Shown piece by piece: positions 1 to 64,000 of a DNA stretch of 64,000 nt. Under the pieces are notes generated by a model. It searched no databases, had not been told where the DNA came from, and saw only the letters and a program-made list of their open reading frames with translations. A program made the position numbers and the translations under genes. The stretch's first letter is position 1, and every line of letters begins with the position of its first letter. Source of the DNA: a virus; the IMG/VR virus record IMGVR_UViG_3300036770_006954, positions 62,001 to 126,000 of that record. One strand, given 5' to 3'.

Positions 1-41
1 TTACCCTCCAAGAATGACTTGATAACTTCTTCGTCAATCAT
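1..41 (-). CDS. start of an unidentified gene, cut by the window edge
   Basis: Only the first 13 codons are inside the window (MIDEEVIKSFLEG), read on the minus strand from an ATG at 41. The leader is A/T-rich with no Shine-Dalgarno sequence. A TATTTAT-type motif lies about 70 bases upstream at 111-118, so this gene may begin its own transcription unit. No function can be assigned from so little. Confidence 0.4.
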   Translation of the reverse strand, partial: MIDEEVIKSFLEG

Positions 42-110
42 ATTTTAAATTTTTACCGAGTGACACATTATCTTCCACAACTAAGTGGAGTTTGTCTTAC
101 TCATTCATTG

Positions 111-118
111 ATAAATAT
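111..118 (-). promoter_or_regulatory. TATTTAT-type candidate late promoter
   Basis: On the minus strand this reads ATATTTAT, the motif found upstream of most leaders in the window. It precedes the truncated gene at the window start by about 70 bases, farther than usual, so this instance is weak. Confidence 0.3.
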
Positions 119-123
119 AAAAG

Positions 124-136
124 ACCCGAAGTGGGT
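124..136 (-). terminator. weak candidate terminator
   Basis: A short stem ACCC/GGGT with a five-base loop lies just downstream of the minus-strand gene ending at 144. On the minus strand it is followed by CTTTTATATTT. The four-pair stem is short, so confidence is low. Confidence 0.25.
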
Positions 137-143
137 TGTCAAA

Positions 144-542
144 CTAGCAACACGCTTGTTCAGAAATAAAACTATCTTCAATATTGATATAGAGCTCCTC
201 ACGGATAGGGACAATCAAACTTCCTTGTTGTGTGCCAAGTAGTCCACTGTTCTTAATCAAAAATTGTCCTTGATATCTTCCAGGAGTATCAGTTTGTCTT
301 GAGGTGAATTGATAATAGATATAATACTCGGTAGGCGCTCCTGGTTCACTTGGTATTAAACTCACAATAGAACATGGGGCACCCACAATTTTTGGAATTC
401 CTGTTTTTACATCGACCATTGAAAAGAATATGGTGGCGAGTTCTAATAACTCCATTGTATCACCATAAGTGCTTCTACCATCTTGAACAACCTGCATCTT
501 AAGTACAGGAAGAGTTGCGTTTTTCCTAATAAAGAATTCCAT
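144..542 (-). CDS. hypothetical virion-type protein
   Basis: 132 aa, no signal peptide or membrane segment. The first 60 residues run as alternating beta-type strands (FIRKNATLPVLKMQVVQDG, then MELLELATIFFSMVD), the style of small baseplate upper-protein (BppU) N-terminal domains. That is only a resemblance and no catalytic motif is visible. It is the last complete minus-strand gene of the tail/glycosyltransferase block and has its own GTATTTAT motif upstream, so it is probably expressed late as a structural or assembly protein. The start is the only ATG in a suitable position and lies 7 bases from the motif. Confidence 0.6.
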   Translation of the reverse strand: MEFFIRKNATLPVLKMQVVQDGRSTYGDTMELLELATIFFSMVDVKTGIPKIVGAPCSIVSLIPSEPGAPTEYYIYYQFTSRQTDTPGRYQGQFLIKNSGLLGTQQGSLIVPIREELYINIEDSFISEQACC

Positions 543-548
543 ACAAAG

Positions 549-556
549 ATAAATAC
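549..556 (-). promoter_or_regulatory. TATTTAT-type candidate late promoter
   Basis: Minus-strand GTATTTAT seven bases before the ATG at 542. It sits in the 18-base gap after the large glycosyltransferase gene. Confidence 0.4.
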
Positions 557-560
557 TTTG

Positions 561-2231
561 TTAGGACTCTTTTCTTAACTTCCCATCGTAGAATTCAAAT
601 CTGTCGTGTTCAGTAGGTGTTGCAAACAACAATGCGGGTTTGATGTTTCCCTTTTTCGTTTCTTGATAGATGTGACTCATCCAAGTTTGTTCGAAAGGTC
701 TATCCCACTTTGTGGTTAGGAACATTTTTTCATTACCATACTTCGTCACCACTTGTGGCCAGTTACAATAATACACCTCACCAATACCATACGCCAATTT
801 TTTATATGAACGAACTTCGTTGAATTTGGTTCTTGGGGCGTTAGGGTCCAATCCTTGAACGGGTAAAGTTGGTTTTTCGGGCCAGTACTCTTCTCGGATA
901 TGTTGAGGAACATTATACCAAGACCATTGTGTCCCATTATCACCATAAAACTCAGTAAAATTAAGTTTCAAGAAGTCCAAAGAATCTTTCTTTGCAATTT
1001 GAATAGATTTGTTGTATAGGTCAGGAATTTTTCTTATAAAACCATTTTTACAAGTTTCGTCTGCACCACCGTAAAAGAACATATCATCTTCAAAAAACCA
1101 ATAAAAGTCAAATTTGTTTTCTTGGGAATGTTCTGCAATCCATTGTCTTCCACCACAAATTCCTAAGTTGTCTTTTTTAATATGTTCGAATCCAAATTCA
1201 TCACACAACTCTCTATATCTTTCAGTTGTAGTTAAATCTGATGAATTATCTAACAAAAACTTTTTTGGTTTATCCAAAAAGTTTCTATCATACATTTCCA
1301 TTGATTTGATGAGGGTCTCAAACTGATTGGGGCTATTGAATGTGATTACATATAGTGCAGAGTTATCAATATTCAAATCAGAATAAACAATTTTACCCTG
1401 TGTATTTTTAACTTTATGTGTGTCGTTTTTGACATCTTCGCAAAATTTACCAATAAGACCATTGGACTCAATTTCATAGTAATCGAAAATATCGGGGTGA
1501 CGGTAAAGAAGAATACTAAATAAAGATTCTTCAGTACCCATCAGACCATCTGATAAAGTTTGATTCATTAGGTTGTAATAAAGTCCATTAACATCAGAAA
1601 TGGTGTCTTTACTACCACCGAAGATTCCACCACGACAAACCAATTTCACATGATTTCCCGCGTAATTGTTAATTTTAGGGTAAGTAAAACCATGAATTTC
1701 TCTTTCAGCGGCGTAAGGAAATGCAATGAAACCGAACTTAGAAAAAAGGTTATGAAACTTGTGGTGAATTTTATCGTGAGTAAAATAACCAGGATGAACC
1801 GTATTGGTTATGCCAGCATCAATCCAAAACATATGTGTCGATTCAAAAGAGTCAAAAATTCTCGCATCGTTAAGTAAAAACATTTTGGACATAACCAAAG
1901 GGTTATACATCTCCAAACGAGCCTGAGTTGATTCAGGTAACCAACCCGATTGATTAAACCATTCAGGATTTGTTCTAATTTTTTGAATCTTGTCGTGAAA
2001 ATCATTTTTGAACCAAGATTGGTCCCTAACGATAAATTGAGTATTTTCACGAGCTCTTCTTTCCCAAACAAAACCTTCGAGTTCCTTTTCCCCAAAAATT
2101 ATTAAGTTAGCATCGATTCGAAGTAGTTGTTCAAATTTATCTAAATAGTGTTGAAAAGAACGGGACCAACCCTCTTGAAGTTCATCTCGTTTAATATTCC
2201 ATAAACCTGTGACAAATGTAATATTATTCAT
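561..2231 (-). CDS. two-domain glycosyltransferase (HtrL/YibB-like plus GT-A)
   Basis: 556 aa. Residues 1-270 resemble the HtrL/YibB (WlaTC-like) family: the signature FWIDAGI is at 135-141 and a conserved glycine-rich segment (RGGIFGGSKD) near 200-209. Residues 290-556 form a second GT-A type domain that opens with YVITFNSPNQFETL and carries an acidic FFEDD motif at 379-383, typical of metal and nucleotide-sugar binding. The ATG at 2231 is preferred over an upstream TTG because it overlaps the stop of the preceding gene by 8 bases, as is common here. The gene is third in a row of four overlapping glycosyltransferase genes downstream of the adhesin genes. The acceptor is unknown; virion fibres or host glycan are both possible. 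Confidence 0.8.
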   Translation of the reverse strand: MNNITFVTGLWNIKRDELQEGWSRSFQHYLDKFEQLLRIDANLIIFGEKELEGFVWERRARENTQFIVRDQSWFKNDFHDKIQKIRTNPEWFNQSGWLPESTQARLEMYNPLVMSKMFLLNDARIFDSFESTHMFWIDAGITNTVHPGYFTHDKIHHKFHNLFSKFGFIAFPYAAEREIHGFTYPKINNYAGNHVKLVCRGGIFGGSKDTISDVNGLYYNLMNQTLSDGLMGTEESLFSILLYRHPDIFDYYEIESNGLIGKFCEDVKNDTHKVKNTQGKIVYSDLNIDNSALYVITFNSPNQFETLIKSMEMYDRNFLDKPKKFLLDNSSDLTTTERYRELCDEFGFEHIKKDNLGICGGRQWIAEHSQENKFDFYWFFEDDMFFYGGADETCKNGFIRKIPDLYNKSIQIAKKDSLDFLKLNFTEFYGDNGTQWSWYNVPQHIREEYWPEKPTLPVQGLDPNAPRTKFNEVRSYKKLAYGIGEVYYCNWPQVVTKYGNEKMFLTTKWDRPFEQTWMSHIYQETKKGNIKPALLFATPTEHDRFEFYDGKLRKES

Positions 2232-3105
2232 ATATGTTGTTAAATTCTTCAAATATTTTATAGAAACTTCTGTTTATAACAAAAAAATCCTCTTGTAATC
2301 CCTTGATTCCTGAATCAGGAGACCACCAAACATCAAAAAATTTTTTATTGACTAATTCAGGATGGTTAAATGAAATTAATGTCATAATCAATTCTTCATA
2401 TGGATGTTGATTATCTTCATCCATAATTCGTGTTAGGTAGTTGTCAAATAAATCGACCATTTGTCTCCATTTATCTCTGCGTCCACCGAACAATCCTCCA
2501 ACAACATGTAAAGACCTATCATAATTGATATACCACTTTGGATTCACAGTTCCCGACCAATAATTTCTTTCATTGTCCTTGGCAATCATAAAAAATTTAT
2601 CGCCAGTAAATTCAATTAAATTTTTCAACATTTCATTATTGAATTGATTACATTCGTAATACCTTTGTTCAATATGTTTTGAGGTCAGGTACTTATTTGG
2701 AAACAAACCAACGTGTGACAATCCCGCGTCAATCCAATAATAATAATCATAAGACCCGTCTTCATAATCAAACCATTCGAATTTGGCGTATTGAATTTCT
2801 AAACATCTATCACCCCTTTTGATTTCATCAACTTGTTTAATTGAATTTAATCTTTCAGAGTGTCTTGTTTTGGTTATATCGAAAACTCTGATTTCTAATT
2901 TTTCTTTAGAAATTTGATGTTGATTGTAAAAAAAGTTGATAAGAGAATCATATTCTCTTTCTGAAGTGTAACATAAAAAGTCGGCTTCAGTCATTTTTAA
3001 CAACGACAATAGACTCCATCTATAGTGTCCGTTTCTACCTGGTCTTCCTCCCAAGTCAGTACCATTTAGGTCACTGTAGATACATGTAATAAACTTAGTT
3101 TTCAT
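2224..3105 (-). CDS. HtrL/YibB-like glycosyltransferase
   Basis: 293 aa. The family signature YWIDAGLS lies at 123-130, preceded by a long alpha/beta N-terminal half that opens with KFITCIYSDLNG. A second glycine-rich segment (VVGGLFGGRRDKW) is near 204-216. It is a paralogue of the first domain of the downstream 556-aa enzyme, so the pair probably arose by duplication with later fusion of one copy. The stop overlaps the next start by 8 bases and the start overlaps the previous gene's stop by 4, so translation is coupled. Enzymatic activity is inferred from family membership; donor and acceptor are not visible. Confidence 0.8.
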   Translation of the reverse strand: MKTKFITCIYSDLNGTDLGGRPGRNGHYRWSLLSLLKMTEADFLCYTSEREYDSLINFFYNQHQISKEKLEIRVFDITKTRHSERLNSIKQVDEIKRGDRCLEIQYAKFEWFDYEDGSYDYYYWIDAGLSHVGLFPNKYLTSKHIEQRYYECNQFNNEMLKNLIEFTGDKFFMIAKDNERNYWSGTVNPKWYINYDRSLHVVGGLFGGRRDKWRQMVDLFDNYLTRIMDEDNQHPYEELIMTLISFNHPELVNKKFFDVWWSPDSGIKGLQEDFFVINRSFYKIFEEFNNIYE

Positions 3106-3830
3106 ATAGAAATTTCTGTGAAAATTTTATCCTGTTTAGTTTTAATATTTTGTGTAAGGTTCAGATACTCGGAAGGAATTTTGACTGGTGAATATTGGTT
3201 CCAATTATATGTTTGTGTATAAAAATTATTATAAACCCCATGTGACACATCTGACCAGTCACTAATTTGTGGTGCAATTGGTATTACGGGAGAATAACTT
3301 TGTTTTTTACTCATAATGAATTGATAAATAAAATCATCAATCGCATAATAACCCAAATTTTCTTTAGGTTCTAATTTCAAGACTTCATCGTAAACACTAT
3401 GGTGATAAATAATCATATTTGTTGCGAAGATACCTCTGTGGTGCTCCAATTTTGGTGGAAAATTTGTCAAATCCAATAAAGTTGAATATTGTTCACTTCT
3501 ATTAACAGGTCGATTTAGTGTTGGTGATAAATTAAATATACCGTAATCAATACCTTCAGTTTCGGTAGTAATTTTTTCAATAAGAGACTTGGCGTAGGGC
3601 ATAATTGAACAATCATCTTCAATCACCATTACCTCATCTAAACCTTTTTTAATTGCACTCTTTATTATCTCAATATGAGATAAAGAACAACCACCGTGGT
3701 CATTAGTATCTACAGCACTAAATCTTTCAAAGTCCCAACCAATATAATCCATTTCAAAATGAATGGATTGCATTCTGTCATGTCTTCTATCTAAATTGAC
3801 AACATACTTGTAAATTTTATTAATATCCAT
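3102..3830 (-). CDS. glycosyltransferase family 25 (LPS-type) protein
   Basis: 242 aa. The N-terminus VVNLDRRHDRM (10-20), the GGCSLSH motif (46-52) and VIEDDC (69-74) are the ordered signatures of family GT25, which often adds galactose or glucose to lipooligosaccharide and, in some members, to proteins. The C-terminal half is less conserved but full length, and no signal peptide or membrane segment is present, so it should act in the host cytoplasm. It overlaps both neighbours by 1-4 bases within the four-gene glycosyltransferase block. The sugar transferred cannot be read from sequence. Confidence 0.85.
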   Translation of the reverse strand: MDINKIYKYVVNLDRRHDRMQSIHFEMDYIGWDFERFSAVDTNDHGGCSLSHIEIIKSAIKKGLDEVMVIEDDCSIMPYAKSLIEKITTETEGIDYGIFNLSPTLNRPVNRSEQYSTLLDLTNFPPKLEHHRGIFATNMIIYHHSVYDEVLKLEPKENLGYYAIDDFIYQFIMSKKQSYSPVIPIAPQISDWSDVSHGVYNNFYTQTYNWNQYSPVKIPSEYLNLTQNIKTKQDKIFTEISI

Positions 3831-5077
3831 TACAAGTTTCCTGTTAGACGGTCACACCAACCTTTTGACTCAGAGTGTGGCCATACAACCCAATAAGCCG
3901 GTTTTTGTGTTGTTTGGAACTCTCTCCAAATTTTACAATATTTGTCGGGGTCATTCATCATCCTCGAGATTTCAGCTTTGTCGGCATCCTTCCTAAATAA
4001 TGTCGAATCATCAGAACCATGGAATGCTACAACCCAAAAATCATAATCTTTTTCGGGTACACTAGCATAACCCACATCAATACAATGCTTGAACACTTGT
4101 GCAAAATCTTTTTTCCATTCTTCCTCGTTCTCGTAATTGTATGGGTTTGGGGGGTAATGTTTATCAATGGTATATTGTTGGACTGCTCTTTTCTCGAACA
4201 AAATCCCCGCATACTTTTCATAATCTCTCAGAGTCCTTTCAGTACCAAAACCATAAAGTCCATCATGACCTTCTTGAATTTCACCATCCATACCAAATAA
4301 TTTTCTGTTGGTAAGGTGAGACTTGTTGTTTTTATCGACCCATTGCTTGTCGTCATCCCATTGCTTGGTTCTACCCTTACGAGTGTATTCGTGCCAAATA
4401 AGAACCTTATGAGGGTGAAACAAATCATAACCCCAAGTGTATGCCCTTGCAGCAATCGAAATTTCCTCGCCATGAAAGTAATACTCAGGATTGTGTTGAA
4501 CCTCAGTTGAAAATTGTCCAAGAGTAAATGCATAGTGTGCTGAATAAAATCTTGCGGGAACGGGTTCTTTCATATCCCTCCAACCTGGAATTGTTTCAGG
4601 AAGGAAAAACACAGCGCCCTCAGGGATGAATCGGTCAAAAACCATTCTCCAAGGTTCTTGAACTCTTCCTGATGGGTCATTATCAGGGTCAAATGATGAA
4701 ACATATCCTGTTAGTAGGGGCTTTTTATGACCTTTTTTTTGAAGTTGTTTAACCATCTTTATCATTTCATCATCCCAATTTGGTGCAAACCTCATATGTG
4801 AATCAATTTGAAGTGTGTACTCTTCACCCTCATAAAGTTGTTGTGTTAGATTTCTCGCCCAACAAACTCCTTTCGAGTCTTCATATGGAATATTTAAAAT
4901 ACGAAAACGCTTATCGTTTTCATATTCAGTCAAATCATCAAACTTGTCGTCAGTATGAAATTGTCTTGAGATTGCAATTCTTAAATTTTTAGGTCTTTTA
5001 GCGTTCGCTATCATATCCCTCAAAGTGTGGATAAGTTGTGGGTCTCTATAAGAGGCAATTTGAACAAATATTTTCAT
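3830..5077 (-). CDS. GlcNAc-type glycosyltransferase (PF11397-like)
   Basis: 415 aa. It opens with IFVQIASYRDPQLIHTLRD, the hallmark of the family that includes eukaryotic Gnt1 polypeptide GlcNAc-transferases, and has LQIDSHMRF at 89-97 containing the D-x-H/DxD-like metal-binding motif. The family transfers GlcNAc in its characterised eukaryotic members; activity here is inferred. It is the first gene of the four-glycosyltransferase block and lies directly downstream of the Thr-Pro-linker adhesin genes, so a role in O-glycosylating those linkers is attractive but unproven. A terminator at 5143-5164 separates it from the adhesin transcript, and no TATTTAT motif is clear upstream. Confidence 0.85.
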   Translation of the reverse strand: MKIFVQIASYRDPQLIHTLRDMIANAKRPKNLRIAISRQFHTDDKFDDLTEYENDKRFRILNIPYEDSKGVCWARNLTQQLYEGEEYTLQIDSHMRFAPNWDDEMIKMVKQLQKKGHKKPLLTGYVSSFDPDNDPSGRVQEPWRMVFDRFIPEGAVFFLPETIPGWRDMKEPVPARFYSAHYAFTLGQFSTEVQHNPEYYFHGEEISIAARAYTWGYDLFHPHKVLIWHEYTRKGRTKQWDDDKQWVDKNNKSHLTNRKLFGMDGEIQEGHDGLYGFGTERTLRDYEKYAGILFEKRAVQQYTIDKHYPPNPYNYENEEEWKKDFAQVFKHCIDVGYASVPEKDYDFWVVAFHGSDDSTLFRKDADKAEISRMMNDPDKYCKIWREFQTTQKPAYWVVWPHSESKGWCDRLTGNL

Positions 5078-5142
5078 TAACTAAATTTTTACAAAAAAAA
5101 TAAGTATAATGAAAATAAAATGAATATTCCTTTTAAACAAAA

Positions 5143-5164
5143 AACCCCTCACAAAGGAGGGGTT
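5143..5164 (-). terminator. rho-independent terminator after the 339-aa adhesin gene
   Basis: Eight-pair GC-rich stem (AACCCCTC/GAGGGGTT) with a six-base loop. On the minus strand it is followed by TTTTTTGTTT. It ends transcription of the gene finishing at 5168. Confidence 0.85.
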
Positions 5165-5167
5165 ATT

Positions 5168-6187
5168 TTAACAAGGTGTTTCGTTATTTATGAATCCGTT
5201 TCCATTTATCACCTCGAACGCAGATGTTCCATCTGACCAATAACCATCATTTACAGGTGTAGTCAACGAGGTATCTAAGAATAAAAATTCACCTGTTGTT
5301 GGCCCTTGTGGTTGTGAGCTACTTGAGTAAACATTAAATGTTGTAACACTTGTACAAGCATCAATTGCTGTTGCCCCTGAGGTTAATAGATACGACCAAT
5401 AAGATATTGTTGGTGTTGGTGTCATACTTGTTGTAGGTGTATTCGTCGGAGTTTCTGTTGGCGTTGAAGTAATGGACGCAGTCAAACTAACGGTCGGCGT
5501 ATTAGTTGGTGTTTCTGTATTAGTTGGTGTGTTTGTTGGAGTTTGTGTCAAGGTTGGACAAACTGAAATAAATAAGAAATTCCCTGAAGAATCAACTTCA
5601 ATAACAATACCATTGAAATTATAGAAACCTGTCATATTGATTGTTGCTGGTCCTGCAGGAACGTTCGAGAGTAAAGATACATCCCCCCAAACAGAGTCGT
5701 TACCATATACCGTAATTGGTCCATTGATATTACCACACGCATCTAATAAAGTTGAACCGCTATAAACACTGAATGGAGTCAATGCTGGCGGAGTTACGCT
5801 AGGTGTGGGTGTGTTAGTTGGTGTTTCAGACGGCGTTTGGGTTGGGGTTTGTGTATTAGTCGTAGTGTTAGTTGGTGTGTTTGTTGGTGTCTCTGAAGGT
5901 GTTTGTGTTGGTGTATTTGTTGGTGTTTCTGAAGGTGTTTGTGTTGGGGTTGGCGTGTTTGTCGCACTTGGAGTTGGCGACATAGCAAACGGAAAGGAAC
6001 CAAAATCTGTAACAGTAATGATTGTTGGCATTGCTGTAGAATAGGTACCATCTATCAACCAAATATTGCAGGCATGTCCTGCGGGAAGTAAAACATCGTA
6101 TACCCACATTTGATTCGAACACTCTTGATATGAATAAACACCATTTGAAGATGTGTTATTAGTTAAAAGATATTTTCTACACGCCAT
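5168..6187 (-). CDS. Thr-Pro-linker surface protein (small adhesin)
   Basis: 339 aa. Three compact domains are joined by two Thr/Pro-rich linkers (about residues 71-134 and 209-256). The N-terminal module (1-70) is Cys-containing. The second and third modules are related: each has a D-A-C motif, a V-Y segment and a strand-rich body, and the third ends in Cys at the C-terminus. Linker units are of the [12 protein letters not shown] kind. There is no signal peptide, as expected of a virion protein assembled in the cytoplasm. A TATTTAT motif precedes the gene and a strong terminator follows. Function is inferred as a receptor-binding or decoration protein; the linkers are possible O-glycosylation sites. 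Confidence 0.75.
5418..5560 (-). repeat. degenerate repeat encoding a Thr-Pro linker
   Basis: Tandem, imperfect GTTGGTGT-type units (plus-strand view) encode Thr-Pro-Thr-x repeats. This is low-complexity coding repeat, not an array with unique spacers. Confidence 0.7.
5785..5975 (-). repeat. degenerate repeat encoding a Thr-Pro linker
   Basis: Second linker of the same gene, with repeated units coding [14 protein letters not shown]-like stretches. The near-identical DNA units could recombine with the other linkers in the window. Confidence 0.7.
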
Positions 6188-6202
6188 TTTTTCGTTTTTT
6201 TA

Positions 6203-6210
6203 ATAAATAT
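6203..6210 (-). promoter_or_regulatory. TATTTAT-type candidate late promoter
   Basis: Minus-strand ATATTTAT 15 bases before the ATG at 6187, in the 56-base gap between two adhesin genes. Confidence 0.45.
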
Positions 6211-6243
6211 TATAATATTTCAAATTATTTCAAGTCTGACTTT

Positions 6244-9200
6244 TTAACTTGGTGTGACTGTCGGTGTGGGTGTTGGTGTCACTGAAGTTTCACTTGGTGT
6301 TGCTGTGGGAGTTGGCGTTGGAATAACAAGGTCATTTTCTACTTCAATACCAATGTATATTAATTCACCACTAACAAAGTTAGTAGATGCCGATTGAATT
6401 AATCCTATATTACCCGAAGGTGTTGCTCCCGAGACAGTTCCAAACACAAAACCGTTATCTGAACCATTTTCCCAATACTTCAACGAATTCGAATCACCAG
6501 AATAAATTACCGTTGTGCCCGATTGTGTCATTGTAAAGAAAATAGTGTTACCCGTAAACTCAGAAAAATAATCTAATCGGTCAACATCATCTGAATCAAA
6601 TGAGTTGAAATACACTCCACTATTAGGAGAATTCAATAAATTCGGGTCCGTGATACCATTATCAATTATTGTATTTCCAGAAGTTGGTAGTCCTGAAGGA
6701 GATGTAATAAAGTTATAAGGAGCCGAACTTTGAATCTGTACATCAACTAAAGTAGTCAAAGTAATAGGGTACGAACTTGTGAGAGTTACCGATTGGCTGA
6801 CACTCGAGTCTAACAGAATTGTTTGATTATTCAGAACTGTTACAGTACCAGGAGGGTCCTGAACTCTTAGTGACGCTAATAAAGGTGTACCATTACCTGA
6901 GGGGGTTGAAGACAATCCAAGAGTGATTGTGTAAATACCCGAACTAGGATTTGCAGTATTATCAGTGTCAGCAATGTATTGGTTTCCACCACCTGCCGCG
7001 GGACATGGCCAAGGATTTTGTGGACCTATAGGTAACGAATTCACGTAGAATGTCGGTCTAGGAATACTGTTTATAGTAACATCGGTTATACTGGTAAATT
7101 GACTACAGTTCGAGATGTATAATTCAATTGGTCCCGTTGTTTGAGTTGGCGTTTGAGTATGAGTTGGAGTATTTGTCGGTGTTTCAGTATTGGTAGGTGT
7201 TGGAGTCTGAGTTGGCGTTTCAGTATTTGTTGGTGTTGGCGTTTCAGTATTTGTTGGTGTTGGGGTTTCAGTAGGTGTTTCAGTTGGTGTATTTGTTGGG
7301 GTTTCAGTATTGGTTGGTGTTGGAGTTGGAGTTTCTGAAGTTTCAGTAGGAGTTGGTGTTGGAGTTTCAGTAGGTGTCTCTGTATTTGTTGGTGTTGGTG
7401 TTGGAGTTTCTGAAGTTTCAGTAGGTGTTGGAGTTGGTGTTGTAGGTGGTAAACAACAATCAGTATCATAAACAACACTGACAGGTGTTGAACCCGATAA
7501 TACAACCAACGAATCTTTTTCGAAACAAAACTCAAATCTGAATCTTACAGTATCAGGATATGTTGTAGCCGTCAGGGTTCGGTTGTAAGTGTAAAGTCCA
7601 TCGCAACTAGTCATTTGAACTATCGTGTCACCAGTTATTTCTACTGATACAAACTGATAACATTCGTCCAAAACACAAGTAGCTGTTGGAGTCGGTGTCA
7701 TTGTTTCCGTTGGTGTGGGTGTAGAAGTTGTCGAAGTTTCGGTTGGTGTCGGAGTTGGTGTCGGAGTTACTGAGGTCTCAGTAGGTGTTGGGGTCGGACC
7801 ACCACAACAATCAAGAGCAACATAATATGCATAAATTATCCCTCCACCACCATCCCAATAATTGATGAGAACTGGTGGTGTCGATAAACATACTAGTCGT
7901 CCACTATATCCTGAGATTTGAACGGTTTCGGTTCCACCACTACAGTAAGTGAATTCCCAAGTGGCACCTGAAGCAACACCTCCGAACACCTCATACTCCA
8001 AACAACCCGCACAAGGTTGAGTTAAAGTTGGTGTTGGAGTTGGTGTTTGTGAAGATGTAACACTTGGTGTTGGAGTTGGTGTTGGTGGTGGTGAACAAAG
8101 GGCGACTTCAGTAATTTCAATCCAATTATTGTAAATATTGATTGTTCCTTCACATAGGCAAGTGGTAAATACTTGATAAGCCTCAAGGGTGTAATCAATA
8201 ATATTACCATTACAATCAGTGGCAGTAAAGACCGCAGGAATCGGTTCCAAATTCCTGAAAGTATACTCAACACAATTACATGCCGTAGGTGTAATTGTTG
8301 GTGTTGGCGTGTTTGAGGAAGTATTTGTTGGTGTCGGAGTATTTGATGATGTTGCCGTTGGTGTTAAATTTGCAGTGACACTAACTGTCGGACTATTACT
8401 CGGTGTTGGAGTTATGAAAACATTTCTACATGGTCCTACTCTTAAAACGGTTATATCAGAACAACTTGATGTTGGTGGTACACAAGCACATACATTTACC
8501 GAATCGAATTGTGAGAAAACGCTCAATCCAAAATAAGAAGGCCCTTGGCTCACAAAATTTCCGTTACAATCAACCCAATTAACGTTTTCACCACATGGGG
8601 TCGCACCCGTGAAATAAAGTGTATAAGTTTGACAATCACAACCACTTGTAGTCGGTGTTGGGGTGTTAGTTGGAGTAACAGATGGTGTTACTGTGTTACT
8701 TGGTGTTTGTGTATTAGTTGGGGTTTGAGTGACAGTGGGAGTCTGTGTGACAGTTGGCGTGACTGAAGAAGTAGGTGTTGGGGTTGGTAAATTACATCCA
8801 GCACCCAAATTAGTTTGTGTTGTTAAACAACTTGTGATTACACAGTCCCCACATATACAAACATAAATTGTTGAACCCGATGTGAAAACATTATCAGTAT
8901 ACTGTGGGAAATCTGATGCCGATTTAGTAATTAGAGTTCCAAAACAATCGATGTAACTAATCGTGTTTGAACAATTCTCATTAAATGTAACTTCAATAGT
9001 TTTACACTCACAAGGTGTTTCTGTTGGCGTTTGAGTTGGGGTAGATGTCACTGTTTCTGTTGGGGTAACTGTTGGAGTTGCAGTCATAGATGCTGTAACA
9101 GAAGGTGTTGGAGAAACTGACACACCTTCACAACAGTTGTTATAGAAAGAAGAATTCAATATACGGTCACTGTTTGCGTCATAAATTGTGGTCCCTGAAA

Positions 9201-11178
9201 TACAATTACCTTCCAATGGACCTAAGGTGACTGTATATGGGTATACACCCGTTGGTGACTCCAATGGGAAGAATCTGTTCCATGGACCAAACGACGCACA
9301 ATAAGTCATAACTGCGGTTGTAGGTCCGAGGATAAGAATATCAACGTTATTCCAACAATTAGTCGTTGCGCAAGTTGGTGTTGGCGATACTTCAAAAGTA
9401 TTTGTTGGTGTTGATGTGTTAGTTGGTGTAACTGTAGGTGTAGGGGTAGGGCAAGGGTCATCAAAAGGCCATGCAGAACCACCACCTCTACAAGGAGTAG
9501 AATATGAATTAACAGTTACTGCAGGACCACCAACAGTGCCTGTCACAAAACAATAATCGTCAAGATTATAAGTACCAATTGGTAAACCATCCAAAGTGAC
9601 AACAGATTCATCACAACAAGTCAATCCTGTAATAAATGCTGTTGATGCGGTTACAGTTATATTAACAATCGACGCACATCTTCCTGGTGGTGTCGGTGTA
9701 GGGGTTGGAGTTTGAGTTGCTGAATTTGTTGGTGTCGGTGATGCAAAAAACTGAGGACAAACCACATTAATAGCATCCAAGAAATTTCCACCTGCTTGTG
9801 CAGATGTTGCGGAAAACAATAATTGATAATTTTGTTCTTGTGCAACAAAATTAATAGTGTTAAAAGTCCATTGTCGGGTTACGGCAGTGTATTCTGTTGG
9901 GAAATAGATAAGACCTGTAGTTTGTCCACTAACTGCGACAACTAATGTATTTAAAAAGTCTTGTCTACCCATATGGGCAAACTGAATTTGGTATTGAGTT
10001 CCAGGTGTGGCGTAAAAGGCTTGAAATAACGCTTGTGGTGAGGCTAAATCGGCATTTACTTCGGCAAAATAATTACCTTCGTAGGCAAAATAATTTTGGA
10101 AACCACTTGGCCAAATTTCGATACTTTGGTCGGCAGCGGTGGTTTCCCAAAAAGGAATACAAAATTCAGGATAGAACCTTGGTTGGTTCGTAGAAGGTAA
10201 GCAAAATGATGTGCTTGTATTGAAATCTTCAAATGAAGTGTTTCCCAATCTTCCACAAGCTAAAGTTGGTGTGGGAGTCGGAGTTGCTGTTGGTGTTTGA
10301 GTTACCGTTGCAACAAACTGACATTCAGGAGCAGATGAGGCTCCTCCTACATATGTTCCGGTATTTTTGATGTATGTGAGACCATAAGGGGCAATTGGAT
10401 TAAACAACCAAACATCACCATTAGCGTTTGTTATGTATAAATCGTTATCATTTATAAACATTCCTAATGCATAAGGAATAGATGGTTGAACTATAAACTC
10501 CAACACCATTGCACCGGTTGAGTAGTTATAACCTCTTATGTAACCATCAACGGTTGTTGCATATAAAATGTTATTAGTTGTTAGAATCAAATCTCCATAA
10601 ACAACCCCTATTATATTGAATTTTGGCGTTACAACACCCGTAGTTGTGGTAATATCAATTTCAATCACGGTTAAACCACTTGTTGAAATCAATTTTGTAT
10701 TCGAAATTGCGGTCATACCTGCACCAAGTTCTACACCTGTTACTGCGATATTTCGGTTGTATAAAATCGAAAAAGGGTTCAGAGTAATATTATATTCGTA
10801 AATTGCTCCTGTGGTGTAGTATGCAGAATAAGTCCAAAGTTTTGTTGTTGTATTGGCAATATCTACACCATTACCCAAAATAGGTCCACCTAAAAATACT
10901 GATAAAGGTGTAACGGTATTACTCGAAAACTCGTAAATTGCACCCGGTGCTAAGAAAACCACACAGTCATCTAAAGAAGGTGGAGTAGTTGTGAATGAAT
11001 AATTGTAGTCGTATAAGGGTGAATAGACATCATAATCCCCAAAATAATAGGGGTTTAGGTAATTGAATGGGATTGTTTGTTCACCAATATCAATAGTTCC
11101 ACCACTATATGGGTTAAAAGTTACATTAACCGTTTGTCCGCTAAGATTATCACTTAAAACTCGAATTCCGACTGCCAT
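6244..11178 (-). CDS. giant modular Thr-Pro-linker adhesin
   Basis: 1644 aa, the largest gene here. Residues 1-285 form a strand-repeat domain that looks like a beta-propeller. After a linker, about 308-480 is a lectin/CBM-like domain (GNTSFEDF, then [19 protein letters not shown] and [10 protein letters not shown], a DUF642-like pattern). Then follow at least seven small Cys-rich modules, several starting C-x-C and containing D-C-N/F-G, each separated by Thr-Pro linkers. The longest linker is about 1244-1347. A last strand-rich domain precedes a short Thr-Pro tail at the C-terminus. There is no signal peptide. A GGAGG sequence and a GTATTTAT motif precede the start. Inferred role: tail-associated receptor or carbohydrate-binding fibre. 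Confidence 0.8.
7137..7447 (-). repeat. longest Thr-Pro linker repeat of the giant adhesin
   Basis: About 310 bases of imperfect tandem units (plus-strand view GTTGGTGTTGGAGTTTCAGTA-like) coding roughly 100 residues of [12 protein letters not shown]. Longer internal blocks recur, pointing to unequal recombination. Confidence 0.75.
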
Positions 11179-11182
11179 AATA

Positions 11183-11190
11183 ATAAATAC
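11183..11190 (-). promoter_or_regulatory. TATTTAT-type candidate late promoter
   Basis: Minus-strand GTATTTAT four bases before the ATG at 11178. A GGAGG sequence lies just upstream of the motif, too far from the ATG for ideal ribosome binding. Confidence 0.45.
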
Positions 11191-11213
11191 TCAATACCTC
11201 CAATTAGTTTTTA

Positions 11214-11780
11214 TCAACACACACCTGTATTGATAATTAATGTTCCACTTATTTGTATTATTTTTACACCATCCGAAATTGTAAAGTTTGCCCCAATTGG
11301 TGGAATAGTTAATTCACGATTACCATAAACATGGTCACCGACAGTTAATTGTCTAAAAGGCTTGGTTGAATACACAGTAACATTTGAAGGAAACCCTCCG
11401 AATTGATTTATTTGTTGACAAACATCTTGAAAATAACCACCCGTTCTTAAATTTTGGATGAAGACTGCTGAGGGGGTAACGGAAGGTGTTACAGTATTTG
11501 TTGGTGTTGGTGTTTGAGTGGTTGGGGTTTGACTCAAACTTACTGTTGGTGTTACTGTTGGTGTGATTGTTGGTGTTGGTGTTGAGGAGGGACAAGGACC
11601 TAAATTAACTATATTCAAAGGTGCCCCATAAGATTCAACCGTGATTGATTCTGCACAAATACTTTCAGAAAATAATGGTGCAATTTGAGTAATATTTACA
11701 CTACCTGTACAACCAGTCCATTTATAAAATCCCTCTTGTACGGAGTTATAATTTGTTATTCTATAGTATAGACAAGACAT
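11214..11780 (-). CDS. small Thr-Pro-linker surface protein
   Basis: 188 aa. The N-terminal Cys-containing module (1-62, starting MSCLYYRITNY) resembles in style the first module of the 339-aa adhesin. A Thr-Pro linker follows at about 63-105, then a second strand-rich module (106-188) with a D-V-C motif and a terminal Cys like the modules of that protein. It lies between the 210-aa protein and the giant adhesin on the same strand, so it is probably part of the same fibre transcript. No enzymatic motif is visible. A structural or adhesion role is inferred from architecture and location. Confidence 0.7.
   Translation of the reverse strand: MSCLYYRITNYNSVQEGFYKWTGCTGSVNITQIAPLFSESICAESITVESYGAPLNIVNLGPCPSSTPTPTITPTVTPTVSLSQTPTTQTPTPTNTVTPSVTPSAVFIQNLRTGGYFQDVCQQINQFGGFPSNVTVYSTKPFRQLTVGDHVYGNRELTIPPIGANFTISDGVKIIQISGTLIINTGVC
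11465..11590 (-). repeat. Thr-Pro linker repeat
   Basis: Short coding repeat with GTTGGTGTTGGTGT-like units on the plus strand, encoding the linker of the 188-aa protein. Confidence 0.65.
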
Positions 11781-11791
11781 TTTTCAATCAA

Positions 11792-12424
11792 TTAGAATGT
11801 CTTGTTTAAAACGAATAAATCACTGTAAATATAGTTCAATGGGTCGTCGCTACTAAATTGTACCGTAATGTCCAAAGTGTTTGAAATTGTTGTATCAAAG
11901 TCTGTATTATTCGTTGTTTGAAAGGCAGTTCCATATACTTGCCCGTTTCCTTTAACCACTTGAAAATTACCATGACTAGAAATTGACCCTACAGTAGGAC
12001 CACCAATATTACGAATTGTAAAAAAAACACTCATAAACCAATTATCGCCTGATGCCGCAGGGTCAAAAGATGCACTTGTTGCAAGTATAACAGAACCTGA
12101 CTTAAGTCTTATTGTAATATCATCATTAGTATTATTCAAAACACCACCCATAATGAGTTGAAAACTATCCCCAACTGAAAATCCATTTGCGGGTACACTC
12201 AATGTTCCAACCCCTTCACCAATTATTGTTGTTTCGGATGTTGTCCCACTTACAGTAACACTATTTCCTGTTTGAGAAAAAAGACCATAAACTTGAGGAT
12301 ATGGGTTCAGTGAACCTTGTTTTACTCTGTATGTTGTACCAGATTGTGCAACGGCAAATTCCGCATTGGGTGTTATTCCTGAAGATAATAACTCGGGAAG
12401 TTGAGAAATGGGTAAATTTGGCAT
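11792..12424 (-). CDS. hypothetical fibre-associated protein
   Basis: 210 aa. The N-terminus (LPISQLPELLSSG, then a segment on the theme of AEFAVAQSGTTYRV) is the recurrent start of phage fibre and appendage proteins that attach to an upstream fibre. The remainder (about 45-210) is strand-rich, with many Gly, Ser, Thr and Asn residues, suggesting a jelly-roll or beta-sandwich tip domain. There are no Cys residues or Thr-Pro linkers, unlike its neighbours. It is transcribed with the adhesin genes and has a TATTTAT motif 8 bases before the ATG. The structural role is inferred; no named family was recognised. Confidence 0.7.
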   Translation of the reverse strand: MPNLPISQLPELLSSGITPNAEFAVAQSGTTYRVKQGSLNPYPQVYGLFSQTGNSVTVSGTTSETTIIGEGVGTLSVPANGFSVGDSFQLIMGGVLNNTNDDITIRLKSGSVILATSASFDPAASGDNWFMSVFFTIRNIGGPTVGSISSHGNFQVVKGNGQVYGTAFQTTNNTDFDTTISNTLDITVQFSSDDPLNYIYSDLFVLNKTF

Positions 12425-12432
12425 TTTATTTT

Positions 12433-12440
12433 ATAAATAT
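12433..12440 (-). promoter_or_regulatory. TATTTAT-type candidate late promoter
   Basis: Minus-strand ATATTTAT eight bases upstream of the ATG at 12424, between the 1193-aa and 210-aa genes. Confidence 0.45.
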
Positions 12441-12444
12441 TTGT

Positions 12445-15400
12445 TTATACGAAGTATTTCAAAACTATTATACCAGAGCCACCGTTTCCTCCCGCTCTTA
12501 CTCCTCCACTTGGATGTGAACCACCTCCTCCACCATTACCTGTGTTAGATACCGCATTAGCCCCTGTTACAACAGTATTTCCTCTTGCACCTGCACCACC
12601 TTTACCGTATTCAATTGAAGAACCTGTAATTGAGGATGTAAGTCCTGTACCTCCCGCACCACCTGAACTTGGATTATTAGGGGAACCGGCGCCGTTAGAA
12701 CCATTAGCGGTTGAACCTCCTCCTCCACCTCCGCATCCACCAACTGCACTACCCCAGTTTCCACCACCACTACCTCCTGTTGCAGCACTTACATTTGAAA
12801 CCTGTGAAAGTCCGGCAACTCCGACACCTCCGGGAGCAAGTCTACTACCTCCACCAGCACCACCACCGAGTGCCGTTATAGTGTCAAAGACTGAATTCGA
12901 ACCATCGGTTCCGTTAGTATTAACACCTGGAGTTGCGGCGCCACCCGTTCCACCTGAACCAACGGTGACCGTATATGAATTACCTGGAATTACAGATAAA
13001 ATTCCTGTTAGAACCATACCACCACCTCCACCAGCACCACCACCAGTATCGTACCCGTTACCACCACCACCTCCACCTGCAACAACAAGATATTCAACTG
13101 ATGTTACACCTGCAGGTGCTATCCAAGAAGTCGTACCAACAGTTGTGAATGATTCAATTGTTGGTGAGGGTGTTGTACTTGGTGTGGGCGTATTAGTTGG
13201 GGTTGTGGTTTGTGTTGGAGTTGGTGTTGGTTGTATTGGCTCTATCAAAATACCATTGGGTTCCTCACTTTCCTGAAGAATCATAAATAAATTTTCCTGA
13301 AGTAAAAATCCTTCGTTCGGTAAAGTACTGGTTGGTGTAGGTGTAACGCTACCTGTTGGAGTCAAAGTATTTGTGGGTGTTGGAGTTGGAGTGTTAGTGG
13401 GGGTTTCTGTCGGAGTATTAGTCGGAGTTTCTGTTGGAGTGTTGGTGGGACTTTCTGTTGGAGTGTTAGTGGGGGTTTCACTTGGAGTGTTAGTTTGAGT
13501 TGGGGTATTTGTTGGGGTTTCAGTATTTGTTGGCGTAGGAGTGTTAGTTGGGGTTTCAGTATTTGTTTGCGTTGGGGTGTTAGTTGGGGTTTCAGTATTT
13601 GTTGGCGTAGGAGTGTTAGTTGGAGTATTTGTTGGTGTTGAGGTTGATGTGGTTGTATTAGTTGGGGTGTTAGTTGGTGTAGAGGTCGATGTTACAGTTG
13701 GTGTAGGAGTTGCCAATAACTCAAAAGTGTATCCTGTTGTGAATGTATAGTTGAATCTACTAGTCCCCGAATAGTTAGAAGTTATTGAGGTGTATTGTGC
13801 ATCTCTAGTTAGATTTCTGTAATTGAAATCTAAAGAAGAAAATTCATAACCCCTTGTCTGACCTGATGGAATTAGAATTGTAACATTTTCAGTGATTGGT
13901 TCACCAACGAATGTGTCGAGTTGTATTGTAAATGATATTGATAAATCTACATCAACTGGCAACTGACTTTGAGCAATATAATTTGACTGTACGGACCCTT
14001 GATAAAATTCAGAAAGTAAATCAATGTTGTTTCCCTCTAACTCCAAGTAAGTTAAATCATTGTTGGGGATGGGGATTGAAATAATGTCACCATCAGGTAT
14101 AACAAGATAAGCTAGCTCTTCGTCAGGAATAACAATGTATTCTAAATCATTTGATGGTACTATAATTACACAATCAGGACAATCGGGATTTAACAACCCA
14201 TATTTCGGTTTCAAAATCCTAAAATTATGTTTTACTTCAGAGGCATCCAAAGGTTCAACATACATTCTAAAGGCACTTACTTCACCAATAAAACTACCCG
14301 CAAAAATTTCTTCCAAAAATATGTTTGTCGTGAGACCCGAATATATTGTATTATCTAAGTCTTCAGTTGTTAAACACTCAGGGTCTTGTTGATAAATTAT
14401 ATCAGAAATCTCAGGAGGACACCCTCCTGAAAAAGTAAGATTATCTTTGAGTCCTTGTGTACCCCCACCAACTGATATATTGAATGGTACACCAACTTGA
14501 CGCTCTTTAAACGTGTTTAGTGGTCTTGGAATAATTTCTTCAAAGTCTTCACATACCATCAATAATTTACCATTTACAAAAATTTTGAGAGTACCAAGTC
14601 GGTATTCTCTCTCTTGTAACCATAAGTCATTGATATGGACTTGAGTTGTTTTCGCAGGGGTATATCCTGAATAACCTTCTTCGTGGGTTATTGGTGGCAT
14701 TACCAAACTAACACTATTATTCGCCGAGGTTGCGGTAAAAACATCTTGTTCAATAACCCCTAAACCTCCAAGATAAGATAAATCTTTACACTCAAAATAG
14801 GCATTTCGTTCGAATACGGCATCAATTTGCACCCAGTGTTCAAAATTAATATAAGGTGTAAACTTACAATCTTCAAAAATACCACGGGTAGAACACCATT
14901 CTACAGTGGTCACACCAGTTACAAAACTTGTTCCTGTAAGACAAGTACCTGATGGTATACAACTTCCTGTAATCAAATATTCCTTTACACAAACTCTCGG
15001 GTTACCAGTGTCACCACTAAATCTGATTGACATGGCATTGGATACACCATCGTATAAAGGGTCCAATTCTTTAATTGATGCTTCGGTGGTACAACTACAC
15101 GGGCATCCACAAGTGCAATTCGACGATGTCACACCTGAGGGTTGGTATACTGGAATGCAATCTGCACCTGTTCCTCCTGATACTGCACAAGCACAGGTGT
15201 GCATACAGGTCAAACCCGAGGTCACTCTTGTATAACCTGTGTCGGAGGATGGACTTCCATCGGCGTAGTGGTAAAATTTGTTTTCAGCTCTACTACCCAT
15301 GAAAAAGAATGTTCCTTTGTTCTCAGGATAACGGGCATTTAAACCAATATTTGTATTACCTGTGAACTGATATTTCAATAACATCTCCACAGTCCAACCT

Positions 15401-16026
15401 TGACTCATTCTTGTTGGAAAAACTTCATAATCATAACCTTGGAGTTTGTAAAAACCCTGATAAAAACCACCTTGTAGTTTCGCCACCGTTCCGATGTTTC
15501 CACCGACATTTACATAATCCAAATCGTAAGAGTAAGAATTGTCATTCCATAGACGATTTTGGGGTGTGGTGTTTCCACTAATCGGATGCATTTTAAACCT
15601 TCGGTCGTAAACATATCTGTTGAAAGTTTCGGCGGTTGTGGTATAAAGACCTGTGTATGCGGTCATGGTGATACCCGACATTTGGGTTGTTAATCCATTG
15701 TCAATACCCGTTAAACCCACATCACAAATTTCGGTGGTTACAGGACAGAAGTTTGGGTCAACATCTAAAGGGTTATAAAAGTTTTCTGAAACAACAGTGT
15801 CATAAAGAAATTGACCAACTAAAGGAGATATGGTTGTCCCTGTTGAATTAAAATCAAACTTAAATGGCATCCTATTACCATCATCTTCAGCAATTAATAA
15901 AGGTGAGAAAATAACCTCTTGATGGAAGTCTCGGGCGTCGTCTGCCAAACAGAAATCTGTAATTTCATTGACAGGTTTTAACCCAATCTTCCTGTAATTG
16001 TATTGATTGATATTTTGGTATGCCAT
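12445..16026 (-). CDS. large tail-fibre protein with LamG-like, Thr-Pro and glycine-rich regions
   Basis: 1193 aa. Residues 1-190 look like an attachment region. Residues 200-600 include a LamG/concanavalin-like region ([15 protein letters not shown], later [13 protein letters not shown] and [14 protein letters not shown]), interrupted near 290-330 by a Cys-dense insert (CTCGCPCSC). Thr-Pro linkers cover about 769-900 and 923-962. The C-terminus (962-1193) is a glycine-rich domain opening with [13 protein letters not shown], like the Gly-rich tip domains of phage adhesins that carry host-range determinants. It is the first gene of the minus-strand fibre transcript and starts 49 bases from a divergent plus-strand gene. 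Likely the main host-binding fibre. Confidence 0.85.
13140..13260 (-). repeat. Thr-Pro linker repeat (short)
   Basis: Coding repeat for the second linker of the 1193-aa fibre, immediately before its glycine-rich tip. Confidence 0.6.
13325..13720 (-). repeat. Thr-Pro linker repeat (long)
   Basis: About 400 bases of tandem units (plus-strand view GGGGTTTCAGTATTTGTTGG-like) encoding [12 protein letters not shown] repeats. A block of about 50 bases recurs at least twice nearly unchanged, suggesting recent expansion. Confidence 0.75.
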
Positions 16027-16036
16027 AAACTATATG

Positions 16037-16044
16037 ATAAATAC
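16037..16044 (-). promoter_or_regulatory. TATTTAT-type candidate late promoter (minus arm of divergent pair)
   Basis: Minus-strand GTATTTAT ten bases before the fibre gene ATG at 16026. With 16056-16063 it forms an inverted repeat in the 49-base divergent gap. Confidence 0.55.
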
Positions 16045-16055
16045 CCTTCTTTTGA

Positions 16056-16063
16056 GTATTTAT
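16056..16063 (+). promoter_or_regulatory. TATTTAT-type candidate late promoter (plus arm of divergent pair)
   Basis: Plus-strand GTATTTAT twelve bases before the ATG at 16076. Its mirror copy serves the opposite gene, so the motif follows the sense strand. Confidence 0.55.
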
Positions 16064-16075
16064 AGTTAAAAAAGT

Positions 16076-16876
16076 ATGCTGAAATTAAACGAGGAATATT
16101 TCGGTTCAAATTATTACTTTCTCCTCCGTGAAAAGAAGGACAGCGGACACCTTTGGTTTTCCGTTGCAAATACAATAACGGAAGCAAGAAAAAAAGATGA
16201 GTATATTAAAGTACCAAAAGAGAAAATTGAAAAGCTCAAAAGTCATTTGAATAAACTGATTAAGAGTAAGACCAAGAAAAAACCAAACGAAATCAAAAGT
16301 GAAATTGAAGAGTTGGTAAACTCAGATGGGACTTTGTCAAATTCAAACGTTCCAATCTTAGACCCTCGGTTACACCCAAGAAAAACTATGGACCAAACTG
16401 TCCAAGCAACTACACAACCAGGTAATTACTTGGCTTGGTCTTACAGAGGTGGAAGAACATATTACTCAGAATCTGAAATGAAAGAAGAAGATATGTCAGC
16501 GGCTTTCGGTTATGAAGAAACAAAAGACATGACTCCTGAGGAAACTATTAAAACTCTTGAAAAAATGGGAGTTGAGAATCCTGTAGAAAGAGCAATTGAA
16601 TTCGGAAAGGACCCAAAAATTTCTCAAAAAAATAAAAAAAAGGGTAGTGATATGAAAATTCGTCTACAAGAAAAAGAAACCTTAAGACGAATTCAAAAAG
16701 AGCAAATGGCTAAAATAATTGAAGACATTTTGGTTAATAAGAAAAATAAAGAAGATATTGTTGGTAAAAAAAAGGGTAAAGAAGTTCTAACTAAAGCGGA
16801 AATTATGGATTTAATCAAGAAAAACGAACCCGTTGAAAATATCGATAAAGTTATAAAATCATCTCGTGAACAGTAG
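16076..16876 (+). CDS. hypothetical virion-type protein
   Basis: 266 aa, highly charged, with Lys-rich stretches at about 190-250 and no membrane segment. The middle (about 95-140) has a less charged segment with TTQPGNYLAWSYRGGRTYY. The C-terminal 80 residues are predicted by eye to be helical with heptad-like spacing. No family was recognised. It is the first gene of a five-gene plus-strand set of small proteins with short overlaps and sits behind a late-type motif, so a head or tail structural or assembly role is likely. Confidence 0.65.
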   Translation: MLKLNEEYFGSNYYFLLREKKDSGHLWFSVANTITEARKKDEYIKVPKEKIEKLKSHLNKLIKSKTKKKPNEIKSEIEELVNSDGTLSNSNVPILDPRLHPRKTMDQTVQATTQPGNYLAWSYRGGRTYYSESEMKEEDMSAAFGYEETKDMTPEETIKTLEKMGVENPVERAIEFGKDPKISQKNKKKGSDMKIRLQEKETLRRIQKEQMAKIIEDILVNKKNKEDIVGKKKGKEVLTKAEIMDLIKKNEPVENIDKVIKSSREQ

Positions 16877-17354
16877 TCTTTACAATTCAAGTATCGGTGA
16901 GGTGTTGATTCCAAAAGAAATTAAACAACATCTTGTAAATTCTTTTGCCCAAGCACAAGGTGCCGATATAAATACGGAAGGATTCAGAAGGAACCAAGAA
17001 TTACAAGGTCAAGAAAAAATTACCTACAAACAACTCAAAAGAATTAAAAACTTTTTTGATAACTTTAAAGGTAAACCCACAGAATTACCCTTCATTTTAA
17101 ATGGTGGTGTACTTATGAAAAACTGGGTGAATAATACTTTATCAAGTATGAGAAACAACACACAAAATAATCAACAAGATACTACACCTGAAGATTCTAA
17201 GGTGAATTCAAGTGATTTGAAAAATAATGTGAAGGACTTGGTGAGACCATCCAAAGAACACAAAAGGACCGCACAGAAACATGCCACAGCAACTTATGAA
17301 CAAACAGTTGTTGAAAGTCTGAAAAGAATAAATGAATTAATCTCAAAAATCTAA
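16866..17354 (+). CDS. hypothetical protein
   Basis: 162 aa. A GTG start at 16866 is used because the reading frame overlaps the previous gene's stop by 11 bases and no ATG occurs before the conserved-looking segment GEVLIPKEIKQHLVNSFAQA. The N-terminal half is helical with an F-x-x-F/Lys-Pro segment (LKRIKNFFDNFKGKP). The C-terminal half is Asn/Gln-rich and charged, probably flexible. It has no catalytic motif. Placement in the overlapping five-gene set suggests a shared structural or assembly role. Confidence 0.6.
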   Translation: MNSSLYNSSIGEVLIPKEIKQHLVNSFAQAQGADINTEGFRRNQELQGQEKITYKQLKRIKNFFDNFKGKPTELPFILNGGVLMKNWVNNTLSSMRNNTQNNQQDTTPEDSKVNSSDLKNNVKDLVRPSKEHKRTAQKHATATYEQTVVESLKRINELISKI

Positions 17355-17662
17355 TGCCAGCTAATAACCCCAAGGTTTACGAACCTTTAGATTTAAATCA
17401 AACTGAACAAAACAATCTAACGGCAATTGCCGATTTGGAAAGAAAAAAATTAATCACTCGTAATGACTTTAAACAAGGTGCGGATGAATATGGTGTAACG
17501 AATTCACAGGCTCTTGCAGATGGTGATGATATGGGTAGAGGTACAGGTGTCTTCTTGGATGTGTACAATGACGCCGCAGGTACTAGTGTTGATGTATTTG
17601 AAAGAAAAGACGACATCAAAATCAACAAATACAATAGATTTAAAACATATCCTAACTTCTAA
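17354..17662 (+). CDS. hypothetical small protein
   Basis: 102 aa, starting on the last base of the previous stop codon and ending on the first base of the next ATG, so translation is tightly coupled. The sequence is acidic at first and rich in Asp, Asn and Thr. No domain was recognised; FKQGADEYGVTNSQALADGDD is the most distinctive segment. A small virion protein is the simplest reading from its neighbours. Confidence 0.6.
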   Translation: MPANNPKVYEPLDLNQTEQNNLTAIADLERKKLITRNDFKQGADEYGVTNSQALADGDDMGRGTGVFLDVYNDAAGTSVDVFERKDDIKINKYNRFKTYPNF

Positions 17663-18042
17663 TGAAACTAACTGAAGTCTTTAAATCTTTGATTACCGAA
17701 ATCGCTTCTGTAGATTCGGTAAGAAAATCTATTGAAGACAAACAAAAAATTATCATGTATTATGATGGTGATGAACCAGGTGGTAGGGGTTTAAGACTTA
17801 TTGAACCTGTTGCCCTTGGAAGAAGTAAAAGAGGTAATTTAGTTTTACGGGCTTGGGATGAGGAAGGTGCATCACACAGAGGATACTTAGGTACACGACC
17901 TATGCCGGGATGGAGATTATTCAAACTTGATAAAATATTGTCCTATAAACCGTCGGGTGAAAATTTTAATACACCAAGACCAAATTTTAACCCAACTGGT
18001 GACAAAGACATGACAAGTATTATTATTATAGCAAAATTCTAA
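17662..18042 (+). CDS. WYL-like small protein with a possible capsid-targeting N-terminus
   Basis: 126 aa. Residues 28-95 resemble the WYL/Sm-like fold: IIMYYDGDE, then GLRLIEPVALG, LVLRAWDEEG and FKLDKILSY follow the usual order of that domain (basic or aromatic substrate-binding face, iEP motif, frL-D-I strand). WYL domains in bacteria bind nucleic acid or nucleotide-type ligands as part of regulators; here there is no attached DNA-binding domain. The first 16 residues (MKLTEVFKSLITEIAS) match a recurrent N-terminal pattern in this phage (see findings) and could direct packaging into the prohead. Both assignments are inference. Confidence 0.6.
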   Translation: MKLTEVFKSLITEIASVDSVRKSIEDKQKIIMYYDGDEPGGRGLRLIEPVALGRSKRGNLVLRAWDEEGASHRGYLGTRPMPGWRLFKLDKILSYKPSGENFNTPRPNFNPTGDKDMTSIIIIAKF

Positions 18043-18045
18043 CAA

Positions 18046-18630
18046 ATGGACTTAGAAAAAATTATGTTGTCAAAGGCTATCATGGATAGACATAGCCAAA
18101 TGGATTCGGGTAGTGCCCCTAAACCAAAATCGAATACGGTTTTGGAAAACTATGATGCTCCCCAAGCAAGATATAATATTCCACAAGAATTTATGGGTGA
18201 AGCACCACAAAGAATGCAAATGCCACAAGCACCATCAATTCCTGTAAGTCCATTCGCTAACAAACCATATCCTGTAGCTTCATCAGAAGCCATCAAAAAT
18301 TCAAAACTACCTGATGCAATTAAAAAATTAATGATTGAGCACCCTATCGAACAACCAACTTCAATGTCTGGTGGGGCAGTTTTATCCGATGAATTAGTGG
18401 AAAGAGCATCAAGACTTATGGGTAATAATAAAAAACCTGTAATGGAACAAGCAATACCACATCAGAATACAGGTGACCTGAGAACTATATTAAAAGAAGT
18501 TGTTCAAGAAGTCTTGGCTGAGAATGGATTGTTGATGGAAGGTGCTGAAAAATCAAATGAATCATTCAGATTTCAAGTTGGAAAACATCTTTTTGAAGGG
18601 AAACTTACGAAAATCAAAAAATTATCTTAG
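18046..18630 (+). CDS. hypothetical virion-type protein
   Basis: 194 aa. The N-terminal 35 residues are helical and charged, followed by a Pro/Gln/Met-rich flexible stretch (about 40-100, e.g. QRMQMPQAPSIPVSP). A helical segment near 143-160 (DLRTILKEVVQEVLAENG) matches the L-x-x-I-x-x-x-V-x-E pattern found in other proteins of this phage. The C-terminal 25 residues (FRFQVGKHLFEGKLTKIKKLS) look like a small beta-barrel hairpin often seen at the end of phage virion proteins. No enzymatic motif. Last gene of the five-gene set. Confidence 0.65.
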   Translation: MDLEKIMLSKAIMDRHSQMDSGSAPKPKSNTVLENYDAPQARYNIPQEFMGEAPQRMQMPQAPSIPVSPFANKPYPVASSEAIKNSKLPDAIKKLMIEHPIEQPTSMSGGAVLSDELVERASRLMGNNKKPVMEQAIPHQNTGDLRTILKEVVQEVLAENGLLMEGAEKSNESFRFQVGKHLFEGKLTKIKKLS

Positions 18631-18685
18631 GTACTTTTCATTTGTGAATTGATTTCTTATATTTTAGGGAACTAAAATAGAATTC

Positions 18686-19900
18686 ATGTCACAAATCAAT
18701 GTATTAGTAATACCATCTGACCGATTTGGTGTTGGAAAATTTAGGTCAATTGAACCTCATACTTTTCTTCAAAATAAATTCCCTCAAGACTTTCACATTG
18801 AAATAGATTTAAATCCTCCTATGGATGATTTGGACTTTTACAAAAAGTTTCAAATTGTTGTTTATCACAGAAGTATTACTAATGAATTCGAGAAGTCATA
18901 TGTACTTGTAGAAAATCTGAAGAAAATGGGTATTGTCACAGTGTGTGATATGGACGATTATTGGAATCCCACCAAGGACCACCCAATTCACGATATCATT
19001 ATTTACAATAAGATTAACGAAAAAATTGTTGCTAGTATCAAACAATCCGATTGGGTAACAACGACAACGCCATTGTTTGCGGATGAAATTAGGAAATACA
19101 ACAAAAATGTGTTTGTACTTCCTAACGCAATAAATCCTGATGAGGCACAATTCAAAGAACCAACAACAGAACATGAAAAACTTAGAGTAGGTTGGTTAGG
19201 TGGTTCATCTCATTTGTCAGACCTTCAACTTTTAGATTCTTCGTTTGCTAAGCTCAGTCAAAATTATAAAGATTTGCAATTTGTTATATGTGGTTTCGAC
19301 ACAAGAGGTACTATTACTGAGATAAATGCTCAGACAGGTGAGCACAAAAAACGACCAATTCGACCTGAGGAAACTGTTTGGGCACGCTACGAAGAAATCT
19401 TCACACAAAACTACAAGTATGTTAGTTCAGAGTATGAAAAGGTTTTGAAAAAATATGCTCGGGAAGAATATCCCGAATTTTCCAATGAGTCTTATCGTAG
19501 GGTGTGGACTCTTCCTGTGACATCTTATGCAAGAAATTACGCCAAACTTGATGTATCTTTGGCACCAATTAAAAACCACATGTTCAATCGAATGAAGTCA
19601 CAACTCAAAGTGATTGAGGCGGGATTTTACAAAAAGGCTGTGATTGCAACTGACTTAGGTCCATATACAATTGATTTGAAACATTGTCTTAAAAATGGCG
19701 AATTTACCGATGGTAATGCTCTTTTGGTCGATGAGAATAGAAATCATGGTGATTGGGCAAAGTTTATTATAAAACTTCAAAAAAATCCAAATCTTGTCAA
19801 AGACATGGGGGAACGATTGTATGAAACTGTATCAAAAAAGTATGACTTAAATATTGTTACTGTTGAAAGAGCGGATTTTTACAAAAGTCTAATTAAATAA
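18686..19900 (+). CDS. glycosyltransferase, GT-B fold (GT4-like)
   Basis: 404 aa. The Rossmann-like N-half opens with INVLVIPSDRFGVGKFRSIEP. The second half carries the GT4-type order: VGWLGGSSHLSDL (nucleotide-binding loop, about 168-180), FVICGFDTRG, then FNRMKSQLKVIEAGFYKKAVIAT with the acidic residue of the E-x7-E region, and a C-terminal helix. No signal peptide. First gene of the plus-strand carbohydrate island; a 55-base gap separates it from the preceding virion-type genes. Sugar and acceptor cannot be read. Confidence 0.85.
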   Translation: MSQINVLVIPSDRFGVGKFRSIEPHTFLQNKFPQDFHIEIDLNPPMDDLDFYKKFQIVVYHRSITNEFEKSYVLVENLKKMGIVTVCDMDDYWNPTKDHPIHDIIIYNKINEKIVASIKQSDWVTTTTPLFADEIRKYNKNVFVLPNAINPDEAQFKEPTTEHEKLRVGWLGGSSHLSDLQLLDSSFAKLSQNYKDLQFVICGFDTRGTITEINAQTGEHKKRPIRPEETVWARYEEIFTQNYKYVSSEYEKVLKKYAREEYPEFSNESYRRVWTLPVTSYARNYAKLDVSLAPIKNHMFNRMKSQLKVIEAGFYKKAVIATDLGPYTIDLKHCLKNGEFTDGNALLVDENRNHGDWAKFIIKLQKNPNLVKDMGERLYETVSKKYDLNIVTVERADFYKSLIK

Positions 19901-19910
19901 AAAAAAACAA

Positions 19911-20621
19911 ATGATTAAAACACCAATAAACAAAATTCTTTTTTTGGACATCGAAACCGTAGGTCTTGAAAAGAATTATGATGACTTACGAACCAACCAC
20001 CCGAGAATCGCAGACCAATTCGACAAATATTTTGATTGGTTTCTGAAAAGATTTCCCGAAGACAAGGAAATTAAGGAAGACCAAAAAAATATTGTTTTTG
20101 CAACTCGAGCGGCACTTGTCCCTGAATTTGCCAAAGTTGTTTGTGTTAGTGTTGCATTTGTGCTAAACAACGGGGAAGTAAAGAGACAGACCTTTTCAGG
20201 TGATGATGAAAACCAACTTCTACGAGATTGTCAAAATCTTTTGGATAGATGTGGAAAATTGGATTTTTGGTTATGTGGTCATAACCTCAAAAATTTTGAT
20301 ATTCCTATGCTCGCAAAAAGAATGTTGATTCAAAACATCCTTCCACCCTCCATTCTTCCTTCTTACGACACAAAACCTTGGGAGGTTAAAGCAATCGATA
20401 CAAAAGAGGTATGGCAGTTTGGTGCGTACACGGCAATCGGCTCGTTAGATTTACTATGCGCTTGTATGGATGTACCATCACCTAAAGAAGGTGAAGTTAC
20501 TGGTTCAAAAGTACATGATGCATATTGGAATAAAAACATGTTAAAAGAAATTGCCGAATACTGTGAACGAGATGTACAGGTATTGGTGGATGTAATTCAA
20601 AAATTAAAATCTTTGAAATGA
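19911..20621 (+). CDS. DnaQ-like 3'-5' exonuclease
   Basis: 236 aa. DEDD-type motifs are in order: Exo I FLDIET at 11-16, Exo II GHNLKNFDIPML near 116-127, and Exo III near the C-terminus (AEYCERDVQVLVDV). The spacing matches the predicted PolB-like exonuclease family (DNA_pol_B_exo2). It would degrade single-stranded DNA or proofread during phage replication. It stands alone, without a polymerase domain. It overlaps the dUTPase gene by 4 bases, forming a nucleotide-metabolism pair inside the carbohydrate island. Confidence 0.88.
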   Translation: MIKTPINKILFLDIETVGLEKNYDDLRTNHPRIADQFDKYFDWFLKRFPEDKEIKEDQKNIVFATRAALVPEFAKVVCVSVAFVLNNGEVKRQTFSGDDENQLLRDCQNLLDRCGKLDFWLCGHNLKNFDIPMLAKRMLIQNILPPSILPSYDTKPWEVKAIDTKEVWQFGAYTAIGSLDLLCACMDVPSPKEGEVTGSKVHDAYWNKNMLKEIAEYCERDVQVLVDVIQKLKSLK

Positions 20622-21238
20622 ACGATAACCAAGATAATCTTGACGATTTAATCGACGCAGAATTGCAGAAGTTAATCGAAGAAGTCGAAAAATTAACTTT
20701 CAATCCTTCAAGTTCAGAAAGCGAGTCTGAAGATGAAAAAACTCTGAATAAAAGTTTATCAGAGTTGGATGATTTTATGGAGGAGGAATTTTTAAAAATT
20801 GAACTTCCTTTACACAAATTTCACCCTGATGCGATAGTACCTTCATATGCGTATAGTTTGGATTCGGGATTTGATTTATTCAGTACCGAGGAAGTATGTT
20901 TATTACCTTTTGGTAGGGCATTAGTACCAACAGGTTTGGCATTTGAAGTACCTGATGGTACAGAGCTTCAGATACGAAGTAAAAGTGGTCTTGCAATCAA
21001 TCAAGGTTTAATGGTCTTGAATAGTCCGGGAACTGTTGATTGTGGATACCTTGGCGAAATCAAGGTGATTGTTATGAACATGAACGATTATACGGTTACA
21101 ATTGAAAAAGGAACAAAAGTAGGTCAAGGAGTTTTGTGCCCCGTTTACAACGGTAAACGAGTTAAACTAATCGAAAAAGAAAGTTTAGGCACCTCGGACC
21201 GAGGAAATAAAGGATTTGGTAGTACAGGTTTGAAATGA
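20618..21238 (+). CDS. dut: dUTPase with an acidic N-terminal extension
   Basis: 206 aa; a trimeric dUTPase is normally about 140-150 aa. All five motifs are present: I at 81-90 (LDSGFDLFST), II at 120-127 (RSKSGLAI), III at 135-154 (NSPGTVDCGYLGEIKV), IV at 164-171 (KGTKVGQG) and V at 195-204 (RGNKGFGSTG). The first 65 residues are an extra acidic, Ser-rich segment of unknown role. The enzyme hydrolyses dUTP to dUMP and pyrophosphate, keeping uracil out of phage DNA and feeding dTMP synthesis. It overlaps the exonuclease upstream and the next glycosyltransferase by 4 bases each. Confidence 0.93.
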   Translation: MNDNQDNLDDLIDAELQKLIEEVEKLTFNPSSSESESEDEKTLNKSLSELDDFMEEEFLKIELPLHKFHPDAIVPSYAYSLDSGFDLFSTEEVCLLPFGRALVPTGLAFEVPDGTELQIRSKSGLAINQGLMVLNSPGTVDCGYLGEIKVIVMNMNDYTVTIEKGTKVGQGVLCPVYNGKRVKLIEKESLGTSDRGNKGFGSTGLK

Positions 21239-22869
21239 TTACAGTTGGATATTCTACACGAAAACATAACCCCGAATTAATTGAATACTTCAAAAAATCC
21301 TCGGGGAATCCAAAATATGTCGAAGTTATTGAAAAAATTAATAACGGAGAAAAATCTTTATCTCAAGTTTATAATGAAATACTTGAAGAATCACAAAGTG
21401 ACATTGTAATTTTTTGTCATGATGACATTTATTTTGATACTAACGCTTGGTACTCGAAAGTTGTAAGAAATTTTGAAAAAAATGATTTCGGAATCATTGG
21501 TGTTGCAGGAACCGTCAATCTACCGAGTTCGGGTCTATGGTGGGAAAACCGAAGAAAAATGATTGGAATTGTAAATCATGAAAGTAATGGAAAAAAATGG
21601 GAGTCCAAATATTCTCAAAATTTTGGTAATGAAATTAGACAAGCGGCAATTGTGGATGGTTTATTTATTGCGGTTAGTAAAAAAAGAATTAAGAAAAAAT
21701 TTGTTGAGGAATTTGAAGGGTTTCACTTTTATGATTTACCGTTTTGTCTTGAAAATCATTTAGAGGGTGTAAAAATCGGTGTTTGTACAAACATTAGAAT
21801 TACTCACAAATCAGTTGGACAAACTAATGAACAGTGGGAAAAAAACAGACAAATATTTGAGAAAAAATATTCTGATAACCTACCAATCAAAATACCGTTT
21901 GCACCTGAAAGACAGATGAAAGTTTTAATTTCTTCTATGTTTTTCAGAACATTTACCGGCTCAGAAATTTATGTGTATGAATTAGCAAAATCTCTTCAAA
22001 AACAAAATTGTCAAGTCACGATACTATCACAAATAGGTGGTCCATTAACAGATTTGGCAAAAAAAGAGGGTATTAAATGTTTACCGTTTGAGGAAGCCCC
22101 TGGTTTTAAAATGGGTGATGGTAAGTGGATGGTAATGGGTCCCGATGGAAAACCTCAAGTTTCAAACCCAACGACACTATACAAAATTGCCGAAGTAGAT
22201 TTTGATATCATACATATTCAACATAAACCTGTTGCCGAGAGAATAATCAATCTATACCCTACGATTGATAAAATAGCAACGATTCACTCCGAGGTAATCG
22301 AACTTGAAGACCCTGTAATTCATGATTCTATAAAACATTATGTTGCAATCAGACCAGAAATCAAAGAACACCTTATAAATAAATTTGATATACCTGAAGA
22401 AAAAATCTCAGTAATTTATAATCCTGTCGACAAAAATAGATTTCCAACACTCACAAAAAACGAGAATGGTTACATTCTTTTTGTTGGAACGGTGGATTAC
22501 CTAAGAGAAATGGCAATTAAAGATGCTGGTGAATACGCGATTTCACTTGGAAAGGAATTGTGGTTAGTTGGAGAAGACAAATCAATTTATTTGAAAAGTT
22601 ATTTAAACAACCCAAGTATAAAACATTTTCCACCAACGTGGAACTTAAAGCCATTTATTGAAGGCGCGTATGAAACTGCTGGAATTCAATTGGGAAGAAC
22701 CACAATTGAAAGTTGGATGAGTGGTAAAGATAGTTGGATTTATAAGGTTAATGATAGTGGAGATATAATTTCGAAAGAAAAAACGTCACCACCCGATGAT
22801 ATTGAAAAGTTTTATTCCGATAATGTTGCAAAACAAGTTAAACAAGAATTTTTAAAAATATTATCATAA
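21235..22869 (+). CDS. bifunctional glycosyltransferase (GT-A domain fused to GT-B domain)
   Basis: 544 aa. The first 215 residues form a GT2-like domain (streptococcal GT-type, PF13712-like) with IVIFCHDDIYFD around 59-70 providing the acidic metal motif. From about 225 (MKVLISSMFFRTFTGSE) to the end a GT4-like GT-B domain follows, with YILFVGTVDYLREMAIKDAG as the nucleotide-binding loop, and a weaker C-terminal E-x7-E region. Two transferase domains in one chain often add successive sugars to one acceptor. The acceptor is unknown. Overlaps dUTPase by 4 bases. Confidence 0.85.
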   Translation: MITVGYSTRKHNPELIEYFKKSSGNPKYVEVIEKINNGEKSLSQVYNEILEESQSDIVIFCHDDIYFDTNAWYSKVVRNFEKNDFGIIGVAGTVNLPSSGLWWENRRKMIGIVNHESNGKKWESKYSQNFGNEIRQAAIVDGLFIAVSKKRIKKKFVEEFEGFHFYDLPFCLENHLEGVKIGVCTNIRITHKSVGQTNEQWEKNRQIFEKKYSDNLPIKIPFAPERQMKVLISSMFFRTFTGSEIYVYELAKSLQKQNCQVTILSQIGGPLTDLAKKEGIKCLPFEEAPGFKMGDGKWMVMGPDGKPQVSNPTTLYKIAEVDFDIIHIQHKPVAERIINLYPTIDKIATIHSEVIELEDPVIHDSIKHYVAIRPEIKEHLINKFDIPEEKISVIYNPVDKNRFPTLTKNENGYILFVGTVDYLREMAIKDAGEYAISLGKELWLVGEDKSIYLKSYLNNPSIKHFPPTWNLKPFIEGAYETAGIQLGRTTIESWMSGKDSWIYKVNDSGDIISKEKTSPPDDIEKFYSDNVAKQVKQEFLKILS

Positions 22870-23589
22870 ATGACTATTTTGACTACAGCATATAATTGTG
22901 AACCTTTTATTGAGAGGTGTCTGTATAGCATAATGTCACAGCAATTCAGAGATTTTACTTGTTATATTTTGGACGACATGTCAACTGATGGTACCACAAA
23001 AAAAGTCAAAGAAATAATCCAAAATGACTCGAGATTCGTTCTAATCGAAAATACAAAGAAATTATATCAACCAGGAAACTATGATTTAGTAATACGGTAC
23101 ATGAATTTATCTGATGATGAAATATGTGTAGAGGTCGATGGCGATGATTGGTTACCAAATTCTAAGGTATTTTCAAGGATTAATGAAATTTACAGTTCTG
23201 AAAATATTTGGATGACCAGCGGTTCATTCAATTATCATAATGGTAGACCTGGTTTTGCCAGTCCCCCCACTTCTGTAGAAAATTTAAGAAAACAAACATT
23301 CACATTGTCTCATCTTAGAACTTGGAAGTCTTGGTTATGGAAAAAAATTGATGAGAATGATTTAAAAAATGAAACTGGTGAGTATTGGTCAGTTGCCGGT
23401 GACTTGGCATTTATGTTCCCGATGTTGGAAATGTCAGGAATGGAACATTTCAAATTTATCTCCGAAATTTTGTACACATACAATGAATCGAACCCTTTAA
23501 ATGACCATAAAGTTAATATGTCAAATGTTAATAAAACAACTACATTAATAAGAAATAAATCTCCTTATACAAGAATTAAAAATGAATAA
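22870..23589 (+). CDS. glycosyltransferase family 2
   Basis: 239 aa. The classical GT2 N-terminus TILTTAYNCEPFIERCLYSIMSQ is followed by a DDMSTDGT motif (about 37-44) and EVDGDDWLP (DxD motif, about 92-100). The C-terminal part has the aromatic-rich segment that fits acceptor binding. It starts immediately after the upstream stop codon and overlaps the next GT2 gene by 8 bases. Cytoplasmic transferase; specific sugar unknown. Confidence 0.88.
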   Translation: MTILTTAYNCEPFIERCLYSIMSQQFRDFTCYILDDMSTDGTTKKVKEIIQNDSRFVLIENTKKLYQPGNYDLVIRYMNLSDDEICVEVDGDDWLPNSKVFSRINEIYSSENIWMTSGSFNYHNGRPGFASPPTSVENLRKQTFTLSHLRTWKSWLWKKIDENDLKNETGEYWSVAGDLAFMFPMLEMSGMEHFKFISEILYTYNESNPLNDHKVNMSNVNKTTTLIRNKSPYTRIKNE

Positions 23590-24292
23590 TACCCCCAAAA
23601 TATCAGTTTGTATTCCAACTTATGAAGCTAATGGAAGAGGCGTAGAATTTCTAAGGAAGAATGTAGAATCTATTTTGGAACAAACTTATCAGAATATCGA
23701 AATTATTATTTCCGACCACTCCAAAACTGATAACATCCAACAATACATTGAATCTCTTAATAACGATAAAATTGTTTATCTTAGATATACTGAGAATATA
23801 GGATGGCCAGCACACAACACAAACAATGCAATAAAAAACTCATCAGGTGATTTTATTAAGTTGATGAACTTAGATGATTACATTGAAGGCTCGGATAGTA
23901 TTCAATTAATGGTTGATTTGTTAAATGAAGGTCACAAATGGGTTATTAGTGGTTGCAAACATTTAAACTACGGAACAGGAGAATGGTCAAACCCAATTAT
24001 ACCTCGAATTGAGAACGATGGTAGACACCTACTAAGGGGAATCAATTATGTTGGTTGTCCAAGTGTTGGATTAATACCCCGAGAAGAATATTTTGACCCA
24101 GAAGTAATCTATATGATAGATTGTGAATTATGGTACAGAATGTTTATTAAATATGATTATCCTGGTGTCTTGAAAGATTACAGAATTGTAATTGGAATCG
24201 GTGACCATACATTAACAAGTCAATGGGCATCAAAACATAGTGATTTACTCTGCAAAGATATTGAGTATTGTAATAAAAAATTTCTAATATGA
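23582..24292 (+). CDS. glycosyltransferase family 2
   Basis: 236 aa. PKISVCIPTYEANGRGVEFL begins a GT2 domain with SILEQTYQNIEIIISDHSKTDN and LMNLDDYI as the acidic metal-binding segment (about 97-104). It is divergent enough from the upstream GT2 gene not to be a recent duplicate by eye. It overlaps the aminotransferase start by 4 bases, linking sugar transfer and sugar synthesis in one transcript. Confidence 0.87.
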   Translation: MNNTPKISVCIPTYEANGRGVEFLRKNVESILEQTYQNIEIIISDHSKTDNIQQYIESLNNDKIVYLRYTENIGWPAHNTNNAIKNSSGDFIKLMNLDDYIEGSDSIQLMVDLLNEGHKWVISGCKHLNYGTGEWSNPIIPRIENDGRHLLRGINYVGCPSVGLIPREEYFDPEVIYMIDCELWYRMFIKYDYPGVLKDYRIVIGIGDHTLTSQWASKHSDLLCKDIEYCNKKFLI

Positions 24293-25446
24293 AAAATATA
24301 CAACTTTTTGTTCCCAAGTTTAGGAAAGAAGAAATTCAAGAACATATTTCAGTTTGCTTAGATAGAGGATGGACTGGTTTGGGATTTAAGACCGTAGAAA
24401 TTGAAGAGAAATGGAAGGAGTATACCAACCTTCCATTTGCTCATTTTATAAATTCTAACACCTCAGGATTACACTTGGCGTTCAAGATTCTTAAAGATGC
24501 CAATAAGTGGAACGATGGTGATGAGATTATAACAAGTCCTCTGACATTCGTTTCCTCAAATCATGCAATCGTTTACGAAAATCTAAAACCAGTGTTTGCG
24601 GATGTTGATGAGTTTCTATGTTTGGACCCCAAATCAATAGAATCAAAAATAACCAAAAAAACCAAAGCAATTCTATTCATTGGAATTGGGGGGAATACAG
24701 GTCAATTAAATTCTGTAATAGAATTGGCTAAAAAACATAAATTGAAAGTAATCTTGGATGCTGCCCATATGGCAGGAACTTTTATTAAAAACCCCAATAC
24801 AGGTCAACCTGAACATGTTGGTCATAGAGCTGACGTAACCGTATTTAGTTTCCAAGCCGTTAAAAACTTACCAACGGCAGATTCAGGTATGATTTGTTTT
24901 GCAAATGAGGACTACGATACTTTAGTTAGAAAACTATCTTGGTTAGGTATTAATAAAGACACATACCAAAGAAGTAATGACAAAGGAAATTATAAGTGGG
25001 AATATGATTTAGTTGACGTTGGTTACAAATACCATGGAAACTCAATTATGGCATCAATGGCATTAGTTGGTTTAAAATATCTTGACGAAGATAATAACAG
25101 AAGAAGAGAAATCTGTGAAATTTATGAAAAAGAATTAACAAAACATGGAATTCAAACTATAAAAACTCATAAAGATTGTGTATTGTCATCAAGACATTTA
25201 TTTCAAATTGTTGTTAATCAAAGAAATAAATTTATGGAACTATTAAACTCGAATGGAATTTATCCTGGAGTTCACTATAGAGACAACACCAATTATAAAA
25301 TGTATAAACACGGATTTGGTACTTGTCCAAACTCTTTAACTATTTCTGAAAAATTAATAACACTACCATTACATATGAACTTAAATGACGATGATGTGAA
25401 ATATATCATAGAAAAAGTAATAGAAGTAAATAAAAATTTAAATTGA
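24289..25446 (+). CDS. PLP-dependent sugar aminotransferase (DegT/DnrJ/EryC1 family)
   Basis: 385 aa, the usual length. SNTSGLHLAF (56-65) binds the PLP phosphate, LDAAHMAG (156-163) holds the Asp that contacts the PLP ring nitrogen, and FQAVKNLPTADSG (188-200) supplies the catalytic Lys192. Family members convert a keto-sugar nucleotide to an amino-sugar. With the GDP-mannose dehydratase in the same island the substrate could be GDP-4-keto-6-deoxymannose (giving GDP-perosamine), but other keto-sugars are equally possible. Compare the second family member at 28994, where the Lys is replaced by His. Confidence 0.9.
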   Translation: MKNIQLFVPKFRKEEIQEHISVCLDRGWTGLGFKTVEIEEKWKEYTNLPFAHFINSNTSGLHLAFKILKDANKWNDGDEIITSPLTFVSSNHAIVYENLKPVFADVDEFLCLDPKSIESKITKKTKAILFIGIGGNTGQLNSVIELAKKHKLKVILDAAHMAGTFIKNPNTGQPEHVGHRADVTVFSFQAVKNLPTADSGMICFANEDYDTLVRKLSWLGINKDTYQRSNDKGNYKWEYDLVDVGYKYHGNSIMASMALVGLKYLDEDNNRRREICEIYEKELTKHGIQTIKTHKDCVLSSRHLFQIVVNQRNKFMELLNSNGIYPGVHYRDNTNYKMYKHGFGTCPNSLTISEKLITLPLHMNLNDDDVKYIIEKVIEVNKNLN

Positions 25447-25447
25447 T

Positions 25448-25882
25448 ATGTTAGTTATTCGTGATTTTGAAAGAAATGACTCTACAAGCGGGTTATTAAA
25501 AACACTTAAAGAAGTGTGGTCAGTTGATGAAATAAATGAATCAACATTAGATAAATGGTTTAAGAATGATAATCACATGGTAATTGCGGAGTTTAATGGT
25601 GAAATTGTTGGTTCAGCAACTTTACATTTACAACAAAAAATTATTCGTAATGGTGGTATTGCTGGATGTATTGAAGATGTTGTAGTTAGAGAGGATTATA
25701 GAGGAAATAACATTGGCACTCAATTAATACAAGAATTAATTAAAAAGGCTGAAAATTTTGGGTGTTATAAAATAATTTTATCTTGTTTTCCTGAAAGGAT
25801 TAATTTTTATAAAAAAAATGGATTTAATCAAGAGTCAATAACTATGAGATTCGATTTAAAAAAATTAGAAAAAAATGTATAA
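25448..25882 (+). CDS. GNAT N-acetyltransferase, GNA1-like
   Basis: 144 aa. The acetyl-CoA loop VVVREDYRGNNIGTQLI (81-97) is a textbook GNAT motif A, preceded by GCIEDV and followed by CYKIILSCFPERINFYKKNGF (motif B). The IED, CYK and FYKKNGF pattern resembles glucosamine-6-phosphate N-acetyltransferase. That would yield GlcNAc-6-phosphate and, through host enzymes, UDP-GlcNAc for the GlcNAc-type transferase elsewhere in the phage. An N-acetyl step on an amino-sugar nucleotide from the preceding aminotransferase is the alternative. It overlaps the next gene by 8 bases. Confidence 0.8.
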   Translation: MLVIRDFERNDSTSGLLKTLKEVWSVDEINESTLDKWFKNDNHMVIAEFNGEIVGSATLHLQQKIIRNGGIAGCIEDVVVREDYRGNNIGTQLIQELIKKAENFGCYKIILSCFPERINFYKKNGFNQESITMRFDLKKLEKNV

Positions 25883-26675
25883 CGTTGAAAAAATTTCAAA
25901 TTGGGACTTACGAGTTAATATAGAAACAAACAAACCCTGTGAATTGTATGTTGATAATTTTCCTAACACCCCAAAAAATTCTATTCGAGTTTTATGGTTA
26001 GTTGAACCTGATGAAGTAAGTAGAGTAAAAGAAGTTGTCTTTGGTAGATACAATGAGTTTGATTTAATTCTTACTTTTGATAAAGAAATTTTGGAACGGT
26101 GCCCAAACGCTCGCCTTCATACTTTTGGTATGACATGGATTTTGGATTATGATTCTTCTCAAGAAAAAGAATTTTGTGTTACTTCACTAATTGGTGGAAA
26201 ACAACTTTCTCCAAACCATCTTCTTCGCCAACAATTACCTCAGATTAAAAATAAAATTGAAAATGTAGATTTACACCTATTCGGAAGTATTAATAATCCT
26301 TTTTCGGGTGAGGGTGTTGATAGGAAAATGCAGGATAATGACAGAAAAAATGAACTTTTTTATTCTCAATATCACATTGCAATCGAAAATTTCTCAAAAG
26401 AAAATTTTTTCACCGAAAAATTGATGGATTGTTTTCAAACTAAAACAATTCCAATTTATGTTGGATGTCCTAATATCTCAGAATTTTTTGATACCCGAGG
26501 TATGTTCATTGTGAACTCTTTGGAAGAAATTACTGAAGTAATTAAAAATTTAACACCTGAAACTTATTCTAATATGTTGGAATATGTTGAAATAAATTAT
26601 GAATTAAGTAAACCTCATGCACATTTTAGGGAAAGACTAAAAAGTGTTGTGTCGAATTTTGTAAACTCCTTGTAA
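25875..26675 (+). CDS. glycosyltransferase family 10 (alpha-1,3/4-fucosyltransferase-like)
   Basis: 266 aa. The C-terminal GT10 donor-binding signature is clear at 167-207: HIAIENFSKENFFTEKL then IPIYVGCPNISEFFD. This binds GDP-fucose-type donors in known members. The N-terminal acceptor half is shorter than in bacterial GT10 enzymes and lacks C-terminal heptad repeats and membrane-binding tails. GDP-deoxyhexose synthesis genes lie 2-4 kb downstream in the same island, matching donor to transferase. Colitose, which also comes as a GDP donor, is a possible alternative sugar. Confidence 0.85.
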   Translation: MYNVEKISNWDLRVNIETNKPCELYVDNFPNTPKNSIRVLWLVEPDEVSRVKEVVFGRYNEFDLILTFDKEILERCPNARLHTFGMTWILDYDSSQEKEFCVTSLIGGKQLSPNHLLRQQLPQIKNKIENVDLHLFGSINNPFSGEGVDRKMQDNDRKNELFYSQYHIAIENFSKENFFTEKLMDCFQTKTIPIYVGCPNISEFFDTRGMFIVNSLEEITEVIKNLTPETYSNMLEYVEINYELSKPHAHFRERLKSVVSNFVNSL

Positions 26676-26677
26676 CT

Positions 26678-27295
26678 ATGAATAACGAATTAGAATTAAA
26701 TCTCCAAAAAATTGTTGATGGTCATCATAAAGTGACTTATCGAGGTATAAAGATGATTAAAAATCCATTTGATTATCTACTTTATCAAATGATAATTAAT
26801 GAAGTTAAACCCGATTTAATTGTCGAAATCGGAACTAATCATGGTGGTGCTTCTTTATACATGGCTGACATGTTAGATTTGATTGGTAAGGGTGAAATCC
26901 ATACAATAGACATTACAGAATATCCTATGGATTCTCTAATTTTAGAAAACAAAAGGATTAAAAGATTCTTGGGTGGATATCAGTCATATGATTTAAAAAA
27001 TACTGAAGGTTTCGAAACAGTATTGGTTATTGATGATGGTTCACACACATATGAACATTCTTACGAAATTCTTCACAAATTTAAAAATGTTGTAACACTC
27101 AATAGTTATTTCATTATCGAAGATGGTGCATTAATTCATATTGGTTTAGGTAAAGATTATGGCGGTGGTCCTGTAAGGTCAATTGAACAATTTATGGGTG
27201 AAAATAATCAATATATCATAGACAGAAAATGGTGTGATTTTTTCGGTACCAATACAACTTTCAACACTAACGGATTTTTAAAAAGAATTAGTTAA
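26678..27295 (+). CDS. CmcI-like (cephalosporin hydroxylase/O-methyltransferase) family protein
   Basis: 205 aa. LIVEIGTNHGGASLYMADM (46-64) is the SAM-binding glycine-rich loop in the form typical of the CmcI/rhamnosyl O-methyltransferase family. EIHTIDITEYP and VLVIDDGSHTYEHSYE follow in the usual order. In polysaccharide clusters this family is usually assigned to sugar O-methylation. It sits between two fucosyl-type transferase genes, and its stop overlaps the GT11 start by one base, so capping or methylating a transferred sugar is the likely role. Confidence 0.8.
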   Translation: MNNELELNLQKIVDGHHKVTYRGIKMIKNPFDYLLYQMIINEVKPDLIVEIGTNHGGASLYMADMLDLIGKGEIHTIDITEYPMDSLILENKRIKRFLGGYQSYDLKNTEGFETVLVIDDGSHTYEHSYEILHKFKNVVTLNSYFIIEDGALIHIGLGKDYGGGPVRSIEQFMGENNQYIIDRKWCDFFGTNTTFNTNGFLKRIS

Positions 27296-28077
27296 TGAGC
27301 ATTATTTCAACAAAGTTGATGGGTGGGCTGGGTAATTATATGTTTCAAATTGCCGCCGCTTATGCAATTTCTTTAAGGGACAAAAAAAAAATTGTTTGTG
27401 AAACATATGATGTACAGTCACCTCAAAAACCAATACATCACTATAAAACGAATTTATTTAATAAAATAGAATTCACTGAAGAAAAAATTCCTCATATTCC
27501 TTTTGGAGAACCAAAATTTTCTTACACAGAAATCCCAACAATCAAAGAAAATCTGAGACTTTATGGATACTTCCAAAGTGAAAAATATTTCAAAAATTAT
27601 CGTGACAAAATTTTGGAGTTATTCGATTTAGATGAATCAATTAAAGGAAATGTCAAAACAAAATACAAAGAAGTTTTAAAAAAAAATCCGACATCAATTC
27701 ATGTAAGAAGGGGAGATTATGTTTGGTTGAGTGATTACCATGAAAATCAGAACTTACAATATTATGAAGAAGCTGTTCGAATTATTGGTGAAGAAAGTTA
27801 TTTTTTAATCTTTTCAGACGATATATCGTGGTGTCAAGAAAATTTGAATTTCATCAAAAACAAAACATTTGTAAGTGGTAATCAAGATTATGAAGACCTT
27901 TTTTTGATGACACAATGTGAGAATAATATTATTGCAAATTCAAGTTTCAGCTGGTGGGGAGCTTGGCTAAACAAAAATGAGGGTAAAAAAGTGATTGCAC
28001 CGAAAAAATGGTTCGGAAAATCAAATTCACATCTTGAGACAAAAGACTTATATTGTGAAAAATGGATGGTAATATGA
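27295..28077 (+). CDS. glycosyltransferase family 11 (alpha-1,2-fucosyl/colitosyltransferase-like)
   Basis: 260 aa. GGLGNYMFQIAAAYA (10-24) and HVRRGDYVW (136-144) are the GT11 donor-site motifs, and NSSFSWWGAWLN near 215-226 is the third conserved block. GT11 uses GDP-fucose in most characterised members, and relatives in colitose-containing O-antigen clusters transfer colitose. It overlaps by one base with the upstream methyltransferase-type gene and by four with the downstream GDP-sugar epimerase/reductase, so donor-forming and transfer steps share a message. Confidence 0.88.
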   Translation: MSIISTKLMGGLGNYMFQIAAAYAISLRDKKKIVCETYDVQSPQKPIHHYKTNLFNKIEFTEEKIPHIPFGEPKFSYTEIPTIKENLRLYGYFQSEKYFKNYRDKILELFDLDESIKGNVKTKYKEVLKKNPTSIHVRRGDYVWLSDYHENQNLQYYEEAVRIIGEESYFLIFSDDISWCQENLNFIKNKTFVSGNQDYEDLFLMTQCENNIIANSSFSWWGAWLNKNEGKKVIAPKKWFGKSNSHLETKDLYCEKWMVI

Positions 28078-28997
28078 AGGTATTAGTTACAGGAAGCAAC
28101 GGATTAGTTGGGAATGCATTAAAAAAAATATTAGGTGATAACCATGTCTATCACACACGAGCTGATGTTGATTTGTTTGACACAAAAAAAACGAAAGAAT
28201 ATTTTGAGTATCATGTTAAGAATTCAGGTGTTGATACTGTAATTCACTGTGCAGCCAAAGTTGGTGGTGTTGGCGCAAACTCAAGTAACAATCATGGATT
28301 TTTTCTCGAGAATTATTTAATTAATAAAAATGTAATGCAGGCATGTTTTGAATTAGAAATGCCAAATTTTGTTAATTTGTTATCTACATGTGTTTTTCCC
28401 GATTCAAATATTGTTTATCCACTTACTTCTGACCAAATAGACAATGGTAGACCACATCCTTCCAACGAAGGGTATTCATACGCCAAAAGACTATCAGGAT
28501 ATGAAACCAAAATTTTTAGAAGTTTTTTGAGAAAAAATTGGATTTCAATTGTCCCTACAAATATCTACGGACCACATGATAATTTTAATTTAGACCATAG
28601 TCATATTATACCAGGTATGATACACCGAGCGTATTTGACCAAACAGAAAAACGAAAAAATGGTTATATGGGGTGATGGTTCACCCTTAAGACAATTTATT
28701 CATTCAGAAGACTTAGCTAAAAACATATTATGGGCACTTGAAAATTGGAACACAGAACATAATTTTCAGGCAATAAACGAGACTGAAGTTTCGGTAATGG
28801 AAGTTGCCAATATAATATGTAAAAAATTTGGAATTAAAGACAATGACTTAGTTTTTGATTCAACTAAACCTAAGGGACAATTTAGAAAACCTGCCAAAAC
28901 AGATATTCCCAAAAACTATGAATTTATCAAATTTGAAGATGGTATTAATTCAACGATTGAGTGGTTCATAGAAAATTATAAAAAAGTAAGAAAATGA
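28074..28997 (+). CDS. GDP-L-fucose synthase or GDP-colitose synthase-like epimerase/reductase
   Basis: 307 aa, short-chain dehydrogenase family. The start at 28074 is preferred over an in-frame ATG 12 bases earlier because it forms an ATGA overlap with the GT11 stop and puts VLVTGSNGLVG (3-13, NADP-binding) at the N-terminus. LLSTCVFPD (102-110) and Tyr134-x3-Lys138 complete the catalytic set, and the HCAAKVGGVGAN segment is typical of GDP-fucose synthase (Fcl/WcaG). The same fold and motifs occur in GDP-colitose synthase (ColC), and the neighbouring ColD-like gene makes that reading plausible. Which product is made cannot be decided by eye. Confidence 0.85.
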   Translation: MKVLVTGSNGLVGNALKKILGDNHVYHTRADVDLFDTKKTKEYFEYHVKNSGVDTVIHCAAKVGGVGANSSNNHGFFLENYLINKNVMQACFELEMPNFVNLLSTCVFPDSNIVYPLTSDQIDNGRPHPSNEGYSYAKRLSGYETKIFRSFLRKNWISIVPTNIYGPHDNFNLDHSHIIPGMIHRAYLTKQKNEKMVIWGDGSPLRQFIHSEDLAKNILWALENWNTEHNFQAINETEVSVMEVANIICKKFGIKDNDLVFDSTKPKGQFRKPAKTDIPKNYEFIKFEDGINSTIEWFIENYKKVRK

Positions 28998-30157
28998 AAA
29001 AAATAGAACTCGTACAAGACACAATTGATAACAAAGATATTGACAGTTTAATTGAATGGTTGTCTAGCTACCCTCGTCTGACTAAGGGACCAATGACATT
29101 GGAATTTGAATCGAAATGGTCAGAATGGATTGGTACCAAATATTCGATTTTTGTAAACTCAGGTTCATCAGCAAATTTATTAATGGTATTTGCTTTAAAA
29201 TATCTGAATCTTTTGAAGAATAATAAAGTTTGTGTACCATCACTTTCTTGGGCGACAGATTTGGCACCAATCTTACAATTTGATTTACAGCCATTATTGG
29301 TTGATTGTAACCTTGAAAATTTATCTGTGGACTTGAATCATTTAGAGGAAATTTTTAAAACAGAAAATCCGTCGGCACTAATATTAGTTTCAGTATTGGG
29401 TCTCTCTCCCGACATGAATAAAGTGGTGGAACTTTGTGAAAAATATGATGTAATACTTTTAGAGGATAACTGTGAATCACAAGGCACTGAATTTCAAAAT
29501 AGAAGGTTGGGAAATTTTGGATTAATGTCGTCTTTTTCAACTTATTTCGGACATACTATGAGTACGATTGAAGGTGGTGTTATTACTACCAATGATGAAA
29601 AGATATATCATACACTTTTACAGTTAAGGAGTCATGGATGGTCTAGAGACCTACCGTCAGATAAACAATTAGAATTAAAACAGGAATGGAATTGTGATGA
29701 TTTTAGCTCACTTTACACTTTTTTTATACCGGGATTTAATTTAAGAAGTACGGACTTACAAGCACAGATAGGGCTGAATCAATTGAAAAAAATTGATGGT
29801 TTGATTGAAAAAAGAAATCAAAATTTCAAACTATACTCTAAATTGTTGTCACCCAAAGTGTGGTTCCCAAAAGAAATTGAAGATACTTTTACCGCAAATT
29901 TCGCAATCCCTGTAATTACAAAAGATAAGGAAAGTAAGAGTTCTTTAATCAAAGAACTAGTGGAAAATGGTATTGCATGTAGACCACTTATTTCAGGTTC
30001 AATGGGTTCACAACCATTCTATAAAAAAATATACGGAGAACTTATCTTACCAAATTGTTCAATTATTGATGAAAGAGGGATATATGTTCCAAATCACCCT
30101 CAACTTGAAGAAAGTGATATTGAATTAATCTGTGATATTATTTTGAAACACGCGTAG
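28994..30157 (+). CDS. PLP-dependent sugar 3-dehydratase (ColD-like)
   Basis: 387 aa, DegT/DnrJ/EryC1 fold. The phosphate-binding NSGSSANL is at 55-62 and LEDNCESQG at 156-164. At the place of the catalytic Lys there is His187 in STYFGHTMSTIEGG. This Lys-to-His change defines the 3-dehydratases ColD and RfbH rather than aminotransferases. LRSHGWSRDLP also matches ColD. The [2Fe-2S] cysteines of RfbH are not apparent. ColD removes the 3-hydroxyl of GDP-4-keto-6-deoxymannose using glutamate. The next gene makes that substrate and the previous one could finish GDP-colitose. Confidence 0.85.
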   Translation: MKKIELVQDTIDNKDIDSLIEWLSSYPRLTKGPMTLEFESKWSEWIGTKYSIFVNSGSSANLLMVFALKYLNLLKNNKVCVPSLSWATDLAPILQFDLQPLLVDCNLENLSVDLNHLEEIFKTENPSALILVSVLGLSPDMNKVVELCEKYDVILLEDNCESQGTEFQNRRLGNFGLMSSFSTYFGHTMSTIEGGVITTNDEKIYHTLLQLRSHGWSRDLPSDKQLELKQEWNCDDFSSLYTFFIPGFNLRSTDLQAQIGLNQLKKIDGLIEKRNQNFKLYSKLLSPKVWFPKEIEDTFTANFAIPVITKDKESKSSLIKELVENGIACRPLISGSMGSQPFYKKIYGELILPNCSIIDERGIYVPNHPQLEESDIELICDIILKHA

Positions 30158-30163
30158 TAATTC

Positions 30164-31135
30164 ATGGAAAAAGTAGCACTTATCACAGGTATAAATGGTC
30201 AAGATGGTTCATATTTGGCAGAATTTTTATTGGAAAAAGGATATGAAGTACACGGAACTCTAAAAAGAAATTCTGTGAGTGAAAATCAAACCGCTCGACT
30301 CGATAATATTTTTCAAAAAATAACCCTTCATTATGCGGATTTAACAGACTTATCATCATTAATTTCCGTTATACAAAAAGTTCAACCTAATGAAATTTAT
30401 AATTTAGCTGCACAATCACATGTTAGAATTTCGTTCGACCAACCAATTTACACCGCACAAGTTACAGGTCTTGGTACTCTCAATTTGTTAGAGGCTGTCA
30501 GATTAATCGACCCCAAAATAAAAATATATCAAGCATCATCGTCAGAAATGTTTGGAAACTCAATTGATAAGGATGGGTACCAAAGAGAAACCACTCCGAT
30601 GACACCAGTATCACCATACGGTTGTGCCAAAGTTTTTTCTTATAATATTTGTAAAAATTATAGAAATTCTTACAACATGTTTATCTCTAATGGTATTTTA
30701 TTCAATCACGAATCACCAAGAAGAGGAACTAACTTTGTAACTAACAAGGTAGCTAAAGAGGCCGTAAAGATAAAGTATGGATTATCTACTGAGTTAAAAT
30801 TGGGTAATTTAGATGCTACACGAGATTGGGGACATGCAAAAGATTATGTCGAGGCGATGTGGTTGATTTTACAACAAGAAACTGCCGATGATTTTGTTTG
30901 TTCTACAGGTATATCTCATTCGGTAAAAGAATTATGTGAATATACGTTTAACAAACTTGGTCTTAACTATCAAGATTGGGTTAAATTAGATGAGAAGTTT
31001 TTAAGACCTGAAGAACTTCACGATTTAAAAGGGGATTCAACAAAATTGAGAACTATTACAGGTTGGGAACCAAGATACACATTTGAAAAAATGATTGATG
31101 AAATGATTGATTATTGGTTGGAATTTTACGAATAA
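30164..31135 (+). CDS. gmd: GDP-mannose 4,6-dehydratase
   Basis: 323 aa. TGINGQDGSYLAEFLLEKG (8-26) is the NADP-binding motif in the exact GMD form. SSSEMFG (125-131) and Tyr152-x3-Lys156 are catalytic, and NHESPRRGTNFVT is the GMD-specific substrate loop. The enzyme converts GDP-D-mannose to GDP-4-keto-6-deoxy-D-mannose, the branch point for GDP-fucose, GDP-colitose and GDP-perosamine. It lies 6 bases after the ColD-like gene. The most certain enzyme call in the island. Confidence 0.95.
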   Translation: MEKVALITGINGQDGSYLAEFLLEKGYEVHGTLKRNSVSENQTARLDNIFQKITLHYADLTDLSSLISVIQKVQPNEIYNLAAQSHVRISFDQPIYTAQVTGLGTLNLLEAVRLIDPKIKIYQASSSEMFGNSIDKDGYQRETTPMTPVSPYGCAKVFSYNICKNYRNSYNMFISNGILFNHESPRRGTNFVTNKVAKEAVKIKYGLSTELKLGNLDATRDWGHAKDYVEAMWLILQQETADDFVCSTGISHSVKELCEYTFNKLGLNYQDWVKLDEKFLRPEELHDLKGDSTKLRTITGWEPRYTFEKMIDEMIDYWLEFYE

Positions 31136-31141
31136 TTAGAA

Positions 31142-31585
31142 ATGGGGATTAGACATTACATTTCACATCGAGGTAATATAGACGGGAGAATAACCAACGC
31201 GGAAAACTCTCCTGAATATATTTTGACCGCATTATCTCGGGGATATGAGGTGGAAATTGATGTGTGGTTTGTTAATGATTTATTTTATTTAGGTCACGAC
31301 GAACCTCTTTATTTAGTAAGTGAGGAATTCTTGGAAAATGAAAAACTTTGGTGTCACGCCAAAAATGGAGAGTCATTTTACAAGATGTTATCTAACCCCA
31401 AAATCCACTGTTTTTGGCATCAAACCGATGACTACACTCTAACTTCAAAAGGTATTCCGTGGGTGTTTCCTGGTAAAAAGGTGTATGAAAATTCTATATG
31501 GGTTTTACCTGAGAAAACAATCTTCAAGAATATAATGATAAACTGTTTAGGGATTTGTTCTGATTACATATCAAAATATAAATGA
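31142..31585 (+). CDS. GDPD-like phosphodiesterase-fold protein
   Basis: 147 aa. The first 60 residues resemble the glycerophosphodiester phosphodiesterase/PI-PLC barrel: ISHRGN (8-13), the E-x-D pair in VEIDVWF and LGHDEPL. It is about half the usual GDPD length and lacks the later barrel motifs. This short form co-occurs with the HAD-nucleotidyltransferase gene downstream in envelope-sugar clusters, suggesting joint work on a phosphosugar. It overlaps that gene by 4 bases. Activity is uncertain. Confidence 0.7.
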   Translation: MGIRHYISHRGNIDGRITNAENSPEYILTALSRGYEVEIDVWFVNDLFYLGHDEPLYLVSEEFLENEKLWCHAKNGESFYKMLSNPKIHCFWHQTDDYTLTSKGIPWVFPGKKVYENSIWVLPEKTIFKNIMINCLGICSDYISKYK

Positions 31586-32946
31586 TAAAATTAGTTGTTT
31601 TCGATTTGGATGGTGTGTTAATTGAGGCCAAACAATTACATTACGAAGCTCTCAATGACGCACTAAATCTACACGCACCAAATTGTGTAATATCTTGGAA
31701 TGAGCACCTTTCCAAATATGATGGTCTTAAAACCAAACAAAAATTAGAAATGTTAACTAATGAAAAGGGGTTGGACCGTAATTTACACAATGTTGTTTGG
31801 GAAGAAAAACAACGAATCACCAATCAGAAACTAAAAGATATTACCCCTCATTCTAATTTGATAGACCTACTAAAAAGACTATCAGAGGATGGTTTTAAAA
31901 TTGCCTGTTGTAGTAATTCAATTAGAAAGACTGTTCTAACGGTTTTATCTAAGTTGGACATCATAGAATACTTCGACCAAATACTGTCCAATGAGGATGT
32001 AAAGAATAGTAAACCTCACCCCGAGATTTATTGGAAAGTCATATCTGAAATGGGGGTTATTGCAGAGGAGACTTTAATTGTTGAGGACTCACCTTATGGA
32101 CTCTTAGCTGCGGCAAGAACACACGCACCAATACTGAGGGTAAAATCCCCCAAAGAAGTTAATGTTGAAAACCTGTATAGAAAATTAAACGAATTAAATA
32201 ACAAGTTCAAAATGAAGAAACCCAAATGGACTGACGAGACTCTCAATGTATTAATACCCATGGCGGGTGCTGGTTCAAGATTTGAAAAAGCGGGATATAC
32301 ATTTCCTAAACCTCTTATCGATGTTGAAGGGGACCCTATGATTAAAGTCGTCACTGAAAATTTAAACATTAAAGCCAATTACATTTTTATCGTTCAAAAA
32401 TCACATAGAGAAAAATATAACTTGGATACTTTACTTGGTATGGTTTCACCTGGTTGTAAAATTGTTGAGGTTGAGGGTATTACCGAAGGTGCTGCAAGCA
32501 CTACACTTTTGGCTAAAGAATATATCAATAATGATAATCCATTAGTTATGGCAAACTCAGACCAATTTATCGAGTGGGACTCCAATGAATTCATGTATAA
32601 GATGTCGGAAACCGATTGTGATGGGGGAATTGTAACCTTTAAATCAACTCACCCTAAATGGTCATTTGCTAAAGTTAACGAAAATGGTTTGGTAACTGAG
32701 GTTGCCGAAAAGAATCCCATTTCGGACATTGCAACAGTGGGGGTCTATTATTGGAAAAAAGGTTCTGATTATGTTAAGTATGCCGAACAGATGATTGAAA
32801 AGAATCTTAGAGTTAATAATGAGTTTTATGTGTGTCCTGTGTTCAACGAGGCAATTCAAGATAACAAAGAAATCAGAACTTATGAAATCGTCAAAATGTG
32901 GGGATTAGGTACTCCTGAGGATTTAAATACCTATTTGAGACGATAA
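31582..32946 (+). CDS. HAD phosphatase/mutase fused to sugar-phosphate nucleotidyltransferase
   Basis: 454 aa. Residues 1-205 are a HAD domain of the beta-phosphoglucomutase subfamily (VVFDLDGVLIEA 4-15, CCSNS, VEDSPYGLLAA). Residues 220-454 are a nucleotidyltransferase: LIPMAGAGSRFEKAGYTFPK is the G-x-G-x-R-(x)n-P-K signature, and PLVMANSDQFIEW carries the metal-binding Asp. One enzyme could handle successive phosphosugar steps to make an NDP-sugar. The specific sugar is unknown. It sits after GMD and the GDPD-like gene and closes this block. Confidence 0.85.
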   Translation: MIKLVVFDLDGVLIEAKQLHYEALNDALNLHAPNCVISWNEHLSKYDGLKTKQKLEMLTNEKGLDRNLHNVVWEEKQRITNQKLKDITPHSNLIDLLKRLSEDGFKIACCSNSIRKTVLTVLSKLDIIEYFDQILSNEDVKNSKPHPEIYWKVISEMGVIAEETLIVEDSPYGLLAAARTHAPILRVKSPKEVNVENLYRKLNELNNKFKMKKPKWTDETLNVLIPMAGAGSRFEKAGYTFPKPLIDVEGDPMIKVVTENLNIKANYIFIVQKSHREKYNLDTLLGMVSPGCKIVEVEGITEGAASTTLLAKEYINNDNPLVMANSDQFIEWDSNEFMYKMSETDCDGGIVTFKSTHPKWSFAKVNENGLVTEVAEKNPISDIATVGVYYWKKGSDYVKYAEQMIEKNLRVNNEFYVCPVFNEAIQDNKEIRTYEIVKMWGLGTPEDLNTYLRR

Positions 32947-32963
32947 AAGGTTTTTTTTCTTTA

Positions 32964-32985
32964 TTTTACCACTATTTTGGTAAAA
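32964..32985. promoter_or_regulatory. perfect 8-bp inverted repeat before the DUF6165-like gene
   Basis: TTTTACCA-n6-TGGTAAAA, eight bases before the ATG at 32993. It is not followed by a T-run on the plus strand, so it is more likely an operator or mRNA hairpin than a terminator. Role unknown. Confidence 0.4.
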
Positions 32986-32992
32986 AAACATT

Positions 32993-33379
32993 ATGATTAC
33001 AACACCCATTAGCGTTGGTGAACTTTTGGACAAATTATCTATTTTGTCCATTAAAAAAAACCGACTGACAAATCCTGATAAACTATTTCAGGTTGAAAAA
33101 GAATTTTCTTACTTACATGAATTGTCTGAACCATTTTTGAGGGTTAAAGATTATTTTAATTTATATGATGATTTGGTTTTGGTTAATTCAAAATTATGGG
33201 ACATAGAGGATAAGATACGAGTTTGTGAAAAGAATAAAAAGTTTGATGATGAATTCATCGAATTAGCCAGGTCGGTCTATTATACTAATGATGACAGATT
33301 CGAACTGAAAAATAAAATTAATCTTCTTTCAAATTCAGAAATACAAGAACAAAAAAGTTACGAGGATTACAAAAATTAA
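32993..33379 (+). CDS. DUF6165-like protein
   Basis: 128 aa. The N-terminus (ITTPISVGELLDKLSILSIK) matches the family found in LPS/O-antigen clusters, whose members start with a PVS-x-GEL-x-DK pattern. The rest is helical and charged. Biochemical role of the family is not established. It lies just after the sugar-nucleotide genes and before PhoH, and has a strong inverted repeat immediately upstream. Confidence 0.7.
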   Translation: MITTPISVGELLDKLSILSIKKNRLTNPDKLFQVEKEFSYLHELSEPFLRVKDYFNLYDDLVLVNSKLWDIEDKIRVCEKNKKFDDEFIELARSVYYTNDDRFELKNKINLLSNSEIQEQKSYEDYKN

Positions 33380-33382
33380 TAT

Positions 33383-34108
33383 ATGAGAAAAAAACCATCT
33401 CCAACACCATCTTATATGGTACAAGAAACCCCTAAATCCAAAAAGGAAATTATTGGCTCTATCTTAAAGAAAAAAACAAAAGAAAAGTTTTTGTCTGAAA
33501 GTCAGAAAGAATATTACAAAAAATTACATGATGCACAGATAACAATTTGTGCTGGTCCTGCTGGTGTTGGAAAAAGTTATATTGCCATGAAAGCGGCAAT
33601 TGATTTATTGGTAGACCCCTCCACCCCTTACGAGAAAATCATTATCGTTCGACCCGCAGTTGAGGCGGAAGAAAAACTTGGGTCACTACCAGGTAATGTA
33701 GAAGAAAAACTTGACCCATACATTTTCCCAACATATTACCTCCTCAATAAAATTATTGGTAAAGATGCTAGAGAAAAATTGAAGGAACTTGAAGTTATTG
33801 AAGTTTTTGCCCTTGCATATATGAGAGGAATGAACATTGACAATTCAATTTTAATTTTTGAAGAGGCCCAAAACTCTACTCCAAATCAAATGAAACTTCT
33901 TTTAACAAGAATCGGATTCAATTCGAAATTTTTTATTTCAGGGGACTTGGAGCAAACTGACCGATACAAAGACAAAACCCATTCAGGTCTTTATGATGCA
34001 ATCAATCGATTCAAATCAGTCAACTCAATCTTATGTCATGAGTTTAGTCAGAAAGATGTGGTTAGAAATCCATTGATAACAAAAATCTTAGAAAAGTACG
34101 ACGAATGA
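33383..34108 (+). CDS. phoH: PhoH-like ATPase
   Basis: 241 aa. Walker A GPAGVGKS at 58-65, Walker B LIFEEAQN at 157-164, and a sensor-like FFISGDLEQTDR afterwards. PhoH-like proteins are common in large phages; the role is not settled (RNA or phosphate metabolism). The N-terminal 40 residues are an unstructured Lys-rich lead. It starts 3 bases after the DUF6165-like gene and its stop overlaps the next start by 4 bases. Confidence 0.92.
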   Translation: MRKKPSPTPSYMVQETPKSKKEIIGSILKKKTKEKFLSESQKEYYKKLHDAQITICAGPAGVGKSYIAMKAAIDLLVDPSTPYEKIIIVRPAVEAEEKLGSLPGNVEEKLDPYIFPTYYLLNKIIGKDAREKLKELEVIEVFALAYMRGMNIDNSILIFEEAQNSTPNQMKLLLTRIGFNSKFFISGDLEQTDRYKDKTHSGLYDAINRFKSVNSILCHEFSQKDVVRNPLITKILEKYDE

Positions 34109-34704
34109 GAATTGCAATAGAAATTAATGGTGTTTTAAGAGATACTGTAAAGAAAATCGAACAAGTTTATGAAAAGTTTTATGTTGAGAATATTCTCAAT
34201 GAAAAAAGAGATTTTAAATACGAGATTCTTTCACCAATAACTTCATTGAGATTGCAAGACCATCTAAAGTTTAAAGACGATGATGAACTTTATGATTTTC
34301 TTTATACAGAACACTGTATGGAAATTTTTGGACATGCACCGTCAACTGAATATAGTAGCTTTATAGATTTAAATGATTTTTATGTAGATATGAGAGACAA
34401 TCACGATATCCTACTTATTTCGGATGAAATCGGTAAATCAAAACCGGCTACATTATTTTTCCTTTCAAAGTTCGGTTGTCAGATAGAAAAAATTGTTTTT
34501 TATAATCAGTTTACATTGCAAACAGTTTGGAATGAATTTGACCTTTTACTTACAGCAAATCCCGACTTATTATTAAATCATCCTACAGATAAAAAAATTA
34601 TTAAGTATAATACAAGTTATAACGATAATATAACGGACTTTACGAATATTGATAACATTAAACAACTTAAAAATTTAATAGAAAATGATACCAATTTGGA
34701 ATGA
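34105..34704 (+). CDS. HAD-like protein with degenerate catalytic motif
   Basis: 199 aa. The N-terminus (IAIEINGVLRDT) lines up with the HAD motif I (D-x-D-G-V) but has Glu for the nucleophile Asp and Asn for the second Asp, so it is probably not a normal phosphatase. LLISDEIGKSKPATL and FDLLLTANPDLLL fit later HAD motifs II-IV. It may be a regulatory or binding version of a phage 5'-nucleotidase-like protein. It overlaps PhoH by 4 bases and the next gene by 20. Confidence 0.6.
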   Translation: MRIAIEINGVLRDTVKKIEQVYEKFYVENILNEKRDFKYEILSPITSLRLQDHLKFKDDDELYDFLYTEHCMEIFGHAPSTEYSSFIDLNDFYVDMRDNHDILLISDEIGKSKPATLFFLSKFGCQIEKIVFYNQFTLQTVWNEFDLLLTANPDLLLNHPTDKKIIKYNTSYNDNITDFTNIDNIKQLKNLIENDTNLE

Positions 34705-34963
34705 AAATTACTACATCGATTTGGAAAGAATTGAAGAATTTATTGAACTAACTAATGTTATCAATGACGAACTTAGTGGAAGTACCAACGAACATAAAAT
34801 CAATGTTGTCAAATTCGAAATGGTAAAGATGATGTTAGAAGTTATTATGTCCGAACAAGTCGATGGTGATGAAAAACTCGGAATAATGAATTCAGAGTTA
34901 TCTGTACCTTTTAGATTAGCATTTAATTCATTATTAAATAAAAAAATTATTAACAAATATTAA
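34685..34963 (+). CDS. hypothetical small protein
   Basis: 92 aa, helical throughout, with Asn/Glu-rich surface and no Cys. It starts inside the end of the previous gene (20-base overlap), so translation is likely coupled. No family recognised. It is followed after one base by the next glycosyltransferase gene. Confidence 0.6.
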   Translation: MIPIWNENYYIDLERIEEFIELTNVINDELSGSTNEHKINVVKFEMVKMMLEVIMSEQVDGDEKLGIMNSELSVPFRLAFNSLLNKKIINKY

Positions 34964-34964
34964 A

Positions 34965-36020
34965 ATGGACCAACCTCAAATAGACAAAGTCAAACTTTCA
35001 ATTAGTAATCTTAGAGAAAAAAAATCAAAACTATATTTTTTCATCCACGATACTAAAGGTAACGCCAAAGCCTCAATCAAATACATTTATGATTTGGCAC
35101 TCACACTAAAACGAAGTGGATTTAATTCGATTATCCTACATGAAAAATCTGATTACACAGGAGTTGCATCATGGTTAGGAGAAGAGTATATGACTGAAAT
35201 TCCACATCAAGTTATCGATGGTCAGAATGTAGAAATTGCACCTGAAGACTTCTTGATTGTTCCCGAAATTTTTGGGTTTATGATGGACCAAGTTAAAAAC
35301 TTACCTTGTGGTAAAATTGTCTTAACACAGTCTTACGCATATATGTTGGAGACTCTTCAACCTGGTCAGACTTGGAATCAATATGGTTTCTTTAAAACCA
35401 TTACTACTTCAGAGGCACAAAAGGATTATATCAGCAAGGTGATGAGAGGTCAATCATACGATATTATCGAACCTTTCATTTCTGACGACTTTAAAAAAAG
35501 AAATTTACCACCACTTCCTATCATTGGTGTTCATTCCAGAGAACAAGAAGACACAATTAACCTTATCAAAACATTTTACCTAAGATTTCCTCAATACAGA
35601 TGGTTTACCTTCCGTGATTTAAGAGGTCTTTCTCAAGAAGAATTTGCCAACGCAATTTCAGAGTGTTTTGTATCGGTTTGGATTGACAGACAAAGTGGTT
35701 ACGGTACTTTCCCATTAGAGTCAATGAAAGTTGGTGTTCCTGTAATTGGAATTACACCTAATTTGGTCCCTGAATGGATGAATGAAAACAACGGAATTTG
35801 GATTAAAGATGAAATTCTTCTTCCAGACATTATCGCAGATTGGACTCAAAATTGGTTAGAGGATAATATCTCAGAAGAAATGTACTCAAACATTCAAGAA
35901 ACTGTTAACAAACTTCCAACAAAAGAACAATTTGAAAATAAAACCATAGAATTATTCACAGAATATCTTGAATTAAGAGCACAATCTATGGAAGAACAAA
36001 TCTCAAAATTTAGCGAATAA
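34965..36020 (+). CDS. glycosyltransferase-like protein, GT-B fold
   Basis: 351 aa. The N-terminus (KSKLYFFIHDTKGNAKASIK) and the later LPIIGVHSREQEDTINLI and WIDRQSGYGTFPLESMKVGVPVIG segments follow the layout of GT4-like enzymes; the last block is the donor-binding E-x7-E area (PLESMKVGVPV). The linker between the two Rossmann-like halves is short. It pairs with the following GT-A gene, 2 bases downstream. Confidence 0.78.
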   Translation: MDQPQIDKVKLSISNLREKKSKLYFFIHDTKGNAKASIKYIYDLALTLKRSGFNSIILHEKSDYTGVASWLGEEYMTEIPHQVIDGQNVEIAPEDFLIVPEIFGFMMDQVKNLPCGKIVLTQSYAYMLETLQPGQTWNQYGFFKTITTSEAQKDYISKVMRGQSYDIIEPFISDDFKKRNLPPLPIIGVHSREQEDTINLIKTFYLRFPQYRWFTFRDLRGLSQEEFANAISECFVSVWIDRQSGYGTFPLESMKVGVPVIGITPNLVPEWMNENNGIWIKDEILLPDIIADWTQNWLEDNISEEMYSNIQETVNKLPTKEQFENKTIELFTEYLELRAQSMEEQISKFSE

Positions 36021-36022
36021 TT

Positions 36023-36829
36023 ATGAACACTCCTTTAGACATTACAATTGTATTACCAATTAAATCTGCGGTATCCCGTGATTTCGAAGATTACTTCGAA
36101 AAGGCTATCACATCAATCAAAAACCAAAAGGTATCTGTAAAAGAACTTTTGATTGTAGCAACTACTGAAGAAAAGTTAAACAATCATATTGATGGATTCG
36201 ATTTTGGGGATATCAATATGAGAAAAATTGTTTGGGACAAAGAAGCTAACTTTGCATCTCAAATTAATTTCGGTATTGAAAACGCAACCACAAAATGGGT
36301 TTCATTTTTCGAGTTTGATGATGAATATTCAACAATTTGGTTCGACAATGTTCGTAAGTACATGGAATATTATCCAATGGTACAAGCGTTCCTTCCAGTG
36401 GTTGTTGATACGGATGAAAAAGGTACATTTGCTGGTTTTACAAATGAAGCGGTATTCGCAGCAAACTTTGCACAAGAAGTTGGTTTCCTTACTAATGATA
36501 TTCTTCAAGACTATCAGAATTTCCAAACCTCTGGTATGGTAATTCGTAAAGATGTTACAGAAGACTTTGGAGGTTTCAAATCGTCAATCAAATTGACTTT
36601 TGTGTATGAATTTTTGTTAAGACTTACATACAACTCAGCATCAATTATGACAATCCCAAAACTTGGTTATAAGCACACCAACATGAGAGAAGGTTCTCTT
36701 TTTTGGAACTACAAGTTTGGTCAAGAAAAAATGTTGGATGAAGAAGTAAAGTTTTGGGTTCAGTCCGCAAAAAAGGAATATTTCTTTAAAGAAGATAGAA
36801 CAATAAATTTCCAAGCAACTAATGATTAA
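36023..36829 (+). CDS. glycosyltransferase-like protein, GT-A fold
   Basis: 268 aa. The ITIVLPIKSAVSRDFEDYFEK start, a DKEANFASQINFGIENA segment and FFEFDDEYS (the DxD-like motif, about 93-101) match GT2-type enzymes, although the classical GT2 DDxSxD block is weak. This is the last transferase of the island. Its stop overlaps the ATG of the late sigma factor gene by one base, linking the sugar genes to late transcription control. Confidence 0.75.
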   Translation: MNTPLDITIVLPIKSAVSRDFEDYFEKAITSIKNQKVSVKELLIVATTEEKLNNHIDGFDFGDINMRKIVWDKEANFASQINFGIENATTKWVSFFEFDDEYSTIWFDNVRKYMEYYPMVQAFLPVVVDTDEKGTFAGFTNEAVFAANFAQEVGFLTNDILQDYQNFQTSGMVIRKDVTEDFGGFKSSIKLTFVYEFLLRLTYNSASIMTIPKLGYKHTNMREGSLFWNYKFGQEKMLDEEVKFWVQSAKKEYFFKEDRTINFQATND

Positions 36830-37575
36830 TGTTAGAAACATTAACGGCAAATACCGAAGATGTTTCATCAAAAAAGAGGGGTAGAAAGGCAACTACCACC
36901 AATTATTTTGATGTCCGAGAGGAGGAGGCTGTAAAGGCCTTCCTCTTGGCAGAAACTTATGAGGAAAGAAATAAGATTTATAATGAATTCTTGAGAGACC
37001 CTTTGGATAAGATGATTTCATCGATTATTCGAAGGTATAAATTATATCGTAAGGATATGGATTTCAGGGAAATCCATGTAGATACTCATTCATTTTTAAT
37101 AACGAAGGTTGATAAGTTTCAACCCGCAAAAAATAAAAAGGCGTATTCCTATTTCGGTACAATTTGTAAAAATTATTTGATGGGTCAAATCATCAAAGAC
37201 CAAAAAGATATGAATAGAAAAGTCTCATATGAAGACATCTCACTTTCATTGGAACAAAGACCTGATATGATTTATACTATTGATTCGGACCAACTTGATA
37301 TGGAGGTCGTAATCAAAAAATATTTGAGTGATTTGAAAGAATTCATTAATTCTGAATCTTTATCTGACAACGAAGTTAAATTGGGATATGCCTTAATAGA
37401 CCTATTCGAAAACTACGAAAGTATTTTTTCAAGTACGGACAATAACAAATTCAATAAAAACATCATTCTTTTATCTCTTAGAGAGATGACAAATCTATCA
37501 ACAAAAGAGATAAGAAATTCGATGAAAAAGTTCAAAAAATTGTATACAGTCCTACAAACTAAGATGAAATATTAA
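36829..37575 (+). CDS. late transcription sigma factor, gp55-like
   Basis: 248 aa. Region-2-type helices (about 85-130) contain KAYSYFGTICKNYLMGQIIK, the pattern seen in T4 gp55-type late sigma factors and close relatives: a Tyr/Phe-rich core-binding and melting helix followed by a Lys/Arg-rich helix. The first 30 residues are a basic lead and the last 80 are helical with charged surface. In T4 gp55 directs host RNA polymerase to TATAAATA late promoters with sliding-clamp help. Here the window's repeated TATTTAT motif is the candidate target. The ATG overlaps the upstream stop by one base. Confidence 0.78.
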   Translation: MLETLTANTEDVSSKKRGRKATTTNYFDVREEEAVKAFLLAETYEERNKIYNEFLRDPLDKMISSIIRRYKLYRKDMDFREIHVDTHSFLITKVDKFQPAKNKKAYSYFGTICKNYLMGQIIKDQKDMNRKVSYEDISLSLEQRPDMIYTIDSDQLDMEVVIKKYLSDLKEFINSESLSDNEVKLGYALIDLFENYESIFSSTDNNKFNKNIILLSLREMTNLSTKEIRNSMKKFKKLYTVLQTKMKY

Positions 37576-37609
37576 CTTTTCGTTTTTTTGTGTGATATTA
37601 TACTTAATA

Positions 37610-37617
37610 CTATTTAT
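37610..37617 (+). promoter_or_regulatory. TATTTAT-type candidate late promoter
   Basis: Sense CTATTTAT four bases before the ATG at 37622. Its position inside a longer in-frame 5' extension is the reason for choosing the later start. Confidence 0.5.
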
Positions 37618-37621
37618 AAGT

Positions 37622-37987
37622 ATGCCAAGACCGCAACGAAAAGAAATTAAATTTTCCAAGGACTCAATTTTGTCTTTGATGCAAGAAATCTACAATGAAC
37701 TTGTAGAACAAAGAAACACTGCCATTAGGATTCAAAATAAAATGATATCTATGATGAAGGATGCCGAGGATATGAAAGAAATCGGTCCTGTGTTAGAAAA
37801 ACAACAAAAAATTATTAATGATTGTGTTGAGAAAAAAATTAGTTTATCTCGACTACAAAGTTCGATTTGGGAAAAAACTACCAATCAAGAGGAATCGTTT
37901 ACACTTTCAGATATGGATGATGATTTGTTTGAAAAACTTTTGGAAAAAGATTCTGATGTTTCGGACGAACCAACATATCGAATGTAA
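37622..37987 (+). CDS. hypothetical coiled-coil protein
   Basis: 121 aa. The frame is open from an earlier ATG at 37592, but those ten extra codons would translate the CTATTTAT motif, so the start at MPRPQRKEIKF is preferred. Residues 20-100 are one long helix with heptad spacing; the last 20 are acidic. It could be a small tail or baseplate assembly factor. It is followed after 5 bases by a large baseplate-type gene. No family recognised. Confidence 0.6.
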   Translation: MPRPQRKEIKFSKDSILSLMQEIYNELVEQRNTAIRIQNKMISMMKDAEDMKEIGPVLEKQQKIINDCVEKKISLSRLQSSIWEKTTNQEESFTLSDMDDDLFEKLLEKDSDVSDEPTYRM

Positions 37988-37992
37988 TATCT

Positions 37993-40149
37993 ATGCCAAT
38001 ATTTAATAATCAATCTATAGACATCTCAAGTGGGTTCGAAAGTATCTCATCAAGAATTTCTGCTCTACAAGCATACAATGAAGCACGACAAGGTCAGATT
38101 GAAAGTGATAAAACTCGTGGTGACAGTTTAGCCCGTTCACTAGAAATATTAGCGGGACAAAAGTCATCTGTTGAAGCAAATCAGTCAAGAAACAAAAGAA
38201 ATCAAGAATCAAGTTTTGATAAACTAATTTCATTAATCAATCAAAGCACTTCGGGTTCGACGTTTTCAAGCACCAATAGTCTCATTAGACAAGAACTTTT
38301 GGGATTAGTCTTTAAAATGAAGGATGAAATAAGAAAGATTATTTCAGAAGAAGCTTTCAGAGTTTTGAACTGTGCTCAACAACAAACCTATCAGGGCTAC
38401 CCAACATCACAACTCCAAAATATATCGTCATTTTCACTTCTCCCTCAACAGGATGGAATTTATGTTAAGGTTAGTGAGGTTGATTTCAACAGCTCTTTAA
38501 AAATAAAACCACAAACTCAAATAGGAAAGTTATACTATGAAACCACAGGTATAACTTCTCTATCGGTGTACAACAACTATGCGGGGAGACAACCATTCCC
38601 AATGAATTTTGAGTTAAATGAAAGAATTCAACAACAAAATTCAACCTTCCGCGATGAGTTTTCAGTACCATATAATGGAAGAAGTAGACAAGGAATTTTT
38701 GATATTGAGTACACCACACAAAACGGGGTGGGAGCATCTGGCGATTATTTCCGTGTATTTCTCTTAGATAGGGAACCTAGTCCACCACCAACTACGGGTG
38801 GCACTATAAGTCAATTGATATCATCAGCAAATACTGTTGTTGATGCTTTGGGGGATTACTATCAATCAATAGAAATCTATAACTCAAAAGTTTTTTTGGG
38901 TAACCTTTTGAATTTAGTATCAGGTACTCTTTCACAGTCATTATCAATTCAACAAATTGAAAATCAAAACAGATTTGTTACAATTCTTAATCGAATTATT
39001 GGGAGATGTGAACCTGGTCAAAGTGAAATAGATGTGTCGGGTGTTGCCAAACTTTCTGAATTAGATATTGATGATGATGAATTTTTTACATTTACAGAAG
39101 TCGAGTTAAATGACATCAACACCGCCTCAGTCAATCAAAAACAAGGAGTAATTGAATTCATAGATTGTGATACAGTTAAACTTCCTGTAAATAATAGTGT
39201 TTTATTACAAGAAGCACAAAATCTTGCAGATAATATAGACAATCTTTCAGTTGAACAACAAGTTGCCGAAATTGATAGAATATTGGACTCAATCACACAG
39301 GAATTCAATCAAACGGGATTCGGGGGGGTATCATTTGATGTCACAAACCCATTCAATCAAAGTTTGTTCAAAAAAATAATATTAGCACTTTTATCCTCAC
39401 TTTTTACCCCGAAAGTGTTGTTACCAATTTTTATATTCAAAGAATATCTTAATAACCAAGTTGTTGGTTTTGCTAATACCCTTATCACCTCAGCGAATAC
39501 AATAATCACTTCAGCAAATACCCTAATTAATTCGGCAAATACAATCAATAATTTAATTGCATCACAAGTTAATAATGGTGTAGATTTTGTCCGACAATAC
39601 AAAAAATTTGTTTTCAATGTTGTCGGTAGGATTATGAATAGATTTTTGGAGCTTCTTTTCAATATGTTAAAGAAAAATCTTTTAAGACTTCTTAGAGAAA
39701 TTTTGAGAGATATTGCTCGTACAAGTAAAGATGCAAGACTTAAAGCAATTAATGCGATATTGGACTATGCCCAACCTTTGATACAAGGGTTTCTCAATTA
39801 CAGAGAATGTAAGTCTTTGATTCAACAGATTCAAAGGCTTCTCTCACTTCTTAGAGGAACACCACGAACTCCACCATCAGGTATTGGATTGTCCCTTTTG
39901 GCGTTATCAGATTTTTTACCAGGTATAAGTCCTGAAAGAGGTGTCTTAAACACCATCGAATACATGGAGGCTTATGGTTTGAAAGTGGGACCATTACCTG
40001 ATGGTTCACCAAACAGAATAATAAGATTTACAACGGCAATACAAAAGGGGGGATATGACGAATTTATTCAAAATGGTAAAGTAAGTGGGGGTGCGTTTGT
40101 ACCACCACTAACGGGAGGGATAGTTAAAATATTTGCTAAAGGATTTTGA
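37993..40149 (+). CDS. large baseplate or tail structural protein
   Basis: 718 aa. The N-terminal 100 residues are helical with Gln/Ser-rich surface. A strand-rich middle (150-290) is followed by an acidic region (about 340-440) and a conserved-looking hydrophobic stretch near 456-485 (IILALLSSLFTPKVLLPIFIF). After it come three imperfect repeats of the type NTLITSANTIIT, then long amphipathic helices. No enzymatic motif. The hydrophobic segment is unusual for a baseplate subunit and might contact the membrane on infection. Placed in the module by neighbours. Confidence 0.7.
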   Translation: MPIFNNQSIDISSGFESISSRISALQAYNEARQGQIESDKTRGDSLARSLEILAGQKSSVEANQSRNKRNQESSFDKLISLINQSTSGSTFSSTNSLIRQELLGLVFKMKDEIRKIISEEAFRVLNCAQQQTYQGYPTSQLQNISSFSLLPQQDGIYVKVSEVDFNSSLKIKPQTQIGKLYYETTGITSLSVYNNYAGRQPFPMNFELNERIQQQNSTFRDEFSVPYNGRSRQGIFDIEYTTQNGVGASGDYFRVFLLDREPSPPPTTGGTISQLISSANTVVDALGDYYQSIEIYNSKVFLGNLLNLVSGTLSQSLSIQQIENQNRFVTILNRIIGRCEPGQSEIDVSGVAKLSELDIDDDEFFTFTEVELNDINTASVNQKQGVIEFIDCDTVKLPVNNSVLLQEAQNLADNIDNLSVEQQVAEIDRILDSITQEFNQTGFGGVSFDVTNPFNQSLFKKIILALLSSLFTPKVLLPIFIFKEYLNNQVVGFANTLITSANTIITSANTLINSANTINNLIASQVNNGVDFVRQYKKFVFNVVGRIMNRFLELLFNMLKKNLLRLLREILRDIARTSKDARLKAINAILDYAQPLIQGFLNYRECKSLIQQIQRLLSLLRGTPRTPPSGIGLSLLALSDFLPGISPERGVLNTIEYMEAYGLKVGPLPDGSPNRIIRFTTAIQKGGYDEFIQNGKVSGGAFVPPLTGGIVKIFAKGF

Positions 40150-40150
40150 T

Positions 40151-40360
40151 ATGACACAAGAAGAATTTAAAATTTTAGTAGAGGTTGCAAAAGACTCAAA
40201 AAATGTTCCCAACTCAAAATTGGAACAATCAATGGACCAATTAGCCAACGAATTTGAAGTAACAAAAAACAATATTCTAGGTTTAAGTTTTTACTTAGAC
40301 AAGATTGAAGAATTGTATAACACATTGTTAAAGGAATACCAACAAAGAAATGGCGAGTAG
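40151..40360 (+). CDS. hypothetical small helical protein
   Basis: 69 aa, starting at an ATG one base after the upstream stop; an in-frame TTG 18 bases earlier was rejected because it overlaps the previous gene without benefit. The protein is helical (EEFKILVEVAKDSKN...YNTLLKEYQQRNGE). It overlaps the next baseplate gene by 11 bases. Possible chaperone or small tail subunit. Confidence 0.6.
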   Translation: MTQEEFKILVEVAKDSKNVPNSKLEQSMDQLANEFEVTKNNILGLSFYLDKIEELYNTLLKEYQQRNGE

Positions 40361-41849
40361 AATTTGGTTTTATGCCGTTGTTATCGATAATCAAGACCCT
40401 CTAAACTTGGGTCGTATTAGGGCAAATTTGCTCACAGATGACAATACTGCGATAGGAAAAAGTTATGAAGGATTCGGTCCGAAAGATTATTGGACTGCAA
40501 AAGACCCCTTTGTTTTCAATTCTCTTTTACCACTTTATGTATGGACTGTACCTAAAGTAGACGAACTTATTCAAGTTTACTACCACGAGCCGGAGACCTC
40601 TCAGTTTTTAAATGCGTACTACATTCAAGGACCTTTTAATAGAATCCAAAATATTGTACAAGAAAACTTCAACGAATCCCAAAAATATACAGATATTACT
40701 GGGGTACAAATTATTGGGGCAGAAAATTTAAGAAATCCTGATGGAACTTACAAAAATCCTGACCCTGATGGTGTTTTTCCTGACCCAGGTGATGTTGCGG
40801 TATTAGGTAGGGGTAGTACTGATATCATTTTTAAAGAACACACTACCCTTATTAGAGCTGGAAAATATTCAGGTGAACTCGTAGCTAATAGAGACCCCAA
40901 AGGAAATAAGAACAGGGCGTTTATTCAACTTAGTAAATTCCAAAACAAAACAACAATTGGTGATACTGTAAGACAAGCCGACATAGGGATACAAAACCTT
41001 CAGGTAAATTTCCTTATAGAATACGATATTAATAATCCTGAAAATTCATTTAACCTATTCAACGGTACTGTACGACTATACAAACTCTTACCTAACACTG
41101 CAACAACCTCACAAAATCTTAAAGTAGATTCCGATATAGAACAGTATAAGTTTATCAAAGCATCTCAGAGTTTCAGTTTCTTGAGTTTGGACAATTCTAT
41201 TGCTTTCATTAATCAATTTATTAGTGATTGTAATAGTAAACTTAAAACTCAAACAGGAGTTGTGTTATTCAACGTGTTGGATGAGAAATTTCCGATGTAT
41301 TTCAGACCATCAAATAATTTCTATAACCAAATGAAAACCACATCTCAAAATGTGGTTAAACAAAATCTGACAACGGTATTTTCGAAAGTTAAACTTATAC
41401 CTACCGATAAAATTGGGGGTTATGGACTTATATTCCAACAAGGAAGAGTTGGTGACCCAATTAAAATCACTCCTAAGAGTTTCAGAAAAATCGAGACAAA
41501 CGCACTACCTGAAACCTATAATGCATTTGGGGCACAACACGTCTATCTTCTCTCACAACTTTCTCAAATACCTGGTAAAAGTAAAATCAATTTTGATAAT
41601 AGTCTATATGGAATTGACGAACAAAAGTTTTCGTTAGAAATTGAACCAAATACCTCAAGTATGGTAAGGGGTGAAGAATTACTTCAACTCCTCAATGTAA
41701 TTGTTAGGTTTTTAGTTTCTCACACCCACGGATTCCCAGGAGAACCCCCCATTTCAGTAACAGAGGATGGTTCTAGTGTTGATAATCTCATCAAAGAACT
41801 CAATGACGCATATAATAAAGTTTTGAATCAATATATTCGTTTGAATTGA
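40350..41849 (+). CDS. baseplate hub/spike protein with gp5-like OB fold
   Basis: 499 aa. The N-terminal domain resembles the gp5/VgrG OB-fold: FYAVVIDNQDPLNLGRIRA (7-25) then LPLYVWTVPKVDELIQVYYHE, the two characteristic strands. The middle is a long strand-rich insertion. The C-terminus has FLVSHTHGFPG. No lysozyme motif (as in T4 gp5) is visible. It would sit at the tail tip and help pierce the envelope. The neighbouring 718-aa and 504-aa genes are its likely partners. Confidence 0.78.
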   Translation: MASRIWFYAVVIDNQDPLNLGRIRANLLTDDNTAIGKSYEGFGPKDYWTAKDPFVFNSLLPLYVWTVPKVDELIQVYYHEPETSQFLNAYYIQGPFNRIQNIVQENFNESQKYTDITGVQIIGAENLRNPDGTYKNPDPDGVFPDPGDVAVLGRGSTDIIFKEHTTLIRAGKYSGELVANRDPKGNKNRAFIQLSKFQNKTTIGDTVRQADIGIQNLQVNFLIEYDINNPENSFNLFNGTVRLYKLLPNTATTSQNLKVDSDIEQYKFIKASQSFSFLSLDNSIAFINQFISDCNSKLKTQTGVVLFNVLDEKFPMYFRPSNNFYNQMKTTSQNVVKQNLTTVFSKVKLIPTDKIGGYGLIFQQGRVGDPIKITPKSFRKIETNALPETYNAFGAQHVYLLSQLSQIPGKSKINFDNSLYGIDEQKFSLEIEPNTSSMVRGEELLQLLNVIVRFLVSHTHGFPGEPPISVTEDGSSVDNLIKELNDAYNKVLNQYIRLN

Positions 41850-41856
41850 TATTTAT
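41849..41856 (+). promoter_or_regulatory. TATTTAT-type candidate late promoter
   Basis: Sense ATATTTAT overlapping the last base of the upstream stop codon and ending 14 bases before the ATG at 41871. Confidence 0.5.
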
Positions 41857-41870
41857 AAAGAAAAAGTATA

Positions 41871-43385
41871 ATGTCAATTTATCGGTCGTATTTTAATAGA
41901 AACAATACTTTATTATCAAACCTTTACACCAACACCGCGAGAAATCCCGTGGTACAACTCAATTTTGGTAGTAGTGACCTTGTAGTCCCCAATTTTGGAT
42001 TCACCCGTTTTATATTTGATTTGGACTTAGAGGGTCTTGAAGAAATGATTGCCGATAAAGTTATTTCCACAGGTTGTACCACAGGAATGACACATACCCT
42101 TATGATGACAAATACATCATCGTTCGACGATGAACTCCTTAACACTAATATGAGTGACGGGAGAAAAAGAGCCACATCATTTGATTTAATACTTTTTAGG
42201 ATACCGAAATTTTCAGGGGACACAGGTTCACCACAAATATGGGACGAAGGTGTTGGGTACGATTATAATAATTTTGGAACTACCCAAAATGGACTTGCGG
42301 GAATGCAATCATCATTAGAACAACTAAACAATAAAAGTTTTTCTTTAAGACCATCTAACTGGTACCAAACAACCACCGTAACAAATTGGTCCGAACCAGG
42401 AATCTATAATAATAAAAACTCCCTAACAAGTCTTACAGGACTTAACTACTCATCAATTACAATAGTTGACGAACAAAGATTCGAATTGGGTAACGAAGAT
42501 ATCCAATTTGATATGACCGATGAGATAAACGGAATTTTAGACGGTTCAATCACAGGAGTAACAGGATGGGGTATTGCCTACAAACCCGATATTGAAAACA
42601 TTACAGGTTTAACAGAATCATACTCTGTTGGATTCTTCGGAAAATACACACAAACATTTTATCAACCATACCTTCTCACCAATTACGATGACTTGGTTAA
42701 AGACGACAGAAACCTTTTCCTAAAAAACCAAACAAACAAACTATACTTATATGTCTACCAAAATGGTGACTTTGCCAATTTAGACAATTTACCTGGTGTA
42801 AATATAGAAAACCAAAACGGGGACATTGTACAGGGGGGTAGTGGACTTACTACTTGTCAGGTAACAAAGGGTGTATATGAGGTAACCGTTCCGAATATAT
42901 TTGTGAATCAACCAACCCCGTGTCTATTTTACGATGTTTGGACAGGTCTTACAATCAATGGACAATCGTTACCTAATGTGACAAATCAGTTTGTTCTTCA
43001 AGCCTACAGTGCGGGAATTCAAATAGGTAGTAACTCACAAGAACCAAGTAAATATGGATTCAGTTTCTACGGTATTTTACAAAATGAAAAAATTCTCAAC
43101 ACCGAAATTCGAAAGATTGGGGTCGTGGCTAAGAAACAATGGACTTCTCAACATCAACTGGAGAACATTGACATCTACTATAGAGTTTATGTTAGAGAGG
43201 GGACAACTGAGGTTCAAGTACAGAATTGGACTCCTGTAAACCGTACTCCAAACGAATATTATTTCATATTTGATATGAGAGATAAGATACCGAATGAATA
43301 TTTTGTTGACATCCGTGTTAACACTAGTGGTGAAAAAGATATTTATAAGGACACGATTCAATTCCAAATTGTTAACAAGAAATGA
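41871..43385 (+). CDS. baseplate or tail structural protein
   Basis: 504 aa, strand-rich, Asn/Thr/Gly-rich, with two Cys near residue 65 (STGCTTGMTHTL) and no membrane segment. It has the composition of a tail or baseplate wedge protein. The N-terminus (MSIYRSYFNRNNTLL) and the C-terminal beta region (YYFIFDMRDKIPNEYFVDIRV) are the most distinctive parts. It overlaps the next gene by 4 bases. No named family recognised. Confidence 0.7.
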   Translation: MSIYRSYFNRNNTLLSNLYTNTARNPVVQLNFGSSDLVVPNFGFTRFIFDLDLEGLEEMIADKVISTGCTTGMTHTLMMTNTSSFDDELLNTNMSDGRKRATSFDLILFRIPKFSGDTGSPQIWDEGVGYDYNNFGTTQNGLAGMQSSLEQLNNKSFSLRPSNWYQTTTVTNWSEPGIYNNKNSLTSLTGLNYSSITIVDEQRFELGNEDIQFDMTDEINGILDGSITGVTGWGIAYKPDIENITGLTESYSVGFFGKYTQTFYQPYLLTNYDDLVKDDRNLFLKNQTNKLYLYVYQNGDFANLDNLPGVNIENQNGDIVQGGSGLTTCQVTKGVYEVTVPNIFVNQPTPCLFYDVWTGLTINGQSLPNVTNQFVLQAYSAGIQIGSNSQEPSKYGFSFYGILQNEKILNTEIRKIGVVAKKQWTSQHQLENIDIYYRVYVREGTTEVQVQNWTPVNRTPNEYYFIFDMRDKIPNEYFVDIRVNTSGEKDIYKDTIQFQIVNKK

Positions 43386-43864
43386 AAAAAATTATCAGAC
43401 TAACCGAAACAGATATTAAAAACTTGGTTCTAAGAGCTTTAAAAGAAGCGGAACATGAACATAACCGTTACATGTTTTTCAGCAACTTAGAGCAACTAAA
43501 AAGACAAGCTGAGAGGTTATTAGAACTTGATTCGGATGTAATACACTCAATTTTGGAGAATGGTCACGATTGGGCAGATGACCATATTACCGTTGCAAAA
43601 GAAAACCTTGACCAAGTGTTTGATTTCTTAATGGGTGAAACTCAAGGGATGGATGATGATGAAATGATAATGGTGGATGATGTCACTGTCTTGGAAGGTA
43701 AAAAAAAGACAGGAACAAAATTATGTGCTAGGGGTAAAGCGGCGGCTAAGGCTAAATATGATGTATACCCCTCTGCATATGCCAATGGTTACGCGGTACA
43801 AGTTTGTAAAGGAAAAAAACCAGGTCTTGACGGAAAAAAAAGATGTTCGGGGACCTATTGTTAA
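43382..43864 (+). CDS. small protein with capsid-targeting-like N-terminus and Cys/Lys-rich tail
   Basis: 160 aa. The N-terminus (MKKIIRLTETDIKNLVLRAL) matches the start of the last gene in the window and carries the repeated L-T-E-x-D-[IL]-x-x-[LI]-[VI] pattern. The acidic middle (about 95-110) leads to a C-terminal domain (116-160) with KLCARGKAAAKAKYDVYPSAYA and paired Cys residues, similar to small zinc-ribbon-like domains of large viruses (DUF5872-like). It may be an internal head protein. It overlaps the upstream gene by 4 bases. Confidence 0.65.
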   Translation: MKKIIRLTETDIKNLVLRALKEAEHEHNRYMFFSNLEQLKRQAERLLELDSDVIHSILENGHDWADDHITVAKENLDQVFDFLMGETQGMDDDEMIMVDDVTVLEGKKKTGTKLCARGKAAAKAKYDVYPSAYANGYAVQVCKGKKPGLDGKKRCSGTYC

Positions 43865-43888
43865 TTTGAAAAGTTTGATTTACCTTTG
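43858..43888 (+). promoter_or_regulatory. Bacteroidota-type promoter (TTG-N20-TACCTTTG)
   Basis: TTG at 43858-43860, exactly 20 bases, then TACCTTTG at 43881-43888, a perfect match to the TAnnTTTG element of Bacteroidota vegetative promoters. It would start transcription about 10 bases before the next ATG. Confidence 0.6.
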
Positions 43889-43900
43889 TCGTCAAAGATA

Positions 43901-44308
43901 ATGGTAATGAAAAATCTAAACCACACATTTCGTCGTTTCATTCAAAAACTGGCTTTGAAATTATTTCGGTATTTAAACACCGAACAGGAAAGGTCAATTT
44001 ATGAACGGGACTGCATTGCAGTTTGTAAAAAATTTATTTACGAACCTGATTCAATAATGTTACTAACTCCGATTACAAGTAAAAGATACATTAGAAGTGA
44101 AAACAGTCAAATTTTTATTATTTTAGAATCCCATCGTGTAAAAATTATTAACCATGTGTATGCATATGATGTACTGATGAATGACAGGTCATGGAATCAA
44201 TTAATCAAATTGTTTGACAATGAAGTTGAAAAACGGAGGGAGGATTTTGAAAAACAAATCACAAAAAATATCAAAACTTCACTACAAAAAATTATTTCAG
44301 AAAAATGA
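43901..44308 (+). CDS. hypothetical basic protein
   Basis: 135 aa from the ATG at 43901; a second ATG two codons later is equally possible. A TTG start at 43886 is rejected because it overlaps the promoter element. The first 30 residues are strongly basic and amphipathic (HTFRRFIQKLALKLFRYL). The rest alternates strands and helices. It has its own host-type promoter and may be expressed early. Function unknown. It overlaps the next membrane-protein gene by 4 bases. Confidence 0.6.
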   Translation: MVMKNLNHTFRRFIQKLALKLFRYLNTEQERSIYERDCIAVCKKFIYEPDSIMLLTPITSKRYIRSENSQIFIILESHRVKIINHVYAYDVLMNDRSWNQLIKLFDNEVEKRREDFEKQITKNIKTSLQKIISEK

Positions 44309-44664
44309 AACACCCATTCTATACTCTCTACTATACAGGACTTGCCGTCTTGATTTCCCTGTTACTTTTTGGTGGATTATTTATTTCCAATCTCTCAAAT
44401 ATTGTTGACCTTATACCAAAAGAGAATAAACCTAAGGTTCAATCAAATGTGGTAATAAATCCTATGGTGTTAGAAACAACAACACCTAAATCATTTGTTG
44501 AGTTGAATAGTCCCAAAGTAGAAAAAAAAAGGAAAACTGAAACTGAAAAACCAAAATTAGACACTGAGGATACTAATAGTATTCACAATAACATGAATAA
44601 TGAAACACCTAATACTGTAAACAACTTAGATACTACGCAAAAGAGAGGAGATACTACCCTATAG
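44305..44664 (+). CDS. small membrane-anchored protein
   Basis: 119 aa. One hydrophobic segment (about 9-33, TGLAVLISLLLFGGLFISNL) after a short N-terminus, followed by a long hydrophilic Lys/Thr/Asn-rich tail. It could be a type II inner-membrane protein of unknown function. Host envelope modification, lysis or superinfection roles are all possible and none is supported by motifs. Its stop overlaps the converging gene by 11 bases. Confidence 0.65.
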   Translation: MKHPFYTLYYTGLAVLISLLLFGGLFISNLSNIVDLIPKENKPKVQSNVVINPMVLETTTPKSFVELNSPKVEKKRKTETEKPKLDTEDTNSIHNNMNNETPNTVNNLDTTQKRGDTTL

Positions 44665-45277
44665 ATTCCTTGAGTACTTTTTGAATTAAATCTCTCAATC
44701 CCTCATTCTTTTTCTTTGATTTGTAAGAGGTCATAGTTGGTTTATTACCCTTACCAACTTTGGGCTCCTTTTTTTCTGCTCGTCTTTTTTGCGCACAAGC
44801 GGCTTTTTTTTCAGAGTCTGACATTTTAGCCGCAACTCCTGCCGCTCGGCATTTCGGGTAACCTTTTGATTCACCTTCAGGTCGACCACAAGGTGGATGC
44901 CCACCACCTTCTTTTTTTCTACATATATTAACCCATGGACCTTTGGGTTGTTTACTCCCTTTAGGTTTTTTTTTGGTACCAAACCAAACCGCCAAATCTT
45001 CCTTTAAAATGTCCTCTTTAAAAATTTTCTTTCTCATATTTTCAACTTTCTTAACATTTGTTTTAGTTTGTTTTTCATCTTTGGCAATTTGTTGTTTTGT
45101 TTTTTTTATCTCACCATCATATGAATCAAATGCAGTTTCATTATTAACATAACCTGAAACTTTTTCAGTATAAGGTCTGAGCTGTTCATCCTTCCAAACT
45201 CGTGGGGTAATATTTAATTTTCCTTTAAAAACACCATCACTTGATGATGTGGTACTCTCGTTGATTTTTCTTTTCAT
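44654..45277 (-). CDS. Lys-rich DUF5872-like protein
   Basis: 207 aa, highly basic. Residues 100-155 carry a Cys-containing segment (WVNICRKKEGGGHPPCGR, then GYPKCRAAG) like small zinc-ribbon domains in large viruses. The final 15 residues (LRDLIQKVLKESIG) match the amphipathic pattern seen at the N-termini of other proteins of this phage. The reading frame converges on the membrane-protein gene, overlapping by 11 bases. A nucleic-acid-binding or internal head protein is plausible. Confidence 0.65.
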   Translation of the reverse strand: MKRKINESTTSSSDGVFKGKLNITPRVWKDEQLRPYTEKVSGYVNNETAFDSYDGEIKKTKQQIAKDEKQTKTNVKKVENMRKKIFKEDILKEDLAVWFGTKKKPKGSKQPKGPWVNICRKKEGGGHPPCGRPEGESKGYPKCRAAGVAAKMSDSEKKAACAQKRRAEKKEPKVGKGNKPTMTSYKSKKKNEGLRDLIQKVLKESIG

Positions 45278-45291
45278 AACCCTATATTTTA

Positions 45292-45299
45292 ATAAATAT
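45292..45299 (-). promoter_or_regulatory. TATTTAT-type candidate late promoter
   Basis: Minus-strand ATATTTAT 14 bases before the ATG at 45277, in a 32-base divergent gap with the plus-strand gene at 45310. Confidence 0.45.
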
Positions 45300-45309
45300 T
45301 TAGTTTTTT

Positions 45310-45552
45310 ATGCAAGATTTGAATTCAACTTCTTTATTTGACAGAATAACCATCCAAAGTTCAAATGATTTCGATAATTTGATAGACACCTTGAATGCTG
45401 AGCAGGCTGATTATATTACTAAGATAGCATTAGAAAAAGCGTTTAATTCGGGTATCTTTAGCTTAAGCGAAAGTGAAATTCTATCCAAATCGCTAAGAAT
45501 TTTAAATGTTACCAAAAATTTACACAGGGAAAATAATATTGACAAAAAATAA
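45310..45552 (+). CDS. hypothetical small protein
   Basis: 80 aa, helical, acidic at first, with no membrane segment or Cys. It starts from a T-rich leader with a partial TATTTAG motif in the short divergent gap, and its stop lies just before the bidirectional terminator facing the capsid gene. No family recognised. Probably expressed alone. Confidence 0.6.
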   Translation: MQDLNSTSLFDRITIQSSNDFDNLIDTLNAEQADYITKIALEKAFNSGIFSLSESEILSKSLRILNVTKNLHRENNIDKK

Positions 45553-45553
45553 A

Positions 45554-45575
45554 AAAGGGGACCGAAGTCCCCTTT
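45554..45575. terminator. bidirectional terminator between the 80-aa gene and the capsid gene
   Basis: Nine-pair stem AAAGGGGAC/GTCCCCTTT with a CGAA loop. It is followed by CTTTTTG on the plus strand and by a run of T on the minus strand, so it ends both converging transcripts. Confidence 0.9.
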
Positions 45576-45594
45576 CTTTTTGTAGTTTGAGATA

Positions 45595-47388
45595 TTATCT
45601 CAATTCTCTCAAGTCGAATGTTCTAACACCATCAACTGTGATACGACCGTAGAAACGGTTGTTTACAACCTTCTTAGCGTATCTGGTCATGATACCCTTG
45701 ATAGGTGTAAAGTTGAATGGGTTGTACATTGTTGGAGTGAGTTGTAAAGGTACATATGGAGCGTAGATGTAACCTGTGTCAAGTAACGATGTACCTTTGT
45801 GACCCAACAACACTTGGTTTGCTGGGAAGTAAGGGTCACGGTAAACTTGATATCTACCTGCCAATGTTCCAACTCTCTCAATACCCATGTTGTATTGGTC
45901 TTGCTCAGGAGCTGCGTTTGATACGTGGAAGTACTCCAAGTCATCAAAGATTGCAGAAACCTCAGAAGATACAACAATCCAGTTAGCACCACCTCTTAAG
46001 GTAGACTTGTGGATTTGTGCTGAAATTTGGTTAATTGCAGTGATAAGAGTTTGGTTCCAGTCCTTCTGAGTGTAAGGAGTAGTACCTTGAGAGAATCTCT
46101 TCCATCCGTTGTAGTCCCAACGAAGGTTCCAAGATGCTGCTTTTCTCAAATCTCTTAAGATTTCACGGTCGATTTCCGCAGCTACTTGTTCTGACAATAA
46201 AGCTGTCAATTCAGCTTCAGCGTCGATATTGTGGAACGCAGCTACGTCCTGAGCCATTTCAGGTGACCATTGAGCTCTAAGTTTTCTTTCAGTAACCGAT
46301 ACAGTCACAGACTGAAGGTCGAAAGAAACTTCACCAATTTTATCTTCGAATTCAAGATTCTTGTAGATTCTGTAAGTTGCTGTAAACGCAGAATCATTTG
46401 CAGTTGTTGAAGAGAATGTTGAACCAGTGTATCCGTCAAGTGATGAATCACCACAAGAGATACAAACAGGAACTTGAAGGTCTACTTCGAGGTAAATTTT
46501 ACCTTCAGCGTCACAAACATTGTAGTAAGTACCACCATCAGTCAAACTGTTAGGGAATACCAATGAAGTGTCCTGACCGTATTCCACAATACCCTTACCG
46601 TATCTCTGAGTAACAACTCTAAATAGGTAATTGTTATTTACATTCGCAGAAGTTGTTGGGTTACCAGCAACACCACGGATTTGTAGGTCAGTCAAGAATT
46701 CTTCAGTGTCCATAGGTTGACCGTTTGGTCCAATCAATTGACCAGCTCCAGCTGAAGCAAATCCAGACATCATGATGTAAACTTTTCTGTAATTATCAGT
46801 GTCATATCCTGTAACAATCAAAGAATCTCCTTGCCATGCTACTGTTCTTGTACCAGCTGTGATAGCCGAGAATGAACCTTTTGAGTAGTCGTAAAGTCCT
46901 GGTGGGTCCAAAGCAGGTTCGTTACCTTCGTAGAATCTATCGTAAAGGTCTTTAGTGTTGTTGTAGTCATAACCACTGTTTGGAGTCTGACCAGCAGCCG
47001 CGTTAGGTGCGCCGAAAGGTGCCCAGTGCTCGTTAGCGTTAGCTCCAGTGTAAGACTGAATGTTTGGTACGAAGTAGAACAACTTACCGATAGGAAGGTT
47101 CATCGCTTGTACCGAAACGATGTCGTTAGCCAAAAGTTTAGAGAATACTCTTCTTACGATTGGGAAAACAACAGTTTCAAATGAACCTGTATCTGCAGTT
47201 GATGATGCTTCGTTGATGAGATAAGACGCTTGGTTTTCATACAACTGAGCGATGTTCTCTTTAAGGTGTCCGTTAAGTCCATCGAGGAAACCTAACTTGT
47301 CCCATTTGTTGATTGTATCTTCTTTGATAACCTTAAGGTGCTTAAGACCGATGTTACCAACAAGACCACTTTCTAATAATGCTCCCAT
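45595..47388 (-). CDS. major capsid protein, T4 gp23-like
   Basis: 597 aa. The gp23-type core is recognised by FPIVRRVFSKLLANDIVSVQAM (about 75-96) and the late GIMTRYAKKVVNNRF segment. The N-terminal 60 residues form the expected prohead delta-like region, ending with LINE at 57-60 followed by Ala61. This fits the gp21 cleavage rule (I/L-x-E, cut after Glu) and is close to the T4 cut after residue 65. No signal or membrane segment. It is the last gene of the head operon, directly behind the scaffold gene and in front of a bidirectional terminator. Confidence 0.95.
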   Translation of the reverse strand: MGALLESGLVGNIGLKHLKVIKEDTINKWDKLGFLDGLNGHLKENIAQLYENQASYLINEASSTADTGSFETVVFPIVRRVFSKLLANDIVSVQAMNLPIGKLFYFVPNIQSYTGANANEHWAPFGAPNAAAGQTPNSGYDYNNTKDLYDRFYEGNEPALDPPGLYDYSKGSFSAITAGTRTVAWQGDSLIVTGYDTDNYRKVYIMMSGFASAGAGQLIGPNGQPMDTEEFLTDLQIRGVAGNPTTSANVNNNYLFRVVTQRYGKGIVEYGQDTSLVFPNSLTDGGTYYNVCDAEGKIYLEVDLQVPVCISCGDSSLDGYTGSTFSSTTANDSAFTATYRIYKNLEFEDKIGEVSFDLQSVTVSVTERKLRAQWSPEMAQDVAAFHNIDAEAELTALLSEQVAAEIDREILRDLRKAASWNLRWDYNGWKRFSQGTTPYTQKDWNQTLITAINQISAQIHKSTLRGGANWIVVSSEVSAIFDDLEYFHVSNAAPEQDQYNMGIERVGTLAGRYQVYRDPYFPANQVLLGHKGTSLLDTGYIYAPYVPLQLTPTMYNPFNFTPIKGIMTRYAKKVVNNRFYGRITVDGVRTFDLRELR

Positions 47389-47418
47389 TTTAAATTTTTG
47401 TTTTTAGGAATTTTTATT

Positions 47419-49020
47419 TTAGAGTTTATTCATTAAATCCTTAATTCTTAAGTATTGAGGATTTTCATATGTTTTAGACTCAATCAAGGTTGCTGCTGAA
47501 CCAGAAGTTTTTGTTGTGTTCAACTGTCTTTCAACACTTTCTGAAATATTTTTCATGTCTGTGTTTGAAAGTTCATCCTTGACAGTTTTATAGAGTTGCT
47601 TTGATTCTTTAAGAGATTCTACAGAATCAAATCTTCTCAAGATATTTATTTTTTCTTTTTTGGTAGTGGAATGTTCAGTAAATAATCTTGTTGCGTATGC
47701 CAAGTTTGAGTTAAAAACTGCAACTTCGTTGAGTTTCTCTCTAAAGACATTAAGAGCTTTTCTGTACTCTTCATTCTTCTCTCTTAACATGTTTAATTCC
47801 GCTTCAACAGCCTCTACTTTAACACCATTATCACCATAAACATAATTTCTGTTGTTTGTGATACCTTTTCTTAACCCTCTACCTTCTTTTGACCCCATAC
47901 CATAAGTTCTAGCAGCCTCTTTGGTTTCTTCCTTGGTTTCATAGTCTTTCTTGCCAGGATGTGTCTTAGATTTGTCACCTTTGTTACCACCGAATTTTCC
48001 TTCGTAGTCTTTGTAGTGACCATCTTTACCTTCACCAGCTTTCTTCTCAACACCACCTACTTTCTTGCGTCTGTATTCGTGTTTGTCAGAACCCCAGTTC
48101 TTATCCTTACCTTCTTCCATTTCACCCTCTTTGAACTCAAATTTTGCTTTACCAGTACCCATAGCTTTAGGTCCAGCCTTTTTGTGGTCATCAAATCCTT
48201 TTTTAGGTAAAGTACTATCGTACTTAAATTTAGGATGACCCATACCTACGCCTTTTGGTTTTACAGTCATTTTAGCTTCTGAAAGGTCATAATCTTCAGT
48301 ATGAAGTTTATCGTCCTTCATATCCAATTCCAAATCACGAATATGTGCCGCGTCATCTTTTTCAGCTCCACGGTAATGGTCATATTCTTCATCGTCCTCT
48401 TCAGAAAGGTCCATCTCTTCCTCGTCCATTTCTATCTCATACATGACTTCGTCTTCTTCTTCCATAGTTTCAGATGACGAATAAAGAGCATCTAAAACAG
48501 CGTCCAAGTCAGGGTCGTCTTCAACATCAAGTTCGTCGAATTCCATTTCTTGTTCGTCCATTTCCATTTCTTCCATCATTTCATCTTCCTCATCCATTTC
48601 AGATTCGTCGAGTTTTACAATGTATTCTACATCTTCATTCTCGTCAGTGATGTGAACTTCATTTTCGTCTTTTACAACTACGATTCCATCTTCAGGTCCC
48701 ATAGCCTTGAAAGCCTTAATAACTTCCTCATCTGACATATCTGTCATATCGATAGTTTCTTCATCCGAATCAAAATCCATATCGAATTCATCTTCAGAAT
48801 CTTCCATATTATCAACATCGCTATCCATGTCAAAATCCATGTCTAGCTCAGTATCAACTTCAACCTCATCTTCTTGTTCTGAGAGAGATTCCTTTACTAA
48901 CTGACTGATTTCTTCCTTCATTGTAGAAGCAAGTATTCCTTTTGCGTTTTCGGCAATGACTTCTTCAACATTTTTCATTTGAATAAGTGCCTCTTCAACT
49001 AAATTTTTAGTTTCTTGCAT
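47419..49020 (-). CDS. prohead core/scaffold protein, gp22-like, very acidic
   Basis: 533 aa. Extremely acidic (Asp/Glu tracts at about 50-230), a Lys-rich central segment and a coiled-coil C-terminus (about 400-490, LREKNEEYRKALNVFREKL). The layout fits a scaffold that is packed inside the prohead and later degraded by the protease. It lies immediately upstream of the capsid gene, as in T4-like phages. It carries several I/L-x-E sites. Sequence homology to T4 gp22 is not visible; the call rests on position, length and charge. Confidence 0.8.
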   Translation of the reverse strand: MQETKNLVEEALIQMKNVEEVIAENAKGILASTMKEEISQLVKESLSEQEDEVEVDTELDMDFDMDSDVDNMEDSEDEFDMDFDSDEETIDMTDMSDEEVIKAFKAMGPEDGIVVVKDENEVHITDENEDVEYIVKLDESEMDEEDEMMEEMEMDEQEMEFDELDVEDDPDLDAVLDALYSSSETMEEEDEVMYEIEMDEEEMDLSEEDDEEYDHYRGAEKDDAAHIRDLELDMKDDKLHTEDYDLSEAKMTVKPKGVGMGHPKFKYDSTLPKKGFDDHKKAGPKAMGTGKAKFEFKEGEMEEGKDKNWGSDKHEYRRKKVGGVEKKAGEGKDGHYKDYEGKFGGNKGDKSKTHPGKKDYETKEETKEAARTYGMGSKEGRGLRKGITNNRNYVYGDNGVKVEAVEAELNMLREKNEEYRKALNVFREKLNEVAVFNSNLAYATRLFTEHSTTKKEKINILRRFDSVESLKESKQLYKTVKDELSNTDMKNISESVERQLNTTKTSGSAATLIESKTYENPQYLRIKDLMNKL

Positions 49021-49043
49021 AAAAATTGTTTTTAATTTACCTT

Positions 49044-49051
49044 ATAAATAG
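49044..49051 (-). promoter_or_regulatory. TATTTAT-type candidate late promoter for scaffold and capsid genes
   Basis: Minus-strand CTATTTAT 23 bases before the ATG at 49020 and just past the tandem terminators. It would allow separate strong late expression of scaffold and capsid. Confidence 0.5.
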
Positions 49052-49068
49052 TTCTCAAAACAAAAAAA

Positions 49069-49111
49069 TCCGTCTGAAACCCCCCTCTTTAAGAAAAAGG
49101 TTTTAGACGGA
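49069..49111 (-). terminator. terminator, second of a tandem pair
   Basis: Long stem (TCCGTCTGAAACC paired with GGTTTTAGACGGA, one G-T wobble) followed on the minus strand by TTTTTTTG. It stops read-through from the protease and DUF4494-like genes. Confidence 0.8.
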
Positions 49112-49118
49112 CAAAAAA

Positions 49119-49139
49119 AAAGGTGGATAAACCACCTTT
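49119..49139 (-). terminator. terminator, first of a tandem pair
   Basis: Eight-pair stem AAAGGTGG/CCACCTTT with an ATAAA loop. On the minus strand it is followed by a run of T. It directly follows the gene ending at 49144. Confidence 0.85.
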
Positions 49140-49143
49140 CAAA

Positions 49144-49353
49144 TTATTCGATTACTTCGTCGATTTTACTTTCAACAACAGAAACGATACGCCATTCGTG
49201 TTGGAACCCCGTATATTTCTTTGTGACTTTAGCTTCGACATCAGTTACAGAAAAACCGTTTACAAGTTTCTCTTCTCGGATTTTTTTGATTCGACCTGAG
49301 TTTTCGTCGGGTAAATCATAAACCACTTTAGCAATGAAAAATTTCTCATCCAT
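49144..49353 (-). CDS. DUF4494-like small protein
   Basis: 69 aa. The order FFIAKVVYDLPDENSGRI, KKIREEKLVNGFSVTDVEAKV and EWRIVSVVESKIDEV follows the Bacteroidota family DUF4494 (E-x-G-x-x-K-K-x-x-E then V-x-A-x-S-x-T-E-A-E). Its role in bacteria is not known. In this phage it sits between protease and scaffold genes and ends at tandem terminators. The match is by eye and moderate. Confidence 0.65.
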   Translation of the reverse strand: MDEKFFIAKVVYDLPDENSGRIKKIREEKLVNGFSVTDVEAKVTKKYTGFQHEWRIVSVVESKIDEVIE

Positions 49354-49372
49354 AATTATTAAATCATTTTAG

Positions 49373-50089
49373 TTAACGATTTAAATAATCGGTTAATTTT
49401 TTCATTAAATCAACTGACTTACCCATTCCAGAGTCAGAAATTTTCTGTTTTTTTTCTTCCTCGAGGTTTTCCTCGTACATTGACCTCTCTTCGGGGGAGT
49501 TAAATAGGTAAGCACCAGGAGTTGACGGTGAAGATACCAAGTCGAAACAGATAAGTTCAAAATCGTCCTGTACTTCATTTTGTTCTCCCTTTTTAGCCAA
49601 AGACCCAACACCACGCGATGAAACACCCATTGTTACACCTTGTCTCATGAGGTTTGCTGCGATATCTCCCTTGGTTGATACAATACCACTCTCATGGAAT
49701 CCTGGTGATGTAAGGAGTTTTAATTTACCCATAAGGATATGACCATCCCACCATATGTCTGTAATAAGGTGTGATACTCTATCCAAATCAATCAATGATG
49801 ATTCAGGGTGATTTAACTCAGAGGTTGATAAACCTTTTTTAATTGCGGTTTTATATCTGTCAGCCTCTCTTTTTAAAATTCTCTCAGGGTATACTCTTCC
49901 ATTTCTATTTGGGACACCAAATTTTTGAAGAACAGCATAGAACTCAAATGGGTTACGATAATCCATTTGTTTTTGTTCTTTCAAAAATGACTCATTGAGT
50001 GGGTCAGAGGGTGAAATGTAACCAGCGTCCATTTCAATCAATATACCCTTACCCGTTTCTCTTGGCCCAAGAATGTGCAAATCTTTCAT
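49373..50089 (-). CDS. prohead core protease, gp21-like
   Basis: 238 aa. The His-Ser protease motifs of the gp21/herpesvirus-assemblin type are present: ELNHPESS with His94 and GVSSRGVGS with Ser157 or Ser158. The protease activates in the prohead and cuts capsid, scaffold and internal proteins after I/L-x-E. It is downstream of the portal-side genes and upstream of scaffold and capsid, the T4 order. A TATTTAT motif precedes it. Confidence 0.9.
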   Translation of the reverse strand: MKDLHILGPRETGKGILIEMDAGYISPSDPLNESFLKEQKQMDYRNPFEFYAVLQKFGVPNRNGRVYPERILKREADRYKTAIKKGLSTSELNHPESSLIDLDRVSHLITDIWWDGHILMGKLKLLTSPGFHESGIVSTKGDIAANLMRQGVTMGVSSRGVGSLAKKGEQNEVQDDFELICFDLVSSPSTPGAYLFNSPEERSMYEENLEEEKKQKISDSGMGKSVDLMKKLTDYLNR

Positions 50090-50103
50090 TATATTCTTTT
50101 AAA

Positions 50104-50111
50104 ATAAATAT
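50104..50111 (-). promoter_or_regulatory. TATTTAT-type candidate late promoter
   Basis: Minus-strand ATATTTAT 14 bases before the protease ATG at 50089. Confidence 0.45.
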
Positions 50112-50115
50112 AATG

Positions 50116-50568
50116 TTAGTTCATAGTTTTAATTTTTATCTTTTCTTTACTGGAAGTAAATGTGAAGTAATCATTTTTGATTACACAATCTTTGTAAATT
50201 TCTCTGATAATTTTTTTTATTGCGTCTTTCAGTACCGAACCTTTGAAATCTATTTCAGTTTTAGTGAATAGATTTATCTCAAGATTCATAAAAGACTTTT
50301 TACCTACTTGAATACCACTTGTTCTTAGGTCTAAGTCGACGATAAATTTTTCAGCGAAAAGTTCACGATTAATACTTTCATAAACACTGTGTTTTACATT
50401 TCTTGAAAGACCACCTACAACACGGTCCCAATTCTCCATTTCCTTTTTTGGAGTAACCCATGTTTGTATGTTTATGTAAAGTGATTTTAGTTGTTTTGAA
50501 TCTACTGTTCCGTATTGAGTTTTAATTGATTCATATTGGTTAATTTTAACCGTTTTTCCTTTTTTCAT
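50116..50568 (-). CDS. hypothetical protein of the head module
   Basis: 150 aa, basic, with alternating strands and helices and no membrane segment or Cys pairs. Located between the protease and the divergent bS21 gene. The first 30 residues (KKGKTVKINQYESIKTQYG) and the strand pair FIVDLDLRTSGIQVGKKSF are the most distinctive. No family recognised. It likely aids head assembly, judged only from position. Confidence 0.6.
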   Translation of the reverse strand: MKKGKTVKINQYESIKTQYGTVDSKQLKSLYINIQTWVTPKKEMENWDRVVGGLSRNVKHSVYESINRELFAEKFIVDLDLRTSGIQVGKKSFMNLEINLFTKTEIDFKGSVLKDAIKKIIREIYKDCVIKNDYFTFTSSKEKIKIKTMN

Positions 50569-50575
50569 TCATATT

Positions 50576-50589
50576 CAGATTGGAATCTG
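50576..50589. promoter_or_regulatory. palindrome between divergent bS21 and 150-aa genes
   Basis: CAGATT-GG-AATCTG, a perfect six-base inverted repeat with a two-base centre in the 77-base divergent gap. It is the shape of a dimeric regulator site. No regulator is identified. Confidence 0.35.
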
Positions 50590-50645
50590 TTTATTTTTTA
50601 ATAATCATAAGAAACTTTTACCCCAAATCCAAATATTTCTATTAT

Positions 50646-50831
50646 ATGTTAATAGTACAAGTAGACAAAAACATTGAGAAAGCACTCAAAATGCTTAAGT
50701 CTAAAGTTATTAAAACCAAACAGAGTCAAAAACTTAATTCCTTAAAAGAATACCAAAAAAAATCTGTTAAAAGAAGAACAGAAAAAACAAAAGCTTCTTA
50801 TGTTCAAAAGTTTAAGAATCAAGAAGAATAG
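50646..50831 (+). CDS. rpsU: phage-encoded ribosomal protein bS21
   Basis: 61 aa. The protein has the bS21 layout throughout: VQVDKNIEKALKMLKSK (4-20) and SVKRRTEKTKASYVQK (40-55), the basic C-terminal helix that binds 16S rRNA near the anti-Shine-Dalgarno end. The start at 50646 is chosen because it is the bS21 N-terminus and earlier codons (from a TTG) encode a hydrophobic non-family stretch. It is the only plus-strand gene within the head module, with a near-match ATATTTCT motif just upstream, and converges with the next gene (20-base overlap). Phage bS21 likely replaces or competes with host bS21 in ribosomes. Confidence 0.85.
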   Translation: MLIVQVDKNIEKALKMLKSKVIKTKQSQKLNSLKEYQKKSVKRRTEKTKASYVQKFKNQEE

Positions 50832-51519
50832 ACTCTTCTAATTTCTTTAACTTTACATAATTAACTTGGTCGAATTTTTCAGTTTCAATCTTTTCAATGG
50901 TTTCATTAATTTTAGATTGAATATCTGACTCTTCTTGTTTGGAGAGCAAAACCTTCAGTTTGTTAATTGTCGACTCCTTAAGAGTTGAGTACTCACTTTC
51001 CAAATCTTCATTCTTAGACGCTAAGATATGAAATACCTCTTTCTTGGTCACCTCATCCAAACTCTCTATGTATTTTCCAATAGTTTGATTGGCAATCGTA
51101 ACCATCGACTTCAAAGGAATTTTAGGGCTTTCATTTAAACCTTTTGCAGTAGACATAAGATTACTAATTAATCTTTTTTTTGACGACAACCTTTTGTGAA
51201 TATTCACATTTTCAAAATACACCAAATTATCAATATCTTGGTAAATATTTGAAGATTTTTCCCCATTTTTTGGTAATGAAGCATTCTCTAACAAATGTCT
51301 AATTACATTTACAGATTCTTCTAAAAATTCTTTGGCGTCGTTTTCAGATAATCCTTGTGGTGTATTAAGGTCATCATAAATGGAATAAACCTTTGAAAAA
51401 GATTTATTTTTCAAAACATTATGTTTGAATTCTTTTAATGTTTGCTTGAAAGTAGAAGAGTCTTTGTAGGACTCTACCAAGTTTTTTTCGATAATCGATT
51501 TAATTTGTCCGAAGGTCAT
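50812..51519 (-). CDS. hypothetical helical head-module protein
   Basis: 235 aa, almost entirely helical, charged. The start (MTFGQIKSIIEKNLVES) is of the amphipathic type repeated in this phage. It sits just downstream of the portal gene, where T4-like phages carry small prohead-core proteins, and has I/L-x-E sites. It may be a core or internal protein cut by the protease. The 3' end overlaps the bS21 gene on the other strand by 20 bases. Confidence 0.65.
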   Translation of the reverse strand: MTFGQIKSIIEKNLVESYKDSSTFKQTLKEFKHNVLKNKSFSKVYSIYDDLNTPQGLSENDAKEFLEESVNVIRHLLENASLPKNGEKSSNIYQDIDNLVYFENVNIHKRLSSKKRLISNLMSTAKGLNESPKIPLKSMVTIANQTIGKYIESLDEVTKKEVFHILASKNEDLESEYSTLKESTINKLKVLLSKQEESDIQSKINETIEKIETEKFDQVNYVKLKKLEESILLDS

Positions 51520-51539
51520 GAGGTTGTATTTATTCTCTA

Positions 51540-51547
51540 ATAAATAT
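51540..51547 (-). promoter_or_regulatory. TATTTAT-type candidate late promoter
   Basis: Minus-strand ATATTTAT 20 bases before the ATG at 51519, touching the end of the portal gene. Confidence 0.4.
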
Positions 51548-53424
51548 TAGGAATTTAACAACTTATCTAACTCTTCTTCTATTTTACCTAAACTTTGTTG
51601 TGCAATACCCAAATTAAGAAACTGACTACCATATAAATCGGTCTCAATTAAAAGATTCATGTCTTTATTTTGAGTAGATTCGGGAGTAATTTCCGCCTCT
51701 TCAGGTGCGGTTCCTTCTTCAGGGGTTTCACCACCTAATTCAGCACCAAGGTCACCACCCAAGTCACCACCAATCTCAGGACCCGCATCAAAACTACCAC
51801 CACCACCAAATGCTGCCGCCGCTGGTTCAGAAGTTTCTCCTGGAGGTGCTTGTGGAGCCCCTTCACCAGGTTTGTTTCCGTACAACTTATCAAGTTGGTC
51901 GAACAATCCTGTCTTAGAAATTACTGTTGGAGTATTCTTCAACTCCTCACCAATAGCTCTTTCCATTCTCTGTTGTAGAAGGTCAGTTCTGATTTCATCA
52001 TCTGACCAATTAAAAATGTGTTTCTTGGCCCAAGTAGATGACGCTGGTTGAATACCATTACCTGGGTCTGAAACTAAATCACGATACAATAGAACTTTTT
52101 CTTTCCAAATATCAACCTTGAGTAGGTCGGCTTGCGTTGATGGGTTAGTAAGACCTAAGGTAAAATTAGAAATCTCCTCTTCAAACCCAAGTAGAAATAA
52201 GTGAATGATTGCAATCTTGTTAAGTTCTTGCAACATCGACTTTTGAATTCTATTAATGGTTCTTGCAAATCGGATATCCATCAGAGCCAAAGTTTTACCA
52301 TCACCAACAACTTCCTCAAAACCTAAAAACGCCTTAGGAATTCTAAGAGCAGTAACAAGTTTTTTCTGAATGTATTCGATGTCTGCAATTTCCGAAAGAT
52401 TTTGAGCACCAGGTAAAGTTTCGATTGGCGATGGTTGTGCTGGGTCCCTTACAGGAATGAAGAAGTCTTGGTCTACAGCCATTTGGTTGAATCTCATGTC
52501 TACATTACCTGTCTTTGAATCTACAATTTGTTCTCTCTTGAACTTGTTGGCAACACGCTGTACATAAGCCTCAACATCATCATCGTTCATGTTTCCAACA
52601 TAAACTTTAAAGATTCTTCTCTCAGGCGCTCGTGAAGTACGATAAATCAACATAGCATCTTCAGATAACAAAAGTTGTTTCCAAATACGACGAGACTTTT
52701 CTAACATAGAAGTACCGTAAGGTAGTTTTCTATCGTCACCTAATAATCTAAAGTGAGCAATTTCCCATGTTTGGAACTCCATATTTTGAGTTTTCCAAGT
52801 GAATCTTAATCCCTTGTCTTCAGTATTATTTTGTGGAACACCAACCGAAGCATTTCTTGTAGAAAGACCTTGCTCAAATCGTTCAATTTCGATGTTCGGA
52901 AGTTGTTGACAACCAATAACCCCCTTTTCAGGGTCCAATCTCATATAAACGAAATTATCACCGTATTTACAAGTGTTTCTTGTCCACATCGGTAAATTGG
53001 TGTTAATATCCAAAGCATTGTTGAATAAATCGGCTAATACTGATTTAATCCTTTTTGATTCAGAATAAATTTGAAGAATTTGACCGTCCTCGTTTGGTGT
53101 GGTGGATTCTTCGGCATAGATATCCAAAGCTGCTGAGATTTCTGGAGTATACTCCATAGATTCATAATCGTAATACGAAGCCAGTCTGTTTGGTTCGTAG
53201 TAGATTGCTTGGGTGTATAAATTGTTTTCAACTTTAGCAAACTGATTCGCTAAATAAAAAGATTGTTTGGCTTGGAGTTTCTCTCTTTCGTATTCTGTCT
53301 TGTCAGTTGTCCTGAGGAGTTCTCTTTTGTCTAACTTATAGACAGGAAAATCTTGGTTCATTAAGGCATCGGGCCCCAAAGCCCTTGTCAGTCTTTGCCA
53401 AACCGTTAGATTTCTATTTTCCAT
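51547..53424 (-). CDS. portal protein, gp20-like
   Basis: 625 aa. It has the T4-like portal body: EYTPEISAALDIYAEEST (near 90-107), a SPIETLPGAQNLSEIADIEY stretch near 330-350 and IPKAFLGFEEVVGDGKTLALM further on. The last 90 residues are Pro/Gly/Ala/Glu-rich (APPGETSEPAAAAFGGGG), an unusual flexible tail not found in T4 gp20. The portal ring nucleates the prohead and docks terminase. It lies directly downstream of the terminase gene and has a GTATTTAT motif upstream. Confidence 0.9.
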   Translation of the reverse strand: MENRNLTVWQRLTRALGPDALMNQDFPVYKLDKRELLRTTDKTEYEREKLQAKQSFYLANQFAKVENNLYTQAIYYEPNRLASYYDYESMEYTPEISAALDIYAEESTTPNEDGQILQIYSESKRIKSVLADLFNNALDINTNLPMWTRNTCKYGDNFVYMRLDPEKGVIGCQQLPNIEIERFEQGLSTRNASVGVPQNNTEDKGLRFTWKTQNMEFQTWEIAHFRLLGDDRKLPYGTSMLEKSRRIWKQLLLSEDAMLIYRTSRAPERRIFKVYVGNMNDDDVEAYVQRVANKFKREQIVDSKTGNVDMRFNQMAVDQDFFIPVRDPAQPSPIETLPGAQNLSEIADIEYIQKKLVTALRIPKAFLGFEEVVGDGKTLALMDIRFARTINRIQKSMLQELNKIAIIHLFLLGFEEEISNFTLGLTNPSTQADLLKVDIWKEKVLLYRDLVSDPGNGIQPASSTWAKKHIFNWSDDEIRTDLLQQRMERAIGEELKNTPTVISKTGLFDQLDKLYGNKPGEGAPQAPPGETSEPAAAAFGGGGSFDAGPEIGGDLGGDLGAELGGETPEEGTAPEEAEITPESTQNKDMNLLIETDLYGSQFLNLGIAQQSLGKIEEELDKLLNS

Positions 53425-53456
53425 ACTTGTCTAAAGTTAATCTTTCTTAGATTATT

Positions 53457-53464
53457 ATAAATAC
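53457..53464 (-). promoter_or_regulatory. TATTTAT-type candidate late promoter for portal
   Basis: Minus-strand GTATTTAT 32 bases before the portal ATG at 53424, in the 42-base gap after terminase. Confidence 0.5.
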
Positions 53465-53466
53465 TT

Positions 53467-55227
53467 TTACCTCCCAAATAACCACCCATACTTTTGATAA
53501 TCAGTTCTACTTGCAGTATAATCTTTGGAATGAATCATACCGGGGTCTTTAAACTGAGGTAACGATGGATTAAAATATTCAGATTTTTCTTTGTTTTCAG
53601 TAACTATGGTTGACCAAGAATCTAACATTGCCTTAGTATGGTTTACAACTTTAACCAATGAAGGAAAGGCTGCCTCTGCAACATAAGTTGCCATTGCAAT
53701 AGACATAATACAATCGTCATGATGGCCTTTTTGGTGGTCGGGTCTTCCATTGATGTAAACAAAAGTTCCCATTTCATTTACTAATCTACTCGAACGAATC
53801 TTAAATTCATGTCTAATTGATTCTTCAAAAGAAGCGATAATTTGAACTCTTTTGTTGTTAAAATTGATTCCTGGTATTTTTTCTTTAACCCTAGGGTCAT
53901 ATTTCCATTTATTTGCCATGTCGATTCCATCATAGAAAAAATTTTCATATCCTATTTCTTGTAACTTTCGTGCAGTTGCAACACCCATTCCACCTGTCAA
54001 ATCAATAACACAAAGGGCACTATACATAATACCCCACTTATAAGCGATTTCGGCTAATGTATCGGGTGGTATTTTACCAACAAATTCTAATACCTGTTCT
54101 TTTTCATCAAAATCAATAATTTCAATACAAGAAAAATCCTCAGAATCCCCTCGAGAAACATCAATACCCATTACATATTTGTGACCATTTATAGGTTCTT
54201 TCCAAATCCATAATTGACCACCAACTAATTTGGCACTCGGTTCTCTAACATCATTTTTTTGAATATCCTGTAAAAGTTGTGAATCGAATACATTATCACC
54301 CGAACCTAAGAAATTACACTCCAATTCTTGAGCAACCTTTCTCCTATCATATTTGAGTTTTTTAACCATACTCTCAAACCAAGAAGAACAAGGTTTGTAA
54401 CCATCTTCAATATATTTGTGAAGAGTTTCCAAACTTCTTTCCCTTCTATTTTCTGCGGATAAATCAATGACAACATCAGAAGGATATTCATGTTTGTTAA
54501 GTAGGTAATGGACTAAATCGTTAGTCTTAACCATATACAAATCTTTGGTGTATCGGGGGTCACGATACCAATACATTTCAGTGATTTTGAAATCATTCAT
54601 ACCACGAAGTGCTTGGTCATAGATTTCGTAGTAAATTGGGTCAAAACCGTTAGGTGTTGAAATCACTACGACTTTACCTCCGGTAGAAAGAGATGCCATA
54701 CAAGCAGCCCAGAAATCACTGTCGGCTTCAATAAACGCCGCCTCATCAAAAATAAGTGTGGTGGGGGTGTATCCACGAAGTGCGTCTCGTGAAGTTGCAA
54801 CCGCTTTTACCTCGCACCCATTTGTTAGTTTGAAGTGGCGTGCAGAATTTTTTTCAGGTGCAAACCCAATACCAACCCAACTTGGCCATTGTTCAGTAAA
54901 CCCACGAATTTTATTTGCAAATTCTACTGATGTATCTAACTTATTGGCAATGATTAGAATTTTTTCAGGTTTTTCTTTTCGAGCAAAGGCTAGTCTTTTA
55001 CTAGCCCATGCTGCGGTTACTGTAGAGACACCCGCCTGACGATACTTTAATGCAATGTTTTCATTGTATTCCTCATAGTCCTCCACCAATTGAACTTGGT
55101 CTTGGAATAACTCTAAGGGTACATATCGGGATACTGTGTTATCGTAAGTCTGTAAATAAGTTTTTAGAGCGTAAGGAGTGCTCTTCATGCACTTCTTATA
55201 CTCAATAATAACTTGTTCTTTTGTCAT
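53467..55227 (-). CDS. large terminase subunit, gp17-like
   Basis: 586 aa. ATPase motifs: KYRQAGVST (61-69, Walker A-like) and LIFDEAAF (158-165, Walker B), with a coupling-motif region after VISTPNGFD. Nuclease domain: VMGIDVSRGDSEDFSCIEI near 353-371 (RNase H-like first Asp) and GHHDDCIMSIAMA near 520-532 (last acidic pair). It packages DNA through the portal. It overlaps neither neighbour but is only 6 bases from the upstream gene. No separate small terminase was recognised in this window. Confidence 0.95.
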   Translation of the reverse strand: MTKEQVIIEYKKCMKSTPYALKTYLQTYDNTVSRYVPLELFQDQVQLVEDYEEYNENIALKYRQAGVSTVTAAWASKRLAFARKEKPEKILIIANKLDTSVEFANKIRGFTEQWPSWVGIGFAPEKNSARHFKLTNGCEVKAVATSRDALRGYTPTTLIFDEAAFIEADSDFWAACMASLSTGGKVVVISTPNGFDPIYYEIYDQALRGMNDFKITEMYWYRDPRYTKDLYMVKTNDLVHYLLNKHEYPSDVVIDLSAENRRERSLETLHKYIEDGYKPCSSWFESMVKKLKYDRRKVAQELECNFLGSGDNVFDSQLLQDIQKNDVREPSAKLVGGQLWIWKEPINGHKYVMGIDVSRGDSEDFSCIEIIDFDEKEQVLEFVGKIPPDTLAEIAYKWGIMYSALCVIDLTGGMGVATARKLQEIGYENFFYDGIDMANKWKYDPRVKEKIPGINFNNKRVQIIASFEESIRHEFKIRSSRLVNEMGTFVYINGRPDHQKGHHDDCIMSIAMATYVAEAAFPSLVKVVNHTKAMLDSWSTIVTENKEKSEYFNPSLPQFKDPGMIHSKDYTASRTDYQKYGWLFGR

Positions 55228-55233
55228 AATTCC

Positions 55234-56520
55234 TTAGTCAGGACGGGAAATACCCAAACCTGCTAAGAAATCTAAACCATCATCCTCGGAATCTTCATCC
55301 GTGTCAAAACTTTCGTATTCCTCCTTGTTTTGTTTTGCAATTGTAATCAACTCACGAAAAGAGTCGGTAGCTTTTGCAATTCTTTTGGTATCTTCAGAAA
55401 TGGCGTTTCCAACAATTTCCAAGAACTCCTCAGCAGGGAGTTTATAAAGTTCCATTTGGAACCAATTAATCAAACCTTTATTTTGTTCATCATATACCTC
55501 ATCAGGTAATGCAAAACGAATTTTTTCCACAATTTGTGGTCCAATTCTAAGAGACCATGCCTCCATAGGTAGGGTATCGGTTTGGCCCATAACTTTTTCA
55601 CGGGTAGTGGGGTCTTCAGGTAAACCATAACGACCTTTAGCTTCTTCCAATCCTTTGATTATTTCGTGACACACAATGGGAAATAACATCCCATAGGCTT
55701 TAATTACGGTGTCGGGAGAACTGTCACCATCCTCATCTTCAAAACCATCATCACCAGCATCTTCAAGTTCGACTTTTCCGGCAACTCCTTGACCTGTAGC
55801 ACTCATCATGTCAATCATTTGTTCCATGGTGAAGTACATGAAATCATTCAAAGACATAATTTCCAGATATGCAGGATAAAGTCTTGGGTCAATTTCATCA
55901 AGTTTTTCCCTAACCTCAGGTTTTTGGAAAAGATAGTGTCCCTTTTTCGCCGAACCTTGGATAATTGCGTTAATGATATTTCTTTTATGTTTTTCTAATT
56001 CTAAGACTTCTTCAGGAGTTACTTCATCAATGTCAAAGCCTGAATCAATCATAATCTTTTGTGCATCCTCTTCGTTTTCTTCTTCTAACTCGTCGGCTTC
56101 ATATCTGAAGTTACTGACATCGATTGGTTCACGATTTAAATTTGCCTCAACGATGAACCAATCTGAAGGTACTTGAGTATCCTCTAAACAAGCTTCGATT
56201 GCCAAGTTCTCTAAAGCATCTCTGTGTCTTGATTCAATTTGCATAATTTGAGGAACTTTCTGATACATTTCAGCAATCAACATTCTTCCTAACATTTGAG
56301 AACTAATTGATTCTCTGCCAGTAACTTCTCGAACTTTGTCTACAACTTGTTTGAATCGGTTAGTAACCAATCTTTGTACATCTTCAGGACCTTTACCCAT
56401 TGCAGGGTTTTTTGCATAAGGACTTTCAGGGTCTCTTAATTTTCTTTCGAGACTTGGGTCCATACGTTCGGGGTAATCCCCGTAATCAATTTGTTCCTGA
56501 ATTTTTCTATTTTTTGCCAT
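55234..56520 (-). CDS. hypothetical head-module protein upstream of terminase
   Basis: 428 aa from the ATG at 56520 (a GTG one codon earlier is possible). Helical, acidic at about 140-165, 265-285 and in the C-terminus. The region RYGLPEDPTTREKVMGQTD is the most distinctive. It is directly upstream of terminase, a position where phages often carry a small terminase or capsid-completion gene, but length and sequence do not match the small terminase. No catalytic motif. It overlaps the upstream gene by 14 bases. Confidence 0.65.
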   Translation of the reverse strand: MAKNRKIQEQIDYGDYPERMDPSLERKLRDPESPYAKNPAMGKGPEDVQRLVTNRFKQVVDKVREVTGRESISSQMLGRMLIAEMYQKVPQIMQIESRHRDALENLAIEACLEDTQVPSDWFIVEANLNREPIDVSNFRYEADELEEENEEDAQKIMIDSGFDIDEVTPEEVLELEKHKRNIINAIIQGSAKKGHYLFQKPEVREKLDEIDPRLYPAYLEIMSLNDFMYFTMEQMIDMMSATGQGVAGKVELEDAGDDGFEDEDGDSSPDTVIKAYGMLFPIVCHEIIKGLEEAKGRYGLPEDPTTREKVMGQTDTLPMEAWSLRIGPQIVEKIRFALPDEVYDEQNKGLINWFQMELYKLPAEEFLEIVGNAISEDTKRIAKATDSFRELITIAKQNKEEYESFDTDEDSEDDGLDFLAGLGISRPD

Positions 56521-57382
56521 CACGAAGAATACTTTGGATTAGTTGTAATACATCTTTTTTAGCATCTTCCATTTCTTTTTTAGACGCCTTTGGTTTTGGA
56601 TTCGGTCCTTCAAATGGTTTTTTTCCTGGGTGAGCAGGACGAATTGATGGACGAGTACCGGGTTTTGTAGTAGGTTTAACAGGTGCGGTCTCAGTTTCCG
56701 ACTCACCCATTGATTGTAACATACCCAAATCTCCAATAGGACGACTCATACGGATACTCTTACCCTTCTTTGATTTTGGTTTGTAAACCGAGCGACGAAT
56801 GACACCTTGTTCGGCAATCATATCTAATATTTCTGCTTTGGACATTTTTGGTTCTAAATAATTTTCAACCAAAGATACAATTTCTTCCTCAATAAAAAAA
56901 TCCATCGGAGATTTTCCTTCCTTCAAACTTTTTTTGACTTGTCTAACACATCTTTCAAACTTGGCGTTTTTCTTAGGTCCTAACTGTGAGTGGCATATTG
57001 CCCAAGGATTGTTTTCATCTTTTTCTTCCTCTGACATATCCTCTTTTTTATCAATTTCAGTATCCCCTAAATCACTCATACCGTCAGGAGCTTGAACTTG
57101 GTGTGGAGCTTGAGTGGTTGCACCACCTTGAGCACTACCCATGTAGTCCATATCATCCTCAGTCATCTCAGTTTCAATACGAACATTTATACCTCTTGAT
57201 GTCAAATCTTTGAGTTTTCCTGGGTCTTGAGTTGCCTTTTCTGCGGAAATCATAACTGCACCTTGTTCTAAAATAGTGAGTTTCTCGAGAAGTACATCCA
57301 TTTGATTCTCGTTTAATTTAACAACGGTTGTTGGTGATAATCCCATTTCAACCAATTTTACAATTTTTTCCTTAGTTTTCAT
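56507..57382 (-). CDS. hypothetical head-module protein with amphipathic C-terminus
   Basis: 291 aa from the ATG at 57382; an earlier in-frame start at 57406 is less likely because it lies inside the previous gene. The N-terminal 60 residues are helical, the middle is acidic and Gln-rich, about 135-165 contains a Cys pair (WAICHSQLGPK, FERCVRQVKK), and the C-terminal third is Lys/Pro-rich before a last amphipathic helix (LQLIQSILRDGKK). Possibly an internal or core protein. Overlaps both neighbours. Confidence 0.62.
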   Translation of the reverse strand: MKTKEKIVKLVEMGLSPTTVVKLNENQMDVLLEKLTILEQGAVMISAEKATQDPGKLKDLTSRGINVRIETEMTEDDMDYMGSAQGGATTQAPHQVQAPDGMSDLGDTEIDKKEDMSEEEKDENNPWAICHSQLGPKKNAKFERCVRQVKKSLKEGKSPMDFFIEEEIVSLVENYLEPKMSKAEILDMIAEQGVIRRSVYKPKSKKGKSIRMSRPIGDLGMLQSMGESETETAPVKPTTKPGTRPSIRPAHPGKKPFEGPNPKPKASKKEMEDAKKDVLQLIQSILRDGKK

Positions 57383-57767
57383 AAACAACTTCTTTTTCAA
57401 ACTCAAGAATTAAGTCTTTTTCGTAAAGTTTATTTTTTACCGATTCTTCCTCTTCACCAAATTTAAATACCAATCGATTGTTTTCATCATACTCTTCAAT
57501 TTCCCATCCTAAAGCAATAACACCGTCCATGGCATCGGACATATTAAAATAATCTGAGTTTTGAATGAGTTCTAATTTAACATCTGAGTTTCTAAGAACT
57601 CCGACTTTGTCGATATGTTCTAAATTAGGTGGTGTGGGGTATCCACTTGAAGGAGATGCCTCCCATGAATCACCCCACACATCTAAATTTTCTGAAAATA
57701 TAAATTCGTAGAGATTGTTTCCCTTATAATCAGGACCAAGTCCATTGATATAAGTTAGATATCTCAT
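57372..57767 (-). CDS. hypothetical small protein
   Basis: 131 aa, acidic, starting MRYLTYINGLGPDYKG. It has a compact alternating strand-helix layout with WGDSWEASPSSGYPTPPN as a loop. It overlaps the next gene by 11 bases and the previous by 4. Family not recognised. Probably a head or neck completion or chaperone protein, by location. Confidence 0.6.
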   Translation of the reverse strand: MRYLTYINGLGPDYKGNNLYEFIFSENLDVWGDSWEASPSSGYPTPPNLEHIDKVGVLRNSDVKLELIQNSDYFNMSDAMDGVIALGWEIEEYDENNRLVFKFGEEEESVKNKLYEKDLILEFEKEVVYEN

Positions 57768-58930
57768 AAAACTATTCCTTCTACAGAAATTCTAATTTGT
57801 TTATTTTTATTTTCAAATACCAAATTTTTCTTGTTAGTTCTACCAACAAATTCAAAATCAGAATTTTCTTCTAAAAACTTTTTTCCCGCCAATTCCTGTT
57901 CAATGGTTTCAGATAGAGTTTCAATTTTTGAAATAAACGAATTAACTTTTTTCTTGTTTTCGATTTTTCTTTCTTCGAATAACTTTTTTGAAAGTTGTAC
58001 CTCTGAGTCAGTAACCTCAAAATACTTACTTAGGACTTTGTCGATTTTACTTTCTCTTACCGAGTTGAAGTCGTAATCTTCAGAACCCATACCTTCCATT
58101 GGTTCTTCCATAGAAACCTCATCTTCGATACCTAAATCCATTTCAGGTTCTCCACCCATATCAGAATCCATTTCAACATCTGACTCTACATCTTCAAACT
58201 TAGACATAATATCTTCCATATCTTCTGGTTCCAACTTAGTTAAATCGAGTGCGGAAAGAACCATGTTTATAACATATTTGATATCTTCAGAAGACATCCC
58301 TTCTTGGTCTTCAAGAGCTCTCATCTTTTGAGTTAACTTACCTGTAAGTTTTTGAATTACTTTGAAAGAAACTTTTTCTTCCATATCTTCACCACCTGTC
58401 ATCGGTTCTTCAGCCGGAACATCTAAATCAAGTTCTGCGTCCACCCCTAAATCAAGCTCATCCTCACCACCCATACTATCCATAGGTAATTCGGGTGCTG
58501 GAAGTGCAGCTGGTTCTGCGGGAACTGCAGGTGCTACAGCCTCAGGTGCTGGTGGAGTTGGTGTTTTTAAAACAAATTTCTTTTGTTCACCAAATAATTT
58601 AACTTCTTCAGTTTCTCCGTTTAACTCGTTTGTTTCTTTCACAATTAAGTTTAACTTCTTTAGAGCTTGTGAATATGAAGAATAATATTTTCTATTTTTC
58701 ATTGGCTCAATATAATCCAAGGTTGACTCATTCAATCCTTTTTTGATAATATACCCTTGTTTTTCTTTGACAATGTGGTAGTTCATACCGTCAGCCAAAT
58801 TAATTGAATAATCACTTGAACTTTCAGTAATACCGTTTGAGGGCATTCTGTAAGTGGCGATTTCCATAATTCTTTTCAATTTTTCGGTACCTTCTAATTT
58901 TTCACTACCGATTGGTTTAAGTTTTGCCAT
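57764..58930 (-). CDS. hypothetical acidic core-like protein
   Basis: 388 aa. N-terminal 130 residues are mixed. A Pro/Ala-rich hinge (about 124-148) leads to a strongly acidic region (about 150-180 and 245-300, e.g. DLGVDAELDLDV) and a helical C-terminus (310-360). The acidity and repeated E-x-D blocks resemble the scaffold protein, so it could be a second prohead core protein. No enzyme motif. First gene of the head operon on this strand after the Thr-Pro-linker gene. Confidence 0.65.
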   Translation of the reverse strand: MAKLKPIGSEKLEGTEKLKRIMEIATYRMPSNGITESSSDYSINLADGMNYHIVKEKQGYIIKKGLNESTLDYIEPMKNRKYYSSYSQALKKLNLIVKETNELNGETEEVKLFGEQKKFVLKTPTPPAPEAVAPAVPAEPAALPAPELPMDSMGGEDELDLGVDAELDLDVPAEEPMTGGEDMEEKVSFKVIQKLTGKLTQKMRALEDQEGMSSEDIKYVINMVLSALDLTKLEPEDMEDIMSKFEDVESDVEMDSDMGGEPEMDLGIEDEVSMEEPMEGMGSEDYDFNSVRESKIDKVLSKYFEVTDSEVQLSKKLFEERKIENKKKVNSFISKIETLSETIEQELAGKKFLEENSDFEFVGRTNKKNLVFENKNKQIRISVEGIVL

Positions 58931-58951
58931 GGTTTTTCTTTATTTAATTTT

Positions 58952-59830
58952 TTAATTGTTAAGTCCGTGCATTCCACCCAACTGAACTGCACTCATATCG
59001 ATAACAGTCCCTTGTCTTCCACCATCGGGATTTTCAGGGACCCAATCCACTGGGTGAGGATAAGGTGGGGTTGTGATTACTCCATCACAGTCAACGCACG
59101 CATTGGCTTCGTATTGCTCATTTACTTCAAACACACCAAAAGGTGTTGGTGTTGGAGTTGGTGTTGCAGTGCCAGTCGCAGTTTGAGTCGGTGTTGCTGT
59201 ATTTGACGCCGTAATACTTGGTGTGGGTGTATTAGTGTTGGTTGGTGTATTAGTTGGTGTATTTGATGGTGTTTGAGTAGGTGTATTAGTTGGAGTTTCC
59301 GTAGGTGTAACCGTTGCTGTTGCCGTAATACTCGGAGTAGGAGTATTTGATGCGGTTATACTTGGGGTAGGGGAATTGGTGGGTGTTTGAGTTTGTGTTT
59401 GAGTTGGGGTTACAGTGTTAGTTGGAGTTTGAGTTACTGTCGGTGTTGGTGTATTTGTTGACGTTTGTGTTTGAGTTGGCGTGTTACTTGGTGTTTGGGT
59501 TTGAGTTTGTGTTGGGGTAGGTGTATTTGTTGAAGTTTGGGTTTGTGTTGGAGTGTTACTTGGAGTATTTGTTGGTGTTGAGGTTGGAGACTCAGTTGGT
59601 GTTGGTGTTAAATCTCCCAAACATTCAATACAAGTTTCCCAAGGCCCGTTGAATACTGTGACTACTTGAGCTAAGGGAGTTTCATCAAAATTTACTAAGG
59701 TCCAACAACCAATGTTTGTTGACCCCGCTAATAATTCGTAAATTTTACCTGAAACTATTTTAGCTTCGGTGGCAAAAAATCTTGAAGGTTGACCCGTACA
59801 AGAAGTTCCAATAAAATAATTCAACGCCAT
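58952..59830 (-). CDS. Thr-Pro-linker surface protein in the head operon
   Basis: 292 aa. The N-terminal 72 residues form a Cys-containing module ([20 protein letters not shown]-x-x-C at the end of the module). One very long Thr-Pro linker runs from about 73 to 230. A short C-terminal domain (231-292) contains ACVDCDG. It is of the same family of architecture as the adhesins at 5-16 kb but is located 43 kb away, upstream of the head genes. It could be a head decoration fibre (a hoc-like role) or another appendage. Confidence 0.72.
59140..59612 (-). repeat. longest uninterrupted Thr-Pro linker repeat in the window
   Basis: About 470 bases of imperfect tandem coding repeats ([22 protein letters not shown] units). 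It encodes roughly 157 residues without another domain. Confidence 0.75.
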
Positions 59831-59844
59831 GGACTTTTTTTTCT

Positions 59845-59852
59845 ATAAATAT
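59845..59852 (-). promoter_or_regulatory. TATTTAT-type candidate late promoter
   Basis: Minus-strand ATATTTAT 14 bases before the ATG at 59830. Confidence 0.45.
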
Positions 59853-59896
59853 TGTCGGTTAATAATAACTTTAATAAATAAATATCTAAATTGGTA

Positions 59897-60649
59897 TTAA
59901 TCTACCAATTTCACCTCAACTGATAATTCTTTGTCTGTTTGCCGACTGACAGTTGAATAAAGTTTTTCCAACAATCCCGACCTACGGAGGTATTTGAATA
60001 CCAAGTTTTCATAAGAATATTCCCCCTCTTTTTCGAGTCCTGACTTACGATAATCTTTTAATTTCTTTTTTAGTTTTTCAACTTTTTCTTCGTTGGCTTT
60101 AAGTCCTTCTTTTTTGATATTGGTGATAAGGTTTTGGATTTTGTCCTTCCAACTGTCAATTTTGGTTGTTAGGACCCCTCTTTCTAGTTGTGGTTTTTCT
60201 TTTGATGGTTTAGAAATCCACTCATCATTCAGTACGGAATATACTCCTGATGCAAAGTGAATCTCTTCAGAATCTTGTGGGTATAGTTCCACTTCGTAAC
60301 CGTATATTTTAATATCGTGTTTGTCATTAAAAATTTGTTTTTTAAGACCAAACAAATCTCTATAGAGTTGAGCTTGTTTTCCGAATTGATTGTAATCAAT
60401 GATAAGGTGGAGGTCAAAGTCGGAATATTCTGACCAGTTATAGTTTGATAGACTACCTGTCAGTACCACATCTTCAACTTCTAAGTCATCCACTAATGTA
60501 TCCCCGAAAGCTTCGGAGATTTTCATAAGTGCGTCTCTGACTTTTGGTTTCATCACCGCTTCAGATGCGTCGTCATAGTTTTCCCATACCTTTGGGTTAA
60601 GGGTGTCTCTAACTGCGAAACTCTGAAGTATAGTTGATAGTTGTGCCAT
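59897..60649 (-). CDS. nucleotidyltransferase-fold protein
   Basis: 250 aa. VLTGSLSNYNWSEYSDFDLHLII (about 62-84) is the G-S...S-D-x-D-L active-site pattern of the Pol-beta/MNT superfamily. EVELYPQDS may supply the third acidic residue. The C-terminal 90 residues are Lys-rich helices. Such small enzymes add a nucleotide to RNA, protein or antibiotic-like targets; no partner HEPN gene is visible, so a toxin-antitoxin call is not supported. It has a rare strong Shine-Dalgarno (AAGGAGG) fused to the late motif. Confidence 0.75.
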   Translation of the reverse strand: MAQLSTILQSFAVRDTLNPKVWENYDDASEAVMKPKVRDALMKISEAFGDTLVDDLEVEDVVLTGSLSNYNWSEYSDFDLHLIIDYNQFGKQAQLYRDLFGLKKQIFNDKHDIKIYGYEVELYPQDSEEIHFASGVYSVLNDEWISKPSKEKPQLERGVLTTKIDSWKDKIQNLITNIKKEGLKANEEKVEKLKKKLKDYRKSGLEKEGEYSYENLVFKYLRRSGLLEKLYSTVSRQTDKELSVEVKLVD

Positions 60650-60654
60650 CTGAG

Positions 60655-60669
60655 ATAAATACCTCCTTA
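60655..60669 (-). promoter_or_regulatory. Shine-Dalgarno overlapping the TATTTAT motif
   Basis: On the minus strand the sequence reads TAAGGAGGTATTTAT, 5 bases before the ATG at 60649. It joins a strong ribosome site and the late motif in one element, unlike most leaders here. Confidence 0.55.
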
Positions 60670-60912
60670 TTAGAGTTTGGTGTATTTGAATTTTTTGGCA
60701 ATATCACTTGAGAAGTATTTTCCTTGAGATTCTGCCATTCTGAATTTCGTGTAGGTTGCGTGTGGAACTTCTTCGTATTGGTATTTGGTTCCATTTTTAA
60801 ATTCTACCACCATTTCTTTTGACTCGGTATCATAGGTACTTTTGATGATTGTTGTTGAATCAATCTCATTGATGATTTTTGTTCCGTCTATAGTTTCTTT
60901 TTTTACTCCCAT
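60670..60912 (-). CDS. KTSC-domain protein
   Basis: 80 aa. The KTSC pattern is complete: IDSTTIIKSTYDTES, then MVVEFKNGTKYQYEEVP and TKFRMAESQGKYFSSDI. KTSC domains are small beta-rich modules of unknown biochemical role, frequent in phages and in bacterial proteins fused to other domains. It is a single-domain form here. A GTATTTAT motif lies 46 bases upstream. It lies 20 bases upstream of the nucleotidyltransferase-fold gene. Confidence 0.82.
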   Translation of the reverse strand: MGVKKETIDGTKIINEIDSTTIIKSTYDTESKEMVVEFKNGTKYQYEEVPHATYTKFRMAESQGKYFSSDIAKKFKYTKL

Positions 60913-60957
60913 TGTAAAGATGTTTTATAGTTTAATTTATTAGTGTATTGTCAATTG

Positions 60958-60965
60958 ATAAATAC
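60958..60965 (-). promoter_or_regulatory. TATTTAT-type candidate late promoter
   Basis: Minus-strand GTATTTAT 45 bases before the KTSC ATG at 60912 and just after the terminator of the UVR gene. Confidence 0.4.
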
Positions 60966-60971
60966 AAAAAA

Positions 60972-60993
60972 ACCCCCAACTTACGCTGAGGGT
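60972..60993 (-). terminator. terminator after the UVR-motif gene
   Basis: Seven-pair stem (ACCCTCA/TGGGGGT on the minus strand, one G-T wobble) followed by TTTTTTTG. Ends the minus transcript of the gene finishing at 61015. Confidence 0.75.
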
Positions 60994-61014
60994 GAAAAAC
61001 AAGGTCATTAATTA

Positions 61015-61440
61015 TTAGGAAAGTTTCTTTATTTCATCTCTAAGTTCTATTGCTTTTTCAAAGTCTTGTTGGTCGACTGCTTTCATTAGTTGGAAGTTGA
61101 GGTCATCAATTTTGACTTTGTTGTCTTCCAAGTTTTTAATCTTGTCACGAAGTTCAACCGCTTTTTCAAACTCTTGGAGGTCCACCGCTTTTTTAAGTTC
61201 TTTTTTGAGACGCTCCAAGTTTGTAGATTCTTCGGTTTGTGGGGTACTACCTTGGGTTGACCTGAAGATTGTGGTGAATTGAATCATTCCATCTTCAGAG
61301 GTAAAGGTTTCTTTTGACCAATCCCCCAATTCATCTTTACCGGTTTCTTTTTGGGTTTTACCTTTATAGACAAATGGGTCTTGGTTTAACAAGGAGTTAA
61401 AAAGGTTGTCAAATTCGTCAAGTAATCTTCTTCTAAACAT
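61015..61440 (-). CDS. UVR-motif protein, possible Clp adaptor
   Basis: 141 aa from the ATG at 61440. The frame is open 40 codons farther, but that stretch has no domain and lies in the divergent promoter region, so the shorter start is preferred. Two UVR motifs fill the C-terminal half (about 75-105 and 112-141), each with A-V-D-x-Q-[ED]-F-E-K-A-[VI]-E-L-R-D. The N-terminal half has no zinc-binding cysteines, unlike McsA. UVR motifs bind UvrA/B-type proteins or Clp ATPases. The divergent neighbour is a ClpC with its own UVR segment, so an adaptor role is plausible. Confidence 0.75.
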   Translation of the reverse strand: MFRRRLLDEFDNLFNSLLNQDPFVYKGKTQKETGKDELGDWSKETFTSEDGMIQFTTIFRSTQGSTPQTEESTNLERLKKELKKAVDLQEFEKAVELRDKIKNLEDNKVKIDDLNFQLMKAVDQQDFEKAIELRDEIKKLS

Positions 61441-61585
61441 TTTTTTAATTTTTAATTTGTTTATTTGACCCTGATAAGACAAGTCCTGTACCAAATCAAA
61501 ATAACTGACAAAATGTCCGAAATAGTTGTATTTGTAAATAATTTCCTGACACGATGTCAAATATCAAGAAAATTCTGACAAGGGT

Positions 61586-61616
61586 TTGGAATTGTCCTTT
61601 TTTTGATTAACCTTTG
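61586..61616 (+). promoter_or_regulatory. Bacteroidota-type promoter (TTG-N20-AACCTTTG) for clpC
   Basis: TTG at 61586-61588, exactly 20 bases, then AACCTTTG at 61609-61616, one base from the TAnnTTTG consensus. It has the same spacing as the element at 43858. Confidence 0.5.
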
Positions 61617-61637
61617 TACAAATCAATTTTAATAATC

Positions 61638-63638
61638 ATGAACGACACATTAGGAGACGACGATAAGACACTTTCGAGAAAGAAACCTACCTCCGACTCG
61701 GGAACCCCCGTATTGGATAACTTCTCTCGGGACTTGAACAAATTGGCGGAACAAGGAAAACTCGACCCAGTAATTGGTCGTGAGAAAGAAATTGTTCGCA
61801 TTGCTCAAATCTTGTCTCGTAGAAAGAAAAACAACCCTATTATCTTGGGGGAGCCAGGTTCTGGTAAAACCGCATTGGTTGAAGGATTGGCATCTCTGAT
61901 TGTGAATGGGGAATGTCCTAAAAACCTTCTTGACAAGCGTATTGTCAATTTGGACCTTACCGCAGTGGTGGCAGGGACAAAATACCGTGGTCAGTTTGAG
62001 GAGCGTCTAAAGGTTATCCTTGAAGAACTCTCCAATAATCCCAACATTATTGTCTTCATTGATGAAATTCACACATTGATTGGTTCAGGTAACTCATCAG
62101 GTAGTTTGGATGGTTCAAACATCTTCAAACCCGCACTTGCTCGTGGAGAAATCCAATGCATCGGTGCAACCACCTTGGACGAGTATCGTAAGTCATTTGA
62201 GAAGGATGGAGCTTTGGAGCGTCGATTCCAAAAGGTAATCGTGGACCCCTCAACGGTTCAAGAGACAATCCAAATCCTCACCAACATCAAAGACCGCTAC
62301 GAGGCTTTCCACAAAGTGGCATACTCTCAAGAGATTATCGAACTCTGTGTACAACTCGCAGACCGATACATCACCGACCGTGAGTTCCCTGACAAAGCAT
62401 TTGACATCTTGGATGAAGTTGGTGCCCGTAGTCAAACCGAGCAAAAGATTCCTGAAGTAATTGAGGACCTCAAGCAAAAGGCTGCGGAAATCAAACAACA
62501 AAAGATGGATGTTGTTAAGAAGCAGAACTACGAAGAAGCTGCATCCCTTCGGGACAAGGAGCGTAAAATCCTTGCCAAACTTGAAGAGGAAAAGCGCAAA
62601 TTCGCAGAAGAATCTGCAACTACCCGTATCCCCATCTCCGTGGAGCAAGTCTACGATGTGGTTTCCAACATGACCAAAATCCCTGTGAGCAAAATGTCCA
62701 TTGACGACACCAACTCACTTATCAATATGGACAAAGTCCTTATGGAGAAGGTAATTGGTCAAGACGAAGCCGTTTCCAAGATTGTTAAATCAATCCGTCG
62801 TAACCGAATCGGAATTAAAGACCCCAACCGTCCCATCGGTTCATTCATCTTCTTGGGTTCAACAGGTGTGGGTAAGACCCACTTGGCAAAACAGATTGCA
62901 AAGGAGATGTTCGGGTCAGAAGATGCGTTAATCCGCGTCGACATGAGCGAATATCAAGAGAAACATACTTTGTCTCGTTTGGTAGGAGCACCTCCGGGAT
63001 ATGTCGGTTACGAAGAAGGTGGACAACTCACCGAACAGGTAAAAAACAAACCTTATTCTGTTATCCTGTTTGATGAAGTGGAGAAAGCCCACAAGGACAT
63101 CTTCTCAATCCTCCTTCAGATTCTTGATGATGGTCACGCAACCGATTCCCTCGGTCGAAAAATCAATTTCAAGAACACCCTTATCATCATGACCACCAAC
63201 CTCGGAGTTAAGAAACTTCAAGACTTCGGAGCTGGAATCGGGTTCTCCTCAAACAAGTACTCAAACGAGGAAGCCAAGAAACAAATCTTGATGAAGGAAA
63301 TGAAGAACTTTTTCTCTCCCGAATTCCTCAACCGTATCGATGACACCATCGTGTTCCAAACACTCACGAAGGACAACATCGAGAAGATTGTAGGATTGGA
63401 ACTTCAGAAACTCTCGAAGCGACTCGGTGAGATGAAGTACAAAGTGGTGATGGACCCCACCGTTACAGAGTACATTGCAAAAGTCGGTTTTGATGATGTA
63501 TACGGAGCTCGTCCTGTAAAACGAGCCATCCAAGACAAAATCGAAGATTACCTCTCGGAGCTTATCCTAATAGGTAAACTTAAAGAAAACCGAAAATACA
63601 CCTTAAAGGTAGTAAATGAAGAGGTGAAAATCTCTTAA
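61638..63638 (+). CDS. clpC: ClpC-type AAA+ unfoldase without the N-terminal repeat domain
   Basis: 666 aa from the ATG at 61638. AAA-1: GEPGSGKT 71-78 and VFIDEIH 139-145. Middle: a UVR-type helix about 285-312 (DVVKKQNYEEAASLRDKERK). AAA-2: GSTGVGKT 407-414 and ILFDEVEKAH 476-485. An IGF tripeptide at 534-536 sits where ClpP-binding loops lie in ClpC/ClpX, so it may dock host ClpP. The Clp N domain is absent: only about 28 residues precede AAA-1. Base and codon use look richer in G+C than the flanking genes, suggesting recent acquisition from a bacterium. Terminator follows. Confidence 0.9.
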   Translation: MNDTLGDDDKTLSRKKPTSDSGTPVLDNFSRDLNKLAEQGKLDPVIGREKEIVRIAQILSRRKKNNPIILGEPGSGKTALVEGLASLIVNGECPKNLLDKRIVNLDLTAVVAGTKYRGQFEERLKVILEELSNNPNIIVFIDEIHTLIGSGNSSGSLDGSNIFKPALARGEIQCIGATTLDEYRKSFEKDGALERRFQKVIVDPSTVQETIQILTNIKDRYEAFHKVAYSQEIIELCVQLADRYITDREFPDKAFDILDEVGARSQTEQKIPEVIEDLKQKAAEIKQQKMDVVKKQNYEEAASLRDKERKILAKLEEEKRKFAEESATTRIPISVEQVYDVVSNMTKIPVSKMSIDDTNSLINMDKVLMEKVIGQDEAVSKIVKSIRRNRIGIKDPNRPIGSFIFLGSTGVGKTHLAKQIAKEMFGSEDALIRVDMSEYQEKHTLSRLVGAPPGYVGYEEGGQLTEQVKNKPYSVILFDEVEKAHKDIFSILLQILDDGHATDSLGRKINFKNTLIIMTTNLGVKKLQDFGAGIGFSSNKYSNEEAKKQILMKEMKNFFSPEFLNRIDDTIVFQTLTKDNIEKIVGLELQKLSKRLGEMKYKVVMDPTVTEYIAKVGFDDVYGARPVKRAIQDKIEDYLSELILIGKLKENRKYTLKVVNEEVKIS

Positions 63639-63643
63639 CATAG

Positions 63644-63672
63644 AAGGGGGGACGAAAGTTCCCCCTTTTTTA
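63644..63672 (+). terminator. terminator after clpC
   Basis: Ten-pair GC-rich stem (AAGGGGGGAC/GTTCCCCCTT, one wobble) with a GAAA loop, followed by TTTTTATTTT. Confidence 0.9.
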
Positions 63673-63681
63673 TTTTCAAAA

Positions 63682-63689
63682 GTATTTAT
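63682..63689 (+). promoter_or_regulatory. TATTTAT-type candidate late promoter
   Basis: Sense GTATTTAT 15 bases before the ATG at 63705. Confidence 0.5.
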
Positions 63690-63704
63690 TACAAAAATAC
63701 TTTA

Positions 63705-64000
63705 ATGAAAAAAATCGTTAAATTAACTGAAAGTGACCTCACAAGAATCATCGAAAGAGTCATTTCAGAACAAGAAAAAATTGAACTACCTGCAAAGGAG
63801 TTAAAGTCGGTCATTGAACCTGCCAAAGTTGCTCAAATTAAATCTCAAGCAGATGTATTGGCTCAAGACACAGAGTTAATCAAAAATACATTGGATTTAA
63901 TTAGAAGAATTGACCCTGAATCATATCAAATGATTACCAAAGGACAAACCCCTAATAAAAGAACTGTATTGGGTGACGCAATTATCGGTGGAACTTTGTT
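63705..64000 (+). CDS. virion-type protein, cut by the window edge
   Basis: First 98 codons only. The N-terminus (MKKIVKLTESDLTRIIERVI) is nearly the same as that of the 160-aa protein at 43382 and fits the repeated targeting-like pattern, with ISE at 20-22 as a possible gp21-type cut site. The next part is helical and charged (LPAKELKSVIEPAKVAQIKSQ is typical). A glycine-containing hydrophobic stretch begins near the edge. A late motif precedes it, so late expression as an internal head protein is the best guess. Confidence 0.65.
   Translation, partial: MKKIVKLTESDLTRIIERVISEQEKIELPAKELKSVIEPAKVAQIKSQADVLAQDTELIKNTLDLIRRIDPESYQMITKGQTPNKRTVLGDAIIGGTL

What the first reader, a model, noticed from the sequence alone, without database searches (positions are those of the whole stretch)
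43382..43444. Repeated N-terminal peptide that may target proteins into the prohead
MKKI[IV][RK]LTE[TS]D[IL] at 43382 and 63705, MKLTEVFKSLITE at 17662, and similar amphipathic segments in 18046, 44654, 50812 and 56507 proteins resemble the short leaders of T4 internal proteins in length, position and presence of I/L-x-E cut sites. They may be a capsid-targeting signal removed by the gp21-like protease.
Basis: partly seen in the sequence, partly recalled or inferred. Interest (0 to 1): 0.65.

Follow-up and report, generated by a model that had tools for sequence, protein, structure and literature searches.

The report
Phage leader peptides for head packaging
A large T4-like phage, and many relatives known only from environmental DNA, put one short starting peptide on many unrelated proteins; the peptide ends in the sequence that T4-type head proteases cut, so these proteins are probably loaded into the virus head, trimmed there and perhaps injected into the next host.

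Summary
MKK[IV][IV][KR]LTESDLxRIVKRVIxE (22 residues) starts the proteins at 43382 and 63705 and a third gene just past the window. The genome carries a T4-type head module with an S77 (gp21-like) protease. Conservation collapses after E22. Among 43 relatives of the 43382 protein only M1 and E22 of the leader are invariant. The tag ends I-x-E, as T4 gp21 requires, like the capsid protein's own inferred site LINE|A. Sixteen of 17 tag-bearing records above 140 kb encode the protease. Two further leader families, on 44 and 55 body clusters, were found. Best reading: T4-style capsid-targeting propeptides with new sequences. Targeting, cleavage and ejection are inferred, not shown. A new variant of a known kind.

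The parts
43382..43447 (+). Leader peptide 1, MKKIIRLTETDIKNLVLRALKE; predicted cut after E22
   Evidence: Tag profile 33.8 bits; M1 and E22 the only invariant leader residues in 43 relatives
43448..43864 (+). Body of the first tagged protein: helical domain plus Cys/Lys-rich C-terminal domain (phrog_27331)
   Evidence: PHROG 1.2e-14; relatives; low-confidence model
63705..63770 (+). Leader peptide 2, MKKIVKLTESDLTRIIERVISE; predicted cut after E22
   Evidence: Tag profile 51.0 bits
63771..64000 (+). Body of the second tagged protein; gene runs on to 64043 outside the window
   Evidence: G000:125705-126043
17662..17700 (+). A different 13-residue leader, MKLTEVFKSLITE; predicted cut after E13
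   Evidence: [ILV]xE in 58/58 relatives, the only such column in the family
17701..18042 (+). WYL-like domain protein carried behind that leader
   Evidence: Pfam WYL 3.4e-4, 21.0 bits, just under the 21.8 cut-off; fold matches PafBC 3.5e-4 and BrxR 3.1e-3, probability 1.00
45257..45277 (-). Short leader of the 44654 protein, MKRKINE; predicted cut after E7
   Evidence: [ILV]xE in 41/41 relatives
44666..44698 (-). Tag-like C-terminal end of the 44654 protein, LRDLIQKVLKE followed by SIG
   Evidence: Best C-terminal score in the proteome, 12.1 against 4.8 next; [ILV]xE in 39/39 relatives
51472..51519 (-). N-terminal 16 residues of the 50812 protein, MTFGQIKSIIEKNLVE, between portal and protease genes
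   Evidence: Conserved 33/33 but the family is conserved throughout
49373..50089 (-). S77 prohead protease (gp21-like), the presumed cutter
   Evidence: Pfam Peptidase_S77 5.7e-23; phrog_207 2e-43
45595..47388 (-). Major capsid protein gp23; inferred propeptide 47209-47388 ends LINE|A at E60
   Evidence: Pfam Gp23 9.2e-74; LINE conserved in all 19 close relatives
47419..49020 (-). Acidic scaffold-like protein (gp22 position); N-terminal segment ISQLVKESLSE|Q loosely resembles the tag's second half
   Evidence: Position between protease and capsid genes and alignment over 20 genomes; resemblance only suggestive
51547..53424 (-). Portal protein gp20
   Evidence: Pfam 1.4e-76
53467..55227 (-). 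Terminase large subunit
   Evidence: Pfam 8.3e-13; phrog_2 4.9e-38

Best explanation
The repeated N-terminal peptide is a capsid-targeting propeptide of the T4 kind with a new sequence. During prohead assembly the peptide, an amphipathic helix behind a short LTESD cap, docks the protein on the scaffold core. The S77 protease then cuts after the glutamate of I/L-x-E (E22), and the freed body stays in the head with the DNA; it may be ejected into the next host. Shown here: the repeat, its sharp end at E22, its spread over unrelated bodies, its near confinement to phages, co-occurrence with the S77 protease, and agreement with the inferred capsid protein site. Inferred: docking, cleavage, residence in the head and ejection.
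For: E22 in 129/136 distinct tags and conservation collapsing at residue 23. One leader on 97 body clusters. In relatives found by body alone, only M1 and E22 of the leader are invariant, and E22 is the only conserved [ILV]xE column in the protein. S77 in 27 of 43 tag records and in 16 of 17 above 140 kb, with gp23; records without S77 lack portal and terminase too, apart from one cut at its terminase. Capsid protein LINE|A[ST] in the same genomes. T4 gp21 cuts after L/I-X-E and T4 internal proteins carry such leaders (PMC9026906; PMC5694885). Five matches in 84,980 cellular genomes. Other leader families of the same design, 19 of 23 large records with S77. Cargo is small: median 110 residues, 94% at most 250.
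Against: No virion proteomics or cleavage data. The random-contig control for S77 is small (3 of 8 records of at least 60 kb). One 171-kb tag record (G040) has no recognised S77, gp23, portal or terminase; it may be a fragment. One tag protein lies in a chromosome-like bacterial contig (L275). The residue after the cut varies (Q, S, E, N, D). Cargo is not generally basic as T4 internal proteins are (median pI 5.7).
Confidence: 0.78

Rival explanations
1. The leader is a processing site only. The proteins reach the head through their bodies (DNA binding, core binding), and the peptide merely allows protease trimming or keeps the protein inactive until maturation.
For: In relatives of 43382 the only invariant leader residue apart from M1 is the glutamate of the cut site; the upstream half varies or is missing.
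Against: The full 22-residue tag is kept almost unchanged on unrelated bodies, far more than a three-residue cut site needs.
Confidence: 0.1
2. The peptide is a docking or degradation tag unrelated to the head: for host factors, membranes, or a Clp-type ATPase such as the one encoded at 61614-63638.
For: It is an amphipathic helix, and one tagged gene lies next to a Clp-type ATPase gene.
Against: It does not explain the invariant I/L-x-E end, the matching capsid protein site or the co-occurrence with S77.
Confidence: 0.06
3. The repeat is not a leader: either recent duplicates of one gene, or a conserved DNA element at gene starts (translation or recombination).
For: Several tag genes often lie side by side, as recent duplicates would.
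Against: Codon position 3 is the most variable (entropy 1.12 against 0.66 and 0.38). Bodies fall in 97 unrelated clusters.
Confidence: 0.03

Closest known systems
T4 capsid-targeting sequences (CTS) of internal proteins IPI, IPII, IPIII and Alt, with gp21 protease (PMC9026906, PMC5694885)
   Same: Short N-terminal peptide ending in I/L-x-E, shared by proteins with different bodies, in a genome with gp20, gp21-like protease and gp23; hydrophobic and glutamate positions at -3 and -1 of the cut.
   Different: 22 residues instead of about 10 for IPIII, with a different sequence; spread over far more body families; also other leader families; bodies not generally basic. Cleavage and targeting not demonstrated.
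Propeptides of phiKZ-like giant phage head proteins (SPN3US, 201phi2-1; PMC5694885)
   Same: Prohead protease cuts after a glutamate in a short motif; two SPN3US paralogues share an identical 15-residue N-terminus.
   Different: Those propeptides are mostly over 100 residues and the SPN3US motif is A-x-E; here 7-22 residues and I/L-x-E.
Flavobacterium phage vB_FspM_immuto and Microcystis phage Mel-JY01 (nearest cultured phages by capsid protein)
   Same: Same head gene set with prohead protease; immuto has two proteins starting with another repeated leader that ends IITE|S.
   Different: Capsid protein only 41-42% identical over 55-56% of the query; the LTESDL tag is absent from immuto.

Membership tests
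T4-type capsid-targeting sequence | Short N-terminal peptide (about 7-20 residues in T4) shared by proteins with different bodies | tested here: met
   22 residues on 97 body clusters
T4-type capsid-targeting sequence | Ends at a prohead protease motif L/I-X-E | tested here: met
   E22 in 129/136, position 20 I/L/V in 136/136; E22 invariant in 43 relatives
T4-type capsid-targeting sequence | Gp21-type (S77) protease and gp23-type capsid in the same genome | tested here: met
   Window. Relatives: 16 of 17 records above 140 kb
T4-type capsid-targeting sequence | Sequence similarity to the T4 IP propeptides themselves | not tested
   T4 propeptide letters were not fetched; only the published motif was used
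T4-type capsid-targeting sequence | Protein incorporated into the prohead because of the peptide | not testable with these tools
   Needs a packaging assay
T4-type capsid-targeting sequence | Peptide removed in the mature virion by the protease | not testable with these tools
   Needs virion proteomics or a cleavage assay
WYL domain (body of 17662) | WYL sequence profile and fold | tested here: inconclusive
   Pfam 21.0 bits, just under the 21.8 cut-off; best fold matches PafBC, BrxR, CapW and DriD with probability 1.00 but TM about 0.5

The most novel reading that the evidence does not exclude
T4-like phages of this group use a small vocabulary of interchangeable leader peptides (LTESDL..VIxE, MKIIITESQY..LxE, EFxxMQKLAGIITE, MKLxxxLKxLIxE), some copied from the ends of their own scaffold protein, as an address code that loads a rapidly changing set of small effectors, WYL-domain proteins among them, into the head for injection. 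The leader would then label a large share of otherwise unknown phage genes as virion-borne effectors. The scaffold link rests on the immuto and Mel-JY01 scaffold C-termini ..QVSRWQKLAGIIK and ..VERMKKLAGIVK matching the third leader.
Probability: 0.35. Interest if true: 0.82.

Novelty: new variant of a known kind. Interest (0 to 1): 0.64.

Why it matters
T4 internal proteins such as IPI are injected and counter host defences, but outside the T-even phages such cargo is hard to recognise because the bodies evolve fast. A recognisable leader would let one list predicted head-borne proteins across uncultured T4-like phages: 94 representative tagged proteins gave almost no Pfam or PHROG match. It makes a concrete prediction about each: inside the virion, starting at residue 23. 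It may also supply new packaging tags.

Tried and rejected
tblastn of the 23-residue tag against annotated phages and plasmids found nothing at E 1; so short a query has little power there, so this is not proof of absence. The idea that the tag copies the scaffold segment ISxLVKESLxE of this phage group was tested and is only suggestive: -1.1 bits with the tag profile, below controls; with the core matrix it is the best or second-best window in roughly half of the scaffolds compared. A capsid-protein stretch IVRRVF scored higher in the alignment scan and is taken as chance. 18046 and 56507 were tested as leader bearers and rejected. One search used a query that I had mistyped after residue 46; it is discarded and replaced. 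The random-contig control for S77 is too small to give a strong statistic. AlphaFold of the 43382 protein is low-confidence overall (pLDDT 63.8) and was not used for fold claims. No paper in the library contains the tag peptides (open-licence papers only).

Full report
Setting. The window is bases 62001-126000 of a 171,629-base virus record. It encodes a T4-type head module on the minus strand: terminase 53467-55227, portal 51547-53424, an S77 prohead protease 49373-50089, an acidic scaffold-like protein 47419-49020 and a gp23-type capsid protein 45595-47388. The nearest cultured relatives by capsid protein are Microcystis phage Mel-JY01 and Flavobacterium phage immuto, at 41-42% identity over about 55% of the protein. 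The host is not established.

Observation. The two MKKI..LTE[ST]D[IL] N-termini are present at 43382 and 63705, and the pattern is not expected by chance (0 in 100 shuffles). A third gene with the same start lies 0.9 kb beyond 63705, outside the window. With a tag profile these three stand alone in the proteome; reversed and shuffled controls reach 4.7 and 8.2 bits against 33.8-51.7.

Spread. Residues 1-22 are conserved, E22 in 129 of 136, and conservation collapses at residue 23. The exceptions include proteins with an insert before the glutamate (LTESDLHRIVKESVxRVLxE). The bodies are unrelated: 135 distinct bodies fall in 97 clusters, almost none with a Pfam or PHROG match. Codon third positions vary most, so the peptide is what is conserved. 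Up to 11 tag genes occur per record, and the reversed pattern gives none. Among 84,980 cellular genomes only five matches exist. Three are in contigs of one metagenome bin, one of which carries a terminase-like protein by eye; one has no clear open frame; one (L275) sits in a chromosome-like Bacteroidales contig.

Link to the protease. Of 43 tag records searched (the window's own and 42 others of at least 60 kb), 27 have S77, among them 16 of the 17 above 140 kb, and 25 have gp23 above cut-off. Almost all records without S77 also lack portal and terminase; one has a terminase 1.2 kb from the contig end, so they look like fragments. Random contigs: 3 of 50, or 3 of 8 of at least 60 kb; this control is small. 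Published work states that T4 gp21 cuts C-terminal to L/I-X-E and that T4 internal proteins carry short N-terminal targeting propeptides (PMC9026906; PMC5694885). In the tag, positions 20 and 22 are I/L/V and E. The capsid proteins of 19 close relatives share LINE|A or LINE|S where T4 gp23 is cut (position inferred by alignment; T4 site from memory).

Independent relatives. Searching with the body of 43382 alone gave 80 relatives. Nearly all keep a leader; the LTESD half is often lost or changed, but the glutamate stays: in 43 aligned sequences only M1 and E22 of the leader are invariant, and E22 is the only conserved [ILV]xE column in the whole protein. Searching with the body of 17662 alone gave 80 relatives whose 13-residue leader keeps E13 with I/L/V-x before it in 58 of 58, again the only such column. 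The body of 17662 is a WYL-like domain. The 44654 family keeps MKxKINE|S or similar in 41 of 41 and a tag-like C-terminal end in 39 of 39. The 50812 family keeps NLVE|S but is conserved throughout; it sits where T4 has core proteins gp67 and gp68 (gene order from memory). 18046 and 56507 show no conserved N-terminal site; 18046 has an internal stretch such as LSASDIKKIVRETVEEVLSEN in relatives that resembles the tag.

Other leaders. MKIIITESQYKxLxE (99 distinct, 44 body clusters) and EFxxMQKLAG[IL]ITE|S (90 distinct, 55 body clusters, N-terminal in 96 of 119) show the same design; 19 of 23 large records carrying them have S77. The third leader matches the scaffold C-terminus of immuto and Mel-JY01, which suggests a way of docking: imitation of a scaffold end. 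This is the most speculative point.

Conclusion. The most likely function is T4-style capsid targeting followed by removal by the S77 protease. Repeat, boundary, modularity, phage confinement and protease co-occurrence are shown; docking, cleavage, head location and ejection are inferred.

Noticed in passing
L006:4402-4812 (G000 about 129902-130312, outside the window) and G000 130-149 kb: The phage record carries a tmRNA (Rfam RF00023, 84.6 bits; not called by ARAGORN) and 27 tRNA matches; many short ORFs there with RDSNPRP-like peptides look like read-through of tRNA genes.
   Followed up: partly
61614-63638 (+): Clp-type protein with two AAA+ modules (Pfam AAA_2 3.3e-69, ClpB_D2-small 1.8e-23), directly upstream of the second tagged gene; a UVR-motif protein lies at 61015-61560.
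   Followed up: partly
17701-18042 (+): WYL-like domain protein behind a short leader; WYL domains are known from regulators of bacterial defence such as BrxR and CapW, so it may be an injected regulator or counter-defence protein.
   Followed up: partly
18046-18630 (+), relatives L844-L857: Family with an internal tag-like segment near the C-terminus (LSASDIKKIVRETVEEVLSEN in relatives), very like the insert form of the tag; unexplained.
   Followed up: partly
44666-44698 (-): The 44654 protein also ends in a tag-like segment DLIQKVLKE|SIG, conserved in 39 of 39 relatives, so both ends may be trimmed, as reported for T4 Alt.
   Followed up: partly
L275:6701-7210: A tag-bearing protein in a chromosome-like Bacteroidales contig without phage genes close by.
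   Followed up: no
G000:154795-160214 (outside the window): Four neighbouring minus-strand genes whose N-terminal regions contain SLVSEQ, FLLSEASG, TLSEQ and MIEQE: a possible further leader type, read by eye only.
   Followed up: no
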